Source: Pseudopedobacter saltans DSM 12145
GTDB lineage: Bacteria > Bacteroidota > Bacteroidia > Sphingobacteriales > Sphingobacteriaceae
Assembly (NCBI RefSeq): GCF_000190735.1
Contig: NC_015177.1
Coordinates: 1,984,001 to 2,048,000, forward strand
DNA: 64,000 bases
Direction: 5' to 3'
Every line of letters begins with the position of its first letter. The first letter of the stretch is position 1. The notes beneath the pieces are model-generated. The model searched no databases. It had not been told where the DNA came from and saw nothing but the letters and a program-made list of their open reading frames with translations. The translations under genes were made by a program, and so were the position numbers. Below, piece by piece: positions 1 through 64,000 of this stretch.

Positions 1-2271
1 CTAAAAAATGACAGTCTGACATTCAACGTTAAGTTATCAGATAAAGACGCAGTAAACCAGCTCGATTTATACGGATTGGTAGAATTTGGAAGTGATACCT
101 TAGCTAAATTAAGCTTGCTGCCTTCGGATTTGATTATAGAAAATGATGTGTGGAAAATTCAGGACAAAGTAAAGTTCAAATTCGAAGAGAAAAGAACCAT
201 TATAGAAAACTTCGAGCTATCCAACAAAACGCAACTTCTGGCTATAAATGGCGCCATTTCTTCTTCCAAAGATGATTTATTAGAAATTGTAACAGAAAAC
301 TTCCGCCTTTCATCTTTAAGACAATTAACCAAAGGTCTGGGTATAGAATTATCCGGAATTATGAATGGTTCGGCAAATCTTTCGGCAATTTTGGGAGAAC
401 CGGATATTAAAGCCGATCTGACTATAGACTCCTTAAAATACAACGAAACTGAAATCGGAAAAATGTTGATTGCCGCTCAATTCGACAATCTGCAAAACAA
501 TATTCAGGTCAAATCCACAATCGAAAAAAACAAAAAAAGAACCGCGGACATTTCCGGAGTTGTTGATTTTAAAAAGGATACCGAGAATCTAAATCTTGAT
601 GTGAACCTGGATGGAACGGAAATTATTATTTTCGAACCCTTTGTCAAAGAACTGGTTTCCAATTTAAAAGGGCGAATATCATCGAATCTAAAAGTCACCG
701 GGTCATTTAATAAACCTCAAATAAATGGTGGTGTAAACTTAATAAATGCAGGTTTTACCGTAAATTACCTTAAAACACCTTATGTCATCAACGATGATGT
801 CACTTTCAACAACAGTGTTATCAACCTGGATAATCTCATTATCTCGGATAAATACAACAATACAGCGATTGCTAACGGAACTGTAGATTTAACCGACGCT
901 TCAAATCCCGATATACGCGCAACTATAAAAGCGACTAATTTCCTTGCATTAAACACCACTGCAAAGGATAATCCTTTATATTACGGAAGTGCCTTTGCAA
1001 CAGGAATATTCACCTTCAATGGGCCAACAGACGCGATGGATATCAATATAAAAGCAAGAACCGAAGAAGGTACAGTTTTCACCGTTCCTTTTAATGCAGC
1101 GTCGACTATTGGAGAAAACGATTTCATAACGTATGTTGCCAAAGACACTACTATATTAGCTCCGGTAAAAGAAAATTTCTTCAAGGGTTTAACCATGGAA
1201 TTCGAACTTACAGTGGGACACAGTTCCATCGTGAATCTAATTACCGACGTTGGTAATATCTATGGTCGTGGCGATGGTCTTCTGCGTCTGAGGATTACTT
1301 CTCTTGGCGATTTCGAGATGTATGGAGACTATATAATTGATGACGGTAAATTTGATTTCACATCCAACAACGTTATCAATAAAACCTTTGAAATTAAAAA
1401 GGGAGGTACCATACGTTGGACCGGAAACCCAAGTGATGCTACCATTAACCTAAGTGCAGCTTATACAACAAGGGCTAATCTTCTGCCATTGTACCAAGCC
1501 GCCGGTCGGACACTGTCAGACGACCGAAGGAACGAAAGAGTTTTGGCCGAGGCTGAGATGATTCTGAATGGTTCCCTTTTAAATCCGGACATAAATTTTG
1601 GTCTCGAGTTCCCTAACAATACCGGTATTAAAACAGAGCTGCAAGGTTATTTGGATAACGAAGACAACGAATCGCAACAAGTTATTAATCTGGTTGTAAG
1701 AAATGCTTTTAACGGAAGTTCCGGAGCGGGAATAGGCTTCACCAATAACGACTTATTGGGGTCTGGTTTAGAACTGGCTTTCAGTAAATTAAATAATATC
1801 ATTTCGCAGTCACTAAATATTAAAAACCTCGATATTAACGTAAGATCGCAAAGTGAAATTGGTGGTAGCTATAGCTTTTTCGATAACCGATTGAAAATAA
1901 CAGGAAACTTTGTCAACAACAAATACAATGTCGACAATATGTTGGATAACAATATTTTAAATTCAAGTTTTACAGATCTTACCAGAGACCTGGAAATGAC
2001 CTACAATATTAACAGAGATGGGACATTTGTAGCTAAAATTTTCCAAAGACCTACAAACAGAGATTTTTTCAATCTTAACCGTGATATTTATGTCAACGGA
2101 TTCGGTCTGGTTTTTACGCAGGAATACGATACTTTCGCCGAGTTTATCCGAAACACTTTTGCAAGAAGAAAACAGCAGCAACTTAACCCGTTGAATGTAC
2201 CAACAAACAATAAAACAAGAAGCAACACGCCAACTGCCCGTCCTATCTCAACGCCTATAAAGCCAGAATAA
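1..2271 (+). CDS. tamB: TamB-type translocation/assembly protein, C-terminal part (5' end outside window)
   Basis: The reading frame is open from base 1, so this is the C-terminal roughly 757 residues of a much larger protein. It is rich in short alternating beta strands with repeated hydrophobic/polar patterning and ends in the DUF490/TamB-type region (around GDGLLRLRITSLGDFEMYGDY, then a C-terminal segment with NINRDGTFVAKIFQRP and a Pro/Thr-rich tail). TamB family proteins form a long periplasmic beta-taco groove from the inner membrane that is linked to outer-membrane biogenesis and lipid or protein transport. The only start-like codon upstream of the bulk is an internal TTG at 76, which is not the true start. 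It converges with the RluA-family gene. Family call is confident; substrate unknown. Confidence 0.85.
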   Translation, partial: LKNDSLTFNVKLSDKDAVNQLDLYGLVEFGSDTLAKLSLLPSDLIIENDVWKIQDKVKFKFEEKRTIIENFELSNKTQLLAINGAISSSKDDLLEIVTENFRLSSLRQLTKGLGIELSGIMNGSANLSAILGEPDIKADLTIDSLKYNETEIGKMLIAAQFDNLQNNIQVKSTIEKNKKRTADISGVVDFKKDTENLNLDVNLDGTEIIIFEPFVKELVSNLKGRISSNLKVTGSFNKPQINGGVNLINAGFTVNYLKTPYVINDDVTFNNSVINLDNLIISDKYNNTAIANGTVDLTDASNPDIRATIKATNFLALNTTAKDNPLYYGSAFATGIFTFNGPTDAMDINIKARTEEGTVFTVPFNAASTIGENDFITYVAKDTTILAPVKENFFKGLTMEFELTVGHSSIVNLITDVGNIYGRGDGLLRLRITSLGDFEMYGDYIIDDGKFDFTSNNVINKTFEIKKGGTIRWTGNPSDATINLSAAYTTRANLLPLYQAAGRTLSDDRRNERVLAEAEMILNGSLLNPDINFGLEFPNNTGIKTELQGYLDNEDNESQQVINLVVRNAFNGSSGAGIGFTNNDLLGSGLELAFSKLNNIISQSLNIKNLDINVRSQSEIGGSYSFFDNRLKITGNFVNNKYNVDNMLDNNILNSSFTDLTRDLEMTYNINRDGTFVAKIFQRPTNRDFFNLNRDIYVNGFGLVFTQEYDTFAEFIRNTFARRKQQQLNPLNVPTNNKTRSNTPTARPISTPIKPE

Positions 2272-2286
2272 CGATAATTTATCGTT
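2270..2286. terminator. Weak inverted repeat between convergent genes
   Basis: A perfect 8+1+8 inverted repeat (AACGATAA then TTATCGTT) starts in the tamB stop codon. In practice it gives a 6-bp stem with a 5-base loop and no T-run on the plus strand. It may act as a weak terminator between tamB and the convergent pseudouridine synthase. Confidence 0.3.
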
Positions 2287-2312
2287 TGAAATCTAAATTA
2301 TGAAAAGCACTA

Positions 2313-3992
2313 CTAGAATTCAGCCTCGACAGTAATTGTCATCGTCTTTTCTAAAATCGGATGATAAAACTGTAACCATTCGGCGTGTAAATGTAAGCGA
2401 TCGCCTTTTTTTCCATAAATATCATCTCCAACAATCGGACAATTCAAACCTGATTTATGAGCTGAGTGTACTCTTAATTGATGAGTTCTACCGGTTATAG
2501 GCCAAAAATGAACTCTTGTTTTACCATTCTTATGTTCTAAAGCACGCCACTTTGTTTTTGCCGGTTTTCCATAATCATAACAAACCAGTTGGCGTGGTCT
2601 GTCTTCCAGATCTACCCTTAAAGGCAAGTCAATAGTTCCTTCATTACTTTCAACTAAACCATCTAAAAGTGCTATATAGCGCTTTTGAACAGTTCTATTT
2701 ATAAACTGGCTCTGCAATTGTATATAAACATCTTTAGACTTTGCGATAAGCATAATACCTGAAGTAGACATATCGAGCCTATGTACTATTAAAGGGCCGG
2801 TAGCATCCGGATATTTAACTTTGATACGTTCCAGCACAGAATCTGTCACATTAATCCCGGGAACAGACAAAAACTCCGCAGGTTTATTAACAATGCACAA
2901 ATAATCGTCATCATACACAATATCAAGCGCTTTACCATCCGCGGGGTTTCTCAACATCGGGTTTTCTTCTACCTCCATCCCCAACAGCATATGATTTAAG
3001 ATAGGCTCGCATTTTCCTCTGCAAGCCGGATAAAAACTTTTATGCTTTCTTATTTCCGATGCAGGAGATTGTCCCCACCAAAATTCCGCCATGGCTATTG
3101 GCTTTAAATCATGAAGAAAAGCGTATTGCAAAAGCTTCGGCGCAGCACATTCACCTGCACCTGCCGGAGGTGCTATATTTAAATCTTCGTTAAAGATTTG
3201 AGATAGATTTTTAGTTTCCTTACGGATATTCAGAAATGTATACTGTTCAAAAATCTGTTGCTGTAAAGCCGAGGATTTTTCCTTTCTCAGTTCCTTTAAT
3301 CTGTTTATCTCTCCCTCGTAACCAAAGAGTTCTCTTTCTATGTTTTCTTGCTGTATTTTAAGAGATTCAAGCGTTAACTTTGCAAAATATTGTTGTTTTA
3401 AGCTTTCTTCCTTCAGTTGTTCGCATAGATCCTGATAGTCCTGATCACTTAAACTTGCTTTTGCTGATTCCCTTCGTATTTTCCGATCCTTTTTACCTTC
3501 TCTTAATTGCCGTTTTTCTTTTTCTACAGCTAATAATATTTTGGAGACTTCTTCTTCAGTTTGCTTCTTAAGCTTAAGATAATATTCAGATATTTCTAAT
3601 TCTTCAATCTTTCTGTTAATTGCATTAAGTTCCTTTTCCCCTTCTAAAAAGAATCCGTCTTCCTTTAGAATATCAAAAACAGGAGGAACAAACCCCAAAT
3701 GATGATTACCGCCAGCCAATTTACCCGAAAAAGCAGATAGATAACCCAATTCTCCTTCTCTATTTTCTACAACTAATACACCAAACATTTTCCCTATAAT
3801 AAGCCCATTTTGTTTCGGATCGAGCCCAAAATTATGCTGCCAGCCTGTTTGATGTTCTAAATGATGTTGCAATTCCTCAGCAGCCATTATACATAAGGGA
3901 TGGGGGCTATAATAGAAAGGATAATTAAATTTCCTGGGTAAGAATATATCTTCTACGGATTGAGAAAATCGGGTAAATAAACTTGAAAGCAT
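2313..3992 (-). CDS. RluA-family pseudouridine synthase with long N-terminal extension
   Basis: The C-terminal third (from about residue 355) is an RluA-type pseudouridine synthase. The motif HRLDMSTSG lies at 404-412 with the catalytic Asp at 407, followed by TGRTHQLRVH and a GDDIYG segment. Such enzymes isomerise specific uridines in rRNA or tRNA. About 350 residues precede it: a globular start, a strongly charged predicted coiled coil (about 120-260, rich in E, K, Q and L), and a conserved-looking APPAGAGECAAPKLL segment at 274-288 with further Cys residues (CRGKC near 324-328). At 559 aa it is about twice the length of plain RluA or RluD. No S4 domain is evident. The RNA target cannot be read from the sequence. 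A TAnnTTTG box on the minus strand lies about 20 bases upstream of the ATG. Confidence 0.85.
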   Translation of the reverse strand: MLSSLFTRFSQSVEDIFLPRKFNYPFYYSPHPLCIMAAEELQHHLEHQTGWQHNFGLDPKQNGLIIGKMFGVLVVENREGELGYLSAFSGKLAGGNHHLGFVPPVFDILKEDGFFLEGEKELNAINRKIEELEISEYYLKLKKQTEEEVSKILLAVEKEKRQLREGKKDRKIRRESAKASLSDQDYQDLCEQLKEESLKQQYFAKLTLESLKIQQENIERELFGYEGEINRLKELRKEKSSALQQQIFEQYTFLNIRKETKNLSQIFNEDLNIAPPAGAGECAAPKLLQYAFLHDLKPIAMAEFWWGQSPASEIRKHKSFYPACRGKCEPILNHMLLGMEVEENPMLRNPADGKALDIVYDDDYLCIVNKPAEFLSVPGINVTDSVLERIKVKYPDATGPLIVHRLDMSTSGIMLIAKSKDVYIQLQSQFINRTVQKRYIALLDGLVESNEGTIDLPLRVDLEDRPRQLVCYDYGKPAKTKWRALEHKNGKTRVHFWPITGRTHQLRVHSAHKSGLNCPIVGDDIYGKKGDRLHLHAEWLQFYHPILEKTMTITVEAEF

Positions 3993-4013
3993 AAACTCAA
4001 ATCAAACAGATGC

Positions 4014-4021
4014 CAAATTTA
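4014..4021 (-). promoter_or_regulatory. Candidate Bacteroidota -7 box for the pseudouridine synthase gene
   Basis: On the minus strand this reads TAAATTTG, an exact match to TAnnTTTG, 21 bases upstream of the ATG at 3992. The best upstream TTG is only 14 bases away, so the -33 element is poor. Confidence 0.4.
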
Positions 4022-4060
4022 AGCAATTAAGCTTTCAAGTTTAGAGGTGCTACTTTTTAT

Positions 4061-5992
4061 TTACAATTTCACGTTGTTTTTTAAAGAAATCACATGGATT
4101 AACCGGTGTAGATCTTGTGGAATAAAAGGCTTTGTTAAAACGTAATCCATACCTGCCTCCATAGCTGCGTTTTTCTCATCTTCCAATACGGCTGCAGACA
4201 TAGAAATTATAGGAGTATACTTTTTATCATCGTTAAACTCAGTTCTAATGTGTTTAGTTGCTTCGTACCCCCCCATACCTGGCATGTAGGTATCCATCAA
4301 AATAAAATCATAGCTATGCTTTTTCAGCATAGCTATGGCTTCCTGTCCATTTTGAGTAACATCAACTTCTATATTCCAGTTCTTCAAAAACTTAACTACT
4401 ATAAATTGATTAATTTGATTGTCTTCGGCAACTAAAGCTCTCATACCGGCAAAAGATGTAAGTTCTTCGATATTTTCCGCAGGTGTACTGTAGTTGTTAA
4501 TCGCCCTAAAAGTTAATTCGAACCAGAAATTGGATCCTTTTCCGTATTCACTGTTAAAATCAATTTTGCCATTCTGCAGTTCAACTAGTTTTTTCACTAT
4601 CCCCAAACCCAGTCCAGTTCCCCCGTATTTCAAAGAAGTATCATCGTCAGCTTGTTCATAAGATTCAAATATCTTCGCTTTTCTTTCTGGTTGAATCCCA
4701 ATTCCCGTATCTTTTACCTCGAATTTTACGGTTATATAATCTCCTTCGTGAGATAACTGGTTTACCCGTAAGCTAACATATCCTTTCTCCGTAAATTTAA
4801 TCGCATTGCTGATTAAGTTCATCAAAATCTGGTTTAACCTTAAAGGATCTGTTTCTATGTATTTAGGTAGCCTTGGATCAATTTCAAGATTTAAATCCAA
4901 CAATTTCTCATTGGCTTTTGTCCGCATCAACTCAATAGAAGATTTAAGGATATGATAAATATTCACTTCCTTTTTGCTAAGCACAAATTTCCCAGCGTCA
5001 ATTTTAGATAAGTCTAATATATCGTTAACTACACCTAAAAGCGACTGCGAAGACACTTCCAAAAGCTTAACCATTTGCTTTTGCGCCTCTTCGAGTTCCG
5101 TTTGTTTCAATAAGTTGGCTATTCCGATTATTCCATTTAAGGGAGTCCTTAACTCATGACTCATATTAGCCAAAAACGTCTCTTTAACATTCCTTGCCTG
5201 TATGGCATCTTCCTTAGAATGGATTAACTGCTCTTCGTATTGTTTCTGCAAAGTATGATTGCTGATACTGAAGAAATACTTCTTCTTACTAAACGTTACT
5301 CTGCATTCTGTCCAAACCAGCTCCCCTTTATTGTTCAGTAACTGAAATTCAAAAGTTCTTTCCTTTTCATGATCTAGCTTCAACAGTTCTTCCCTGAAAT
5401 CTTCCAAGCGATTTTTGGGAACCAGTGAATAAATTGGCCTCTCCAAAACATCTTCCTTCTTAAAGCCCAGTATTTTTTCGATAGACGGATTTAACTCTTC
5501 TATCAACTTTGTCCTTTCATCAACAACACAAATAATATCTACAGAATTGGCTATAATTACAGCATACCGTTCCAAAGCCGCATTCTTATGCTTAATTTCT
5601 AACTGAGCTTTTGCTAACCGAATAAACGAGTCAACCTTAGCCATAGTAATAATTGGGTCCAGCGGTTTATAGAGATAATCCATAGCTCCTGTAGAAAGCC
5701 CTTTCACAGCATATTTGGTTTCCTTAGAAATTGCGGTAACAAATAATATAAGAATATCTTTTGTTCTCGGATGGGACTTTAACATCTCTACCAGTGTGAA
5801 CCCATCTATGTTGGGCATTTGGACATCTACCAAAGCCAAACAAATATTCTGGTCCCAAGCTAACTTCAAGGCTTCATTTGGAGACGTTGTAGAAATGATA
5901 TTGATATCATCTCTTTGTATAAGTGCCTCTAGCGCAATAATATTTTCTTCTTTATCGTCGACTATAAGTACGTTAATTTTATCCATTTGCAC
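4061..5992 (-). CDS. Hybrid sensor histidine kinase/response regulator (REC-PAS-HisKA-HATPase-REC)
   Basis: A 643-aa soluble protein with no membrane segment. An N-terminal receiver has its phosphoacceptor Asp at 56 (LVDVQMP) and Lys 109 in YLYKP. A PAS-like domain follows at about 140-250, then HisKA with ANMSHELRTPLNG (His 279), an HATPase domain with N-box NQILMNLISNA, DTGIG and GGTGLGLGI, and a C-terminal receiver with Asp 567 (LMDTYMP; the usual MDG reads MGG). The N-terminal receiver suggests it is itself a phosphotransfer target, plausibly of the large kinase at the head of the operon. It is the last gene of that operon and overlaps cheB by 14 bases. A second Met at residue 3 is an equally good start. 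Confidence 0.9.
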   Translation of the reverse strand: MQMDKINVLIVDDKEENIIALEALIQRDDINIISTTSPNEALKLAWDQNICLALVDVQMPNIDGFTLVEMLKSHPRTKDILILFVTAISKETKYAVKGLSTGAMDYLYKPLDPIITMAKVDSFIRLAKAQLEIKHKNAALERYAVIIANSVDIICVVDERTKLIEELNPSIEKILGFKKEDVLERPIYSLVPKNRLEDFREELLKLDHEKERTFEFQLLNNKGELVWTECRVTFSKKKYFFSISNHTLQKQYEEQLIHSKEDAIQARNVKETFLANMSHELRTPLNGIIGIANLLKQTELEEAQKQMVKLLEVSSQSLLGVVNDILDLSKIDAGKFVLSKKEVNIYHILKSSIELMRTKANEKLLDLNLEIDPRLPKYIETDPLRLNQILMNLISNAIKFTEKGYVSLRVNQLSHEGDYITVKFEVKDTGIGIQPERKAKIFESYEQADDDTSLKYGGTGLGLGIVKKLVELQNGKIDFNSEYGKGSNFWFELTFRAINNYSTPAENIEELTSFAGMRALVAEDNQINQFIVVKFLKNWNIEVDVTQNGQEAIAMLKKHSYDFILMDTYMPGMGGYEATKHIRTEFNDDKKYTPIISMSAAVLEDEKNAAMEAGMDYVLTKPFIPQDLHRLIHVISLKNNVKL

Positions 5993-6554
5993 TTAATATA
6001 ACTAGGTATTCTTTTATTTGTTCTATCGTTAATATCATTGTTTGGGCTGCCTGAGAAATCGCCGCAGACGGCATGGCATTAAATTTTGCTTCTTGTAAAT
6101 CCTGAACGATTGTCTTTCCTCCGATTTCCTTTAGAGCCAATAATCCGTCGGCACCATCTCTGTTTGCTCCTGACAGTAAAATTCCCAATATTTTTTTTCC
6201 GTAAACATCTATTGCACTTTCAAATGCAACATCAATACTTGGTCTGGAATACCATAATGTTTCTGATTTATCTAACGAAAAAATCTTTTCTTTTTCTATT
6301 AAAACATGATAATCCGGCGGGCATAAATACGCAATACCCGGTTCAATCCGTTCTTTATCATTGATTTCCTTTATTTTTACATCCGACTGCTCACTCAACA
6401 ATTTATCAAGGTCATATTGCGAGCTATATTTCCTATGCAGCACAATAAGAATCGGATACTTAAATCCTTTGGGTAAGCTCCGTACTATGTCTAAAACAGG
6501 AAGAAAAGCTCCTGCCGAACCGCCTATTACAATTAACTCTATACTTTCTCTCAT
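5979..6554 (-). CDS. CheB-type protein-glutamate methylesterase domain protein
   Basis: A 191-aa protein consisting only of the CheB catalytic domain, without the N-terminal receiver of classical CheB. The triad is visible: Ser 13 in IGGSAGA, His 40 in VLHRKYS, and Asp 133 in LLSGANRDGADG. CheB removes methyl esters (or deamidates Gln) on glutamates of chemoreceptors. There is no chemoreceptor, CheA or CheW in the window, so the substrate is probably a non-canonical sensor, most simply the neighbouring kinase. It overlaps cheR by 4 bases (ATGA) and the downstream kinase by 14 bases, indicating tight translational coupling. Without a receiver it is not obviously controlled by direct phosphorylation. 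Confidence 0.9.
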   Translation of the reverse strand: MRESIELIVIGGSAGAFLPVLDIVRSLPKGFKYPILIVLHRKYSSQYDLDKLLSEQSDVKIKEINDKERIEPGIAYLCPPDYHVLIEKEKIFSLDKSETLWYSRPSIDVAFESAIDVYGKKILGILLSGANRDGADGLLALKEIGGKTIVQDLQEAKFNAMPSAAISQAAQTMILTIEQIKEYLVILSANG

Positions 6555-7381
6555 ATCTTTTGATAAATATTCTCATGAATATCTATAATCCGTAACCTCG
6601 ATCTTATAGCCGCTGATCTTATCGATTCTTTAGACCCTAATATTAAAAACCCCAGCGGACAAAGACTATCTATAAGAAGGTTTAAAACCCTGTCCTGAAG
6701 TTCCTGCTGAAAGTAAATCAAAACATTTCGACAGGAAACTAACTGAAATTCATTAAAAACCCTATCCGAAACAAGATTATGAACGGAAAAAAGCGATTTT
6801 TTCTTAAATTCTTCCGTTATAATTGCATTATCGTACATAACAGTATAATAATTAGAAAAAGGCCCTTTCAAATTTACTTTGTAAAAATTCTCGGAATAGA
6901 ATTTCATCTTTTTCAGAGAATAAATACCTTTTTTTGCTTCTTCCAATACCTCTTCATTAATATCTGTTCCGTAGAAAAAAGACCGCTCATAAAGGTCAAA
7001 TTCTTTAAACAGGATGGAGAACGAATAAAGCTCTTCTCCGCTTGAACAACCTGAATGCCAAACCTTTATCTGCTGAAAAGAAGACAGATAAGGAATAACA
7101 TTTTTAATAACACTTTTATACAGATTTGTATCTCTAAACATTTCAGTAACATTAACAGTTACTTCCCTGATCAGATATTCAATAAAAGAGTTATCATTTA
7201 CAATTTTATTCTTCAGATCGAATACATCCCATTTTCTTAAATTAAGAATACGTTCAAATCTTCGTTTTAAAGATGCCTTACTATACAGAGAAAAGTCAAA
7301 ATCAAACCGCATTTTTATCATCAATACGACCTCGTCCAACTCTTCAAAAGTTAATTGTTTTAATTTCGTCACAGGTAACAT
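6551..7381 (-). CDS. CheR-type protein-glutamate O-methyltransferase
   Basis: A 276-aa SAM-dependent methyltransferase of the CheR family. It has the N-terminal helical domain (LYSKASLKRRFERIL, basic, as in the receptor-binding region), the SAM-binding motif HSGCSSGEELYS, the acidic strand end YGTDINEE, and the SCRNVLIYF motif typical of CheR. CheR methylates glutamate side chains, classically on chemoreceptors. Here it sits between the large CHASE3 kinase (6-base gap) and cheB (4-base overlap). That position suggests it modifies a component of this signalling operon rather than a swimming chemotaxis array. No TPR extension is present. Confidence 0.92.
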   Translation of the reverse strand: MLPVTKLKQLTFEELDEVVLMIKMRFDFDFSLYSKASLKRRFERILNLRKWDVFDLKNKIVNDNSFIEYLIREVTVNVTEMFRDTNLYKSVIKNVIPYLSSFQQIKVWHSGCSSGEELYSFSILFKEFDLYERSFFYGTDINEEVLEEAKKGIYSLKKMKFYSENFYKVNLKGPFSNYYTVMYDNAIITEEFKKKSLFSVHNLVSDRVFNEFQLVSCRNVLIYFQQELQDRVLNLLIDSLCPLGFLILGSKESIRSAAIRSRLRIIDIHENIYQKI

Positions 7382-7387
7382 TATCGG

Positions 7388-10828
<3,441 letters not shown>

Positions 10829-10866
10829 ATAAAAATTTAGACTTTTTTAGTTGCTTATAAAGCTAT

Positions 10867-10894
10867 AAAAAAAGAGGACTAAAGTCCTCTTTTT
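10867..10894 (-). terminator. Rho-independent terminator after gldC
   Basis: A 12-bp perfect stem (AAAAAGAGGACT with AGTCCTCTTTTT) ends in the gldC stop codon and has an A-run on the plus strand, i.e. a T-run on the minus strand. It ends the rhlE-gldC transcript just before the start region of the large kinase gene. Confidence 0.85.
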
Positions 10895-11237
10895 ATTTAT
10901 TCATTATATTCATTTTCTCCGAGAAATGTTCACAATAATCTTTCAGATCACCCATTAGTTTTTCGGCCATCGGATCACCCCCCGATGCCCTTAAAAAAGC
11001 ATCACCCATTTGCAGTAAATTCTGACAAAAGAAAATCTTCATTTCATCATAAGGCATATCTTTCGTCCACAAATCTATCCTCAGAGTATTCTGATATCCC
11101 GGATCCCAAAGTCCCAACATCATAGACTTAACAGGCAAAGCATCCTGATTTTCGCCGTCTGTAGATTCCCATGTTATATTCTCCGGTACATTATTATCAT
11201 CTAATTCAACCGTTAACTTGATTTCTGCTTTTCTCAT
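10893..11237 (-). CDS. gldC: Gliding motility protein GldC
   Basis: This 114-aa soluble protein matches GldC over its whole length, starting MRKAEIKLTVELDDNNVPENI and containing KSMMLGLWDPGYQNTLRIDLWTK-type sequence. GldC is found across Bacteroidota, including non-gliders. In Flavobacterium gldC is normally beside gldB and its loss only partly affects gliding, so its basic role is not settled. Here it is the last gene of an rhlE operon and overlaps the small membrane protein gene by 4 bases. No gldB is present in the window. The function outside gliding is unknown. Confidence 0.85.
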   Translation of the reverse strand: MRKAEIKLTVELDDNNVPENITWESTDGENQDALPVKSMMLGLWDPGYQNTLRIDLWTKDMPYDEMKIFFCQNLLQMGDAFLRASGGDPMAEKLMGDLKDYCEHFSEKMNIMNK

Positions 11238-11503
11238 ATCTTTTTAAAAATTAATATCATTGCAACTATTAATACTATAAACGAAGTCTGGATGATCCAA
11301 ACCCATTTACGATCAGGAACCATTCGTCTAAAAAGTACGTCAGTTATAAAAAGTACTATTGCTAAAATTAAAGTGTAAAGTACCTTTAAATTGGCTCCGG
11401 ATAAAGGCGATTCGTTATTACCAAATAAAAAAAAGCCAGCATAAAAAACACATATTGCAACAACAATGCTCAGTGGTGTTATTTTAATGTCGGATAATCT
11501 CAT
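11234..11503 (-). CDS. Small three-helix membrane protein, unknown function
   Basis: This 89-aa protein has three likely membrane helices (about 11-29, 39-57 and 67-87) separated by short loops with NNESPLSG and RRMVPDRKW. It has no recognisable catalytic motif. It overlaps rhlE upstream and gldC downstream by 4 bases each, so all three are translationally coupled. It is probably a conserved Sphingobacteriaceae inner-membrane protein of unknown role. Confidence 0.7.
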   Translation of the reverse strand: MRLSDIKITPLSIVVAICVFYAGFFLFGNNESPLSGANLKVLYTLILAIVLFITDVLFRRMVPDRKWVWIIQTSFIVLIVAMILIFKKI

Positions 11504-12837
11504 TTTCTTTTGTTTTTACCAAAACTTCCTTTAGGCGGTATTTTACCTGTAGTCTTAGCTCTTTGCGCTTTAAATTTAGCTTTCTGGTTTGGAGTCTTTT
11601 TATCATGGAACGCTCCCTTAAATTCAGGATCCTCTTTCCTTTTTTGATTATCGATTTCGCGGGCTATCGCCTGACGTTCTTCATAAGCGGTATCTTCTAT
11701 AAAAACTTTTGAAGGAATGTCTTTAACAGGAATTTGCTGGCGAATCAATTTTTCTATTTTACGGATAGAATATTCCTCTGCAGGATTACAAAACGTGATA
11801 GCCTTACCCTGGCTAAAAGCTCTTCCAGTTCTACCAATACGATGAACGTAATCTTCGTAAACAACAGGAACTTCAAAGTTGATAACATGAGAAACCGAAC
11901 TGACATCGATTCCCCTTGCAGCAACATCTGTTGCTACCAAAATCCTTACTTCGTCATTTTTAAAGGAATTTATAGAGTTGATTCTGGTATTCTGACCTTT
12001 ATTGGCATGTAATACCTTCACATGATTTTCATTAAATCTGCGCAACAAAAAACGATATACATTTTCAGCAACAACCCTTGTTCTGCAAAAAATAATCAGC
12101 TTAGAAACATCCGGATCGTCTTCTACGAAAATCTTCAATAAGTTTATTTTCGTCTTCAAATTAGGAACAAAGTAAAGTTCCTGTTCTACCGTCTCTGCTG
12201 GCGTTGCCTGCGGCGTAACCTCCACCTTGGTCGGCCAAAGCAAAAAATTTTCAGACAAGCGCTCGACCTTTTCACTCATTGTTGCAGAGAACAACAAATT
12301 TTGACGCTTCTTTGGAACTATCTCCAGTACCTTATTAATCTGCGGCATAAAGCCCATATCCATCATCTTATCTGCCTCGTCCAATACCAGAAACTGAAGC
12401 TTCTTGGTGACGATATGTCCATCTAGATATAGGTCCATAAACCTTCCCGGGGTAGCTATTAGTATATCTGCACCTTTAGCTAACTGATCGGCTTGCGCTT
12501 TAGGTCCAATACCTCCAAAAACTACTACCGAACGTAAATCGGTATATTTTGAAAAGATTTTCACATTCTCTTCTATCTGCAATGCCAGCTCTCTTGTTGG
12601 CGCTAAAATAAGTGCCCGGATATCATCGCCCTGTGCAAATTTCAACTTCATGATCATGGGTAAAACATAAGCAGCTGTTTTCCCGGTCCCTGTTTGAGCA
12701 ATTCCCAGAACATCCTGCCCGTTTAAAATAGGTGGAATGGCTTTTTCTTGTATAGGTGTTGGTTGAGTATACCCAGCCTCTTCTATAGCATTTAATATTT
12801 GTCTGTTAAATTTAAAGTCTTCGAAGTTTTTAGACAT
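11500..12837 (-). CDS. rhlE: DEAD-box RNA helicase, RhlE-like
   Basis: A complete DEAD-box helicase core: Q-motif (FNRQILNAIEEAGYTQPTPIQ), Walker A (AQTGTGKTA), PTRELALQ, TPGR, DEAD (VLDEADKMMD), SAT (FSATM), the C-terminal RecA domain with ATDVAARGIDV and HRIGRTGR, and a Lys/Arg-rich tail (about residues 375-445) typical of RhlE proteins that bind structured RNA. It likely remodels rRNA or mRNA, often under cold stress. The frame extends to a GTG at 12843, but a perfect -7 box (TATCTTTG on the minus strand) covers that GTG, so the ATG at 12837 is taken as the start, giving 445 aa. It is the first gene of the rhlE-membrane protein-gldC operon. Confidence 0.92.
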   Translation of the reverse strand: MSKNFEDFKFNRQILNAIEEAGYTQPTPIQEKAIPPILNGQDVLGIAQTGTGKTAAYVLPMIMKLKFAQGDDIRALILAPTRELALQIEENVKIFSKYTDLRSVVVFGGIGPKAQADQLAKGADILIATPGRFMDLYLDGHIVTKKLQFLVLDEADKMMDMGFMPQINKVLEIVPKKRQNLLFSATMSEKVERLSENFLLWPTKVEVTPQATPAETVEQELYFVPNLKTKINLLKIFVEDDPDVSKLIIFCRTRVVAENVYRFLLRRFNENHVKVLHANKGQNTRINSINSFKNDEVRILVATDVAARGIDVSSVSHVINFEVPVVYEDYVHRIGRTGRAFSQGKAITFCNPAEEYSIRKIEKLIRQQIPVKDIPSKVFIEDTAYEERQAIAREIDNQKRKEDPEFKGAFHDKKTPNQKAKFKAQRAKTTGKIPPKGSFGKNKRK

Positions 12838-12842
12838 AGCCA

Positions 12843-12850
12843 CAAAGATA
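12843..12850 (-). promoter_or_regulatory. -7 promoter box of rhlE, almost at the start codon
   Basis: The minus strand reads TATCTTTG, a perfect TAnnTTTG box, ending only 5 bases before the ATG at 12837. Transcription would begin at or next to the start codon. This argues against the upstream GTG start and suggests a nearly leaderless mRNA. No TTG at the right distance upstream was found. Confidence 0.55.
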
Positions 12851-13213
12851 AATTTTAGATTTAAGAGTAACGATTTTAGTCATATAAAGATGACAAACGA
12901 GGTACATTACTCCCATCAGTATTTATAAATGTTTAGAACCTATCGCTAATTCTCTGATATTACTTCTGAATAGATTATCTATATATCTAATATTTACCCA
13001 TATTTCATCCATGTTGAGTCCATGTTTTATTAAGAAAATATGGACTTAATATAGTACCATATCAAATTAAATAAGTTTACTAAAAGAATCAGTTCTAGTA
13101 TTGGTACAAACACTTATGCCTATGTCTTTTTTCTATGGTTTCCGGATTTTCTTTACTAAAATAAGAGTATTAAAATCTGAGTATTTCACTTTTAAAATTC
13201 CGTAATTTGCAAC
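12851..13213. other. Divergent intergenic region between rhlE and dihydroorotase, with an orphan hairpin
   Basis: About 360 bases of AT-rich DNA with no credible reading frame. It must hold the upstream parts of both divergent promoters. The one clear structure is a 12-bp imperfect hairpin at 13017-13046 (AGTCCATGTTTT, loop ATTAAG, AAAATATGGACT; one G/T position). It has no T-run, so it is not an obvious terminator. The stretch just before the dihydroorotase start has GTAATTTG, a near match to the -7 box. Confidence 0.5.
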
Positions 13214-14548
13214 ATGTCAAAATTCCTTATAAAAAATGCTACCATTGTCAACGAAGGAAAGCAGTTTGTTGGCGATGTTCTTATAGAAAATGATAGAATA
13301 GCTAAAATAGCGACATCTATACAAGATAGCTCTGCTGTAGAAATTAATGCAGAGGGCAAATACTTATTACCAGGCTGTATTGATGATCAGGTCCATTTTA
13401 GAGAACCTGGATTGACCCATAAAGCCGAAATATATACAGAAGCGAAAGCTGCTGTTGCAGGGGGTATCACTTCTTTTATGGAGATGCCTAACACGGTTCC
13501 GAATACATTAACACAGGAATTACTCGCAGAAAAATATGCTCTTGGAGCTCAGAAGTCGTTGGCTAACTACTCATTTTACATGGGGGCTGGCAACGATAAT
13601 CTGGAAGAGGTTTTAAAGACCAATCCAAAAGACGTGTGCGGAGTAAAGGTTTTCATGGGTTCTTCGACAGGAAATATGCTGGTTGATAATGAGAAAACCC
13701 TGAACGGCATTTTTGGAGAGGTTCCGATGTTAATTGCTACGCATTGCGAAGACGAAGCTACTATAAAGCATAACCTGGCAGTTTTTAAAGAGAGATATGG
13801 AGATCATATCACTCCTGAGATGCACCCAATGATCAGGAGTGCAGAGGCTTGTTATATTTCCTCTTCTTTTGCGGTAGATTTAGCTAAAAGGCACAATACG
13901 AGATTGCATATTCTTCATATTTCGACAGGTAAGGAAACTAATTTGTTCAGGAATGACATTTCATTGGCTGAGAAAAGAATTACTGCAGAAGCTTGTATCC
14001 ATCATATGTGGTTCAACGATAAGGATTATGCGACCAAAGGGAATTGGATAAAATGGAACCCTGCTGTAAAAACAGAAACCGATCAGAATCAAATACTACA
14101 AGCCTTACTAGATGGTAGAATTGATGTCGTAGCGACAGATCACGCACCGCATACTATTCAGGAAAAAGAACAAACTTATCTGTCTGCTCCTTCTGGTGGG
14201 CCTTTGGTTCAGCATGCATTAAATGCCATGTTAGAATTATATCATCAGGGAAAAATCACCTTGGAACAGGTAGTCGAAAAAATGGCTCATAACGTTGCGG
14301 TTTGTTTCCAGATTGCAGACAGAGGATTTATACGTGAGGGGTATAAAGCCGATTTAGTGTTAGTTGATTTAAACAAAGACTTTACGGTTGAAAGAAGTAA
14401 TGTTCTATCTAAATGTGGATGGTCTCCGTTTGAAGGTCAAAGATTTAATTCTATAGTAACTCATACTTTTGTAAGCGGACACTTGGCTTACGAAAACGGA
14501 ACTTTCAACGAGTCTAAAAAGGGTGAACGTATGCTATTTAATCGTTAA
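13214..14548 (+). CDS. pyrC: Dihydroorotase (class I-like)
   Basis: A 444-aa amidohydrolase that closes carbamoyl-aspartate to dihydroorotate in pyrimidine synthesis. Visible active-site features are the N-terminal metal motif (DDQVHFREPG, with Gln 59 where most family members have the first His of HxH, and His 61), the candidate carboxylated Lys 145 in GVKVFMGSS, His 177 (ATHCED), His 235 (LHILHISTG) and Asp 309 (VVATDHAPH). The C-terminal beta-sandwich with KADLVLVD is intact. Length fits class I dihydroorotase and allantoinase relatives. The PHVHFREPG-type substrate signature and lack of purine-degradation neighbours favour dihydroorotase. It is probably a single gene, divergent from rhlE. 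Confidence 0.9.
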   Translation: MSKFLIKNATIVNEGKQFVGDVLIENDRIAKIATSIQDSSAVEINAEGKYLLPGCIDDQVHFREPGLTHKAEIYTEAKAAVAGGITSFMEMPNTVPNTLTQELLAEKYALGAQKSLANYSFYMGAGNDNLEEVLKTNPKDVCGVKVFMGSSTGNMLVDNEKTLNGIFGEVPMLIATHCEDEATIKHNLAVFKERYGDHITPEMHPMIRSAEACYISSSFAVDLAKRHNTRLHILHISTGKETNLFRNDISLAEKRITAEACIHHMWFNDKDYATKGNWIKWNPAVKTETDQNQILQALLDGRIDVVATDHAPHTIQEKEQTYLSAPSGGPLVQHALNAMLELYHQGKITLEQVVEKMAHNVAVCFQIADRGFIREGYKADLVLVDLNKDFTVERSNVLSKCGWSPFEGQRFNSIVTHTFVSGHLAYENGTFNESKKGERMLFNR

Positions 14549-14737
14549 AAAATAAAACCTGCTTTTGCTTGATTACATTTCAATAACAATGCATCAGGCA
14601 AAAGTGCGTACCTTTACAGTTCATTTTGATTTACGATTTACGATTTCTAATGACAATGACTAAATGAGCTAGTGCACAAGATCATCTTTTGGGAAACTAA
14701 AATTAGCGACTAGTAAACTAAGGAACTAAAATTTAAC
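14549..14737 (+). promoter_or_regulatory. Intergenic region before the Hsp70 gene, with a weak terminator and AACTAA-rich segment
   Basis: An imperfect stem near 14564-14607 (GCTTTTGCTTGAT against ATCAGGCAAAAGT) may end the dihydroorotase transcript. The part nearest the Hsp70 start is rich in short AACTAA/ACTAA units and a doubled TTTACGA, similar to spacers inside the his operon. No clear TAnnTTTG box was found. Confidence 0.35.
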
Positions 14738-16579
14738 ATGGCTAAGATTTCAATTAACCTGGCAACAGGTTCATTACAAAAAGAAGATATAATTGTTGGT
14801 ATCGATTTAGGTACAACAAACTCTTTGATATCCTTTATCAATCCAGACAACAAACCTCAGGTAATTAACGACTCGGGAAAGGGAATTCTTGTTCCTTCGG
14901 TTATTCACTTTGACGAAAACAATACTCCTGTTGTCGGCAACGAAGCTAAAGACTTTTTAATCTCAGACCCTCAGAACACTATTTTTTCTGTAAAAAGGTT
15001 ACTAGGACGTTCTTATAAAGATATCCAAAATCATGAAGATTACTTCTCCTATAAGATTATAGATGATGATAATGATGAGAGTTTGGTAAAAATTAAAATT
15101 GGAGAAAACTATTACACGCCCATTGATCTTTCTGCCGTAATTTTAAGTGAATTGAAGGCCAGAGCCGAACACGCATTAAAAACAAAAGTAAACCGGGCTG
15201 TAATTACTGTTCCTGCTTATTTTAACGACTCGCAGAGACAGGCAACAAGAGATGCGGGCAAATTAGCTGGTTTAGATGTTCTGCGTATTGTGAATGAGCC
15301 TACTGCTGCATCTTTAGCTTACGGAATAGGATTAAGCCCCGAAGAAGAGAAAACCATTGCTGTTTATGATTTGGGCGGCGGTACTTTCGATATCTCAATC
15401 CTTAAAATTCAAAATGGCATTTTCGAAGTGTTATCTACTCATGGGAACACCTTTTTAGGTGGTGACGACTTCGACCGAGCCATTGTAGACTATTGGATTA
15501 AGCAAAATAATCTGCAAGAAAACATCCCGTATCAGGCATTAAGGTTAAAAGCCGAAGAAGCGAAGAAATCTTTTACACACCAAAATTTATTCAATGAAAA
15601 GATCGGCGATATCTTTTGTGCAATTGATAAGCAAACCTTTGAAAGCTTAATTGCTGATAAAGTAAATGAAACTTTAATTTCGTGTAAAAACGCATTAACT
15701 GATGCCGGCCTTCAAACTTCAGATATTGATGAAGTTATTATGGTTGGGGGCTCTACCAGAACCGATTTGGTAAAAAGAAAGGTAGCGGAATTTTTCGAAA
15801 AAGAAGTAAATGATGCTATTAACCCTGATGAGGTGGTATCTTTAGGCGCGGCGATACAGGCTGATGTTTTATCTGGAAACAGAAAAGATATTCTATTATT
15901 AGATGTTACTCCGCTTTCTTTAGGTATAGAAACCATGGGCGGATTAATGGACACCATCATCCCTAGAAATTCTAAAATCCCAACCAAGGCCGGACGACAA
16001 TATACCACTTCTGTTGATGGCCAGGTGAATATGAAAATATCTGTTTATCAAGGCGAAAGAGATTTAGTTAAGGAAAACAGAAAATTAGCCGAATTTGATC
16101 TAAAAGGGATTCCTTCTATGCCAGCCGGCTTCCCTAAGGTTGATATTAATTTTCTATTGAACGCTGATGGTATTTTAACGGTAGAAGCCATCGAGCTACG
16201 CTCGGGAGTGAAGCAGCACATCGATGTAAAACCTACTTATGGCCTTAAAGATGAAGAGGTTGAAAAGATGTTATTGGACTCTGTATTGAACGCAAAAGAT
16301 GATGTTGCACAACGTATGGTTATTGAAGCCAGAACTGAAGGCGAACAAATGGTATATACTGCCGAGCGTTTTATCGAAAAGAATACTAACTTTTTAACGA
16401 AAGATGAGATTAATGAAACTCAAAGACTAATTGCAGCATTAAAAAACGAATTAGGGAGCAACGACAAGGATAAAATTCACTCTGCTATTGATACTTTAAA
16501 TGAATATACAAGACCTTTTGCTGAGCGACTGATGGATCACGCGATCTCTCATGCTATGAAGGGAAAAAGTATTGAGTAG
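14738..16579 (+). CDS. hscA: Hsp70-family chaperone, HscA-like
   Basis: A 613-aa Hsp70. The ATPase domain carries [51 protein letters not shown] and MVGGSTR. The substrate-binding domain carries [17 protein letters not shown], followed by a helical lid. The roughly 20-residue extension before GIDLGTTNS and the lack of a Gly/Met-rich DnaK tail fit HscA, the chaperone that helps transfer Fe-S clusters from a scaffold protein, better than DnaK. No iscU, hscB or fdx gene is adjacent, so the specialised role rests on sequence type only. A strong bidirectional terminator follows. Confidence 0.8.
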
Positions 16580-16597
16580 GGAATCAAAATATAAATT

Positions 16598-16632
16598 AAA
16601 ATGCCCGAAATTTTATAAATTTCGGGCATTTT
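16598..16632. terminator. Bidirectional terminator between hscA and the L,D-transpeptidase gene
   Basis: A 16-bp perfect stem (AAAATGCCCGAAATTT with its complement, loop TAT) with A-run and T-run on opposite sides. It serves both convergent genes. Confidence 0.92.
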
Positions 16633-16647
16633 AATTTTGCAGTCTTT

Positions 16648-18129
16648 TTAATTAATAGTCTGAGGCAAATAATTCTCTAAAGCGGCTTTCAGCTTAGGAT
16701 CATATCCATAAACATCATCCACCCAAGTAATCCCATCTTTATCATCTGCAAAAGCAGTATAATAAGCCAAATATACTTTTACAGGATCTTTAACTTTCAC
16801 CCATCTTGATTCATTATCGCTACCAGTAATTTCAGATTTCACTTTTTCACTTTCCTTCTGATCGTTTAAAAGAAAATCAACCAATTTTAAAGGTTGCTCT
16901 ACCCTAACGCAACCGTGGCTAACCGCCCGGTTTTTTTCATTGAACATCTGCTTTGCTGGTGTGTCATGCAAATAAATAGCGTAAGGATTATAAAATATAA
17001 ACTTAACCCTACCCAAAGAATTATCTGAACCAGGGTTCTGTTTAAAAGAATAATCATCGACACTCGCCGAACTCCAGTCTACGCTTTGTGCATTAACAGC
17101 AGCACCGGATTTATCATAAGCCACCATATTGCTTTCGTCCAGATAAGAAGGATTCTCGACTAACTTGGTCATAATTTCCTTTCCTGCTATGCTTTTAGGA
17201 ATATTCCAAACCGGATTTATCTGCATTCTGTCTATGGTGCCACTTAACACAGGTGTTTCGTGGTTTTGACCATTTTTAGAGTAAGGAGGATTAGCCGTAG
17301 CGCCTACACAAACCTTCATCGCCAGTGCTTCTTTATGATTGTCATAAAGTCGCAGTTTAAATTCCGGAATATTTACCAAAATAAACTTTTCAGGGAAATC
17401 AGAGATTTTCCAGCGCAGTCTCTCCAAATTCAAAAATATCCTCTCTTTCTGATCTCCTGATAGACCCTTTTGCATCTCTGCTTGTAGTGCTGTATAAACA
17501 GCATTTTTAGGTTGCAAATCACGAAGGAAGCTGATAAGATCCATTTGTTCCAGCATCTTTTGCGATTCAATAAAATCAGGCCTTTCTATAGAATCAAAAT
17601 ATCTTCCATAAAGCTTTTTAGGATTTATAGCTCCATATTTTAAGATATTTGCGTAATTAATCAAACCGTCGGCACTTAAAATCTCCAACCTGGCTAACAC
17701 AGGATATATTTCTTCTATTTTTTTAAATCTAGTTTTTTTAACACTGTCCAATAGGTTTGCAATATCATCTGAGTGGAAATAAACTGGATTTAAACCGTGT
17801 ACTTCAGAATTCGATAAATGACCTGATAGACTGTCTAAGCCGCCATCTAGTAGAAAACTTCCTAATAGCGTGAGCCTGTTACCTTCTTCACTATAGATTT
17901 TATTTAACCATTTTGGATGATGAACCTGCCTAATTTCTTTTTTTAATTGTTCTGCAAATACGGAATAATATGCCGCGGTATCAAAATCTTTGTAGGCTTT
18001 GCTTTTAAAAGCTTTGGACAAGCTCCTTCCAAACTCTTCATGTTTGTATTTTTTACAAGACACCAAAAAAAATAGTGTAAACGACAGTAGAATAAATATA
18101 TGTTTAAACTTCATAAGGATTGTTTTCAT
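16648..18129 (-). CDS. L,D-transpeptidase, YcbB-like lipoprotein
   Basis: A 493-aa exported protein. The N-terminal signal ends in FFLVSCKK, a lipobox, so it is probably a lipoprotein. The middle part (about 60-240) resembles the scaffold/helical region of YcbB/LdtD-type enzymes. The catalytic YkuD domain (about 250-440) has SHGCVRVEQP with the nucleophilic Cys and the preceding HDTPAKQMF. Such enzymes form 3-3 crosslinks in peptidoglycan or attach proteins to it. It has no operon partner; it is convergent with hscA and divergent from the his operon. The ORF begins at an ATG at 18129; a second in-frame ATG five codons in (MKFKHIF) is also possible. Confidence 0.88.
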   Translation of the reverse strand: MKTILMKFKHIFILLSFTLFFLVSCKKYKHEEFGRSLSKAFKSKAYKDFDTAAYYSVFAEQLKKEIRQVHHPKWLNKIYSEEGNRLTLLGSFLLDGGLDSLSGHLSNSEVHGLNPVYFHSDDIANLLDSVKKTRFKKIEEIYPVLARLEILSADGLINYANILKYGAINPKKLYGRYFDSIERPDFIESQKMLEQMDLISFLRDLQPKNAVYTALQAEMQKGLSGDQKERIFLNLERLRWKISDFPEKFILVNIPEFKLRLYDNHKEALAMKVCVGATANPPYSKNGQNHETPVLSGTIDRMQINPVWNIPKSIAGKEIMTKLVENPSYLDESNMVAYDKSGAAVNAQSVDWSSASVDDYSFKQNPGSDNSLGRVKFIFYNPYAIYLHDTPAKQMFNEKNRAVSHGCVRVEQPLKLVDFLLNDQKESEKVKSEITGSDNESRWVKVKDPVKVYLAYYTAFADDKDGITWVDDVYGYDPKLKAALENYLPQTIN

Positions 18130-18218
18130 CCTCTAATACAATTAGTATGCCTGCATAATAAGTATATTAAATAGTTATTTATTTTCTCCGTAAACAACGA
18201 AATAATTACAATTAGTCA
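18130..18218. other. Upstream part of the L,D-transpeptidase/his intergenic region
   Basis: AT-rich divergent spacer upstream of the his promoter. It has no reading frame and no strong structure. It presumably carries the promoter of the minus-strand L,D-transpeptidase gene, but no clear TAnnTTTG box was found on that strand. Confidence 0.3.
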
Positions 18219-18248
18219 TTGATTCAATCACAATACTTTATATATTTG
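18219..18248 (+). promoter_or_regulatory. Promoter of the his operon
   Basis: TTG at 18219-18221, a 19-base spacer, then a perfect TAnnTTTG box (TATATTTG) at 18241-18248. Both elements and the spacing fit the Bacteroidota primary-sigma consensus. Transcription should begin near 18254, about 40 bases before the His-rich leader frame and about 180 before hisG, leaving a long leader transcript. Confidence 0.75.
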
Positions 18249-18295
18249 CGGTATCTAATATTTCTCATCAAAAGGAAATTATTAAAAGAGACAAA

Positions 18296-18361
18296 ATGAA
18301 CAAGTTTTTGAACACTGTACATCATCATCTGCATCATCGCCATTTGGGCGGTGTTATATAG
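18296..18361 (+). CDS. His-rich leader peptide of the his operon
   Basis: A 21-codon frame that starts with ATG, contains HHHLHHRH (six His in the eight codons 9-16), and ends with TAG. It lies between a perfect promoter and hisG. This is the hallmark of a transcription-attenuation leader: when charged tRNA-His is scarce the ribosome stalls in the His run and changes folding of the downstream RNA. A 7-bp hairpin (CATCGCC/GGCGGTG, 18335-18353) begins in the last His codons, where a stalled ribosome would disrupt it. The frame is too short to be found by ordinary gene callers. Function is inferred from codon content and position. Confidence 0.82.
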   Translation: MNKFLNTVHHHLHHRHLGGVI

Positions 18362-18433
18362 TATGTTTTGTACGTCAAAACGGTTTGTCATTTTATCAAA
18401 AAATCAGTCTTTTATTAATAATTTAAAATCATC
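18335..18433 (+). promoter_or_regulatory. Candidate his attenuator region
   Basis: Three mutually close structures lie between the His codons and hisG. These are a 7-bp stem at 18335-18341/18347-18353 (one G/T pair, loop ATTTG), a 6-bp stem GTTTTG/CAAAAC at 18365-18370/18376-18381, and a competing CAAA/TTTG stem at 18376-18387, followed by T-rich ATTTTATC. The downstream stems are short, and no classical strong terminator with a T-run is visible. The region may therefore work by another mechanism such as translational control of hisG, which starts with TTG. Confidence 0.5.
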
Positions 18434-19285
18434 TTGAAAACTTTAAAAATAGCTATCCAGAAGTCGGGAAGACTTAACGAAAAATCTGTTGAATTACTAA
18501 AAAACTGTGGTCTAAGTTTCGAAAACTATAAAAGTTCTTTAATTTCCTCTGTATCTAATTTCCCATTGGAAATCCTTTTTTTAAGGGATGATGATATTCC
18601 GGAATACGTTCAGGACGGTATCGCTGATATAGGAATAGTTGGGGAAAACGTGATACAGGAAACTCAGGTAGAGGTTGCTTATCTACAGCGCTTAGGTTTT
18701 GGAAAATGTAAGCTTAAGTTAGCTGTCCCTGTAGACAGTTCTATTAAGACGGTAAAAGATTTGGAAGGAAAGGCTATCGCTACTTCTTATCCAAATATTT
18801 TAAAGAATTTCCTTACAAAGGAAAGCATTAATGCAGATATCAAAATGATTTCAGGTTCTGTTGAGATTGCTCCGGGATTAGGATTAAGCGATGCTATTTT
18901 CGATATCGTTTCTACTGGTGGAACTTTAAAAAACAACGGGTTAAAACCTTTTCATGATGTAATTTCTTCTGAAGCCATTTTGATTGGTAGAAAAGGTGAA
19001 GAGGATGAAGAATTAATTCAGGAATTGATTCAAAGGATACAGTCTGTTCTTCGTGCTAAAGACAATAAATATATTGTGCTAAATGTAGAGCGTAAAAATC
19101 TGGAAAAAGTGACTGCCTTATTGCCGGGAGTAAAAAGTCCTTCGGTGATTGCTTTGGCTGATGAAAACTGGGTTGCTGTACACACAGTAATTCCTGAAAA
19201 GGATTTCTGGGATAGAATCAATGAATTGAAAAGTGCAGGTGCGCAAGGTATTTTAGTAATGCCAATAGAAAAAATCATTATGTAA
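18434..19285 (+). CDS. hisG: ATP phosphoribosyltransferase, long form
   Basis: A 283-aa HisG, first enzyme of histidine synthesis (ATP + PRPP to phosphoribosyl-ATP). It begins KTLKIAIQKSGRLNEKSVELL, has DIGIVGENV and DIVSTGGTLKNNGL (PRPP loop), and a C-terminal ACT-like regulatory domain (about 210-283), so it belongs to the long, His-inhibited form that needs no HisZ. The start is TTG; no ATG occurs near it in frame. A weak start is common under leader control. First structural gene of hisGDCBHAFIE. Confidence 0.95.
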   Translation: MKTLKIAIQKSGRLNEKSVELLKNCGLSFENYKSSLISSVSNFPLEILFLRDDDIPEYVQDGIADIGIVGENVIQETQVEVAYLQRLGFGKCKLKLAVPVDSSIKTVKDLEGKAIATSYPNILKNFLTKESINADIKMISGSVEIAPGLGLSDAIFDIVSTGGTLKNNGLKPFHDVISSEAILIGRKGEEDEELIQELIQRIQSVLRAKDNKYIVLNVERKNLEKVTALLPGVKSPSVIALADENWVAVHTVIPEKDFWDRINELKSAGAQGILVMPIEKIIM

Positions 19286-19304
19286 TTCAATTACATGCTG
19301 AACA

Positions 19305-20600
19305 ATGATGAAAACATATAAATACAACGAATTAAGTGAAGCTGCTGTTTGGGGACTGGTTTCCAGAAATGCAGACAGCAATAACGAAATTCGCGGTGCT
19401 GTGGAAAATATTATTGCAGAAGTAAAAGCAAATGGTGATGACGCGCTAAAAGCTTTTGCCAGCAGATTTGATAAAGTAGAGCTAGACCAAATGTTTATTG
19501 GCAAGCAAGCGATTGCAGAACTAGCCAATAATATAGAGGAAGATGTAAAGCAAGCTATTACTGTAGCTTATCAAAATATCAGAAAGTTTCATGAGACACA
19601 AAGAGCTCGTGAAGAAAAAACAGAAACATCAGTCGGAGTAACCTGCTGGAGAGAAGTAAGGGCTATTGAAAAGGTAGGTTTATACATTCCGGGCGGTTCT
19701 GCAGTTTTACCAAGTACTTTTTTGATGTTGGGTATTCCTGCAAAAATTGCTGGCTGTAAAGAAATTGTAGTCTGCTCTCCTCCTCAGAAAAACGGATCTA
19801 TAAATGGTTACGTGGCTTATGTAGCGCAATTGCTGGGTATCGAGAAAGTATATCTTGCTGGTGGTGCACAAGCTGTTGCCGCTATGGCTTACGGAACGGA
19901 AAGTATTCCTAAAGTAGATAAAATCTTTGGTCCCGGAAATCAGTTTGTCACTATGGCAAAAACCATTATACAGTCCACCACAAACACTGCTATAGATATG
20001 CCTGCCGGTCCTTCCGAAGTTTTGGTATTGGCTGATGAAACGGCAAATCCTAAATATGTAGCTGCCGATTTATTAGCTCAGGCGGAACACGGTGCAGATA
20101 GTCAGGCTGTTTTGGTTTGTACTGATGAAAATATACTTGAACAATCTATTCTGGAAGTAGAAAAACAAATTAAAACTCTACCCAGACAGGAAATCGCAGC
20201 CAAAGCTATTGCCAACTCCTATGCTGTTTTAGTTGATAGTTTAGCAAAAGGAATGGATTTTAGCAATATTTACGCTCCGGAACACTTAATTCTGGCTACA
20301 GAAAAGTGGTCGGCAATTACGGATAAAATAGTTAATGCAGGTTCTGTTTTCCTAGGAAATTTGACCCCGGAAAGCGCGGGTGACTATGCTAGTGGAACTA
20401 ACCATACTTTGCCAACAAGTGCTTATGCAAAATCTTATTCTGGTGTTTCTTTAGATTCTTTTGTAAAGAAGATCACCTTCCAGCACATTAGTGCAGAAGG
20501 AATAAGGAATTTAGGACCAACTGTCGAAATTCTGGCAGAAATTGAGGGCTTACATGCACATAAAAATGCAGTAACGGTTAGATTGTCGGACAATAAATAA
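19305..20600 (+). CDS. hisD: Histidinol dehydrogenase
   Basis: A 431-aa Zn-dependent NAD enzyme that oxidises L-histidinol to L-histidine in two steps, the last of the pathway. Signatures are GLYIPGGSAVLPST, IFGPGNQFVTMAK, DMPAGPSEVLVLAD, LLAQAEHGADSQAVL (Zn ligands Gln/His) and the C-terminal YAPEHL and GSVFLG segments. Two tandem ATGs (19305 and 19308) are possible starts. It follows hisG by 19 bases in the operon. Confidence 0.96.
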   Translation: MMKTYKYNELSEAAVWGLVSRNADSNNEIRGAVENIIAEVKANGDDALKAFASRFDKVELDQMFIGKQAIAELANNIEEDVKQAITVAYQNIRKFHETQRAREEKTETSVGVTCWREVRAIEKVGLYIPGGSAVLPSTFLMLGIPAKIAGCKEIVVCSPPQKNGSINGYVAYVAQLLGIEKVYLAGGAQAVAAMAYGTESIPKVDKIFGPGNQFVTMAKTIIQSTTNTAIDMPAGPSEVLVLADETANPKYVAADLLAQAEHGADSQAVLVCTDENILEQSILEVEKQIKTLPRQEIAAKAIANSYAVLVDSLAKGMDFSNIYAPEHLILATEKWSAITDKIVNAGSVFLGNLTPESAGDYASGTNHTLPTSAYAKSYSGVSLDSFVKKITFQHISAEGIRNLGPTVEILAEIEGLHAHKNAVTVRLSDNK

Positions 20601-20609
20601 GGATTCGAA

Positions 20610-21662
20610 ATGTCATTCAACATCGATAATATAATAAGAGAAAATATCAAAAAGCTAAAGTCCTACTCTTCTGCAAGAGACGAATTTCAGGGTGAAGCTT
20701 CTGTATACCTGGATGCTAACGAGAACGCTTTTGGTTCTCCATTGGAAAAAAACTACCACCGCTATCCAGATCCAATGGCGCATGCTGTTAAATTGGAACT
20801 AAGCAAAATTAAAGGCGTTCCACCTCGTAACATTTTTTTGGGAAATGGTAGTGACGAGGCTATAGATATTCTATTCAGAAGCTTTTGCAATCCGGGAATT
20901 GACAATGTGATTATCGTCCCTCCGACGTATGGGATGTATGAAGTTTCAGCTAATATTAATGATATCTCTTTAAAAAGGGTAAATCTTACGCCAGATTACC
21001 AATTAGATTTAGAAGGAATCGCAGCTGCAATAGATGTGCATACTAAAATGATTTTTATTTGCTCACCAAACAATCCTACCGGTAACAGCATCCGCAGAGA
21101 AGACGTAGAAACACTGTTAGCCAATTTCAATGGATTAGTAGTTGTGGATGAAGCCTATATTAATTTTTCCAGACAAAAATCCTTTATTCAGGAATTGACA
21201 GAATATAGCAACCTGGTGGTTTTACAAACTCTTTCAAAAGCCTGGGGATTGGCAGGCTTACGTGTGGGAATGGCTTTTGCAAGTGAAGAAATCATAGAAA
21301 TTTTCAATAAAGTAAAGCCTCCTTATAATATGAATGAAGCTTCGCAGGAATTGGCTTTAGCTGCACTAAAAAATGTAGACCAGGTTAATGAATGGATTAA
21401 GCATATTCTAAAAGAAAGAGATAATCTGGTTCTTACTTTGAAAGGCTTTGATTTTGTTTTGGATATCTATCCATCTGATGCCAATTTCATTCTGGTAAAA
21501 ACCACCGATGCCAATGCTGTTTATAATTATTTGGTTGAACAGGGTATTATTATCAGAAACAGAAACAAAGTAGAGCTTTGCGAAGGCTGTGTGCGTATTA
21601 CTATTGGTACGCCTGAAGAAAACAACACATTAACAGAAGCTCTTAAAAATTTTAGAGTTTAG
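20610..21662 (+). CDS. hisC: Histidinol-phosphate aminotransferase
   Basis: A 350-aa class I/II PLP aminotransferase. It has the N-terminal YLDANENAFGSP (substrate arm), FLGNGSDEAIDIL, CSPNNPTGN, VVDEAYINF, the PLP-lysine motif TLSKAWGLAGLRVG, and the C-terminal VRITIGTPEEN. It converts imidazole-acetol phosphate and glutamate to histidinol phosphate. It begins 9 bases after hisD and is cotranscribed. Confidence 0.95.
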   Translation: MSFNIDNIIRENIKKLKSYSSARDEFQGEASVYLDANENAFGSPLEKNYHRYPDPMAHAVKLELSKIKGVPPRNIFLGNGSDEAIDILFRSFCNPGIDNVIIVPPTYGMYEVSANINDISLKRVNLTPDYQLDLEGIAAAIDVHTKMIFICSPNNPTGNSIRREDVETLLANFNGLVVVDEAYINFSRQKSFIQELTEYSNLVVLQTLSKAWGLAGLRVGMAFASEEIIEIFNKVKPPYNMNEASQELALAALKNVDQVNEWIKHILKERDNLVLTLKGFDFVLDIYPSDANFILVKTTDANAVYNYLVEQGIIIRNRNKVELCEGCVRITIGTPEENNTLTEALKNFRV

Positions 21663-21733
21663 AATTATGCAAAAGATATTCTCTTTGGGGATATCTTAAG
21701 CTAGACAACGAATAACTAAAGACTAAAACTGAA

Positions 21734-22870
21734 ATGTCGAAGATACTTTTTATTGACCGGGACGGTACTTTAATTTTAGAGCCAGCGGACGAACAGATTG
21801 ATTCTTTTGCTAAACTTATTTTTTACCCTGGTGCAATTAGCAATCTTGCTAAAATTGCAAAGGAACTGGATTACAAGCTGGTAATGGTAAGTAATCAGGA
21901 TGGTTTGGGAACTGAGGCTCATCCTGAAGAAAACTTTTGGCCTGTACAAAACTTCATTATCGAAACTTTAAAAAATGAGGGTATAGATTTTGATGAAGTT
22001 ATTATCGACAAAACTTTCGCAAGAGACAATGCGCCTACCCGTAAACCGGGAACTGCTTTATTGACTCATTTTTTTGATAAAGAAAAATACGATTTAGCGA
22101 ATTCTTTCGTGATAGGTGACAGATTAAATGATGTTGTTTTAGCTAAAAACTTAGGTGCAAAAGCCATTTGGCTAAATAATAATCCTGAATTAGGAGCTTC
22201 GGAAGCACAAAACAAAATTGATAATGCTCACGAAATAATCGCTTTAGAAACCACAGACTGGGAAAAAGTTTATGAATTCCTTAAAGTTGGAAAAAGGGCT
22301 GTTAAACATGTAAGAAAAACCAAGGAAACGGATATTACTATCGAACTTAACCTGGACGGAAAAGGCGATGCTAATATTTCTACAGGGCTTCATTTCTTCG
22401 ACCATATGCTGGATCAGATTGCCAGACATGGGGGTATTGACTTAACAGTGATCACTAAAGGCGATTTACATATTGACGAACACCATACTATTGAAGATAC
22501 TGGTATAGCTTTGGGTGAAGCATTTCTGGAAGCTTTGGGCGACAAAAAAGGTATCGAAAGATACGGTTTCTGTTTACCAATGGATGATTGTTTAGCACAA
22601 GTAGCTTTAGATTTTGGAGGCAGAAACTGGATTGTTTGGGACGCTGAATTTAAAAGAGAAAAAGTTGGTGATATGCCTACAGAAATGTTTTTCCATTTCT
22701 TTAAATCTTTTTCAGATGCATCAAAATCCAATCTGAATATCAAAGCAGAAGGTGATAACGAACACCATAAAATAGAAGCGATATTCAAAGCTTTTGCAAA
22801 AGCAATTAAAATAGCTATCAAACGCGATATTAACAATATGCGTTTACCTAGCACTAAGGGATTGTTATAA
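21734..22870 (+). CDS. hisB: Bifunctional histidinol-phosphatase/imidazoleglycerol-phosphate dehydratase
   Basis: A 378-aa fusion. Residues 1 to about 165 are a HAD phosphatase (FIDRDGTLI nucleophile motif, [22 protein letters not shown]) that dephosphorylates histidinol phosphate. Residues about 185-378 are IGP dehydratase, with the two metal-binding segments [15 protein letters not shown] and [14 protein letters not shown], and [17 protein letters not shown]. The same fusion is known in enterobacteria and is usual in Bacteroidota. A 71-base, AACTAA-rich spacer separates it from hisC. Confidence 0.95.
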
Positions 22871-22945
22871 GAAAGTTATAAGTATAAAGTTTAAAGTTAT
22901 AAGTTGACTAACTAATAACTGACAACTAACAACTAAATACTGAAC
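22871..22945 (+). repeat. AACTAA-rich low-complexity spacer in the his operon
   Basis: A 75-base spacer between hisB and hisH built from short repeated units: AAGTTATAAGT/AAAGTTTAAAGT and then several AACTAA/ACAACTAA units. The neighbouring his genes mostly sit 9-24 bases apart. Similar units precede hisB and the Hsp70 gene. No promoter box is visible. Confidence 0.45.
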
Positions 22946-23536
22946 ATGATAGGCATTGTAAATTACGGAGCTGGAAATATATTCTCTCTCACTTCAGCGT
23001 TGGAAAGATTGGGCTTAAGTTATGGCATGATCAATACGGAAGCTGATTTTGATAAATATGAGAAAATAATTATCCCTGGAGTTGGACATGCAGGTACTGC
23101 CATGCAAAAATTAAAAGAAACAGGATTGGTTCCCGCTATTAAGGCTTTAACCAAACCTGTACTTGGAATTTGTGTAGGGATGCAACTATTGACTAATTTT
23201 TCTGAAGAGGGAAATTCTGACCTTTTAGGTATTATTCCGCTTAAAACACTTCGCTTTAAAGAAGAAGTTTCAAAAAAGGTTCCGCATATGGGTTGGAACC
23301 AGATAAAGCCGATAAATGACAGTCCTATTTTCACTGGAATTGCTGATAAAACATACTTTTACTTCGTACACTCCTATTTTATAGAATTTAATACTAAATT
23401 TACAGCCGCAATTTGTGAATACGGGATTGACTTCTCGGCAGCAATACAAAAAGATAACTTTTATGCAGTTCAGTTTCACCCTGAGAAATCTGGTGAGGCC
23501 GGTGAAAGACTGCTTAAAAATTTTGCAAACTTATAA
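22946..23536 (+). CDS. hisH: Imidazole glycerol phosphate synthase, glutaminase subunit
   Basis: A 196-aa class I glutamine amidotransferase with the nucleophile elbow GICVGMQLL (Cys), PGVGHAG (oxyanion strand), and the His/Glu of VQFHPEKSG. It supplies ammonia to HisF, which makes IGP and AICAR. Both subunits are in this operon, with hisA between them. Confidence 0.95.
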   Translation: MIGIVNYGAGNIFSLTSALERLGLSYGMINTEADFDKYEKIIIPGVGHAGTAMQKLKETGLVPAIKALTKPVLGICVGMQLLTNFSEEGNSDLLGIIPLKTLRFKEEVSKKVPHMGWNQIKPINDSPIFTGIADKTYFYFVHSYFIEFNTKFTAAICEYGIDFSAAIQKDNFYAVQFHPEKSGEAGERLLKNFANL

Positions 23537-23546
23537 TAAATAGAAA

Positions 23547-24296
23547 ATGTATATCATTCCAGCAGTAGATGTTCTTAATCAAAAAGTTGTTAGACTTCGC
23601 GAAGGCGATTACAATCAGGTGACGGAGTACGAAGTTTCTTTAGAAGAACAAATTACGACATATCAATCTAACGGAACCGAGTTTGTACATATTATCGACT
23701 TAAACGGTGCTAAAGGAGATTTTAGCAATCAACAATATTTATTCGACATCATTAAGAAAACTGATATGAAAGTTCAGTATGGTGGTGGTGTTAGAAGTGT
23801 AGAAAAAGTAAAAGAATTAATTGACGCGGGAATCCACCGTGTTATCGTGGGTACTCAAGCCATTACCAACCCGAGCTTTCTGGAAGATTTAAGCAAGGAA
23901 GTTTCTGGTAATAAAAAACTCTCTGACCATATTGTTGTCGCTATCGATGTATTGGACGAAGTAATTAAATATTCTGGTTGGATGGAAAGTTCCCCTATCA
24001 AATTATTGGATTACGTAGACAAATGTCTGAATTTAGGTTTCTTCAGATTTCTTTGTACAGACATTAGCAAAGACGGTAAGCTAGGTGGTGCAGGCGTGGA
24101 ATTATACAAAAAACTGTTGGCCCACTCTCCTTTTATCAAACTAATTGCTTCAGGCGGTATCAGTTCAATGAAAGATATTGAGGAATTAAACCATTTGAAA
24201 TTAGAATCTTGCGTTGTTGGTAAAGCGATTTACGAAAACCGTATCTCCATTGAAGATGTGAAAATGTGGAACTTAAAAGCATTAACTTCTTTATAA
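23547..24296 (+). CDS. hisA: ProFAR isomerase
   Basis: A 249-aa TIM barrel that isomerises the ProFAR aldose to the PRFAR ketose. The catalytic Asp is in IPAVDVLNQKVVRL near the N-terminus and the second in FLCTDISKDGKLGGAG. Phosphate-binding loops YGGGVRS and ASGGISS are present. It begins 10 bases after hisH. Confidence 0.95.
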   Translation: MYIIPAVDVLNQKVVRLREGDYNQVTEYEVSLEEQITTYQSNGTEFVHIIDLNGAKGDFSNQQYLFDIIKKTDMKVQYGGGVRSVEKVKELIDAGIHRVIVGTQAITNPSFLEDLSKEVSGNKKLSDHIVVAIDVLDEVIKYSGWMESSPIKLLDYVDKCLNLGFFRFLCTDISKDGKLGGAGVELYKKLLAHSPFIKLIASGGISSMKDIEELNHLKLESCVVGKAIYENRISIEDVKMWNLKALTSL

Positions 24297-24314
24297 TAAT
24301 CTAATTCTTAAGTC

Positions 24315-25070
24315 TTGTTAAGTAAACGTATTATCCCTTGTTTGGATGTTAAGGATGGCCGTACGGTAAAGGGTGTCAATTTTGTCGACCTTCGCGATGC
24401 TGGGGACCCCGTAGAATTGGCCTGGCAATATTCTCAACAGGGAGCCGATGAATTAGTTTTTTTAGATATCACGGCAACTCACGAAAAGCGTAAAACTACC
24501 CTGGAAATGGTAAAGGCTGTTGCTCGCCAAATCAATATTCCTTTTACTATCGGTGGTGGAATAAGCGAAATTAAAGATGCCGAAGCATTGTTAAATGCTG
24601 GTGCTGATAAAATTTCGATTAATTCTGCTGCTGTTCGCAGACCGGAATTGATTGATGAACTGGCGAAAGCTTTCGGAATTCAGTTTGTTGTAGTGGCTGT
24701 AGATACCAAACATTTACCTGAAGGTGATATCGTCCATTTAAACGGTGGCCGTTTAGCTACCGAAATCCAAACTCAAAATTGGATAAAAGAAGCTGAGAAT
24801 CGTGGAGCCGGTGAGATCTTATTGACTTCAATGGATAAAGACGGTACTAAATCGGGATTCGATAATGTACTATTGAAAGAGATTAACGACATGGTGAGTA
24901 TCCCGGTTATTGCCTCTGGCGGCGCGGGAAGTCAACAGGATTTCATAGATGTTTTTCAAAAAACAAATGTAGATGCAGCATTAGCTGCTTCAGTTTTTCA
25001 TTACGGAGAAATCTTAATTCCGGAGCTGAAAAAACTATTACAAGAAAACAACATTCCTGTTAGATTATAA
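24315..25070 (+). CDS. hisF: Imidazole glycerol phosphate synthase, cyclase subunit
   Basis: A 251-aa TIM barrel, start TTG. It has [43 protein letters not shown] (catalytic Asp) and ASGGAG. It joins with HisH to make IGP and AICAR from PRFAR and glutamine-derived ammonia. Length is typical for HisF when started at the TTG, so that start is kept. Confidence 0.95.
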
Positions 25071-25094
25071 CAGGATATCAAAAATTATTTTGTC

Positions 25095-25694
25095 ATGAGC
25101 TTAGCTAATAAAGTAGACTTTAATAAAGGTGAAGGTTTGGTTCCCGTTATTGTACAGGATGTTAAAACCTTAGAGGTTTTGATGTTGGGATACATGAATC
25201 AGGAAGCTCTTATTAAGACAGAAGAAGACAAAAAGGTAACTTTTTTCTCCAGATCTAAAAACAGATTATGGACTAAGGGTGAAGAAAGTGGCAATTTTCT
25301 GTTAGTAGAGTCCATTGCCATTGATTGCGATCAGGACACTATTTTAGTGAAGGCAAAACCCGTGGGGCCTACTTGTCACACCGGTTCGAGAAGCTGCTTT
25401 TTTACTGAATACAATCAGAATTTTCTCTTCGAATTGGAAAATATCATCAATGACAGATATGAAAATCCAAGCGAAAGCTCTTATGTAAATAAATTAAGAA
25501 ACAAAGGAATCAATAAAATTGCACAAAAAGTTGGCGAAGAAGGTGTCGAAACCGTAATTGCAGCTTTAGCAGAAAGAGAGATTGATTTCATTAACGAATC
25601 TTCTGATTTGATTTTCCACCTTTTGGTTTTATTAAGAGAAAAAGGATTCACATTAGCTGATATTGCTAAAAACCTTGAATCAAGGCATAAATAA
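25095..25694 (+). CDS. hisIE: Bifunctional phosphoribosyl-AMP cyclohydrolase/phosphoribosyl-ATP pyrophosphatase
   Basis: A 199-aa fusion. The HisI part (1 to about 110) has VPVIVQDVKTLEVLMLGYMN, FFSRSKNRLWTKGEESGN and the Zn/Mg Cys residues CDQDTIL and GPTCHTGSRSCF. The HisE part (about 115-199) has the MazG-like KVGEEGVETVIAAL motif. It carries out steps 2 and 3 of the pathway. Last gene of the his operon. Confidence 0.95.
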   Translation: MSLANKVDFNKGEGLVPVIVQDVKTLEVLMLGYMNQEALIKTEEDKKVTFFSRSKNRLWTKGEESGNFLLVESIAIDCDQDTILVKAKPVGPTCHTGSRSCFFTEYNQNFLFELENIINDRYENPSESSYVNKLRNKGINKIAQKVGEEGVETVIAALAEREIDFINESSDLIFHLLVLLREKGFTLADIAKNLESRHK

Positions 25695-25697
25695 CTT

Positions 25698-25740
25698 AAA
25701 GTTCGAACTCGTCGGTCAGATTAAGTTAGCTTAGAACTTT
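25698..25740 (+). terminator. Possible terminator of the his operon
   Basis: AAAGTTC and GAACTTT pair across a 29-base interval that contains an inner TAAG/CTTA stem, and the 3' arm runs into a short T-run. The structure is imperfect, so the call is tentative. Confidence 0.4.
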
Positions 25741-25833
25741 TGATATCTTAAAAAAGTTTTATAATTTATAATAGGTAATTTATGGAACAACCTAAAAATT
25801 AAAATTTAGTTTATTGCAAAACCAATTCGAATT

Positions 25834-26544
25834 ATGAAAACCATTATAAGCTGTCTATGCATTTTCTTCCTCTTACCGGATTATAACGCCAGTGAAAAAA
25901 CTAAGCAAATTAATTCATTAACTCCTTTTATTGGAAACTGGGAAGTTTGGATCCCCGGAGCTGTGACTTATACTCTTAAGGATGCTGATCTTTATAGAGA
26001 ATATAAACCCGGTGCACCAATGAATAAACTAACAATAAAGTCTGATGCCAGTTATATGTGGGGCGATAAAAAGGGAGTACTGAAACGTGTAAACCCTTGG
26101 TATGGAGAGGAAGGGCGTGTATATTTTAGAATATCAGACAAAAACAATAATTTTTACGATTTTTGGCACAAAAAAGAATCTAACCAATTGATATTTCTGT
26201 TTGGTGAAGTAGGTGGACACGCCGCTACCGGAACAAGATGGGAAGCCAATGAAAATGCTGTAGTTACGTCAATAAATGAAGATAATAAATCTAATTCAAA
26301 TAAAAACGCCTCTGCATTAGGAAACCTGAAAGAGTCTGCAAATAACAAAGTAGATAAAAAGGTAACTCCCATATTAAAATATAATATCGGAGAAAAAATT
26401 GAAATTGAATGGTCGGGAAGCTGGTATAAGGGTATTATACTGGAGAATCAGGGAGAAAAATATAAAATTAGATATGACGGCTGGGGCGAACTATATGATG
26501 AATGGATTCACCCTAACCGAATCCGAAAGTTATCTTCTAAGTAA
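25834..26544 (+). CDS. Secreted protein with C-terminal Tudor/MBT-like domain, unknown function
   Basis: A 236-aa protein with an N-terminal signal (KTIISCLCIFFLLPDYNAS). Residues about 25-150 form a globular part with repeated W and G (FIGNWEVW, MWGDKKGVL, GTRWEAN). A Ser/Asn/Lys linker follows, then a C-terminal domain of about 45 residues whose pattern W-SGSWYKGIILE--KYKIRYDGWG-LYDEWIHPNRIR matches the small SH3-like Tudor/chromobarrel fold. In Bacteroidota this fold occurs in many exported proteins of unknown role. I do not recognise the N-terminal part. Single gene; no partner suggested by context. Confidence 0.6.
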   Translation: MKTIISCLCIFFLLPDYNASEKTKQINSLTPFIGNWEVWIPGAVTYTLKDADLYREYKPGAPMNKLTIKSDASYMWGDKKGVLKRVNPWYGEEGRVYFRISDKNNNFYDFWHKKESNQLIFLFGEVGGHAATGTRWEANENAVVTSINEDNKSNSNKNASALGNLKESANNKVDKKVTPILKYNIGEKIEIEWSGSWYKGIILENQGEKYKIRYDGWGELYDEWIHPNRIRKLSSK

Positions 26545-26560
26545 AAATACCCTGACAATT

Positions 26561-27073
26561 TTAGTTATCTAATTTCTCTATAATCAACTTAAACCAAGGA
26601 GTATACTTCTCTGGGTTGCGAGATAAATCTATCCTTATATCTTCTAAACTCAAATATTTCCAGTCTTCAACTTCTTCTGTATTGATTAATGGCTTATCAG
26701 AAAATGTCCCAAAAAAAACATGATCAAACTCATACTCAAATAGTCCATTATCAAATACTGCCTGATAGGTAAAATCAAATACTTCGGAAAGTTCGGTTGT
26801 AATTCCCATCTCTTCCATTAACCTTCGATTTGCGGCATTTAAAGTATCTTCTTCGGGCCTTGGATGACTACAACAGGTATTTGTCCACAATCCTCCGCAA
26901 TGGTATTTACCAGAGGCTCTTTTTTGCAACAACATTTCTCCTTTATCATTAAATAGGCAAACTGAAAACGCCCGATGTAAAGTAGGCTTTAGATGCGCAC
27001 CCAGCTTCGCCATCGTTCCAATAGCTTCATCATTTTCATTTACCAATATAACTTGTTCCTCCATCTCCTTCAA
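26561..27073 (-). CDS. idi: Isopentenyl-diphosphate delta-isomerase, type 1
   Basis: A 170-aa Nudix-fold isomerase that interconverts IPP and DMAPP. The active-site Cys is in WTNTCCSHPRP, the Nudix-like element in NAANRRLMEEMGI, and LLQKRASGKYHCGGLW precedes them. Bacteria using the MEP pathway make both isomers already, so idi adjusts the ratio for quinone and carotenoid synthesis. The annotated start is MKEME; an alternative ATG at residue 4 is possible. No operon partner. Confidence 0.93.
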   Translation of the reverse strand: MKEMEEQVILVNENDEAIGTMAKLGAHLKPTLHRAFSVCLFNDKGEMLLQKRASGKYHCGGLWTNTCCSHPRPEEDTLNAANRRLMEEMGITTELSEVFDFTYQAVFDNGLFEYEFDHVFFGTFSDKPLINTEEVEDWKYLSLEDIRIDLSRNPEKYTPWFKLIIEKLDN

Positions 27074-27198
27074 TAATTTATATGCTATATTAATCGATTA
27101 ATATAGCTTATTTGATTAATATTTTAAAGTGATAAAACCATTTTCCCTATTTTTACAAAGCTGTGCTATTTCTTGTCTTCTGAGAAATTTATTTCATT

Positions 27199-27206
27199 TA
27201 CTTTTG
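27199..27206 (+). promoter_or_regulatory. -7 box adjacent to the WD40 gene start
   Basis: TACTTTTG is a perfect TAnnTTTG box ending 4 bases before the ATG at 27211. A TTG lies 23 bases upstream of the box, at the long limit for the -33 element. Transcription would begin at or inside the start codon, pointing to a leaderless message. Confidence 0.5.
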
Positions 27207-27210
27207 TAAA

Positions 27211-28110
27211 ATGATTAAGCATTTAAAAACTTTAGAAGGTCATCAAAATCCCATTTACGCGCTAAGCAACGCCATTAATCAAAACGTTTTCTTTAGCGCT
27301 GGCAACGATAAAGGTGTTGTGGAGTGGTCTTTTGAAACATTAGCTTTCTCTAAAGTGCTGATGCCTATAAATAGCTCTTCTTATGTTATTTTAAATGTTG
27401 AAGACAAAATATATGTAGGGATGAGAAGTGGTTTGATCTCGGTATTCAACCTGAATGATAAAAAAAATAGCTATGTCCTTAACAGTCACCATAAGGCTGT
27501 TTTTGACATAAAATTTATTAAAAGCAAGGGCGAAATTATTTCCGTAGGCGAAGATGGGTTGGTAAATATATGGTCTTATGCAGATGGCAAACACCTTTAT
27601 CAGTTTCACGGGAGCGACACAACTATCCGAACTATTGCAATCAGTAATGATGAAAAGGAACTGGCTATTGGAACAAAAAACGGATTAATCAAAATATTCA
27701 ACATAGATGATTTTGCATTAAAAGTTGAATTTCAGGCGCATGATAAACCTGTTACTTCTCTTTCTTTCCATCCAAATAATCTGCATTTACTTTCGGGAGG
27801 CAGAGACGCTCAATTAAAAACATGGAATAAAAGCAACTATAGTTTAGAAAAGCAGGTCCCGGCACATTTGTTCTCCATTTATTCCATAGCATTTCATCCT
27901 GTTTTAGACTACGTTGCCACTGCCAGCCAGGATAAAAGTATTAAAATTTGGGACACTAAGGACTACCGTTTACTAAAAATACTTAGTTTAGAAAAAGTGG
28001 GCGTTGGCCATACCCATTCCATCAATAGCATGATTTGGAGCCCGGATGGACGTTTATTAATTTCTGCCGGTGATGACAAAAACATCAATGTCTGGACTTT
28101 TGAAAGCTAA
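27211..28110 (+). CDS. WD40-repeat protein
   Basis: A 299-aa protein made almost entirely of WD40 repeats; about seven can be traced, e.g. DGLVNIWSYADG, DAQLKTWNKSNY, DKSIKIWDTKDY and DKNINVWTFES, each ending a blade with GH or SH dyads upstream. It would fold as one seven-bladed propeller, a protein-interaction scaffold. There is no signal peptide or membrane segment, so it is likely cytoplasmic. Its stop overlaps the end of the convergent peptidase gene by 4 bases. Partner unknown. Confidence 0.88.
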   Translation: MIKHLKTLEGHQNPIYALSNAINQNVFFSAGNDKGVVEWSFETLAFSKVLMPINSSSYVILNVEDKIYVGMRSGLISVFNLNDKKNSYVLNSHHKAVFDIKFIKSKGEIISVGEDGLVNIWSYADGKHLYQFHGSDTTIRTIAISNDEKELAIGTKNGLIKIFNIDDFALKVEFQAHDKPVTSLSFHPNNLHLLSGGRDAQLKTWNKSNYSLEKQVPAHLFSIYSIAFHPVLDYVATASQDKSIKIWDTKDYRLLKILSLEKVGVGHTHSINSMIWSPDGRLLISAGDDKNINVWTFES

Positions 28111-28886
28111 ATATAACGCTTGATTATCCTTAGCTTATGACTATATCGTTTAAGGTCTGAAGAAAAAATCCCTTGATCATCTATCAGATCAATTTTAACT
28201 CGCCCGGATGCATGGATAATCAGGTTATTATTAATCATAATCCCAACATGGGTTATTCTGCCCTCTTCATTATCAAAAAATGCCAGATCTCCGGTTTGAG
28301 ATTGGGAAAGAAAATCTACCAATTTCCCTTGTTCAGCCTGTTGCCATGCATCGCGTTTAATCTTGATTCCGCACACTTTATAAACAATTTGCGAAAAACC
28401 AGAGCAATCTATTCCAAAATGCGTACGCCCACCCCATAAATAAGGTACGTCTAGAAATTGCTTCGCAATATCCAGAATATGTTCCTTGAAAGTAGAAATA
28501 TCCGGTTTCATAACATGTCGGACATTTTCAGAAGTTATATCGTAAATATGCTGTGCGATTTGAACTTGTCCCTGCTTATTAATCGGCAAACTTGCTCCCA
28601 ATGGCAAAAAAACTTTATTATCTGTCTGGTTTTTGATAACGAACTGTCCAAAAACGTTGGTTAGTTTTATACTCAAATCCTCCTCTCCTACATACACTAT
28701 TTGCTTTTCATCTACCCAACCTTCGTAATCATCATATAAAGTTTTTATCCTGATCCATTCTCCATTTTTATCTAAAACATCAAGATATTCGCCAAATAAC
28801 ACCTGTGAAATAATTTCTGACCGATGCGATGCTTCAGCCCTTACCGGGATTACTGCTAAAAAAGTTGATGCTTTCGAATTAATCAT
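28107..28886 (-). CDS. C40-family (NlpC/P60) peptidase with bacterial SH3 domain
   Basis: A 259-aa protein. The N-terminal part (about 10-70) is an SH3b-like domain (VRAEASHRSEIISQVLFGE and EWIRIKTLYDDYEGWV). The C-terminal part (about 125-259) is NlpC/P60 with catalytic Cys in GIDCSGFSQ, His in RITHVGIMI, and the following polar residue in IIHASGRVK. These enzymes cut peptidoglycan stem peptides (YkfC-like). There is no clear signal peptide, which fits a cytoplasmic murein-peptide hydrolase that recycles L-Ala-D-Glu type peptides. Confidence 0.88.
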   Translation of the reverse strand: MINSKASTFLAVIPVRAEASHRSEIISQVLFGEYLDVLDKNGEWIRIKTLYDDYEGWVDEKQIVYVGEEDLSIKLTNVFGQFVIKNQTDNKVFLPLGASLPINKQGQVQIAQHIYDITSENVRHVMKPDISTFKEHILDIAKQFLDVPYLWGGRTHFGIDCSGFSQIVYKVCGIKIKRDAWQQAEQGKLVDFLSQSQTGDLAFFDNEEGRITHVGIMINNNLIIHASGRVKIDLIDDQGIFSSDLKRYSHKLRIIKRYI

Positions 28887-28932
28887 TTTTTTATGGAAAG
28901 ATTATTGTGTAAATTAACCTAAAACAAATATC

Positions 28933-29406
28933 ATGGAAAATTCGATTATTTTTAATAAAATTTTAATTGCGGTTGATGATAGCAAATTTTCTTATGCAGC
29001 CGCAGAATATGGCTTCAAATTAGCAAAATCTTTGGGCTCCGAAGTTGCCTTAGTGCATATCAGTGCATATCCTATCACAACCTCCATGACTGGCGATCCC
29101 ATACTCGGTGATCCTGGAATTATTATTCCTGATATGATGGATGCACAAAGAGAGGCTGCTAAACAACTTTTCCAAAAACTGCGAGAAGAGCTTGGCCAAA
29201 ATGTCACCGTCAGTGAATTTATTCTGGAAGGAAACGTCAAAGACGAAGTCATTAATGTTGCACAGGAATTCAATGCATCATTAATCGTAATGGGTACCCA
29301 TTCCAGAAAAGGCCTTGATCTCTTCCTTTCAGGATCTGTTGCTGAAAGTGTTATGCGAAACTCAAACTGTCCCGTTTTAGTCATTCCACACAAAGAAAAG
29401 GAATAA
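28933..29406 (+). CDS. Universal stress protein family
   Basis: A single UspA domain of 157 aa. It begins with KILIAVDDSKFSYAA and ends with the ATP-binding pattern VMGTHSRKGLDLFLSGSVAESVMRNSNCPVLVIP (G-2x-G-9x-GS), so it is the ATP-binding type. UspA-type proteins accumulate in stress and starvation; the direct role is unclear. Single gene, ended by a strong bidirectional terminator. Confidence 0.93.
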   Translation: MENSIIFNKILIAVDDSKFSYAAAEYGFKLAKSLGSEVALVHISAYPITTSMTGDPILGDPGIIIPDMMDAQREAAKQLFQKLREELGQNVTVSEFILEGNVKDEVINVAQEFNASLIVMGTHSRKGLDLFLSGSVAESVMRNSNCPVLVIPHKEKE

Positions 29407-29407
29407 A

Positions 29408-29435
29408 AAAAGCTTCTAGTCAACTAGAAGCTTTT
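29408..29435. terminator. Bidirectional terminator between universal stress protein and ferredoxin genes
   Basis: A 13-bp perfect stem (AAAAGCTTCTAGT and complement) around CA, flanked by A- and T-runs. Serves both convergent genes. Confidence 0.9.
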
Positions 29436-29457
29436 AAAAATCTTAAAGGATATATGA

Positions 29458-29811
29458 TTAAGCTTCCTGATGTAACCAGGCCTTCTTTGCTAATAATTCT
29501 TCATTAGACTCTCTAACGTCTTCATCATCTACACAACAATCTACCGGACATACCGCAGCACATTGTGGCTCATCATGGAAACCTACACACTCTGTACACT
29601 TATCAGAAACAATATAATATACTTCGTCAGAAATAGCACTTTGTGCTTCATCAGCATCTAAAGTATCCCCCCCACCAAAGTCGATAATTCCTCTTAAAGC
29701 TGTACCTTCAGAAAATTTCCAAGGCTGGCCAGCATCATAAATCGCATTATTTGGGCATTCAGGTTCGCATGCTCCACAATTTATGCACTCATCTGTAATT
29801 TTAATAGCCAT
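29458..29811 (-). CDS. 2[4Fe-4S]-type ferredoxin
   Basis: A 117-aa ferredoxin with two cluster motifs: CINCGACEPECP near the N-terminus and CTECVGFHDEPQCAAVCPVDCC, which has the longer spacing seen in Alvin-type ferredoxins. There is a roughly 35-residue insertion between the clusters and a short C-terminal tail. It is a low-potential electron carrier. It is divergent from a LuxC-type acyl-CoA reductase, a pairing that I recall from other Bacteroidota; a functional link is plausible but not proven by the sequence. Confidence 0.9.
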   Translation of the reverse strand: MAIKITDECINCGACEPECPNNAIYDAGQPWKFSEGTALRGIIDFGGGDTLDADEAQSAISDEVYYIVSDKCTECVGFHDEPQCAAVCPVDCCVDDEDVRESNEELLAKKAWLHQEA

Positions 29812-29839
29812 ATCTTATAATAATCTAACGCCTTAAACG

Positions 29840-29871
29840 TAGTTTTGTATTCTAATTTAGCTGCAAATATA
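29840..29871. promoter_or_regulatory. Overlapping divergent promoters of ferredoxin and acyl-CoA reductase genes
   Basis: Plus strand: TAGTTTTG at 29840-29847, a perfect TAnnTTTG box, about 55 bases before the ATG at 29902. Minus strand: TATATTTG at 29864-29871, also perfect, about 50 bases before the ferredoxin ATG. The two boxes lie 16 bases apart and point in opposite directions, so the two polymerases would compete. Confidence 0.5.
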
Positions 29872-29901
29872 AGACATTTACAGCATTTGAGTTTCACGAA
29901 T

Positions 29902-30921
29902 ATGTCTATTTTTAATAAAGAAGTAAAAATTGAAGCTTTATCCCGACTTGGTGACTATTTGCTAAGTGAAGACGAGGCTTTACATAATGCAATTATACTG
30001 GCAAAAAACAAAAATGCATGGTTTACAGAAGATCAGGTAAAGAATGCAGTTATAGCAACAGGAAGACTGTTAAATAAAGAAAATTTATTAGAATGGACAA
30101 GTAACTATTCTTTTGGTTCACGCAAAAAAATAGGCCTTACTTTAGCTGGGAATATCCCTTTGGTTGGTTTTCACGATATACTTGCCGTTTTGGTATCAGA
30201 TAACATAGCTTTAATTAAGTTGTCCACCAGTGATGATATTTTGATTCCTTTGATTTTGAATAAACTTATCGAATTCGAACCTTCTTTTAAAGAACAGATT
30301 AAGCTGATTGACAAATTAAATGGCTTTGATGCAGTTATAGCTACCGGAAGTAATAATACTTCACGTTATTTCGAATATTATTTCTCCAAAGTTCCCCACA
30401 TTATTCGTAAGAACAGGAATAGTGTTGCGGTATTAAATGGAAAGGAGACAACGGAGGAGCTAAAAGCCTTAGGTCGGGATATATTGGATTATTTTGGATT
30501 AGGCTGTAGAAATGTTTCAAAGCTTTATGTACCTAAAGGATATGATTTCACTCTCTTTTTTGAAGCAATAGAAGAATATCACCCTATTATCAATCATCAT
30601 AAATACAATAACAATTACGATTATAACAAATCGATTTTCTTAGTTAACAAAGTAGAACATTTAGATAATGGTTTCTTATTGGTTGCTAAAAACGAGGCTT
30701 TGAGCTCTCCTTTATCTGTTATATTTTATGAAGAATACGAAAATCTGAAAGCAGTAAAAGAACTTTTGGAAAGCAAAAAGGAAGATATTCAGGTGTTGGT
30801 ATCCAGCTGTTTAACTGACAGCGCTCTTGCTACAACATTTTTCGGAAATAGCCAACAACCAAATCTTTGGGATTATGCTGATGGCGTGAACACATTGAAA
30901 TTTTTGTCTTCTTTGAACTGA
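29902..30921 (+). CDS. LuxC-type acyl-CoA reductase
   Basis: A 339-aa aldehyde-dehydrogenase-fold protein of the LuxC family, which reduces acyl-CoA to aldehyde with NADPH. Visible segments are NIPLVGFHDILAVLV, VIATGSNNTSRYFEYYF (nucleotide binding), NSVAVLNG, LGLGCRNVSKLYVP with the likely nucleophilic Cys in GLGCRNVS, and a C-terminal NLWDYADGVNTLKFL. The frame can be extended to a TTG at 29845, but that codon lies in a -7 box, so the ATG at 29902 (MSIFNKEVK) is chosen. The physiological substrate is unknown. Confidence 0.85.
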   Translation: MSIFNKEVKIEALSRLGDYLLSEDEALHNAIILAKNKNAWFTEDQVKNAVIATGRLLNKENLLEWTSNYSFGSRKKIGLTLAGNIPLVGFHDILAVLVSDNIALIKLSTSDDILIPLILNKLIEFEPSFKEQIKLIDKLNGFDAVIATGSNNTSRYFEYYFSKVPHIIRKNRNSVAVLNGKETTEELKALGRDILDYFGLGCRNVSKLYVPKGYDFTLFFEAIEEYHPIINHHKYNNNYDYNKSIFLVNKVEHLDNGFLLVAKNEALSSPLSVIFYEEYENLKAVKELLESKKEDIQVLVSSCLTDSALATTFFGNSQQPNLWDYADGVNTLKFLSSLN

Positions 30922-30951
30922 CAAATAGGTTTTTCAATAGACAAAAAGTTC

Positions 30952-30959
30952 TAACTTTG
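30952..30959 (+). promoter_or_regulatory. -7 box adjacent to the small gene before ftsE
   Basis: TAACTTTG matches TAnnTTTG exactly and ends 6 bases before the ATG at 30966. No good -33 element is present at the expected distance. It suggests a very short leader for this gene and ftsE. Confidence 0.45.
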
Positions 30960-30965
30960 GAAAAT

Positions 30966-31169
30966 ATGTATATCATCAAAGTCAAAGGAGTAGCTAAAAT
31001 CCCTGATTATGTACAACTTCGTGATGAAAAATTCACACTTCTGGCCTATTTTAGGGTAGACAGACCTGATAAATCCTTAGAAAAAATAGGCTTGGGAGAT
31101 AAGGCTGAATATATAATGAACTTAATACAAGATTTACCGTTTGGTAAGATTCTTAAACTTGATATCTAA
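30966..31169 (+). CDS. Small conserved-looking protein coupled to ftsE, unknown function
   Basis: A 67-aa soluble protein (MYIIKVKGVAKIPDYVQLRD through FGKILKLDI) with no membrane segment or known motif. The frame can be opened from a TTG at 30957, but that overlaps a -7 box, so the ATG is preferred. Its stop codon overlaps the ftsE ATG by one base (TAATG), so translation is coupled. Short beta/alpha pattern; I do not recognise the family. Confidence 0.65.
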   Translation: MYIIKVKGVAKIPDYVQLRDEKFTLLAYFRVDRPDKSLEKIGLGDKAEYIMNLIQDLPFGKILKLDI

Positions 31170-31849
31170 TGATTGGAAACTCGGTAATAGAATTAAACAG
31201 CGTTGACATTTTTCAACAAAAACACCTGGTTTTATCTGGTGTAAACCTTCAGGTAAGCAGAGGTGAATTTGTTTATTTAATTGGACAAACAGGTTCTGGG
31301 AAAAGTAGTCTTCTTAAAGTAATGTATGGCGAACTTCATATCGCAAATGGAGAAGGCCATGCTGTGGGCTTTCCTTTGAAAACCTTAAAAGAGAATGAGG
31401 TACCTTTTTTAAGAAGAAAATTAGGAATAGTTTTTCAGGATTTTCAGTTATTAACCGATCGTACTATAGAAGAAAATCTCCGATTTGTTTTAAAAGCAAC
31501 AGGCTGGAAAGACAAGAATTTAATTGATGAACGTATAAAAGACGTACTCGATAAAGTCGGACTTAGAAGCAAAATCAAAAAAATGCCTCATGAAATTTCC
31601 GGTGGAGAGCAACAACGTATTGTTATCGCAAGAGCTTTGCTAAACGATCCGGAATTGATTCTAGCTGATGAGCCTACAGGAAACCTGGATCCCGAAACCT
31701 CCGAGGAAATTATTATTTTATTAAGACAAATCAGCCAATCTGGTACTGCTGTAATTATGGCTACCCATGATTATCATATCATAAGGACATTCCCATCCCG
31801 TATCATCAAATGTGAAAACGGAAAAGTTCTTGACAACATTACTGTTTAA
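31169..31849 (+). CDS. ftsE: Cell-division ABC transporter ATP-binding protein, FtsE-like
   Basis: A 226-aa ABC ATPase: Walker [11 protein letters not shown]-loop FQDFQLL, signature [15 protein letters not shown], Walker [13 protein letters not shown], and the switch His in ATHDYH. Similarity is highest to FtsE, which with FtsX controls peptidoglycan hydrolases at the septum. No ftsX is adjacent; in Bacteroidota it is often elsewhere. MacB/LolD-type ATPases are related, so the symbol is likely but not certain. Confidence 0.82.
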
Positions 31850-31854
31850 AAAAT

Positions 31855-31906
31855 AAAAGCAGTCAATCATGTTTGTAAATTGCTGACAGATTGACTGCTT
31901 TTTTTT
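31855..31906 (+). terminator. Terminator after ftsE
   Basis: A 14-bp perfect stem (AAAAGCAGTCAATC with GATTGACTGCTTTT) with a 20-base loop and an 8-base T-run. Confidence 0.9.
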
Positions 31907-31986
31907 ATGGCAAAGTTTTAGCATTTTAACATAAGGTGTCAATAATACCCATAATTTACTAATAGAAGTGACAGGAGAATAGCAAA

Positions 31987-32553
31987 ATGGCAGAAAATAC
32001 ACAAGAAAATCAGCAAGATCAAAATCTTCAGGAAAATACCGAAGATATTAACAATACCGTAGAGAATAACGAAACAAACGAACAAGAAGTAACTTCTGAA
32101 GTATCTGAATTGGATAAATTGAAAGCAGAGCTTAACGAAGCTAATGACAAATATTTGAGGTTATATGCCGAATTTGATAACTACAAACGTAGAACTTCGA
32201 AAGAGCGTATAGATATTTTACAAACTGCGGGGAAAGATGTTATTGTTTCTCTTCTTGTTATTTTAGATGATTTTGAAAGGGCCGAGAAATCGATAGAAAG
32301 TGCACAGGATCTTGCTCCTGTTAAAGAAGGTGTTGAACTGATTCATCACAAATTGAAATCGCTGTTAAGTCAAAAGGGCCTTAGACCTATGGAAAGCAAA
32401 GGCGAAATATTTGACGCTGATATACACGAAGCGGTTACCAATATACCTGCTCCTTCTGAAGACTTAAAAGGAAAAGTTATAGACGAATTGGAAAGAGGAT
32501 ATTATTTGAACGACAAGGTAATACGTTACGCTAAAGTTGTGGTAGGCGCATAA
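31987..32553 (+). CDS. grpE: Nucleotide exchange factor GrpE
   Basis: A 188-aa GrpE: acidic disordered start (about 1-45), a long coiled coil (LDKLKAELNEANDKYLRLYAEFDNYKRRTSKE), and the C-terminal beta domain with FDADIHEAVTNIP, GKVIDELERGYYLNDKVIRYAKVVV. It releases ADP from DnaK. Followed by dnaJ after 12 bases; dnaK itself is not in the window. No known heat-shock operator (CIRCE) was found upstream. Confidence 0.96.
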   Translation: MAENTQENQQDQNLQENTEDINNTVENNETNEQEVTSEVSELDKLKAELNEANDKYLRLYAEFDNYKRRTSKERIDILQTAGKDVIVSLLVILDDFERAEKSIESAQDLAPVKEGVELIHHKLKSLLSQKGLRPMESKGEIFDADIHEAVTNIPAPSEDLKGKVIDELERGYYLNDKVIRYAKVVVGA

Positions 32554-32565
32554 TTAAAGAATAAA

Positions 32566-33723
32566 ATGAGCAAAAGAGATTATTACGACGTACTTGGCGT
32601 TTCCAAATCAGCTTCCGCAGACGAGATAAAAAAAGCTTATAGAAAACTGGCTATCAAATATCATCCGGATAAAAATCCAGATGACAAAGCGGCAGAAGAA
32701 AAATTTAAAGAAGCTGCAGAAGCTTATGAAGTATTAAGCAATCCAGAAAAACGCCAAAGATACGACCAGTTTGGACATGCTGGAGCACAAGGTGGCTTCG
32801 GCGGAGGATATGGTGGCGGAGGCATGAATATGGAAGATATATTCAGTCAGTTTGGTGATATTTTTGGTGGAGGAAGTCCATTTGACAGCTTTTTCGGCGG
32901 TGGCGGCGGACGTAGTGGGGGTCGTAGAACACAACGTGGATCTAATTTAAGAATTAAAGTAAAACTTACATTAGAAGAAATTGCACATGGTGTCGAAAAG
33001 AAAATAAAAGTAAACAAGCAGGTTGTATGTGATACCTGTCATGGTTCGGGCGCGAAAGATAAAAATTCTGTACAAACCTGTAAAACTTGCGGCGGAACAG
33101 GTTCGGTAAGACGCGTTACAAATACTATCTTGGGTCAGATGCAAACAACCAGCACCTGTCCTACCTGTAATGGAGAAGGTACAACTATAACTTCTAAATG
33201 TACATCTTGCCATGGCGATGGTATTGTCAGAGGCGAAGAAACCATCAGTATCAATATTCCTGCGGGCGTTAGTGAAGGTATGCAATTAAGCATGAGCGGT
33301 AAAGGAAATGCAGCTCCAAGAGGCGGTATTCCCGGAGATCTTATTATCTTAATTGAAGAGATACCTCATGAAACATTAAAACGCGAAGGTAGTAACGTTA
33401 TTTATGATTTACATGTAAGTTTCGTTGATGCTACATTAGGTACAAGCATTGAAATTCCAACAATTGATGGCAAAGCCAGAATAAAATTGGAACCAGGAAC
33501 ACAAGGTGGTAAAATTTTAAGATTAAAAGGAAAAGGTATTCCTGAAGTAAATTCTTACCACAAAGGTGATCAATTGGTACAGGTTAATGTATGGACTCCT
33601 AAGACTATAAATAATGAGGAAAGGGAACTTTTAGAAAAGTTGAGAAATTCTCAGAATTTCAAACCTAACCCCGGTAAAAATGAAAAAAGCTTTTTCGAAA
33701 GAATGAAAGAGTATTTCGAGTAA
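32566..33723 (+). CDS. dnaJ: Chaperone DnaJ
   Basis: A 385-aa type I DnaJ with the J domain ([24 protein letters not shown] loop in YHPDKNP), a Gly/Phe-rich region (about 75-125), four zinc repeats ([32 protein letters not shown]) and the C-terminal substrate-binding domain. It delivers clients to DnaK and stimulates its ATPase. Forms an operon with grpE. Confidence 0.97.
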
Positions 33724-34045
33724 TCTTTCAAAAAATATCAGTCTAAATACATAAAATTAAAATCCCATGCTTTGCCTGGGATTTTTTATTTAATTCTCTT
33801 CGCTCTTTTTATCTTTATTAAAAAAGCATTCAACGGTTAAATAAAATCAGATATAATTTCTTTTTACCATATTCTACTTAAATATTGTTTAAAGATGTAT
33901 ATTAGGATCAATCATCTAAATAACCTAAATTCTGTTAAGAAAAATTAACCAAAGATTCTAGTATGAATACAAGGAAGCACTTACTGCTTAGAATTAAAAA
34001 AATTTATTAGGAATAACTTTAACCAATTCATGTATTCAAGGGATA
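33724..34045. other. Intergenic region after dnaJ with a terminator
   Basis: About 320 bases of AT-rich DNA. A terminator stem lies at 33759-33787. Beyond it only very short frames occur (for example 14 codons from an ATG at 33963) with no supporting signal. Nothing else was recognised up to the promoter box at 34046. Confidence 0.5.
33759..33787 (+). terminator. Terminator after dnaJ
   Basis: AATCCCA pairs with TGGGATT (extended by A/T pairs) around a 9-base loop, followed by a T-run. Confidence 0.82.
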
Positions 34046-34053
34046 TAATTTTG
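34046..34053 (+). promoter_or_regulatory. -7 box of the Gfo/Idh/MocA oxidoreductase gene
   Basis: TAATTTTG matches TAnnTTTG, 83 bases upstream of the start. No TTG lies at 17-23 bases upstream of it. Confidence 0.4.
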
Positions 34054-34136
34054 CTAAATTAAATTCAACATCATATCTATGTTTAACCCCTTAATGGCTA
34101 ACACAAACTTACCAAATCAAAATAAAACAAAACGAA

Positions 34137-35576
34137 ATGAAAAAGAACGACTTCTCTAGAAGATCCTTTCTAAAAAAAACTATCATTGCATCATCCGCAG
34201 CTGCAATAAGCCCCAGTTTATTATTAGCTGGAACAAATATCTTAAAAAGCTCGAAAATTATTGGGGCGAATGGAAAAGTAAACCTTGCCTGTTGTGGAAT
34301 AGGCAATAGAGGGGCTGAGATTATAGAAGCACTGTATGCTACCGGATTAGCCAATATTGTTGCGCTCTGTGATGTAGACATGGAAGCACCGCATACAGCA
34401 AAAATTTTAGGCAAATTCCCCGATGTGCCTCGATTTAAAGATTTTCGAAAGATGTTTGACAAGATGGCAAATCAGATAGATGCCGTGTCTATTGGTGTTC
34501 CAGATCATTCGCATTTTCCTATTACCATGATGGCTATGTCTTTAGGAAAACATGTTTATGTCGAAAAGCCTCTAGCGAGAACATTTCATGAATGTGAATT
34601 ATTAATTAAGGCTGCTAAAAAATATCCAAATGTCGTTACTCAAATGGGTAACCAAGGGCATTCTGAAGCTAACTATTTCCAATTTAAAGCTTGGAAAGAA
34701 GCTGGTATTATTAAAGACGTAACTGCCATTACCGCTCATATGAATTCTCCGCGTCGTTGGCACGGTTGGGATACAAAAATCACTTCTTTACCATCAAATG
34801 GAAATATCCCCGACACTCTGGATTGGGACTTATGGCTGGCATCGTCCCAACCGCATAAATTTGATAAAGACTTCATAAATGGTCAATGGAGATGCTGGTA
34901 TGATTTCGGTTTAGGAGCATTGGGTGATTGGGGAGCACATATAATTGATACTGCTCATGAATTCTTAGAATTAGGATTACCTTATGAAATAAACCCCGTT
35001 AAACTTGATGGTTACAACAAATTTTTCTTCCCTCAGGCATCAACCATCGCATTTAAGTTTCCTGAGCGCAAAGGCATGCCTGCTTTGGATATTACCTGGT
35101 ATGACGGAATAAACAATTTGCCACCAATTCCTAATGGTTACGGGGTATCCGGATTAGACCCTAATATTCCACCTCCAAGTACTGGCAAGTTGGAACCAGT
35201 TAAATTAAATCCGGGAAAAATAATTTACAGTAAAGATTTGACATTTAAGGGAGGGTCTCATGGCAGCATACTATCAATAATTCCTGAAGAAAAAGCAAAA
35301 GATATGGCTTCCATATTACCTGAAGTTCCCAAAAGCCCATCTAATCATTTTAAAAATTTCTTATTGGCTTGTAAAGGAGAAGAAAAAACACGGTCTCCTT
35401 TCGAAATCTCCGGACCATTGAGTCAGGTTTTCTCTTTAGGGGTTTTAACGCAAAGATTAAATACCAAAATCGTTTTCGACAGAAAGAAAAACACAATTAC
35501 AAATAGCAAAATAGCAAATCAGTTATTAATGGGCCCTCCGCCACGAAAAGGATGGGAACAATATTATAAAGTTTAA
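34137..35576 (+). CDS. Exported Gfo/Idh/MocA-family oxidoreductase
   Basis: A 479-aa protein with a twin-arginine type signal (NDFSRRSFLKKTIIASSAAA). After it comes a Rossmann domain (LACCGIGNRGAEIIEALYATG, VALCDVDMEAPHT) and the EKPLA motif (VYVEKPLARTFHE) that carries the family's catalytic lysine. NAD(P) is probably bound in the cytoplasm before Tat export. Family members act on sugars or sugar acids or as glycosidases (GH109), and the length and Tat signal are typical of the large Bacteroidota subgroup. Substrate unknown. The next gene is an exported sugar dehydrogenase, separated by a terminator. Confidence 0.85.
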   Translation: MKKNDFSRRSFLKKTIIASSAAAISPSLLLAGTNILKSSKIIGANGKVNLACCGIGNRGAEIIEALYATGLANIVALCDVDMEAPHTAKILGKFPDVPRFKDFRKMFDKMANQIDAVSIGVPDHSHFPITMMAMSLGKHVYVEKPLARTFHECELLIKAAKKYPNVVTQMGNQGHSEANYFQFKAWKEAGIIKDVTAITAHMNSPRRWHGWDTKITSLPSNGNIPDTLDWDLWLASSQPHKFDKDFINGQWRCWYDFGLGALGDWGAHIIDTAHEFLELGLPYEINPVKLDGYNKFFFPQASTIAFKFPERKGMPALDITWYDGINNLPPIPNGYGVSGLDPNIPPPSTGKLEPVKLNPGKIIYSKDLTFKGGSHGSILSIIPEEKAKDMASILPEVPKSPSNHFKNFLLACKGEEKTRSPFEISGPLSQVFSLGVLTQRLNTKIVFDRKKNTITNSKIANQLLMGPPPRKGWEQYYKV

Positions 35577-35586
35577 GAAATTAACG

Positions 35587-35612
35587 TTTAAGCCCGGTAA
35601 ATCGGGCTTAAA
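35587..35612 (+). terminator. Terminator after the Gfo/Idh/MocA gene
   Basis: A 10-bp perfect stem, TTTAAGCCCG with CGGGCTTAAA, loop GTAAAT. Confidence 0.85.
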
Positions 35613-35704
35613 TGTTTAATAACTCCATATATTCATTAAGATCACTTGATAGTTACCAAAACTTTTCTGAATATTATAAATATATATTAAATAACTTCTA
35701 GATT

Positions 35705-37138
35705 ATGTGGAAACAACTTTCTTTTATCTCGATAGGAATTCTTGCTATTGGATCATTATCCTTCTCTCCTATAGAAGAAAAAAAAGAATCTAAAAATACT
35801 TTTCAGGACAAAAGTTTAAACAAAGCTGCTATCCATTTCAAAACTTATTGTTCTGGTTGTCACGGAGAAAAAATGGAAGCTTTTGCTGACAGGAAATGGA
35901 AGTATGGGAATTCCCGGGAAAATATCTTCAAGTCTATCAAAAATGGATATGAAGAAGGTGGAATGCCTTCCTTTAAAACCGCTTTTAAAGATGGTGAAAT
36001 TTATGCTCTTGCTGATTATATTTTAAAAGGCATCGCAGGAATGGATAAATATTCAGGTTCTGATAAACCAAAATCTAATATTTTCCAAACCGAGAAATTA
36101 AAAATCAGGTTAGATACTATATATGCCGGAGGCAATATTCCATGGTCTATTTCCTTTTTACCAAATGGCGATATTTTATCAACCGACCGTGGAGGAACAC
36201 TAACCAGAATATCAAAAAATAAAACCAATACCAAAATTAGCGGCACTCCAGAAGTTCTAGCTAAAGGTCAGGGGGGATTAATGGAAGTATTGGTTCATCC
36301 CGATTTTGAGAAAAACCAAACCATTTATTTATCATACTCAAAACCTAAGCAGGAGAACGGGAAAACATTAGTGACGACAGCGGTAATGAAGGCAAAATTG
36401 GTTGGTAATAACCTTTCGGAACAAAAAGATATTTTTATAGCCGAGCCTTATTTAACAACTCAACATCATTACGGTGGTAAACTGGCTTTTGGGAAAGATG
36501 GTTATTTATATATTTCAGTTGGAGAACGCGGACGCGAAAAAGAAAATCCGCAAAACCTTAAACGTAATAGCCTGGGAAAAATCCATCGGATAAAAGATGA
36601 TGGCTCTATTGTAGAAAGCAATCCATTTACCCGACAAACAGAAACACCTGGATCGATATATTCTTATGGCCACAGAAACCCGCAGGGTCTGGCCTTTCAT
36701 CCCAAAACAGGGGCTTTATGGTCTAATGAACATGGCCCACGAGGTGGAGATGAATTAAATATTGTACAACCCGGGAAAAACTATGGATGGCCTGTGATCT
36801 CATATGGAATCAATTATAATGGAACCCCAATTACCAATATTACACACAAGGAGGGTATGGAACAACCACAACATTATTGGATCCCATCTATTGCCACAAG
36901 TGGTTTGACTTTTGTGAATTCCCCTATTTATAAAGGTTGGGAAGATAATGCGCTTATTGGCTCTCTCAGATTTGAGTATTTAAACAGATGTGAGCTAAAA
37001 AACAACAAAGTAGTTCATGAGGAAATACTTTTCAAAAACATTGGAAGGCTTAGAGATGTGAGACAAGGGCCTGACGGTTACATCTATATTGCCGTAGAAA
37101 ATCCTGGCCGAATATTTAAATTGGTGCCTGTAAACTAA
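35705..37138 (+). CDS. Exported cytochrome c fused to PQQ-dependent sugar dehydrogenase domain
   Basis: A 477-aa protein. The signal peptide (about 1-24) is followed by a small cytochrome c domain with haem motif CSGCH (about residue 49) and a distal Met in GGMPSF. Residues about 125-477 form a six-bladed GSDH/sorbosone dehydrogenase-type propeller (GGNIPWSISFLPNG, GQGGLMEVLVHPDF, HHYGGKLAFGKDGYLYISVGERG, GHRNPQGLAFHP, NEHGPRGGDELNIVQPGKNYGWP). It should oxidise an aldose or related substrate in the periplasm with PQQ and pass electrons to its own haem. The cytochrome is at the N-terminus. Bacteroidota often lack PQQ synthesis; none is in the window. Confidence 0.85.
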   Translation: MWKQLSFISIGILAIGSLSFSPIEEKKESKNTFQDKSLNKAAIHFKTYCSGCHGEKMEAFADRKWKYGNSRENIFKSIKNGYEEGGMPSFKTAFKDGEIYALADYILKGIAGMDKYSGSDKPKSNIFQTEKLKIRLDTIYAGGNIPWSISFLPNGDILSTDRGGTLTRISKNKTNTKISGTPEVLAKGQGGLMEVLVHPDFEKNQTIYLSYSKPKQENGKTLVTTAVMKAKLVGNNLSEQKDIFIAEPYLTTQHHYGGKLAFGKDGYLYISVGERGREKENPQNLKRNSLGKIHRIKDDGSIVESNPFTRQTETPGSIYSYGHRNPQGLAFHPKTGALWSNEHGPRGGDELNIVQPGKNYGWPVISYGINYNGTPITNITHKEGMEQPQHYWIPSIATSGLTFVNSPIYKGWEDNALIGSLRFEYLNRCELKNNKVVHEEILFKNIGRLRDVRQGPDGYIYIAVENPGRIFKLVPVN

Positions 37139-37140
37139 TT

Positions 37141-37177
37141 AACAAACGCAGATTTATATAAATCTGCGTTTGTTTTT
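37141..37177 (+). terminator. Terminator after the sugar dehydrogenase gene
   Basis: A 34-base perfect palindrome (arms AACAAACGCAGATTTA and complement around TATA) followed by T residues. Strong hairpin just after the stop codon. Confidence 0.92.
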
Positions 37178-37188
37178 CCAGTCAATTC

Positions 37189-37196
37189 TATCTTTG
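37189..37196 (+). promoter_or_regulatory. -7 box of the ABC exporter genes
   Basis: TATCTTTG (perfect TAnnTTTG) lies 22 bases upstream of the ATG at 37219. A TTTG is 16 bases further upstream (37169-37172), slightly short of the usual spacing and inside the preceding terminator hairpin. Confidence 0.5.
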
Positions 37197-37218
37197 TAAA
37201 ACATATAACAAGCACATT

Positions 37219-38124
37219 ATGCTGGATATACAAAACATAGTTAAAGAATATTCCAAACACCGAGCTCTCGACCATGTTAGCTTACAGATTAAAAGAGGAC
37301 AAATCTTTGGCTTATTAGGCCCAAATGGTGCGGGAAAGACATCACTTATAAGAATTATAAATCAAATAACTGCACCGGATAGTGGTGAAATTCTTTTTGA
37401 CGGGGAAAAGCTGAGTTCTAAACATATCGAAAAAATCGGCTATTTACCGGAAGAAAGGGGGCTTTATAAAAAGATGGAAATAGGCGAACAGGTTTTATAT
37501 CTTGCCCAATTAAAAGGATTAAATAAAACCGATGCCATAAAAAAAATTAAATACTGGTTCGAGAAAATGGGAATGCAGGACTGGTGGGATAAAAAGGTCG
37601 AAGATTTGTCGAAAGGGATGCAACAGAAAGTTCAGTTTGTAGCTACTGTAATGCATGAACCGGAACTCATTATATTAGATGAACCTTTCTCCGGCTTTGA
37701 CCCCCTGAATGCAGATATCATTAAAAAAGAGATATTGGAACTGAACAAACAAGGTGCGACCATTATTTTCTCGACTCACAGAATGGAAACTGTAGAGGAA
37801 CTGTGCGACCATATCGCACTGATTAATAAATCGAAGAAAATTTTAGATGGAAGTGTAAGGGATATCAAAAACTCGTATAGAAATGGGACTTTTAAAATTC
37901 AACTGGAGGGAGATTTCGGAGATTTAAATCCAAATACATTCTCTGTTATTCAAAAGACACTTACAGCTGACGATTTTACAGAACTAACTATTCACCTACA
38001 CGAAGGCTATAAAGTGAACGATGTATTAAACGAGCTAATCCCCAGAGTTAACATTCATTACCTTAACGAAGTAATACCAAGTATTAACGAAATCTTCATT
38101 GAAAAGGTAAGTCATCTCAACTAA
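37219..38124 (+). CDS. ABC transporter ATP-binding protein (NatA-like exporter)
   Basis: A 301-aa ABC ATPase: Walker A GPNGAGKTS, signature LSKGMQQKVQF, Walker B LIILDEPFSGFDP, switch His FSTHRME, and a C-terminal DUF4162-like extension (about 225-300) found in NatA-type and gliding-related exporters. It pairs with the permease that follows after 5 bases. Substrate not predictable: NatAB-type sodium, antibiotic or lipid exporters are all possible. Confidence 0.88.
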   Translation: MLDIQNIVKEYSKHRALDHVSLQIKRGQIFGLLGPNGAGKTSLIRIINQITAPDSGEILFDGEKLSSKHIEKIGYLPEERGLYKKMEIGEQVLYLAQLKGLNKTDAIKKIKYWFEKMGMQDWWDKKVEDLSKGMQQKVQFVATVMHEPELIILDEPFSGFDPLNADIIKKEILELNKQGATIIFSTHRMETVEELCDHIALINKSKKILDGSVRDIKNSYRNGTFKIQLEGDFGDLNPNTFSVIQKTLTADDFTELTIHLHEGYKVNDVLNELIPRVNIHYLNEVIPSINEIFIEKVSHLN

Positions 38125-38129
38125 AAAAC

Positions 38130-39431
38130 ATGCAAAAAATCCTGCTCATTATTAAAAGAGAATATCTAAGTCGGGTTAGAAAAAAATCCTTTATAATTTT
38201 AACTTTTTTGGTACCCTCGCTGTTTATAGCAATGTACGGTGCTATTTTTTTCATATTAAAAGATAATAATAGTCAAACAAAAAATTTCGTTGTACTGGAT
38301 CAAAGCGGACAATTCACCGGAAAGCTTAAAAATGATGATGGTATTTCTTTTTCGTTTTCGAACGAAGATTATGAAAAACTAAAAAAAGACATAAAAAGAA
38401 AAAAAGAGACCTTTTTACTATATATCCCAGCCAATTACGCCGAAAAAGGTAGTATAGAAATAATTTCGGAGAAAAAAGCCAGCCCTTCAAATATCAATCA
38501 GATTGAAAGGCAGCTTTCTAACATCCTTGAAACAGATAAACTGTTAGCCAGCGGAATCGATACTGCAATTCTGAACCGGGTTAAACCACAGGTTTCTATT
38601 ATAACCAAACAGTTTACGGAAGAAGGTGAAAAAGATGCAAACATCATCGCAACGTACGTAGTAGGCTTCGTTTCAGCATTTTTAATATACCTTTCGCTAT
38701 TAATCTACGGAACGCAGGTGATGCGTGGAATTATCGAAGAGAAAACAAACAGGATTATAGAAGTGATCATTTCTTCTGTAAAACCTTTTCAGTTAATGAT
38801 GGGAAAAATATTGGGGATCGGCGCCGTTGGGCTTACTCAGTTTTTAATGTGGATTATACTTACCACGGCTATTTCTTCTTTTGCTGGCGGTTATTTATCT
38901 AAAGAAATCCAAACAAATAAAACAGAGAAATTGTCAAAACCAGAAATAAAACAGGATTTGAACCACTCTCCTACTCAGGAATTTTTCAAAGCGGCAGACA
39001 CCATTAATTTCAGTTATATCATCAGCACATTTATTTTCTATTTTTTAGGAGGATATTTAATCTATAGTGCACTTTTTGCTGCAGTTGGCTCGGCTGTAGA
39101 TAGTGAAACGGAAACGCAACAATTTATGTTTCCAATTACGCTACCGCTTATTTTTACCTTCATCATTGGTATGAATGTAATCGTGAACAATCCGGACAGC
39201 CCATTGTCTTTTTGGTTATCCATAATTCCTCTAACCTCTCCGATAGCCATGATGATACGTGTACCTTTTGGTGTCCCGGTATGGGAATTAGCTTTATCAA
39301 TGACATTGTTAGTTGCAGGGTTTATATTCACTACCTGGGTTGCTTCTCGAATATACCGGGTTGGAATATTAATGTATGGCAAAAAAGTAAGTTATAAAGA
39401 GCTTATAAAATGGTTCAGATATAAAGGTTAA
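38130..39431 (+). CDS. ABC-2 type transporter permease (NatB-like)
   Basis: A 433-aa membrane protein of the ABC-2 class: first helix at about 21-44, an extracytoplasmic domain (about 45-170), then about five helices (from about 175; others near 230-250, 285-310, 325-350 and 375-405). The RGIIEEKTNRIIEVIISSVKPFQLMMGKI segment is the typical cytoplasmic loop that contacts the ATPase. Works with the ATPase just upstream. It is likely an exporter of unknown substrate. Confidence 0.87.
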   Translation: MQKILLIIKREYLSRVRKKSFIILTFLVPSLFIAMYGAIFFILKDNNSQTKNFVVLDQSGQFTGKLKNDDGISFSFSNEDYEKLKKDIKRKKETFLLYIPANYAEKGSIEIISEKKASPSNINQIERQLSNILETDKLLASGIDTAILNRVKPQVSIITKQFTEEGEKDANIIATYVVGFVSAFLIYLSLLIYGTQVMRGIIEEKTNRIIEVIISSVKPFQLMMGKILGIGAVGLTQFLMWIILTTAISSFAGGYLSKEIQTNKTEKLSKPEIKQDLNHSPTQEFFKAADTINFSYIISTFIFYFLGGYLIYSALFAAVGSAVDSETETQQFMFPITLPLIFTFIIGMNVIVNNPDSPLSFWLSIIPLTSPIAMMIRVPFGVPVWELALSMTLLVAGFIFTTWVASRIYRVGILMYGKKVSYKELIKWFRYKG

Positions 39432-39452
39432 CGAATTCTTTAAAATCTAAAA

Positions 39453-40010
39453 ATGAAAAAAGAGCTATCACAGGAACAACGTAAGACATTACTTGAAATT
39501 TTGGCGCAACGTTTTGAAAAACATATGTACCGCCACAAAAATATTAAGTGGGTAGAGGTACAAACCCGATTAGAAAGTAAACCAGAAAAGCTTTGGTCGT
39601 TAAATGAAATGGAGCAAAGTGGTGGAGAGCCAGATGTTGTTGGTTTTGATAAAAACTCTGGCGAAATTATATTTTTCGATTGTTCAGAAGAAAGCCCAAA
39701 AGGGCGAAGAAGCTTCTGCTACGATCAGGAAGCCCTGGATTCGAGAAAAGAACATAAACCAGTAAATAGTGCCGTAAATGCTGCTAAAGCTATGGGAGTC
39801 GAGATTTTAACAGAAGAAGAATACAGAGCATTACAAGAACTTGGCAAATTCGATTTAAAAACCTCCAGCTGGATAAAAACACCAGATGCCATTAGAAAAG
39901 AAGGTGGTTCCTTATTCTGCGACCGCCGCTATAACCATGTATTTGTCTATCATAATGGTGCTTCTTCTTATTATGCGGCCCGCGGATTTAGAGGATCTCT
40001 AAAGGTTTAA
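39453..40010 (+). CDS. DUF4256 family protein
   Basis: A 185-aa soluble protein matching the DUF4256 family along its whole length (LEILAQRFEKHMYRH, MEQSGGEPDVVGFDK, FFDCSEESPKGRRSFCYDQEAL, FCDRRYNHVFVYHNGASSYYAARGFRGSLKV). The many conserved charged and aromatic residues suggest an enzyme, but the function of the family is unknown. It follows the exporter by 21 bases and precedes a Ppx/GppA gene by 10, so it may be cotranscribed with both. Confidence 0.85.
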   Translation: MKKELSQEQRKTLLEILAQRFEKHMYRHKNIKWVEVQTRLESKPEKLWSLNEMEQSGGEPDVVGFDKNSGEIIFFDCSEESPKGRRSFCYDQEALDSRKEHKPVNSAVNAAKAMGVEILTEEEYRALQELGKFDLKTSSWIKTPDAIRKEGGSLFCDRRYNHVFVYHNGASSYYAARGFRGSLKV

Positions 40011-40020
40011 ACCAGTAATC

Positions 40021-40932
40021 ATGAAGGCAGTTATAGATATCGGAACAAATACCTTTCACCTTTTAATCGGGGAAGTTAAAAATGGCAGATCTGAAATTCT
40101 TTTCAGACAAACTATACCCGTGAAATTAGGTGAAGGCGGAGGAATTAGTCGCGGAGAAATTATTCCTGCCGCTTATCAACGAGGTTTGGATGCTTTAAAA
40201 ATTTTCAAAGACCGCATAGACGAATTTAAAGTTAAACAAATAAAGGCCACAGCTACTGCCGCTGTAAGAGACGCAAAAAACGGTGTCGACTTTATTAATG
40301 ATGTTTATAAACAAAATCAAATCAAAATAGATGTTATCAACGGACAACAAGAAGCCGAATATATTTATAAGGGTGCAAAAGCAGCCCAAATTTTATCTAG
40401 AGAAAAAGCTTTGATTATAGATATCGGAGGAGGAAGTACAGAACTGATAATTGCCGATCATAGACAAATATTCTGGAAAGAAAGTTATAGGATTGGCGCA
40501 GCGAGGTTGCTGTCCGATTTCCATAAAAGCGACCCCATATCTTCATTGGATATATTCAATTTGAATAAACACCTTCAAGAAGTATTGAAAATATTTTTGG
40601 AAGTTTATCAGGAATATCGCCCCACAGTCTTAATTGGAACGGCCGGCTCCTTTGATTCCTTTAAAGAAATGTTCTTGTTTGATGAGACTAATCAGGCATC
40701 GGAGTTGATAAACTACGAATTTCAGAATCATCAATTTTTAGACTTACTCGAAAAAATCATTAAATCAACTCATGAAGAAAGGTGTCATATGCAAGGACTA
40801 ATTCCTTTAAGAGTGGACATGATCCTGATGTCGTCTTTACTGGTTAAGTTTATTTTAGCCGAAACTGAAATCAAAAGGATTATTTCATGCACCTATTCTT
40901 TAAAAGAAGGATTACTTTTCAGTGAAGATTGA
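40021..40932 (+). CDS. Ppx/GppA-family phosphatase
   Basis: A 303-aa ASKHA-fold protein containing only the catalytic Ppx/GppA domain. It has AVIDIGTNTFHLLIGEV (phosphate 1), ATATAAVRDAKNG, the catalytic Glu/QE in INGQQEAEYIYKGAK, LIIDIGGGSTELI (phosphate 2) and IGTAGSFDSFKEM. These enzymes cut polyphosphate or the 5' phosphate of pppGpp. There is no C-terminal HD domain, so it is the short form. Exact substrate cannot be told. Confidence 0.88.
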   Translation: MKAVIDIGTNTFHLLIGEVKNGRSEILFRQTIPVKLGEGGGISRGEIIPAAYQRGLDALKIFKDRIDEFKVKQIKATATAAVRDAKNGVDFINDVYKQNQIKIDVINGQQEAEYIYKGAKAAQILSREKALIIDIGGGSTELIIADHRQIFWKESYRIGAARLLSDFHKSDPISSLDIFNLNKHLQEVLKIFLEVYQEYRPTVLIGTAGSFDSFKEMFLFDETNQASELINYEFQNHQFLDLLEKIIKSTHEERCHMQGLIPLRVDMILMSSLLVKFILAETEIKRIISCTYSLKEGLLFSED

Positions 40933-40963
40933 TATTTTTATAGGTTAAAGCCCTGCTATTTTG

Positions 40964-40971
40964 TACTTTTG
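40964..40971 (+). promoter_or_regulatory. -7 box of purB
   Basis: TACTTTTG is a perfect TAnnTTTG box 14 bases upstream of the ATG at 40986. No well-spaced TTG was found. Confidence 0.45.
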
Positions 40972-40985
40972 CAAAAATTTTCATC

Positions 40986-42332
40986 ATGAACTTATCTTCA
41001 TTATATGCCGTTTCCCCTGTAGACGGGAGATATTACAATACCACAAAATCTTTAGGCGAATTCTTTTCAGAAGCTGGTTTAATAAAATACAGAGTATTTG
41101 TAGAAATTGAATATTTCATTGCTCTTTGTCAAATACCTCTACCTCAATTAGCCGATTTTGACCAGGGAAAATTTGAATCTTTAAGATCAATCTATAAAGA
41201 CTTCAAAGAATCGTATATTTTAGAAGTTAAGGAAATAGAAAAAACTACCAATCACGATGTTAAGGCTGTAGAGTATTTTATTAAAAACAGGTTTGATGAA
41301 TTGGGTTTGGATAAATACAAAGAATTCATCCACTTCGGCTTAACCTCTCAGGATGTTAATAATACCTCTATTCCTTATTCATTAAAAGAAGGTTTAGAAA
41401 AAGTAATCTATCCGGAAATCCAGTCATTAATTGATTTATTAAAAAGCCTAGCTGCTGACTGGAAGAACATTTCTCTATTGGCGCATACTCATGGGCAACC
41501 TGCCTCTCCTACCAAATTAGGGAAAGAAATATTGGTGTTTGTAGAACGTTTAGAAAAACAATTCGAACAATTAAAAGCAGTACCTTTTTCTGCAAAATTT
41601 GGCGGCGCTACCGGAAATTTCAATGCACATCATGTTGCTTATGGAAGCATTAACTGGCAGGATTTTGGGAATAAATTTGTAAACGAACAATTAGGTTTAA
41701 GTCGTTCTCAATACACCACCCAGATTGAGCACTATGATAATTTAGCAGCAACTTTCGACGCACTAAAAAGAATTAACAACATTATTTTGGATTTGGACAG
41801 AGATATGTGGACGTATATCTCTATGAACTATTTCAAACAAAAAATAAAAGCCGGAGAAGTCGGTTCTTCTGCGATGCCGCATAAAGTGAACCCAATAGAT
41901 TTCGAAAATTCCGAGGGTAACATTGGTATTGCAAATGCTTTATTCGAGCATTTAGCCGCTAAATTACCCGTTAGCCGACTACAAAGAGATTTAACAGACT
42001 CAACAGTTTTAAGAAATGTAGGAGTTCCCTTGGCGCATATGCTAATCGCTATTAAATCGAGTGTCAGAGGTTTAAATAAACTTCTATTAAATGAAACAGC
42101 AATTGCACAGGATTTAGAGGATAACTGGGCTGTTGTTGCCGAAGCGATACAAACTATTTTAAGAAGAGAGAATTACCCTAATCCTTACGAAGCATTAAAA
42201 GCTTTAACACGAACCAATGAGGGAATAAATTCAAAAACAATTGCGGAGTTTGTTAATACACTCGATGTTTCGGAAAATGTAAAAGCCGAATTAAGAGTTA
42301 TTACGCCTGGCAATTATACAGGTATTTTTTAA
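40986..42332 (+). CDS. purB: Adenylosuccinate lyase
   Basis: A 448-aa fumarase/aspartase-superfamily enzyme that acts twice in purine synthesis (SAICAR to AICAR, adenylosuccinate to AMP). Features: SPVDGRYYNTTKSL, HFGLTSQDVNNTS, LLAHTHGQPASPTKLGKE (catalytic His) and the signature loop GSSAMPHKVNPIDFENSEGN with catalytic Ser. Length matches the long PurB form common in Bacteroidota and Proteobacteria. Confidence 0.96.
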   Translation: MNLSSLYAVSPVDGRYYNTTKSLGEFFSEAGLIKYRVFVEIEYFIALCQIPLPQLADFDQGKFESLRSIYKDFKESYILEVKEIEKTTNHDVKAVEYFIKNRFDELGLDKYKEFIHFGLTSQDVNNTSIPYSLKEGLEKVIYPEIQSLIDLLKSLAADWKNISLLAHTHGQPASPTKLGKEILVFVERLEKQFEQLKAVPFSAKFGGATGNFNAHHVAYGSINWQDFGNKFVNEQLGLSRSQYTTQIEHYDNLAATFDALKRINNIILDLDRDMWTYISMNYFKQKIKAGEVGSSAMPHKVNPIDFENSEGNIGIANALFEHLAAKLPVSRLQRDLTDSTVLRNVGVPLAHMLIAIKSSVRGLNKLLLNETAIAQDLEDNWAVVAEAIQTILRRENYPNPYEALKALTRTNEGINSKTIAEFVNTLDVSENVKAELRVITPGNYTGIF

Positions 42333-42363
42333 AGTCATATATTAGTAAAAACAAATGTATATC

Positions 42364-42395
42364 TTGTTTTTGCATCTGTTTGCTTATTACCTTTG
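42364..42395 (+). promoter_or_regulatory. Promoter of the Nfu-type gene
   Basis: TTG at 42364-42366, 21-base spacer, then TACCTTTG (perfect TAnnTTTG) at 42388-42395, 21 bases before the ATG at 42417. Confidence 0.6.
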
Positions 42396-42416
42396 TTATA
42401 CTAAATATTGAAAGTC

Positions 42417-42968
42417 ATGAATATAACAGTATATACCGAATCGACACCAAACCCAAATACAATGAAATTCATTGTAAACAAATTGTTGATCAATGGAAGT
42501 GTTGATTACCCTACCAGAGAAAGTGCAACTGAATCCAGGTTTGCATCTGAGCTTTATAAATTCAGTTTTGTAAATGGAGTATTCTTTGCAAGTAACTTTG
42601 TCACCATAACAAAGTCTGAAGATGCAGAATGGGCTGATATCGAACCTATATTAAAGGAATTTGTAAAAGGCGCGGTAGAATCTGAATATGCTGTGCAATC
42701 TAAAAAAGAAGAAGAGTTTGTCGATTTTGAAGGTTCTGAGGTAGAAATAAAAATTCAGCAAATCTTACATGACTATGTAAAACCAGCTGTAGAACAAGAC
42801 GGCGGTGCTATTGCATACAAATCTTTCGAAGATGGGGTTGTTACTGTAGAATTAAGAGGTTCTTGCAGCGGTTGTCCTTCTTCTACAATTACCTTGAAAT
42901 CAGGAATTCAAAGCTTATTGCAAAGAATGGTTCCAGAAGTAAAAGAAGTGGTTTCAGAAGCGCTTTAA
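42417..42968 (+). CDS. Nfu-type iron-sulfur carrier
   Basis: A 183-aa protein. The N-terminal Nfu_N domain (TESTPNPNTMKFIVNKLL, ASELYKFSFVNGVFFASNFVTITK) is followed by a C-terminal NifU domain (VKPAVEQDGGAIAYKSFEDGVVTVELRGSCSGCPSSTITLK) with the CxxC cluster ligands. Nfu proteins carry 4Fe-4S clusters to target enzymes. The frame can be opened at a TTG at 42408, but the ATG at 42417 fits family length and the promoter. Probably a single-gene unit. Confidence 0.92.
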   Translation: MNITVYTESTPNPNTMKFIVNKLLINGSVDYPTRESATESRFASELYKFSFVNGVFFASNFVTITKSEDAEWADIEPILKEFVKGAVESEYAVQSKKEEEFVDFEGSEVEIKIQQILHDYVKPAVEQDGGAIAYKSFEDGVVTVELRGSCSGCPSSTITLKSGIQSLLQRMVPEVKEVVSEAL

Positions 42969-42987
42969 AAGACTATAAAAACACACA

Positions 42988-43021
42988 AAAGGTCTTTCTT
43001 AATGTTATGAGAAAGACCTTT
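42988..43021 (+). terminator. Terminator after the Nfu-type gene
   Basis: A 12-bp perfect stem (AAAGGTCTTTCT with AGAAAGACCTTT), 10-base loop, then a short T-rich run. Confidence 0.82.
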
Positions 43022-43090
43022 CTGTTATAGAACACTCGTATTTCTATCCAGAAAGACAGCATTTAACTAATTTATTAAGTAAGCTTTATT

Positions 43091-44740
43091 ATGAGGAATG
43101 GATTTATATGGTCGTCAGCATTTATCATATTATTGATTTTTGTTGTCAGTTTTTTTGCTCCCGGAATACTTTGGAGCTATGTCATCATTCTTCCTTTGGT
43201 TATTCTTGGTATACAAGACATCATTCAGAGGAAACATGCCATTCGCAGAAACTTTCCTTTATTTGGCAGACTTCGTTATATACTTGAAGGTATGGGACCA
43301 AAAGTCTATCAATACTTCGTGGAAAACGATACTGATGGTCGCCCATTCAACCGTATACATAGAAATGTTATTTATCAAAGAGCAAAAAAGGAATTAGATA
43401 CAACGCCGTTCGGTACGCAGCTTAATGTCTATGATGATAATTATGAATGGTTAAACCATAGCATTAATGCGCTGGATTTTTCAAAAATAAACGAAAACCC
43501 AAGAGTATCGATAGGCGGTCCGGATTGCCTTCAACCTTACGAATCAAGCATCTTCAATATATCCGCCATGAGTTACGGATCATTGAGTTCAAATGCTATT
43601 TTAGCTTTAAATCAGGGAGCTAAAATTGGTGGCTTTGCACATAATACAGGTGAAGGCGGTGTAAGTGATTATCATTTAGACGGTGGTGGCGATATTATAT
43701 GGCAATTAGGTACTGGGTATTTTGGTTGTAGGGCTGCAGACGGAAATTTTGATCCGGTTCGTTTTGAAGAACGTGTAGCCCATCCTAATATTAAAATGAT
43801 CGAAGTAAAACTCTCACAAGGAGCAAAACCAGGCCATGGTGGTATGCTTCCGGGATCAAAAGTAACAGCCGAAATTGCAAGAATACGTGGTGTAGAAATT
43901 GGAAAAGATGTAGACTCTCCACCATACCATAAAGCATTCTCTACACCTTTGGAATTAGTTGGCTTCATAAAACGATTAAGAGATCTTTCTAATGGGAAAC
44001 CTGTTGGTTTTAAACTTTGCGTGGGACATAAAAATGAATTTGTGTCCATTTGTAAAGCTATGATAGAGACTAAAATTTATCCTGACTTTATTACCGTAGA
44101 TGGCGGCGAAGGTGGAACGGGTGCTGCACCATTGGAATTTTCTAATTCAGTTGGTATGCCACTGCGTGATGCTCTGGCTTTTGTTTATGACACACTTACG
44201 GGATTCGATCTTAAAAAACATATTAAGATAATTGCTTCGGGAAGAGTCGTCACAGGGTTTGATTTAGTTAAAAACTTCGCTTTGGGTGCCGATTTATGTA
44301 ACAGTGCCAGAGGAATGATGATCGCTTTAGGATGTATTCAGGCGCTGGAATGTAATTCAAACACTTGCCCTACCGGAGTGGCAACACAAGATCCTAATCT
44401 TTCGAGAGGACTGGTTGTAGCAGAAAAGAACAAAAGAGTAGCAAACTTCCATAAAGAAACGGTTAAGAGTGCATGCGAATTAATGGCAGCAGCAGGAGTA
44501 GCACATCCAAGTAAAATGCATCGTGTGCATATACATAGACGCGTGTCGCCAAATCATATAGAAACTTATGTGGAAAGTTACCCTTATATAGCCAAAGGTT
44601 CTCTTTTAGCTAAACCGTATCCCGAATCTTATGAAATTTTGATGAACATTAGCCGAACTGAAACTTTTAAACCTGACTTCTCTGAATTCGACTTAGATAA
44701 ATATCAATGGGCAAGAAAACCCAAGGTTGCCGATATATAA
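43091..44740 (+). CDS. Membrane-anchored FMN-binding glutamate synthase-like protein
   Basis: A 549-aa protein. Two close N-terminal hydrophobic stretches (about 5-42) anchor it to the membrane. The rest is the GltB FMN-binding synthase domain: SAMSYGSLSSNAILALNQGA, GEGGVSDYHLDGGGDIIWQLGTGYFG, KPGHGGMLPGSKV, TVDGGEGGTGAAPLEFSNSVGMP and the cysteine cluster CIQALECNSNTCPTGVATQDP, which in GltB binds 3Fe-4S. It lacks the glutaminase domain and GltD, so it is unlikely to be a normal glutamate synthase. Such stand-alone proteins are common; their reaction is uncertain. Confidence 0.88.
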   Translation: MRNGFIWSSAFIILLIFVVSFFAPGILWSYVIILPLVILGIQDIIQRKHAIRRNFPLFGRLRYILEGMGPKVYQYFVENDTDGRPFNRIHRNVIYQRAKKELDTTPFGTQLNVYDDNYEWLNHSINALDFSKINENPRVSIGGPDCLQPYESSIFNISAMSYGSLSSNAILALNQGAKIGGFAHNTGEGGVSDYHLDGGGDIIWQLGTGYFGCRAADGNFDPVRFEERVAHPNIKMIEVKLSQGAKPGHGGMLPGSKVTAEIARIRGVEIGKDVDSPPYHKAFSTPLELVGFIKRLRDLSNGKPVGFKLCVGHKNEFVSICKAMIETKIYPDFITVDGGEGGTGAAPLEFSNSVGMPLRDALAFVYDTLTGFDLKKHIKIIASGRVVTGFDLVKNFALGADLCNSARGMMIALGCIQALECNSNTCPTGVATQDPNLSRGLVVAEKNKRVANFHKETVKSACELMAAAGVAHPSKMHRVHIHRRVSPNHIETYVESYPYIAKGSLLAKPYPESYEILMNISRTETFKPDFSEFDLDKYQWARKPKVADI

Positions 44741-44773
44741 AAACAAAACGGGGCAAATTGCCCCGTTTTGTTT
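44741..44773. terminator. Bidirectional terminator between the glutamate synthase-like gene and a small minus-strand gene
   Basis: 16-base arms (AAACAAAACGGGGCAA and complement) around one central base. The 3' arm overlaps the stop codon of the minus-strand gene. A- and T-runs flank both sides. Confidence 0.93.
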
Positions 44774-45041
44774 AATAATCTATTTCTAACAAACTATGTG
44801 TCGAAATTAAAACCCCTCCTTTCAACTCCAAATAATCTGGAGTAACATTCCAAACAGTTGTTTCTACTCTTTTAGGACCTTCTGTAGTATTGAAAACTAT
44901 ATTCGCTTTCGATTTGAAAGCATTACCTAATTTTAAAGCGTTTTCCAATTTTCCTCTGAACTCTGAAGCATGATCTTCCGGGGCATTGATAATTTTAAAA
45001 TTTGTAATTTCTTCTTTTTGGATTAATTCGGCTACTATCAT
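44772..45041 (-). CDS. Small soluble protein, unknown function
   Basis: An 89-aa protein with alternating strands and one helix (FRGKLENALKLGNAFKSKANIVF, GPKRVETTVWNVTPDYLELKGGVLI). The KGGVLISTHSLLEIDY tail is typical of small Bacteroidota proteins of unknown function that I have seen as single-domain entries; no motif was recognised. Single gene, well terminated. Confidence 0.6.
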   Translation of the reverse strand: MIVAELIQKEEITNFKIINAPEDHASEFRGKLENALKLGNAFKSKANIVFNTTEGPKRVETTVWNVTPDYLELKGGVLISTHSLLEIDY

Positions 45042-45139
45042 ACTCTAAAATTTATGCATTGAACAAAATAATATCACTTAATTAAATATAGATATTAATC
45101 TAAAAAAGACAAATTAATCTATACTCTTTTATTATCATT

Positions 45140-46681
45140 TTATTTGGTCAAAACACGTTCGGGACGCTCTATCATACCTTTAAACCCATCATTATAAAAA
45201 ACTCTTGGACTGCTTAAGATATTTCTCTCCGCCGCTGCTTTGCTTTGGACAGCTGGTGGAAAAACACCATTCATTAAATATGTTATTGCAACGGCAATAT
45301 TAGTTTCTGTAGGATCTCCCAGTTCTTTGGTAAAAGGGTCTTGTATCGCATAATCTACATTTATTCCGCTATAATAACCACCTTCATTATTGGAATTAAA
45401 AGACTCAAACATTGAATAATAGACATCATATTTATCAATTCTAATGGGAAAGAAGCCAACTGGCTTGCCATAAGTTTTGCTTCCCACCAGTTTTATATCC
45501 ATATATGGCTTTAGTGAATTTATGGTCAATTCACTCGCAGAAGCTGTACTACCACTAACAATGAAAACTACCTTTTGTACATTAGCTAAATAATTCGAAG
45601 CGCTTTTATTAGCATATGACGTAATATTATCATATCTCCCAAAATAAGATTGCTTCACTCCTCTTTCATCCGTATAAAACTGGTTTTTCAAAATAGTTGC
45701 CTTTCCGGTACGCATGGTCTCGTTGTATTTTTCCGTAAAAAGCAGTTTTCCGTTGTATATCTGTGGAATAATAAGATTGATCAGCTTCTCTGCTGAAGAT
45801 ACATAACCGCCTCCGTTATATCTTAAATCAACAATAATCTTATTGACATTCGCAGAAGCAAAACGTTGAAAAACTGCATCCAGAGCTGGTTCAGAATCAA
45901 TTTTCTCGGAAAAACGGGCATAAGCCAGATAACCAATATTATCTGTATTTCTTACATAAACAGTATCCTTAAATATTGGTGAACTTTTGTACCTCGTTTT
46001 ACCTAAGGTAATTTCTTTGCTCACAGATGATGATGGAGGATATAAAGTTAAAGTAACTGACGATCCGTCAATGGCATCTAAAAATCGGTCTATTTCAGCA
46101 TCAAAATTAGATCCATAAGATATGCCATTTACCTTCGTTATGATCGACCCCCGTTTTATATTTTTTAAAGCCGCTGGTGAACCCGGACTTACATATTTTA
46201 CATATATGTCATAACTATTGTCATATTGTGTCCGTGATATATATGCCAGCCCCAAACCGATATCATTTCCGTAACCATCTAATTCAACATAAGATTTTTC
46301 TCCGCCAATATTCGCTATTACTCCCCCATCCTGGGCTTCTTCTATATAGGAGTACTTAGGTTCGTCATATAAAATCCCTCTACTGCTATACCAATTTTCA
46401 TTCGAAGTGTATCTTGTAATTTTTAACAGCTCAGCCTCGTAGTTGGCAAACTCATCTCGGTTCTGTGTAAAAGACCTGGGATTAAAGACCGAATAGGTAG
46501 GTAATGCCGTATTCCACAGATAAACTTCTTTTGCATATAAAAATATAGAGTCTTTAGTTAATTCGGCTCTACTGGCGGTTTCTGTAGGTTTATCAGGATC
46601 TATTTTATTCTTTTTGCATGAAATTATACTAAAAAGTAAACAGATACCTATTAAACTCTGTAATTGCAATCTATGGCGCAT
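45140..46681 (-). CDS. S41-family C-terminal processing peptidase, lipoprotein
   Basis: A 513-aa exported protein with lipobox LFSIISCKK. Residues about 140-230 are a PDZ-like domain (GLGLAYISRT, VKYVSPGSPAALKNIKRGSIITKVNG). Residues about 245-450 are the tail-specific protease domain with VDLRYNGGGYVSSAEKL, the catalytic Ser region VSGSTASASEL and Lys in SKTYGKPVGF. Such proteases cut C-terminal regions of envelope proteins. It follows the degenerate HAD-like gene by 34 bases and may be the last gene of the lolD operon. Substrate unknown. Confidence 0.87.
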   Translation of the reverse strand: MRHRLQLQSLIGICLLFSIISCKKNKIDPDKPTETASRAELTKDSIFLYAKEVYLWNTALPTYSVFNPRSFTQNRDEFANYEAELLKITRYTSNENWYSSRGILYDEPKYSYIEEAQDGGVIANIGGEKSYVELDGYGNDIGLGLAYISRTQYDNSYDIYVKYVSPGSPAALKNIKRGSIITKVNGISYGSNFDAEIDRFLDAIDGSSVTLTLYPPSSSVSKEITLGKTRYKSSPIFKDTVYVRNTDNIGYLAYARFSEKIDSEPALDAVFQRFASANVNKIIVDLRYNGGGYVSSAEKLINLIIPQIYNGKLLFTEKYNETMRTGKATILKNQFYTDERGVKQSYFGRYDNITSYANKSASNYLANVQKVVFIVSGSTASASELTINSLKPYMDIKLVGSKTYGKPVGFFPIRIDKYDVYYSMFESFNSNNEGGYYSGINVDYAIQDPFTKELGDPTETNIAVAITYLMNGVFPPAVQSKAAAERNILSSPRVFYNDGFKGMIERPERVLTK

Positions 46682-46715
46682 AGAAATATATATTTAAAGC
46701 GGAATATTGACTCCA

Positions 46716-47318
46716 CTAATTATTAACACACACAAAACTTACACCAAATAAATTGGCTTGTTCCTCATCTTTTGCCTTACTCACAATAGTAAGTTCACTT
46801 TTTTGCAGATTATTTTGTGCTATTAATACTGTCAAAGCCTTGTGAAAATCCCCTTCAAATTCATCAACGTAATAAACTTTTAGATATTTCTCTAAACCAT
46901 TCCATTCCACCTGGGTAATTTTGTTGAATTGCGTTTTAGGATTCCCTTTAGTTAAAATAAACAATTGCTTCCTGTTAGTTACCAGCTCTTGCATAAATTC
47001 CAAAGCTTCTTTGTAAAGCAATAACTTAAGAGGAAGCTTCGCATTTTCATAAAGTCGCTGGTAGTTCTCTCTATATTTAGGGTCTACACCGAAGGTTCCG
47101 CTCAGTTCTTCAAACATATTGTCTTTTCCATGCACTTCATATCTCTTGCTCATGAAACTTATCAGATCCTGGGCAGGAGGAAATTGTTCTACATATTCTA
47201 AAAAATTTGCAAAGAGATAGAAGAATTGTAAATCGTAGTCTCTTTCTGGAAACAAAACATCATCTAATTCAAAAATAACTGCATTTTTCCCTTCCGGCAA
47301 ATTGCTATAACTTATCAT
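46716..47318 (-). CDS. HAD-like protein with degenerate catalytic motifs
   Basis: A 200-aa protein with a HAD fold: motif I region VIFELDDVLFPERDYD, motif II FILTKGN (Thr 123), motif III Lys 160, and motif IV region IVSKAKDEEQA. The nucleophile position (D in the usual DLDDTLF) is Glu 17, and the GD...D metal motif IV is replaced by SKAKDE. Phosphatase activity is therefore doubtful. It overlaps the ATP-grasp-like gene upstream by 4 bases, so the two are coupled. Likely a regulatory or structural descendant of a HAD phosphatase. Confidence 0.72.
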   Translation of the reverse strand: MISYSNLPEGKNAVIFELDDVLFPERDYDLQFFYLFANFLEYVEQFPPAQDLISFMSKRYEVHGKDNMFEELSGTFGVDPKYRENYQRLYENAKLPLKLLLYKEALEFMQELVTNRKQLFILTKGNPKTQFNKITQVEWNGLEKYLKVYYVDEFEGDFHKALTVLIAQNNLQKSELTIVSKAKDEEQANLFGVSFVCVNN

Positions 47319-48061
47319 ACAATCTGATTTTTTATCCTTATAATATTTCTGCCATTCAATGATATTTCATAAAGCCCATCTAATTTATTCGCTTCCAATA
47401 CCTGACTAATAATTTTTTCCTGCTCTAAATTTAAATTTGGGTAAGAATGCAATTTATTATTTATCCTAAGCACACTAAAGGTAAAAATATGCGGATCTTG
47501 TAATTCATAAATTATTATACCAGTCCAGTTATTCGATTTTAGCAATTTGTTAACCTGAATAAAAGAACTTACATCTGGTAAATCCCAAATGTTTATTTTA
47601 TCAGAAACAGTATCGTCTATTTTTATCAATCTTCCTTTACTATCTAAACTTCCAACCGCGATTGTCTTATCGGGATATCCCATATCTAATAGGCCTTTCG
47701 AAAAATGTGCTATCTCCTCAATTGTCAAAGTGTTTACAATGCCCTCACCTTCTATTCTATTTAAATTTCTCAGCTGTTTTAAAGTGGGAATTAAAACTTG
47801 TATATCATATTCCGAAAACAAAACCTTCGCTTCCGATAAAGCAAATACTTCATTTTCTTTAAGCGGAATTACATATTCTATATTATTACTTAAGCAAAGG
47901 CTTAACAATTGGTGGGCGTATGAAGCGCTATCTTCATTTGGAATACTAAAAGAACTATTTTCAGAATCTCCTGATATAACCCGATATTCGGATTGGAGCA
48001 GAAATGATATCAGTCCGGCTGTCGGATGATTTCCTGCGGTTATTAATATATTTGTCAACAC
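47315..48061 (-). CDS. Truncated ATP-grasp-like protein
   Basis: A 248-aa protein. The N-terminal half resembles the pre-ATP-grasp domain of carbamoyl-phosphate-synthase-like ligases (ILITAGNHPTAGLISFLLQS, YVIPLKENEVFALSEAK, VLIPTLKQLRNLN). Complete ATP-grasp enzymes are usually 300-400 aa. Here the lysine loop and metal-binding ELNPR-type end are not visible, the C-terminus reading EISLNGRNIIRIKNQIV. It is probably inactive as a ligase or a binding module. It begins 3 bases after lolD on the minus strand and overlaps the HAD-like gene by 4. Confidence 0.6.
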   Translation of the reverse strand: MLTNILITAGNHPTAGLISFLLQSEYRVISGDSENSSFSIPNEDSASYAHQLLSLCLSNNIEYVIPLKENEVFALSEAKVLFSEYDIQVLIPTLKQLRNLNRIEGEGIVNTLTIEEIAHFSKGLLDMGYPDKTIAVGSLDSKGRLIKIDDTVSDKINIWDLPDVSSFIQVNKLLKSNNWTGIIIYELQDPHIFTFSVLRINNKLHSYPNLNLEQEKIISQVLEANKLDGLYEISLNGRNIIRIKNQIV

Positions 48062-48064
48062 TGG

Positions 48065-48718
48065 TTACGAAAAAATAAGTCCATCTTTCATTGTGATTTT
48101 TCTGTCTGCCATATCAGCCAAATCTTCGTTATGAGTCACAATAACAAAAGTCTGTTTAAACTGATCTCTTAAATCAAAAAACAATTGATGCAGTTCTTTA
48201 GCTGTGTTTGAATCCAGATTTCCCGAGGGTTCATCAGCTAAAACTAAAGCAGGATTATTAATTAATGCTCTAGCCACAGCAATTCGTTGCTGTTCTCCGC
48301 CAGACATTTGATTGGGCTTGTGGTCTTTTCTATGTGACAGCCCTAAAACGTCTAACAATTCTAAGGCTTTCGCTTCGGCTTCGGATTTTTTAACTTTTGC
48401 AATAAATGCAGGAATACAGATATTCTCCAGAGCAGTGAATTCTGGCAGCAGATGATGGAATTGAAATATAAAACCAATATTCTTGTTTCTAAAATGGCTG
48501 AGCTCTCTGGCACTAAGCCTGCTTACATCGATATCATTAATCCGCAGATCTCCGGAATTAGGTTTATCCAAAGTACCTATGATATGTAGTAAAGTACTTT
48601 TACCTGCTCCGGACGCACCAACAACACTCACCACCTCTCCCTTATCAACAGATAAATCTACACCTTTTAATATCTGCAGATCGCCAAAGTTTTTTGTTAT
48701 AGATTGAGCTTTAAGCAT
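48065..48718 (-). CDS. lolD: LolD-like ABC transporter ATP-binding protein
   Basis: A 217-aa ABC ATPase: Walker [11 protein letters not shown]-loop [16 protein letters not shown], signature [15 protein letters not shown], Walker [13 protein letters not shown], switch His VTHNE. It resembles LolD of the LolCDE lipoprotein-release complex and MacB-type ATPases. No permease lies beside it, so LolC/E partners must be elsewhere. It heads an apparent operon with the ATP-grasp-like, HAD-like and S41 genes. A -7 box ends 4 bases before the ATG. Confidence 0.85.
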
Positions 48719-48722
48719 ATCA

Positions 48723-48730
48723 CAAAGCTA
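48723..48730 (-). promoter_or_regulatory. -7 box adjacent to the lolD start
   Basis: The minus strand reads TAGCTTTG, a perfect TAnnTTTG box ending 4 bases before the ATG at 48718. Transcription would begin close to the start codon. No -33 TTG is present at the usual distance. Confidence 0.5.
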
Positions 48731-48863
48731 AAAATTATCAACTATGTTTTTAGGAATTTTACGTCTATCTATTTTCATAAAAATGACAGATTTCAAAATA
48801 ATTGGCATTTTGATTTCTTTTATAGCTATGTATTTGTAATTTCACAGCAAATTTCAAAGTAAG

Positions 48864-50054
48864 ATGAACATTCACGAATATCAAGGTAAAGAAATATTAA
48901 AAAGTTTTGGTGTGCGCGTTCAGGAAGGTATCGTTGTGGATACTCCCGAAGAAGCTGTAGAAGCAGCCAAAAAGATGAAAGAAGATTTCGGATCTGATTG
49001 GGTCGTTGTTAAAGCTCAAATTCATGCTGGTGGACGCGGTAAAGGTGGTGGTGTTAAATTAGCAAAAAACTTAGACGAAGTAAAACAAAGAGCTACTGAT
49101 ATTATAGGAATGCAGTTGGTTACTCCGCAAACTGGTCCTGAAGGTAAAAAGGTAAATAAAGTTTTAATTGCTCAGGACGTTTACTACCCTGGTGAGTCTG
49201 AAACAAAAGAATTCTACGTATCTGTACTTTTAAATAGATCTACCGGTAGAAATATTATCATGTATTCTACTGAAGGCGGAATGGACATTGAGGAAGTTGC
49301 AGAAAAAACTCCTCATTTAATCTTTAAAGAAGAAATTGACCCAAAAGTAGGCCTACAACCTTTTCAGGCGAGAAAAATCGCTTTCAACTTAGGTACTTCA
49401 GGCAATGCTTTTAAAGAAATGGTAAAATTCATTACTGCTCTTTATAAAGCTTATGATGCAATTGATGCTTCTATGTTCGAGATTAATCCGGTATTAAAAA
49501 CTTCTGATGATAAAATACTTGCAGTTGATGCTAAAGTAAATTTAGATGAAAATGCACTATACCGTCATCCGGATATTGCTGCTATGCGTGATATTACAGA
49601 AGAAGACCCTACAGAAGTTGAAGCTGGCGAATCTAACCTAAACTACGTTAAATTAGATGGCAATGTAGGCTGTATGGTTAATGGTGCTGGTTTAGCTATG
49701 GCTACGATGGATATCATTAAATTAGCTGGTGGAGATCCTGCTAACTTCCTGGATGTAGGCGGTACTGCAAATGCACAAACTGTAAAAGCGGCTTTCAACA
49801 TCATTTTAAAAGATCCAAACGTAAAAGCAATCTTAATTAACATTTTTGGTGGTATTGTTCGTTGTGACAGAGTAGCGCAAGGTGTTATTGATGCTTACCA
49901 AGAAATTGGTGATATCAAAGTTCCAATTATTGTGCGTTTACAAGGAACTAATGCAGAAGAAGCTAAGAAATTAATTGACGAATCCGGATTAAAAGTTTAC
50001 TCTGCAATCTTATTAAAAGAAGCAGCAGATCTTGTTTCTAAGGTTATCGCATAA
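48864..50054 (+). CDS. sucC: Succinyl-CoA synthetase, beta subunit
   Basis: A 396-aa ATP-grasp subunit that, with SucD, converts succinyl-CoA and ADP/GDP to succinate and ATP/GTP in the TCA cycle. It starts [17 protein letters not shown], has [38 protein letters not shown], and the power-helix/CoA segment [37 protein letters not shown]. No sucD is adjacent; it is separate here. Ended by a strong terminator. Confidence 0.96.
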
Positions 50055-50077
50055 ATTTTCACACTATAAAACATTTA

Positions 50078-50106
50078 AAAAAAGACATCTTTCAGATGTC
50101 TTTTTT
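50078..50106 (+). terminator. Terminator after sucC
   Basis: A 13-bp perfect stem (AAAAAAGACATCT with AGATGTCTTTTTT), loop TTC, followed by G and more T residues. Confidence 0.92.
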
Positions 50107-50143
50107 GTTTAACATCCTTTCTAGAAACAAAGCTTATTAGCAA

Positions 50144-50157
50144 TACAAACGTTTGTA
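50144..50157 (+). promoter_or_regulatory. Candidate LacI-family operator
   Basis: TACAAACGTTTGTA is a perfect 14-bp palindrome with the central CG typical of LacI/GalR-type operators. It overlaps the TTTG -33 element (50152-50155) of the promoter of the LacI-family gene just downstream. Binding there would block polymerase, indicating autorepression with kduI. A half-conserved copy (ACAAACGTTTAA) lies at 52121-52132. Confidence 0.7.
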
Positions 50158-50183
50158 CATTATAAAAACTAAAGCTATCTTTG
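50152..50183 (+). promoter_or_regulatory. Promoter of the LacI-family regulator and kduI
   Basis: TTTG (50152-50155), 20-base spacer, then TATCTTTG (50176-50183), a full match to the Bacteroidota consensus. The box ends 9 bases before the ATG at 50193, so the leader is very short, and the box overlaps the TTG at 50181, which is therefore not the start. Confidence 0.78.
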
Positions 50184-50192
50184 AAAGACAAG

Positions 50193-51203
50193 ATGGCTAA
50201 AAAAGTTACTATAAAGGATATCGCTAAAGAGCTGAATACAAATTATTCAACGGTTTCCAGGGCATTGAATGATCATCCCAGAATTAGCGAAGAAACCAAA
50301 TCCGCTGTAAAGTTAAAAGCCAAACAATTAGGTTATAAACCTAACCTGGTAGCCCAGCAACTAAAATCCGGACACTCTAAAACAATTGGCTTAGTTGTTC
50401 CCAGAATAAACAGGGTTTTCTTTTCGAATGTCATAGATGGTATAGAAATAGTTGCTAAAAAAAACGGCTATAATGTATTAATCTGTCAATCTTACGAAAG
50501 CGCAGAAGAGGAATATAGAAATATACAGACGCTGCTGAGTAATAATATTGCCGGACTAATTGTGTCTTTAACCCGAGAGACTTATAGCTCAGCTGCTTTA
50601 AACAATGTGTTGCAACAAGAAGTGCCGTTAGTGCTATTCGACAGAACAACAAATGATTGCTTATCAAATAAAGTAGTCAATGACAATTATTACGGGGCTT
50701 ATCAGCTTACCTCTCATCTTCTGCAAAAAGGTTATAGAAAAATAGTGCATTTTTCCGGGCCCTTGCATCTTGCTAGCTATAATGAAAGACTACAGGGCTA
50801 TAGAGATGCTTTATCAGACCATAATATAACACCTGATGACAACCTTATTATTGAAGATATATTGACGAGGGAAAAGGGATCAGAAACCACAAAATCCTTA
50901 GTTAAAAAAGGCTTGTTATTTGATGCTATTTTTGCAGCAAGTGACTTCTCTGCTTTAGGTGCGATGTTATATTTAAAAGAAGTTGGAATAAAAATTCCTG
51001 AGGAAATTGCTATTGCAGGGTTTGCGAACGAACCCTTTACGGAATTGCTGGGAATTACCAGTATCGAACAGTTTAGCAAAAATATAGGGGAAAAATCTGC
51101 AGAATTGTTATTAAAACAAATCATGTCAAAATCCCAGCATCAGGAAACCATAAAAATAAAACCAGAATTAATTATTAGGAAATCAACAAATAAAAAATTA
51201 TGA
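50193..51203 (+). CDS. LacI-family transcriptional regulator
   Basis: A 336-aa regulator. The N-terminal LacI helix-turn-helix and hinge read VTIKDIAKELNTNYSTVSRALNDHPRISEET and LGYKPNLVAQQLKS. The rest is a periplasmic-binding-protein-like sensor (TIGLVVPRINRVFFSNVIDGIE, AIFAASDFSALGAMLYLKEVGIKIPEEIAIAGFANEPFTELL). Its stop overlaps the kduI start by 4 bases, so it probably controls uronate use. The ORF can be opened at TTG 50181, but a -7 box covers that codon. Likely binds the palindrome at 50144. Inducer unknown. Confidence 0.92.
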   Translation: MAKKVTIKDIAKELNTNYSTVSRALNDHPRISEETKSAVKLKAKQLGYKPNLVAQQLKSGHSKTIGLVVPRINRVFFSNVIDGIEIVAKKNGYNVLICQSYESAEEEYRNIQTLLSNNIAGLIVSLTRETYSSAALNNVLQQEVPLVLFDRTTNDCLSNKVVNDNYYGAYQLTSHLLQKGYRKIVHFSGPLHLASYNERLQGYRDALSDHNITPDDNLIIEDILTREKGSETTKSLVKKGLLFDAIFAASDFSALGAMLYLKEVGIKIPEEIAIAGFANEPFTELLGITSIEQFSKNIGEKSAELLLKQIMSKSQHQETIKIKPELIIRKSTNKKL

Positions 51204-52036
51204 AGTATACAGAAAAATATGCGGTACATCCGGCAGATTTTAAAAACTACGACACACAAAGAATTCGTGAGGAGTTTTTAATTCCCAAGCTTTTCGAAGC
51301 AGATGAAATTGTTTTGGAATACTCCCTTTACGACAGATACATTGTTGGTGGTATCAATCCTGTAAGCAAGGCTTTAAAACTGGAAACTTTCGATTCTTTA
51401 AAAGCACCTTATTTTCTGGAAAGAAGAGAGCTGGGTATTATCAATGTTGGCGGAAAAGGTATTATAAAAGCTGATGGTGAAGTTTATGAAATTGGCTATA
51501 AAGAAGCTCTGTATTTAGGTCAGGGAACGGTAGATATCACTTTTGAAAGTGCAGATGCTAATACTCCTGCAAAATTCTATATTAACTCTGCTCCTGCTCA
51601 TAAAAAATTCCCTAATAAAAAGGTAACCCAAAAAGAAGGTAAAGTAATCGAAGCGGGTAGTGTAGAAACTTGTAACAAAAGAAAAATATACCAGTTACTT
51701 ATCAATACTGTATTGGAAACCTGTCAGTTACAAATGGGATTAACAGAACTTCAAACCGGAAGTGTTTGGAACACAATGCCTGCACATACGCACAACAGAA
51801 GAATGGAAGCATATTTCTATTTTGAAGTACCAGAAAACCAGGCTGTATGCCATTACATGGGTCAACCGCAAGAAACAAGACACGTTTGGATGAATAATGA
51901 ACAAGCTATTTGGTCTCCTTCATGGTCTATTCATAGTGGTTCGGGAACTTCAAACTACACCTTCATTTGGGGTATGGCTGGAGAAAACTTAGATTACGGC
52001 GACATGGATGTTGTTCAACCGAATGAATTGAGATAA
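51200..52036 (+). CDS. kduI: 5-dehydro-4-deoxy-D-glucuronate isomerase
   Basis: A 278-aa cupin-fold isomerase (4-deoxy-L-threo-5-hexosulose uronate ketol-isomerase) from pectin, alginate and glycosaminoglycan breakdown. Features: MKYTEKYAVHPADFKNYDTQRIREEFL, NSAPAHKKFPNKK and the Zn site MPAHTHNRRMEAYFYFEV (His, His, Glu) with the later His in SWSIHSGSGTSNYTFIWGMAGEN. It normally works with kduD, which is not next to it here. Coupled to the LacI-family regulator by a 4-base overlap. Confidence 0.95.
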   Translation: MKYTEKYAVHPADFKNYDTQRIREEFLIPKLFEADEIVLEYSLYDRYIVGGINPVSKALKLETFDSLKAPYFLERRELGIINVGGKGIIKADGEVYEIGYKEALYLGQGTVDITFESADANTPAKFYINSAPAHKKFPNKKVTQKEGKVIEAGSVETCNKRKIYQLLINTVLETCQLQMGLTELQTGSVWNTMPAHTHNRRMEAYFYFEVPENQAVCHYMGQPQETRHVWMNNEQAIWSPSWSIHSGSGTSNYTFIWGMAGENLDYGDMDVVQPNELR

Positions 52037-52056
52037 AAAAAACACCTTTTTAAAGA

Positions 52057-52088
52057 GCCACTCCCCACAAAGAGAGTGGCTTTTTTTT
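52057..52088 (+). terminator. Terminator after kduI
   Basis: GCCACTC pairs with GAGTGGC around a 10-base loop, followed by eight T residues. Confidence 0.85.
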
Positions 52089-52120
52089 ATTATAGCTCAT
52101 CCTAAAACTTAATTGGCAAA

Positions 52121-52132
52121 ACAAACGTTTAA
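52121..52132 (+). promoter_or_regulatory. Second possible LacI-family half-site before the DUF4112 gene
   Basis: ACAAACGTTTAA shares the first 10 bases of the palindrome ACAAACGTTTGT at the regulator promoter and sits directly before the DUF4112 gene. No TAnnTTTG box is seen nearby, so the regulatory role is uncertain. Confidence 0.35.
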
Positions 52133-52138
52133 GAAATT

Positions 52139-52603
52139 ATGCCAATAGCTAATCAAACAGACCCTAGACTGAAACGTCTGGAGCAATTAGCCCGATTAAT
52201 GGATAGCCAATTTAAAATCGGTAAGTTCAGATTTGGACTTGATCCTTTAATCAACTTAATACCCTTTTTAGGTGACGCTATAGGATTCCTAATTTCTTTA
52301 TTTATTGTTTATACCATGTACAAACATGGAGCAAGTGGAAAGTTGGTTATTAAAATGATATTGAATGTTCTGGTGGATGCTTTAGTTGGAGCCATCCCCG
52401 TCCTGGGCTGGGCATTTGACTTTTATTTCAAAGCAAACGAAAAGAATGTTCTTTTATTAAAAGAACATTATACAGAGAATAAGCACAAAGGCTCGGGCTT
52501 AGACATTATTCTGATTATATTCGTTATTTTCTTCATTTTAATAGCATTTTTCATTTATCTGATTTGGCTTATAAGCAGTTATATATTATCGCTTATTCTA
52601 TAG
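52139..52603 (+). CDS. DUF4112 family membrane protein
   Basis: A 154-aa protein with about three membrane helices (about 40-64, 75-100 and 120-152). It starts with a soluble segment containing RLEQLARLMDSQFKIGKFRFGLDPLINLIPFLGDAIGFL, the family's signature, and repeats a VGAIPVLGWAFDFYFKANEKN segment. Function of DUF4112 is unknown. The preceding half operator suggests possible co-regulation with kduI; otherwise no partner. Confidence 0.85.
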   Translation: MPIANQTDPRLKRLEQLARLMDSQFKIGKFRFGLDPLINLIPFLGDAIGFLISLFIVYTMYKHGASGKLVIKMILNVLVDALVGAIPVLGWAFDFYFKANEKNVLLLKEHYTENKHKGSGLDIILIIFVIFFILIAFFIYLIWLISSYILSLIL

Positions 52604-52698
52604 AAAAATAAAGTTGATTTAATTTCTTATTTACAATAAAATTCCCAAACTTTAAGGGAACCCCGATAAAAATTTGTGTTATTTTAAATTTAAAAGTT

Positions 52699-53019
52699 AT
52701 GAAGATCCAGGTAAACACAGACAAAAACATCAATGGTAAAGAAAGTTTAGCCAATTATGTAAAAACAACCATTGAAGAGAACCTGAACAGGTTTGACGAA
52801 TTGATAACAAGAGTGGATGTTCATTTAAGTGATGACAATGCTAATAAGGAAGGAGCGGCAGATAAGAGATGCCTTATTGAAGTTAAAGCAGAAAACATCC
52901 CTTCTGTAGCCGTTTCTACCGTCGAAGAAACATTACACAAAGCTATCAACGTCGCTATCGAAAAAATGAAGAAAACGTTATCAAGTAAATTAGAGAAACT
53001 ACACGACAATAAAAGATAA
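52699..53019 (+). CDS. HPF/RaiA-like ribosome-associated protein
   Basis: A 106-aa protein with the short HPF/YfiA fold: an N-terminal strand (KIQVNTDKNINGKESL), a helix, DVHLSDDNANKEGAADKRCLIEVKAENIPSVAVS and a C-terminal helix (LHKAINVAIEKMKKTLSSKLEKLHD). Such proteins bind the 30S decoding centre and cause ribosome hibernation. The C-terminal dimer domain of long HPF is absent. The match is moderate and the central part is diverged. Confidence 0.75.
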   Translation: MKIQVNTDKNINGKESLANYVKTTIEENLNRFDELITRVDVHLSDDNANKEGAADKRCLIEVKAENIPSVAVSTVEETLHKAINVAIEKMKKTLSSKLEKLHDNKR

Positions 53020-53020
53020 G

Positions 53021-53051
53021 AAAAAGGGAGGTTGTTTAAACCTCCCTTTTT
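53021..53051. terminator. Terminator after the HPF-like gene
   Basis: A 13-bp perfect stem (AAAAAGGGAGGTT and complement), loop GTTTA. Placed between convergent genes; it may also serve the minus-strand methyltransferase gene. Confidence 0.9.
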
Positions 53052-53109
53052 AATAATATATATCGTTTGATTATATTCTTTTCTTTCCTCTAACATTCTT
53101 AATCCAATA

Positions 53110-53766
53110 TTACCACGCTTGATCGCCTAAAAGAGGGACAAACCTAAAAGTATCCAGTACGATTTTATCAAATTCATTTTCAGATACCCGCAGAACTGTA
53201 GTCATCTTTTGCGAAGCTTCATCCCCTACTGGAATAACTATAATCCCCCCTACTTTAAGCTGTCTTAGTAAAATTTCGGGAACAAAGGGAGCGCCAGCAG
53301 TTACAATAATTTTATCGTACGGTGCATGTTCGGCAATACCTTTTGATCCATCTCCACAAAAGAAGGTTGCTTCGTAACCAAGATATGGCAATATCTTAGA
53401 TGTGCGTTCAAATAACTTTTCTTGCCTTTCTATTGTATAAACTTTTGCACCCAATTCAATCAGGACGCAGGTTTGATATCCACATCCTGTACCAATCTCA
53501 AGCACCTTATCTCCCTTATTGATATGCAGCAATTCACTTTGATAAGCAACTGTGTATGGGTTAGAAATTGTCTGTCCTTCTCCAATAGGGAACGCCTTAT
53601 CCAGATAAGCCTGATTCCAAAAAGTCTCATCGAAGAAATAATGTCTTTTTACATTACCAATAGCTTTTAAAACACGTTCGTCTGAGATACCTTTTAGTTT
53701 CAACTCTTCAACCAGCTTCTTCCTTGCACCTCTCTCTCTATAATTATCTACAAATTTATACGCCAT
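53110..53766 (-). CDS. pcm: Protein-L-isoaspartate O-methyltransferase
   Basis: A 218-aa SAM methyltransferase that starts repair of isoaspartyl residues in aged proteins. Features: MAYKFVDNYRERGARKKLVEELKLKGI, the active segment AFPIGEGQTISNPYTVAYQSELL, the SAM motif VLEIGTGCGYQTCVL and FCGDGSKG. The frame extends 25 codons further to 53841, but a perfect -7 box lies 8 bases upstream of the internal ATG at 53766, and that start fits family length, so the short form is used. Confidence 0.93.
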   Translation of the reverse strand: MAYKFVDNYRERGARKKLVEELKLKGISDERVLKAIGNVKRHYFFDETFWNQAYLDKAFPIGEGQTISNPYTVAYQSELLHINKGDKVLEIGTGCGYQTCVLIELGAKVYTIERQEKLFERTSKILPYLGYEATFFCGDGSKGIAEHAPYDKIIVTAGAPFVPEILLRQLKVGGIIVIPVGDEASQKMTTVLRVSENEFDKIVLDTFRFVPLLGDQAW

Positions 53767-54076
53767 TACATTACAAAAATATAACCTAAAGCCCAATATC
53801 AACCACTTTCTCGATTTTAAAAATGAAGTGTTTATCCACATTTTTTATAACTATCAGTATATCAAACATGAATGGCATATTTAAAAGGTAACAAAGAATT
53901 AATATTGTGTATATACAAGAAAGCTTGAAAATGAAAATTAACGATACTTATAAAATAATTTAAAATAATAAAAACATTTTACATATAAAAACTGTATTTT
54001 CACAGGAACACACCAATGTTCTAAAAAGAATAAAAAACACCGTCTGCATATAAACAGACACTTTATTATTGAATAC
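53767..54076. other. Divergent intergenic region between pcm and a putative barrel protein
   Basis: About 310 bases, very AT-rich. It contains the pcm promoter at its left end. Near the right end a small hairpin GTCTG/CAGAC (54042-54059) lies just before the plus-strand gene, in its probable 5' leader. No further gene was recognised. Confidence 0.45.
53774..53802 (-). promoter_or_regulatory. Promoter of pcm
   Basis: On the minus strand: TTG (53802-53800), 18-base spacer, then TATTTTTG (53781-53774), a full consensus match ending 7 bases before the ATG at 53766. Confidence 0.7.
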
Positions 54077-54751
54077 ATGAAAAAAACGCACCTGATCCTG
54101 CTGGCTCTATTTACTCCTTTTATTTCTTTTTCACAAAATCAAAATGGTATTTCTGTAGGAGTTAAGACTTTAGAGTACTCCGATTTTTCTAAATTAATGA
54201 ACGAATCACGAGGAAATAAATACACCCCTCAGTTGATGTATATGAATGGTTTATTCATAAAATTTAATGATAATGAGTTCAATTACAAAATTCAAGTTTC
54301 CCGATTACAAAAATCTAATTATTCATTTTTTAATTATTGCCAAACCTGTGAAACCGTAAACGGTGAATATAAAGGTTATGAGGTAACAATAGGCTTTGAG
54401 AAAAATATAGGTGCCGGAAACCTTCAGCCATTTTTAGGTACTGATATCGGATTCAGAGACGTGAGTTTTCAGGGGTTAGCCCATTCAGTTAATAAAAATG
54501 CTTATCTCTATAACGTTGATGTGGATCAAAATGGGGGCCTTATTACCCAATCTTTTGGTATAAAAGGTAATTTTTTCAATTCAAGAATTACAATGAGTGC
54601 TCAAGCCAGTATCGAAATTATCTTTAACTACGAAAAAGAAACAAAAGTCAACCAGCAAAACGAGGTTATCAGCCAGGATAAATATAACAGAACCCGCTTT
54701 AACTCAAGGCCACTTGGCGGATTGTCTATTATGTACAATATTAATCCTTAA
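54077..54751 (+). CDS. Putative outer-membrane beta-barrel protein, unknown function
   Basis: A 224-aa protein with a clear signal peptide (KKTHLILLALFTPFISFSQN, cut after about residue 19). The mature part is strand-rich with alternating aromatic residues and repeated G/N turns (GYEVTIGFEKNIGAGNLQPFLGTDIGFRD, ITQSFGIKGNFFNSRITMSAQASIEIIFNYE, RPLGGLSIMYNINP), consistent with a small 8-10-stranded outer-membrane barrel. A CQTC pair lies near residue 90. No family recognised. It is convergent with priA, overlapping by 4 bases. Confidence 0.65.
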   Translation: MKKTHLILLALFTPFISFSQNQNGISVGVKTLEYSDFSKLMNESRGNKYTPQLMYMNGLFIKFNDNEFNYKIQVSRLQKSNYSFFNYCQTCETVNGEYKGYEVTIGFEKNIGAGNLQPFLGTDIGFRDVSFQGLAHSVNKNAYLYNVDVDQNGGLITQSFGIKGNFFNSRITMSAQASIEIIFNYEKETKVNQQNEVISQDKYNRTRFNSRPLGGLSIMYNINP

Positions 54752-57225
54752 TAAGGATCAACATTGGCAACTATAAATGCTCCTTTATAGTCTTTATTGG
54801 CTTCAAAACCAGATATTTCATTTTTGAGAAATTCTTTCACTTTATAAATAGACTGATTTTCCAGATCAATTTTCACTAAAACAGTTTGAATATAATAGTT
54901 TCTTATTCTCCCGATTAGAGGAATCTGTGGACCTATGACTGCCTTTCCCAAGCCTTGTCTGATAGATTGCGCAAACTTTTCAGCTATTTGCAGATTCTTA
55001 TTGAAATCTTTATGCTTTATATCGATTTGAATAATTCTAAAATACGGAGGATAAGAAAAATGCTTACGTTCCCTTAATTCGTCTAAGAACATTCCTTCAA
55101 AGTCATTTTTCACCACTTGCTGGATAATCCTGTTCTTAGTATCATAAGTCTGTATAAGCACCTTACCCTGTTTATCTCTCCTTCCCGCCCTTCCTGCAAC
55201 CTGAGAAAGCATCTGAAAGCTTCTTTCATACGCCCTAAAATCGGGAAACTGTAACATATTGTCTGCGTTGATAATACCAATTAAAGTTACGTTATCAAAA
55301 TCAAGCCCCTTTGCCACCATTTGCGTCCCCACCAGAACATCAAGCCTTTTTTCCTCAAAATCTGTAATAATATGCATATGTGCATTCTTATTACGTGTGG
55401 TATCGTAATCCAAACGGCCGATACGTATATTAGGCAATAAAGCCTTTAAATCGTCTTCTACCTTTTCCGTCCCTAATCCCTTATATTCAATATGTTTTGA
55501 TCCACAAGCAACACATTCAGTAATATTATCTTCGTGATAGCCGCAATAATGACAATGTAATCGATTCGAAGATTTATGATAGGTCAGGCTCACATCACAA
55601 TTCACACATTTAGGAGTATTGCCACAGGTTTTACAGATTAAAATCGGTACATATCCCCTTCTATTTTGAAATAAGATAACCTGCTCTTTATTAGCTACAG
55701 TCTCCTCTATACTTTGTAAAAGTATGTTGCTGAAGTTTTCTACAACAGCTTTTTTTGCCCGTTGTTCAGAAATACTGATAACATCAATTTCTGGCATTTT
55801 CACGCCGCTGTATCTTTCCATCAACTTTACCAGGCCGTATTTCTCAGACTTTGCGTTAAAATAGGTTTCTAAAGATGGGGTTGCAGACCCTAACAGTACT
55901 TTGGCCTGATAAATATTTCCAAGAACAATGGCCACATCTCTGGCATGGTATCTCGGCGCCGGATCATATTGCTTATAGCTGGCTTCATGTTCCTCATCTA
56001 CAATAACAATCCCCAGATCCTTAAAAGGCAAAAATAAAGCAGACCTTGCTCCTAAAATAATCTGGACCTCTTTATTGAGCACTTTCTCCCAAATTTCGGC
56101 CTTCTCATTATCGTTAAACTTGCTATGATATACAGCAATCTTATTTCCGAAATGATGTTGTAAACGGTCAATAATCTGTGCTGTTAAAGCAATTTCAGGT
56201 AGTAAATACAGAACTTGTTTGTCTTGCTCTAAATACTCTTCTATCAGCTTAATATAAATTTGAGTTTTTCCCGACGATGTCACACCATAAAGCAAGGTCA
56301 CAGGCTTAGAAATAAAAAACTTTTGTATTTCGTTATAAGCTCTTGATTGTTCTGCGCTAAGCTGAAATTGATGATCCGGACTATCACTGTCAAAACTAAA
56401 CCTGCTGACAACTTTTTCCTGTATTTGAAAAATATCCTTTTCTATTAAAGCTTTAATCACCCCATCACTCACACCTGCGGATTCTGCTAATATTGTTCGC
56501 GTAATTGCGTGATTATCTTTACTAAGTTTTATAAAAGTAAGTAAAGCATCTAACTGCTTTGGTGTTTTTTCCAAGACTTCGAATAAAGCCCGTAAATTTT
56601 CTTTGTCGCTATAGAAGGGATTTAATTGAACGTATTTTACCTTTCTTGGTTTAAATTTTTCATTGAGTTCCTCAGATATAAAGAGTATTTTTTTTTCAAA
56701 AAGAGATCTCAAGATAGGAAAAACTGTTTTTTGTCCTAAAATTTTTGATATATCTGCAATACTAAGCTCATGTTGAATTTCCAGAGCATCCACCAGAACA
56801 TACTCTTTATCCGAAAGTTCAGATTTATCATACTCGAACTCCTGGTTCAAGACAATTTTTGTTTCACTTGCTAATTTTAGTACCGACGGCAAGGCGGCAG
56901 ACATTACCTCTCCCGCATAGCATAAATAGTATTCAGCAATCCAATTCCACAGCTTAAGCTGTCGCTGATAAACAACGGGTTTATCATCAATAATATCTAT
57001 AAGGTATTTGGCTTCGTAGCCTAAGGGAGCCTGTTTGGAAATAGCCGCTATTATAGCGGTGTACATTTTGCTTTTTCCAAATTGTACCACACAACGCTTC
57101 CCTACTGCCGCCTCTTCATTCAAGTTAAAAGGAACCCTATACGTATATAATTTGGGAATTGAAAGCGGTAACAACACCTCTACAAACAGCGTTTCTCTCG
57201 AATTCGCTGTATCAAAATCTATCAT
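54748..57225 (-). CDS. priA: Primosomal replication protein N' (PriA helicase)
   Basis: An 825-aa PriA. It has an N-terminal DNA-binding region, Walker A (LLYGVTSSGKTQIYIKL), the DEAH-type box IVIVDEEHEASYKQ, SATPSLETY, the zinc-binding insertion (CKTCGNTPKCVNCDVSLTYHKSSNRLHCHYCGYHEDNITECVACGS), GTEKVEDDL, GTQMVAKGLDF and QVAGRAGRRDKQG. It restarts stalled forks by loading DnaB through the primosome. Overlaps the DUF423 gene upstream by 4 bases. Confidence 0.95.
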   Translation of the reverse strand: MIDFDTANSRETLFVEVLLPLSIPKLYTYRVPFNLNEEAAVGKRCVVQFGKSKMYTAIIAAISKQAPLGYEAKYLIDIIDDKPVVYQRQLKLWNWIAEYYLCYAGEVMSAALPSVLKLASETKIVLNQEFEYDKSELSDKEYVLVDALEIQHELSIADISKILGQKTVFPILRSLFEKKILFISEELNEKFKPRKVKYVQLNPFYSDKENLRALFEVLEKTPKQLDALLTFIKLSKDNHAITRTILAESAGVSDGVIKALIEKDIFQIQEKVVSRFSFDSDSPDHQFQLSAEQSRAYNEIQKFFISKPVTLLYGVTSSGKTQIYIKLIEEYLEQDKQVLYLLPEIALTAQIIDRLQHHFGNKIAVYHSKFNDNEKAEIWEKVLNKEVQIILGARSALFLPFKDLGIVIVDEEHEASYKQYDPAPRYHARDVAIVLGNIYQAKVLLGSATPSLETYFNAKSEKYGLVKLMERYSGVKMPEIDVISISEQRAKKAVVENFSNILLQSIEETVANKEQVILFQNRRGYVPILICKTCGNTPKCVNCDVSLTYHKSSNRLHCHYCGYHEDNITECVACGSKHIEYKGLGTEKVEDDLKALLPNIRIGRLDYDTTRNKNAHMHIITDFEEKRLDVLVGTQMVAKGLDFDNVTLIGIINADNMLQFPDFRAYERSFQMLSQVAGRAGRRDKQGKVLIQTYDTKNRIIQQVVKNDFEGMFLDELRERKHFSYPPYFRIIQIDIKHKDFNKNLQIAEKFAQSIRQGLGKAVIGPQIPLIGRIRNYYIQTVLVKIDLENQSIYKVKEFLKNEISGFEANKDYKGAFIVANVDPY

Positions 57226-57611
57226 TTATCTCTAACTGCAGCTAATAACAACCCTATCCAACCTAAAATAAATAGCAAACCGCCTATGGGAGTAATTGGT
57301 CCCAATATACTAGCTAAACCGCCCAAATTTAATTGTTCTCTTAATGCCAATAAATAAAGTGATCCGCTGAACAATATAATTCCAAATGTAAAACAATAAG
57401 ATGCAAAATTGATGAGACTATTTCTGTATCTTGCAAATGTGCTTAAAAAAAGTAAAGCAAAGGTATGATAAAACTGATATTGAACTCCCTTGTTCCATAT
57501 CTCCAATCCGTATGGACTTAGAATATTTTTTAAAGCATGAGCTCCAAACGCTCCAAATATTACCGCTAAAGCTCCAAAAAATGCTGCAGAAATAATAATT
57601 CTTTTGTTCAT
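57222..57611 (-). CDS. DUF423 family membrane protein
   Basis: A 129-aa protein with four likely membrane helices. Characteristic sequence GALAVIFGAFGAHALKN followed by NKGVQYQFYHTFALL and SGSLYLLAL, ending PIGGLLFILGWIGLLLAAVRDK, matches DUF423 (YgdD-like). The function is unknown. It is translationally coupled to priA. Confidence 0.9.
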   Translation of the reverse strand: MNKRIIISAAFFGALAVIFGAFGAHALKNILSPYGLEIWNKGVQYQFYHTFALLFLSTFARYRNSLINFASYCFTFGIILFSGSLYLLALREQLNLGGLASILGPITPIGGLLFILGWIGLLLAAVRDK

Positions 57612-57735
57612 ATGCTATATAAACGGCTAATTTAAGAAAGATACAATCTATTTTAGGCTACTAAGCTTGAAAAATCTATTTTTGTTAACCGATCTTATTA
57701 TCGATAATTTTATTCCAATATAAATAAATTTATTA

Positions 57736-59343
57736 ATGAAACGCATTATCATTATTATTTCTGTATTAGTTATCCTTGTTTTTGGCATCACCGTATTCTA
57801 CTTTAAAAATCTGAGCGCTTCCGAAAATGCTTCCGAAAAAGTTTTCCAGGTTATCCCCGATAATGCTTCTCTTGTATTCGAATATAAAAACGAAACTTCC
57901 TTTTATGACATCTTTAAAGACTTCACTTTATTTTCCGATATCCTGGGCAAAGAATCTACAGGCCATCTCCATGCATTAAAATCTGTATTTATAGATAACG
58001 ATGCTGTAGCCTATGCTTTAAAACAAAACGAACTTTTCTTTTCGCTGCATGCAACTTCTCCTAATGAAGCCGATTTTTTAGTTATCACACCTATAAATGA
58101 AAAACAAATTAAAAATTCCCTGCAGCTTATTGAGCTCATAAAAAGCAAATACGTCATAGAACAGGAAGGAAATCTATATTATTTGAGTTTTAATAACAAT
58201 GCAAAATTCTATTTCACATTCACTAATAATTTGGCTTTAGGTTCATTTAACGAGAAACTTTTAAAGGAAGTATCCGAACAAAAAACAGAGAAAACATCCA
58301 ATTTTAGTCTTTTAAAAGACAACGTTTCATCTCAACGAAATAAAAATTCAATAGCTAATCTCTATATTAATTTCTCGAATTTCGGAAAATTACTCAACAA
58401 CTTCTCCGATAAAAAAAATCCTATCGAAACTGCTTCTCTCAAAAACTTTAGTGCAATATCATCGTTAAATATAAATTATCAGAACAACGCATTTATGTTT
58501 AGCGGAACCACTGAATTAAAAAACAACAGAAAAGAATATGCTGCTCTTTTTCTTAATCAATCTCCCGGAAAAAACACTTTAGCAGAGATTCTTCCTTACG
58601 ACGCAGCTTCTTACATTTTTTATTACGTTTCTGATTTCGAAAAATTCAAATCCGAATTAAATCAGCTGATAAGTGCAAGAAAAGAAACAGACAAAAAGAA
58701 TACTCAGATACAAACGGTCTCACAAAAGAATTCGATCAACCTGGATAGAGAGCTTTATCCGGCAATTGGTAACGAATTCGGCCTTATACAACTGGCTTCA
58801 AGGGATAAAATAGGTATTATCAAATCCAATAAAACAAACCGCCTGTCTTTCATTTTGTCTACCATTAGTAGCAGTACGGGCGAAACCAATATTAGAAAAT
58901 TCAACGATTCTGATTTGCTGTATTATTATTTGGGAGATCCTTTCAAAGAATTCAGAAGGCCATTTTATACTGTCATAGAAAACCACGTGATTATAGCCAA
59001 CAATATTATAACATTAAAAAGATTTTTACAGAATTACGAATCGCAAAATTTCCTCAGCAGGACTGATAAAAACATCTATTTTCAGCAGTACCTGTCTAAC
59101 CAGGGTAATATCTTTTATTTTATTCACAACGGAAATTCCAAAGGAAATATCCGAGCATTCTTAAGCAGATCTTCATACAGAAAAATGAACGGAGAAAATT
59201 TTGACTGGAAAAATATTTATGGTTTGTCCATTCAGTTCAGTGCAGATAAGAATAAATTCTTCACCAATCTGTACATGAGTAAAATGCCAAAAGCTGTAGA
59301 AAATAACGTAGAATCCCCAGCATTAGATTCTTTACTAAATTAA
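57736..59343 (+). CDS. DUF3352-like membrane-anchored envelope protein
   Basis: A 535-aa protein with one N-terminal membrane helix (about 3-25) and a large extracytoplasmic part. It has repeated segments, e.g. VFQVIPDNASLVFEYKN and LAEILPYDAASYIFYYVSDFEKF, that each begin with an IP-D-AS-type motif and resemble the DUF3352 pattern of two related halves. Function unknown. It is followed after 4 bases by a gene for an outer-membrane protein, so the two are probably cotranscribed and work together in the envelope. Confidence 0.6.
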   Translation: MKRIIIIISVLVILVFGITVFYFKNLSASENASEKVFQVIPDNASLVFEYKNETSFYDIFKDFTLFSDILGKESTGHLHALKSVFIDNDAVAYALKQNELFFSLHATSPNEADFLVITPINEKQIKNSLQLIELIKSKYVIEQEGNLYYLSFNNNAKFYFTFTNNLALGSFNEKLLKEVSEQKTEKTSNFSLLKDNVSSQRNKNSIANLYINFSNFGKLLNNFSDKKNPIETASLKNFSAISSLNINYQNNAFMFSGTTELKNNRKEYAALFLNQSPGKNTLAEILPYDAASYIFYYVSDFEKFKSELNQLISARKETDKKNTQIQTVSQKNSINLDRELYPAIGNEFGLIQLASRDKIGIIKSNKTNRLSFILSTISSSTGETNIRKFNDSDLLYYYLGDPFKEFRRPFYTVIENHVIIANNIITLKRFLQNYESQNFLSRTDKNIYFQQYLSNQGNIFYFIHNGNSKGNIRAFLSRSSYRKMNGENFDWKNIYGLSIQFSADKNKFFTNLYMSKMPKAVENNVESPALDSLLN

Positions 59344-59347
59344 CGCT

Positions 59348-60796
59348 ATGCGGATAATAGGAGTCTTTTGTATTTTAATTTCGTTATGTTATTCGAAAAG
59401 CCATGCACAGGACTTTTCGCTCACACATACCGGAACCTTATACAGTTCTTTCGAGAATCCTGTAGAAACCTCCTATACAGCAGAAAAAAGCAAAAGATAT
59501 AATATCAATTTCTTCCTGCCTAGCCTATCCATGGATTTCAGGATAAAAGGCGAAGCAGAAACAGCATTTAAAAGCATCCTTTTAGGTAATGATATAAACA
59601 GCTCCTCCATTAGCAGTGTAAGTAACAATACAAATAACATACACATTACAGGGAATGGCTATGTCTTCATGATGAAGATGCTCTATACCGCAGAATATCA
59701 ACGTGAAATGGGAATTTCCCTTCAATTTAAAAACGAAGGGAATTTCGATTTATCAAACACCGCTTTAGTTATCCCCTATTCCTCCAGTATTTTCAAAAGT
59801 GGTACTTATCCCGATTTATTTAATAGCAACTACAAAAATATCGCATATTGGCAGTTGGGATTAAGTTACCGTGAGAATTATAATTCAAAGCTTGCTTTCG
59901 GTGGGAAACTGAGTTTATTAAGCGGAGCGGCATATTCCGAAATGAATATCAACTCTTCTAATCTGGAAGTCAATGAAAATAATTACCAGCTTCAACTGAC
60001 AGGTGCTTTCACCAATTCTTTTGGTTCCAATCAGCCAAAGATCAAAGCTTTTTTACCCGGTCTTAAAAACCCCGGAGTAGGGATTAGTTTAGGAACATCA
60101 TACCTGTTTAATAACAAAATGTTCTTAACCGCGCATCTTAAAGACGCGGGAATTATATTCTGGAACAAGAAAACTCCTCAGTTTCTTTTCTCAGACTCGC
60201 TCACCGTAGATCGGTTTAAAGGAAAAGACACTTATAGAGAGCATTACAGAGATAGCTTAACGGTCATGCTGGATAGAAATACCGGATACGCTGGAGCGTT
60301 CCATACCTGGACCAGCAGCAAAATTGAATTTGCACTTTCAAAAACTTTCGATTCTTATAAACCGGTACTTATAGCTTCCAAAAACCTGTTAAATTCCGAT
60401 GGATTTATAGCGCTTCAAAATAACTATATCTACAGATCTTTAAATCTGGCATTAAGCCCAGCCTATTATTTCGACAGCAAGCTAAATATTGGTTCATTAT
60501 TTATGATCAAATCTGCTAACGTTGATTTCTATCTGGGTACAGAAAAACTATTGCCGACCTATTATTTGGGAAAAACTTATATAAAGAAAGACGAAAGTAT
60601 AGGTAAAAGTCCCACACAGGCCAATATATTTTTCGGTCTCAATCTAAAATTTGGCAAAATGATGCAGACTATGCCTTTTGCAGATTTTGTTGACGGCCTC
60701 AATGATGCCGAAACCGGATACGTATACCGGTTAAGTAAAAAAGAAAAAAGAAAGCTACCTAAACAGAAAACAGGTCGTTTTAGAAGAAAGAATTGA
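59348..60796 (+). CDS. DUF5723-like outer-membrane protein
   Basis: A 482-aa protein with a signal peptide (about 1-20, ending SKSHAQ) and a strand-rich body typical of large Bacteroidota barrels: NINFFLPSLSMDFRIKGEAETAF, GISLQFKNEGNFDLSNTALVIPYSSSIFKSGTYPDLFNSNYKN, LALSPAYYFDSKLNIGSLFMIKS. The pattern of the first 150 residues resembles DUF5723 proteins. The C-terminal tail is very basic (KKEKRKLPKQKTGRFRRKN). It follows the DUF3352-like gene by 4 bases. Function unknown. Confidence 0.65.
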   Translation: MRIIGVFCILISLCYSKSHAQDFSLTHTGTLYSSFENPVETSYTAEKSKRYNINFFLPSLSMDFRIKGEAETAFKSILLGNDINSSSISSVSNNTNNIHITGNGYVFMMKMLYTAEYQREMGISLQFKNEGNFDLSNTALVIPYSSSIFKSGTYPDLFNSNYKNIAYWQLGLSYRENYNSKLAFGGKLSLLSGAAYSEMNINSSNLEVNENNYQLQLTGAFTNSFGSNQPKIKAFLPGLKNPGVGISLGTSYLFNNKMFLTAHLKDAGIIFWNKKTPQFLFSDSLTVDRFKGKDTYREHYRDSLTVMLDRNTGYAGAFHTWTSSKIEFALSKTFDSYKPVLIASKNLLNSDGFIALQNNYIYRSLNLALSPAYYFDSKLNIGSLFMIKSANVDFYLGTEKLLPTYYLGKTYIKKDESIGKSPTQANIFFGLNLKFGKMMQTMPFADFVDGLNDAETGYVYRLSKKEKRKLPKQKTGRFRRKN

Positions 60797-60827
60797 GATT
60801 AAGGATTAATACTCGATGAACTAACTT

Positions 60828-60881
60828 GCCAAAGGAGCCAAAAGCTTCCCTTCGCCCTCCCCTTCGGGGAACTAACTAACT
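60828..60881. repeat. GC-rich intergenic repeat with AACT units at the tsaB 3' end
   Basis: A spacer that is unusually G/C-rich for this window, containing CCTCCCCTTCGGGG and then GAACTAACTAACT. The CCCC/GGGG pair (60859-60869) forms a small hairpin that may help end transcription from both sides. The AACT units supply the tsaB stop codon. A related copy (CCTTTGGGGAACTAACTAAC) occurs at 61694-61713. Confidence 0.5.
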
Positions 60882-61570
60882 CCAGTTTTCTTTACTCCTG
60901 CAACGTAATCCTTTAGGTAAAAAGGCTCGAAATAAGCTACATCAACAAAATTTCCATTGTCAAATTTCTCTTGTGCAATGTTCACCATATCTGCCGCATT
61001 ATTCACGTAGATATCAAGAACCCTTGCATTTAAATGAGTACCCAAAACGTCCTCACATTTTGCGGAACCATCACCAAAGAAATAGACAATATGAGTATCC
61101 AGAATATCTTTAAAAGAATTTTCATCAATAATTACCGCATCAACTCCTTTTACCATATTTAATTCGTCATCAAAAACAGCACAGTAAACTTCCATGCGTC
61201 TTGCATCTATCATAGGGCAAAATAAAGTTTGCTTATTCACGGAAAAACATCTGTTTTTAAACCCGTTAGCCATTGCTTCCAGCGTATTAACAGCAATGAG
61301 AGGAATATCCAACGCATAGCAAAGTCCTTTAGCCGTAGAAACACCAATTCTAAGCCCTGTATAAGAACCCGGCCCCATACTTACAGCAACGGCATCAAGA
61401 TCTTTAATATTTCTTCCAGACTGATGTAAAAGCTCCTCAATAAATAAGGTTAAAGAGGATGCATGTATATTTTTATCGGTTCTATCAATAGTCCCCAGCA
61501 GATTTCCATTTTCAGATAAAGCGACAGAACAGGTAGCAGTTGATGTTTCTATATGTAGGATAAGTGACAT
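60872..61570 (-). CDS. tsaB: tRNA t6A-modification accessory protein TsaB
   Basis: A 232-aa ASKHA-fold protein with HIETSTATCSVALSENG, the helix region ASSLTLFIEELLHQSG, and the MGPGSYTGLRIGVSTAKGLCYAL motif that defines TsaB. It partners TsaD (and TsaE) to make threonylcarbamoyl-A37 of tRNA. The stop codon lies in an AACT-type repeat. Confidence 0.95.
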   Translation of the reverse strand: MSLILHIETSTATCSVALSENGNLLGTIDRTDKNIHASSLTLFIEELLHQSGRNIKDLDAVAVSMGPGSYTGLRIGVSTAKGLCYALDIPLIAVNTLEAMANGFKNRCFSVNKQTLFCPMIDARRMEVYCAVFDDELNMVKGVDAVIIDENSFKDILDTHIVYFFGDGSAKCEDVLGTHLNARVLDIYVNNAADMVNIAQEKFDNGNFVDVAYFEPFYLKDYVAGVKKTGVS

Positions 61571-61702
61571 ACCGCGAAATTAATGTTTAATATCGAAATA
61601 TTCTATAATAGAAGAAGGTAGAAAAAAGAAAGAGTAAAGATAAAAGTTGATTGCTCTGTTAAGACCTAACATTACACCTAATCACTAAAGAATCCTTTGG
61701 GG

Positions 61703-61730
61703 AACTAACTAACTAACTAACTAACTAACT
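61703..61730 (+). repeat. Seven tandem AACT units at the yidD stop codon
   Basis: 28 bases of perfect AACT repeats. On the coding (minus) strand these read (AGTT), i.e. TTAGTTAG, which has a stop codon in each reading frame. The yidD stop TAG is the first of them. Copy number may vary between strains. Confidence 0.8.
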
Positions 61731-61962
61731 AAGGGACCGGATCATGCCCATGCCCTCCCCAGGGATGACATCTGGCAATCCTCTTCACCGTCAACCAGAA
61801 TCCTTTAAAGGGGCCATATTTTTTAATAGCCTCTATTCCATATTGAGAACAGGTTGGCGTATACCGGCAGGAAGCGCCTAACAAAGGAGATAGCAAATAC
61901 TGATAGAGTTTTATCAGAAAAAGAAAGAAACCAGATAATATTTTTTTCAAAATCGAAATCAT
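61729..61962 (-). CDS. yidD: Membrane protein insertion efficiency factor YidD
   Basis: A 77-aa protein with an N-terminal amphipathic or membrane helix and the family's conserved segment [54 protein letters not shown], with its Cys residues. It assists YidC-dependent insertion. Overlaps rnpA by 4 bases. The downstream yidC is not adjacent. Confidence 0.95.
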
Positions 61963-62357
61963 CCCATTATTTGCTTTTGAAGCATCTTTAATACTCCACG
62001 CATTTTCTCTTCCATTATTTTGTAGTCCAAAATCTCTTTACCAACATAATTAATAGCCAACAGGATATACTTATCGTTACCTGTTAAAAATGAATACAAA
62101 AGATCTTGTTTGTTATTTCTATAAGCTTCCTTAATCCTTCTTTTAATCAGATTTCGGTCAACGCTATGCTTAAATCTTTTTTTGGGAGCACTTATAAGTA
62201 CCTGAGCAGGAAATTGTTGTTCCGAAATGGTATTTTCTTTCCAGACAACTCTATAAGGATAAAATAAAAAAGAAGAACCATTGTCATATAAAAAAGCGAT
62301 AAGCTTTTTACTGCACAACCGTTCTTCTTTCTTAAAAGTCTTGTTTTCTATTGCCAT
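61959..62357 (-). CDS. rnpA: Ribonuclease P protein component
   Basis: A 132-aa basic protein that binds RNase P RNA for tRNA 5' processing. It has the central RNR-type motif [28 protein letters not shown] and an N-terminal [15 protein letters not shown]. It lies between rpmH (59-base gap) and yidD (4-base overlap) in the usual rpmH-rnpA-yidD cluster. Confidence 0.95.
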
Positions 62358-62416
62358 ATCCGACTAAATAGTTGCTATCGGATTTCCAACTCTAAAGAAC
62401 TGGAAAAGCAATAAAA

Positions 62417-62575
62417 TTATGCTTTATGACGACGCTCGTCTGATACTGTTAATCTTTTTCTGCCTTTAGCTCTTCTTGATGCTAGTACTCTTCTACCATT
62501 TGCAGTAGCCATTCTTTCTCTGAAACCGTGCTTATTTCTTCTTTTTCTTTGAGAAGGCTGGAATGTTCTTTTCAT
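62417..62575 (-). CDS. rpmH: 50S ribosomal protein L34
   Basis: A 52-aa highly basic protein: [20 protein letters not shown] and [18 protein letters not shown] are the L34 signature. The frame is too short for default ORF calls but is unmistakable, and its position before rnpA fits. Preceded by a consensus promoter. Confidence 0.97.
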
Positions 62576-62621
62576 GATTATTTATATATAATAATAAATT
62601 CGCTCTAAAAAATTAAGAGCG

Positions 62622-62652
62622 CAAATATAACCTTGTTTTTGATAAATTCAAA
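62622..62652 (-). promoter_or_regulatory. Promoter of rpmH-rnpA-yidD
   Basis: On the minus strand: TTTG (62652-62649), 19-base spacer, then TATATTTG (62629-62622), a full match to the Bacteroidota consensus. A 6-bp inverted repeat (CGCTCT/AGAGCG, 62601-62621) spans the expected start of transcription. Confidence 0.78.
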
Positions 62653-62661
62653 GTCATACAA

Positions 62662-62708
62662 CAAAAAAATACAGAAATTTTCCACATGTACCAAAGGAAG
62701 ATTTCTGT
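62662..62708 (-). terminator. Terminator after mscL
   Basis: ACAGAAATTTTCC pairs with GGAAGATTTCTGT (13 bp, one G/T) around a 12-base loop. Beyond the hairpin on the minus strand is a T-run (AAAAAAA on the plus strand at 62663-62669). Confidence 0.75.
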
Positions 62709-62719
62709 ATGCTGATTAA

Positions 62720-63127
62720 TTATTTGTTTTTAAGAATATCTCTGATTTCAGTAAGCAAAGTTTCTTCTTTAGTAGGCGCAGGTGCAACTTCCGGAGCCGG
62801 CTCCTCTTTTCTTTTCAAAGAATTCAGACCTTTAACGACACAAAAGATACAGAAAGCTACGATTAAAAATTGAATAACTACATTAATGAAGTTACCAAAA
62901 TTAATAGCTACTTCAGGTGTTTTTGCAACCTCATCAGCAGCTTTTAATACGTATTTGATATCCGAAAAGTCCACTCCGCCTGTAATATATCCTATCGGAG
63001 GCATAATAACGTCGTCAACTAAAGAAGTAACAATCTTCCCAAAAGCGCCTCCAATAACTACACCGACAGCCAAATCTACCACGCTGCCACGCATTGCGAA
63101 TTCTTTAAATTCTTTTACAAAGCCCAT
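62720..63127 (-). CDS. mscL: Large-conductance mechanosensitive channel
   Basis: A 135-aa channel with the typical N-terminus [43 protein letters not shown] (TM1, gate), a periplasmic loop, TM2 ([29 protein letters not shown]) and a cytoplasmic helix rich in E and P. It opens on hypo-osmotic shock to release solutes. Single gene. Confidence 0.96.
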
Positions 63128-63274
63128 ATTTTCAAATTTCTTAGTGTTATACTAATTTGGTTATAAAATCAAAAAAATGAAATAAAGTTTTAAAAATAAA
63201 AAAATTAATAAAACAAAGTACGCTTTTTTCGCTTTAGCTAATAAAAACCGGTGAATATATAACGCATTTTATAT

Positions 63275-63282
63275 TAACTTTG
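63275..63282 (+). promoter_or_regulatory. -7 box of rpoN
   Basis: TAACTTTG is a perfect TAnnTTTG box 22 bases upstream of the ATG at 63305. No TTG at the expected -33 distance was seen. Confidence 0.45.
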
Positions 63283-63304
63283 TGATGATTGATAAGTCTT
63301 ATTT

Positions 63305-64000
63305 ATGCTAAAACAGAATCTTCAACAAAAACTTTTACAGAAGCTTTCCCCGCAGCAAATTCAATTTATAAAACTGCTGCAAGTACCAACCGTTGCGCTA
63401 GATACTAGAATCAAAGAAGAGTTAGAAGAAAATCCTGCGCTTGAAGACATCAGTCTGGCAGATATGAATGAAGCTCCAGAAGATTATCCAGACCGTGATC
63501 CGGATGATGAATACAACTCCGATGAAGGTGGAGACGATCTCGATGATTTCAATATCGAAGATTACCTACAGGAAGATAATTTAAATGATTACGGGAACAG
63601 GTATGATAATGATGATGACGAAGACAGAAAGGAATTACCAATTGCCGTAAGCAATACCTTTTTCGAAAATCTGCAAGCACAATTGGACTTAATTCCTTTG
63701 GATGATAAATCCTATATGATTGCCCAGCAAATCATAGGCAGTCTGGACGACGATGGATACCTTAGGAGATCTATAGCATCATTGGTAGATGACCTGGCCT
63801 TTTCGCAGAATGTTATTGCCGAAGACGAAGAAGCAGAAGAAATGCTGAAAGTTATTCAGACATTTGATCCGCCCGGTATTGGCGCAAGAGATCTTCAGGA
63901 GTGTTTACTGATACAGCTTAGAAAAAAAGACGCCTCCAACCCTATCGTCAAAAATGCAGTCAACATTATAGAAAACCACTTAGAAGAGTTTACAAAAAAA
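63305..64000 (+). CDS. rpoN: RNA polymerase sigma-54 factor, N-terminal part (runs off the window)
   Basis: 232 codons are visible and remain open at the window end. Region I, the activator-binding part, reads LQQKLLQKLSPQQIQFIKLLQVPTVALDTRIKEELEENPALE. Then comes a very acidic region II (about 50-110, dense in Asp and Glu). The core-binding domain begins with FFENLQAQLDLIPLDDKSYMIAQQIIGSLDDDGYLRR and FDPPGIGARDLQECLL. The DNA-binding RpoN box lies beyond the end. Sigma-54 directs -24/-12 promoters with AAA+ activators. Start chosen at 63305; the ATG at 63285 is out of frame and soon hits a stop. Confidence 0.95.
   Translation, partial: MLKQNLQQKLLQKLSPQQIQFIKLLQVPTVALDTRIKEELEENPALEDISLADMNEAPEDYPDRDPDDEYNSDEGGDDLDDFNIEDYLQEDNLNDYGNRYDNDDDEDRKELPIAVSNTFFENLQAQLDLIPLDDKSYMIAQQIIGSLDDDGYLRRSIASLVDDLAFSQNVIAEDEEAEEMLKVIQTFDPPGIGARDLQECLLIQLRKKDASNPIVKNAVNIIENHLEEFTKK

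Follow-up and report, generated by a model that had tools for sequence, protein, structure and literature searches.

The leader region of the his operon, in the Bacteroidota family to which Pseudopedobacter saltans belongs, combines a conserved His-rich leader frame, a co-evolved long-range helix and a hisG start codon different from the one prevailing in the other Bacteroidota sampled; the intrinsic terminator is missing. A tentative reading, to which we give slightly less than even credit, is that this one family swapped the output of a sensing leader from termination to translation initiation and kept the sensor. The terminator would be gone and the hisG start weak, a co-evolving helix would shut both the start of the leader and the region just ahead of hisG, and the decision would be taken once, on the nascent transcript. 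Coordinates refer to the window, i.e. the whole stretch of 64,000 nucleotides analysed (positions 1,984,001 to 2,048,000 of contig NC_015177.1), unless another locus is named, and the window features described lie on its forward strand.

The his gene run spans positions 18434 to 25070, with hisG (18434-19285), encoding ATP phosphoribosyltransferase, at its head. The first-pass annotation had named a TTG-started hisG here, and both points hold: TTG 18434 is the earliest possible start in the frame, and HisG identity is given by Pfam and NCBIfam matches (PF01634, PF08029, TIGR00070). The first two genes of the run are HisG and HisD by the same libraries. Later genes match an aminotransferase, an imidazoleglycerol-phosphate dehydratase, a glutamine amidotransferase and two histidine biosynthesis proteins, and the five are probably hisC, hisB, hisH, hisA and hisF, judging from gene order and protein family. 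Promoter-like elements of Bacteroidota type, TTGATT (18219-18224) and TATATTTG (18241-18248), are present before the leader frame, where a promoter had been proposed, and transcription plausibly starts near 18255. The pair fits the sigma-70 consensus at 9/12 positions, and matches of this quality are as frequent as in shuffled sequences (3 found, 2.9 expected). Of 125 distinct family sequences, 122 carry, by a loose, self-made pattern, an element of the TATATTTG (-7) type 5' of the leader.

The leader frame, denominated hisL (MNKFLNTVHHHLHHRHLGGVI), extends for 21 codons from the ATG at 18296 to the TAG at 18361. Codons 9-16 (18320-18343) include six His, at codons 9, 10, 11, 13, 14 and 16, exactly as first described, and His runs recur in the leaders of the family. 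A His-rich frame is found within 400 nt upstream of hisG in 79/81 sequences, corresponding to 80 related loci plus the window; the family membership of these loci (Pedobacter, Mucilaginibacter, Daejeonella and similar genera, plus metagenome bins) is assumed. The two misses are L014, where a degenerate version is present, and L049, located at a contig end. In a second set of 59 regions, classed as same family by software and partly repeating species of the first set, the frame was found in 57; one of the misses (L119) has an ATG-started hisG, the other (L122) a TTG-started one. Under a stricter rule (at least 4 His in 7 codons, short ATG frame, at most 240 nt from hisG) it was detected in 54/59 cluster representatives and in 2/2360 dinucleotide shuffles. 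The leader rule itself asks for 3 His in 7 codons, and in GC-rich genomes some of the frames it accepts will be due to chance. Conservation of the His run in relatives, the check proposed along with the first description, is thus borne out, and gives strong support to a putative His leader peptide at the head of the operon. Spacing is kept as well: the leader stops 52-85 nt before hisG in 122/125 distinct sequences. The three exceptions (108, 122 and 153 nt; L071/L111, L116 and L118) all have an ATG-started hisG. ATG is found in L064 too, despite a normal leader spacing. In L118 the leader, P2 (see below) and a TTGAAA resembling the usual start are all present, and hisG begins further 3' with ATG, as read by eye; this locus is possibly a natural decoupling. 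Other His leaders were searched for in the P. saltans genome: among 23 pattern matches (4 with the reversed pattern), the loci of 12 were inspected by eye, and none was leader-like except hisL.

No intrinsic terminator was found in the window between 18100 and 18600, in agreement with the earlier remark that no clear T-run terminator is visible. Across the loci, terminators were searched for with a self-made rule, applied with no shuffle control. Among leader-bearing family loci, 132/135 have no match between leader and hisG, and the remaining three matches correspond to the leader's own hairpin, P1. The same rule detected a terminator in 52/63 leader-bearing Bacteroidota loci outside the family, and none in the other 11. 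Start codons are similarly divided: hisG starts with ATG in 60/63 outside loci, in contrast to 5/135 in the family, where GTG or TTG is used in 130/135. Some species contribute to both sets in the family count, which leaves aside L018, with no start assigned, and the leaderless L014, L049, L119 and L122. The outside sample was drawn from 244 genomes with a hisG match and comprises 82 of them, the 22 best-scoring plus 60 hand-picked across families; 63 of the 82 have a leader and 19 have none, and one locus comes from f17, a large and distant family. In the 80-locus set hisG starts with ATG in only 2/80 cases (non-ATG in 78/80), and ATG starts hisD in 71/79, hisC in 68/74 and hisB in 63/72; a weak start thus marks hisG in particular. 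Outside loci featuring both leader and terminator are classical attenuators. Among loci L089-L108 and L171-L213, His leaders followed by an intrinsic terminator are common in other families of the phylum. Long His-rich frames without a terminator by the rule also precede hisG in L214, L215, L218 and L219 (family f23), and in L184, L185 and L094 (family f8). Of the ribosome-mediated attenuation suggested in the first-pass annotation, the conserved leader stands; the terminator is found neither in the window nor, apart from the three P1 matches, in the family.

The RNA from 18255 to 18448 folds to -39.4 kcal/mol (z = -3.94; 0/200 shuffles as good), and is almost one long hairpin, P0, with arms at 18276-18311 and 18375-18424 in minimum free energy folds. 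The 5' strand runs through 5' UTR sequence and the leader's start codon into its first codons; the 3' strand ends 10 nt before the hisG start codon. Within it, P1 (18335-18353) is the 7-bp hairpin CATCGCC/GGCGGTG already recognised at the end of the His run, with arms at 18335-18341 and 18347-18353, the 5' arm being formed by the last His/Arg codons. P2 (18365-18381), GTTTTG-TACGT-CAAAAC, immediately follows the leader stop, with the leader competing for its 3' arm. The 24 nt 3' of the leader stop fold better than shuffled sequences in 49/59 representatives. Window RNA from 18339 onward folds no better than shuffles (z +1.2). The weak stems downstream of the leader, noted in the first pass, give place as candidate control element to the long-range P0, which had been overlooked.

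P0 is a co-evolved long-range helix. Its pairing was computed for the sequence 5' of the His run against the sequence lying between P2 and hisG, in 59 representatives of 117 sequences; eight of the 125 distinct leader-bearing sequences were left out, having an ATG-started hisG or a leader start more than 150 nt away, in some through an upstream in-frame ATG. The real strands give 21.5 expected pairs; shuffling the 3' stretch reduces this to 10.2, and a 3' stretch borrowed from another species to 10.7. Real values exceed the control mean in 57/59 (shuffled) and 56/59 (swapped) representatives (p about 2e-11, relatedness ignored), and are higher than those of swaps made within clades in 47 of the 54 representatives so compared (p 3e-8, relatedness again ignored). 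No such excess was found in 44 hand-chosen loci among the 52 of terminator type (6.7 vs 7.2 pairs; 16/44 higher). Consensus folds computed per clade feature P1 and P2 in 5/5 clades and P0 in 4/5; in the fifth (set g3) long-range pairs extend instead into hisG. P0 is formed, by eye, by differing sequences in differing clades. Compensating changes had been recommended as a check. Long-range pairs with a double change are present in three clades (1/5, 3/9, 3/8) and absent from two (0/7, 0/8), and RNAalifold, run on another alignment of 53 Mucilaginibacter-type sequences, recovered only P2 and no covariation.

The mechanism proposed is as follows. The leader would be gated by the ribosome, sensing charged His-tRNA, and would act on hisG translation; we consider the chances of this evenly balanced. 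When histidine is plentiful, the leader would be read and left. P0, capped by P1, would then form and shut off both the start of the leader and the AU-rich region leading to the weak TTG/GTG start of hisG. Under histidine shortage a ribosome would stall on the His codons. Since the His run begins just 3' of the P0 5' strand, this ribosome would cover or fence off the strand and break P1; P0 and P1 could not form, the small hairpin P2 would form in their place, and hisG would be translated. Stalling, order of folding, and translation as the controlled step, rather than transcription or decay, are what we infer. Translational control of the TTG-started hisG, mentioned in the first pass as one option, fits the data better than a classical attenuator, the translational step itself being conjectural.

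Modelled accessibility bears on this scheme. The region -45 to -20 relative to hisG is unpaired at 0.39 with its own 5' segment and at 0.52 with a foreign one (lower with its own in 54/59 representatives), so its closure by P0 is specific. Closure of -20 to +5 is not specific family-wide (0.569 unpaired with own and 0.597 with foreign 5' segment; lower in 26/59, p 0.15). Pairs between the 5' UTR and this region number 6.8, vs 5.0 and 4.2 in controls (higher in 40/59 and 39/59), and are fewer than 4 in 20/59 and at least 4 in 39/59 representatives. Without a ribosome, the zone of P2 and the sequence 3' of it are engaged by the first leader codons, and P2 itself seldom forms; placing a ribosome on the His codons raises P2 from 0.09 to 0.29 of the zone. 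When the stall is modelled by the ribosome footprint only, P0 drops from 21.5 to 13.8 pairs and -20 to +5 is unchanged (0.578 free, 0.566 stalled, 26/59 higher; 0.491 in both states in the window). A separating model, in which RNA behind the stalled ribosome cannot pair across it, was chosen after this result. Under it, the stall opens -45 to -20 from 0.39 to 0.59 unpaired (54/59) and raises P2 from 0.9 to 2.5 pairs (52/59); -20 to +5 opens just from 0.569 to 0.618 (36/59), and a ribosome at the leader stop codon opens it equally (0.633). In the window alone, -20 to +5 goes from 0.42 to 0.60. The foreign 5' segment control was added after the result of the separating model. Because it supports closure of -45 to -20 and not of -20 to +5, our estimate for the translational reading came down from a little above even to even.

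Since -20 to +5 is not specifically closed, and a footprint-only stall is without effect on it, the readout could be transcriptional, or pass via the leader. Published data bear on the same point: according to PMC6847099 the region of lowered structure in Flavobacterium is -20 to +20, and according to PMC3155529 a hairpin at -21 left translation unreduced in Prevotella bryantii, which counts against the translational reading. Control at the level of transcription, where leader and P0 would set how Rho reaches the RNA, how RNA polymerase pauses or how a non-canonical terminator acts ahead of or inside hisG, is the best placed of the alternatives, and still rather unlikely. It would agree with P0 closing -45 to -20 and not the start region, with transcription attenuation being the common state in other sampled Bacteroidota families, and with a stretch before hisG that by eye, uncounted, is pyrimidine-rich in many species. 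Yet no terminator-like site is present in 18100-18600, the three matches among 135 family loci are P1, and the weak hisG start codons are unexpected of a purely transcriptional switch. Rho in its simple version would moreover work in the wrong direction, since it is under histidine shortage that stalling would expose the stretch to Rho.

P0 might instead mainly limit translation of the leader, or protect the mRNA from decay, any change in hisG being secondary. The leader start (-15 to +6) is indeed more closed in the free RNA than -20 to +5 of hisG (0.27 vs 0.58 unpaired). The conserved distance between leader stop and hisG, exceeded only in three sequences with an ATG-started hisG, argues against this possibility, which we regard as improbable. 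Reinitiation at hisG by ribosomes leaving the leader, or coupling through a second short frame, is more improbable still: the distance just mentioned is long for direct reinitiation in 122/125 sequences, and the arrangement seen in the window, where ATG 18363 opens a 24-codon frame starting from P2 (18363-18437) whose TGA overlaps the hisG TTG, is found in only 7/59 representatives; of the others, 33 have a frame that stops short of hisG, 8 one that continues into it, and 11 no ATG at this place. Such an overlapping frame was accordingly rejected as a conserved element. A classical terminator/antiterminator attenuator missed by the scans, to which His leader and P1 bear some resemblance and of which classical cases exist elsewhere in the phylum, is just as improbable as reinitiation, as the rule that finds terminators in 52/63 outside loci gives 3/135 matches in the family, all P1.

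Other amino acid leaders were noticed in the same genome. A leader with three Trp codons (MNKKTNISKKWWWHKICQPG; locus L230, about 2000-2162, minus strand of the locus) precedes trpE (PF04715 match), and a GC-rich hairpin with a T-run before the gene gives, by eye, the layout of a classical attenuator. Similarly, an Ile/Leu/Val-rich short frame (MLVIINLIFLLVIRLILGGMQKACFR; locus L232, about 368-510) lies before an ilvE-like aminotransferase gene, and is followed 3' by a hairpin with a T-run, read by eye as a terminator. The genome thus appears, on visual reading, to keep the terminator design in its trp and ilv leaders. If the proposal for hisG is true, one genome would offer a natural comparison between two outputs of one kind of sensor, the terminator of trp and ilv and the clamp of his.

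The window gave one weak, unrelated match to Rfam (E 0.14), a library which covers described families only, and nine loci, including three His leaders of terminator type and the trp and ilv leaders of P. saltans, gave none at gathering score. No account of the hisL/P0 element was found in titles and abstract openings of the open-access literature, among the matches listed. The element looks like a leader-peptide attenuator, but is without the terminator that defines the classical kind. In the his attenuator of enterobacteria, a leader peptide with dense His codons precedes hisG, and alternative RNA folds are set by the ribosome on the leader. Leader, dense His run and position before hisG are the same here, as would be the choice between folds by the leader ribosome; in contrast, no intrinsic terminator was found, and the start of the leader and the region ahead of hisG are instead covered by a long-range helix. 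In translational attenuation of erm type the signal is an antibiotic, and the ribosome stalled on the leader frees the start of the next gene. This is the nearest tested mechanism, and the freeing step would be the same as proposed here, but here uncharged His-tRNA would serve as the signal, and the 5' UTR takes part in the helix. Among predicted elements, the closest parallel is LEU, found before leuA in Actinobacteria and, in PMC1262725, a prediction distinct from the classical attenuator. Both have a leader with a run of codons for the relevant amino acid and a predicted pairing over the ribosome site of a biosynthetic gene. In LEU, as that paper describes it, it is the Leu codons that bind the Shine-Dalgarno box, whereas here the partners are an AU-rich stretch on one side and the 5' UTR with the leader start on the other. 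Bacteroidota are described, in PMC6847099, as a phylum without Shine-Dalgarno use. The P0 clamp, if true, would be an example of how translation may be switched by RNA structure in bacteria that make no use of Shine-Dalgarno pairing, and hisL would document leader peptides in Bacteroidota. Close as well are the loci of other Bacteroidota families featuring a His leader and a terminator: hisG is homologous, and position and His-rich leader are the same, but those loci have the terminator, mostly start hisG with ATG, and exhibit no excess of long-range pairing in the 44 tested.
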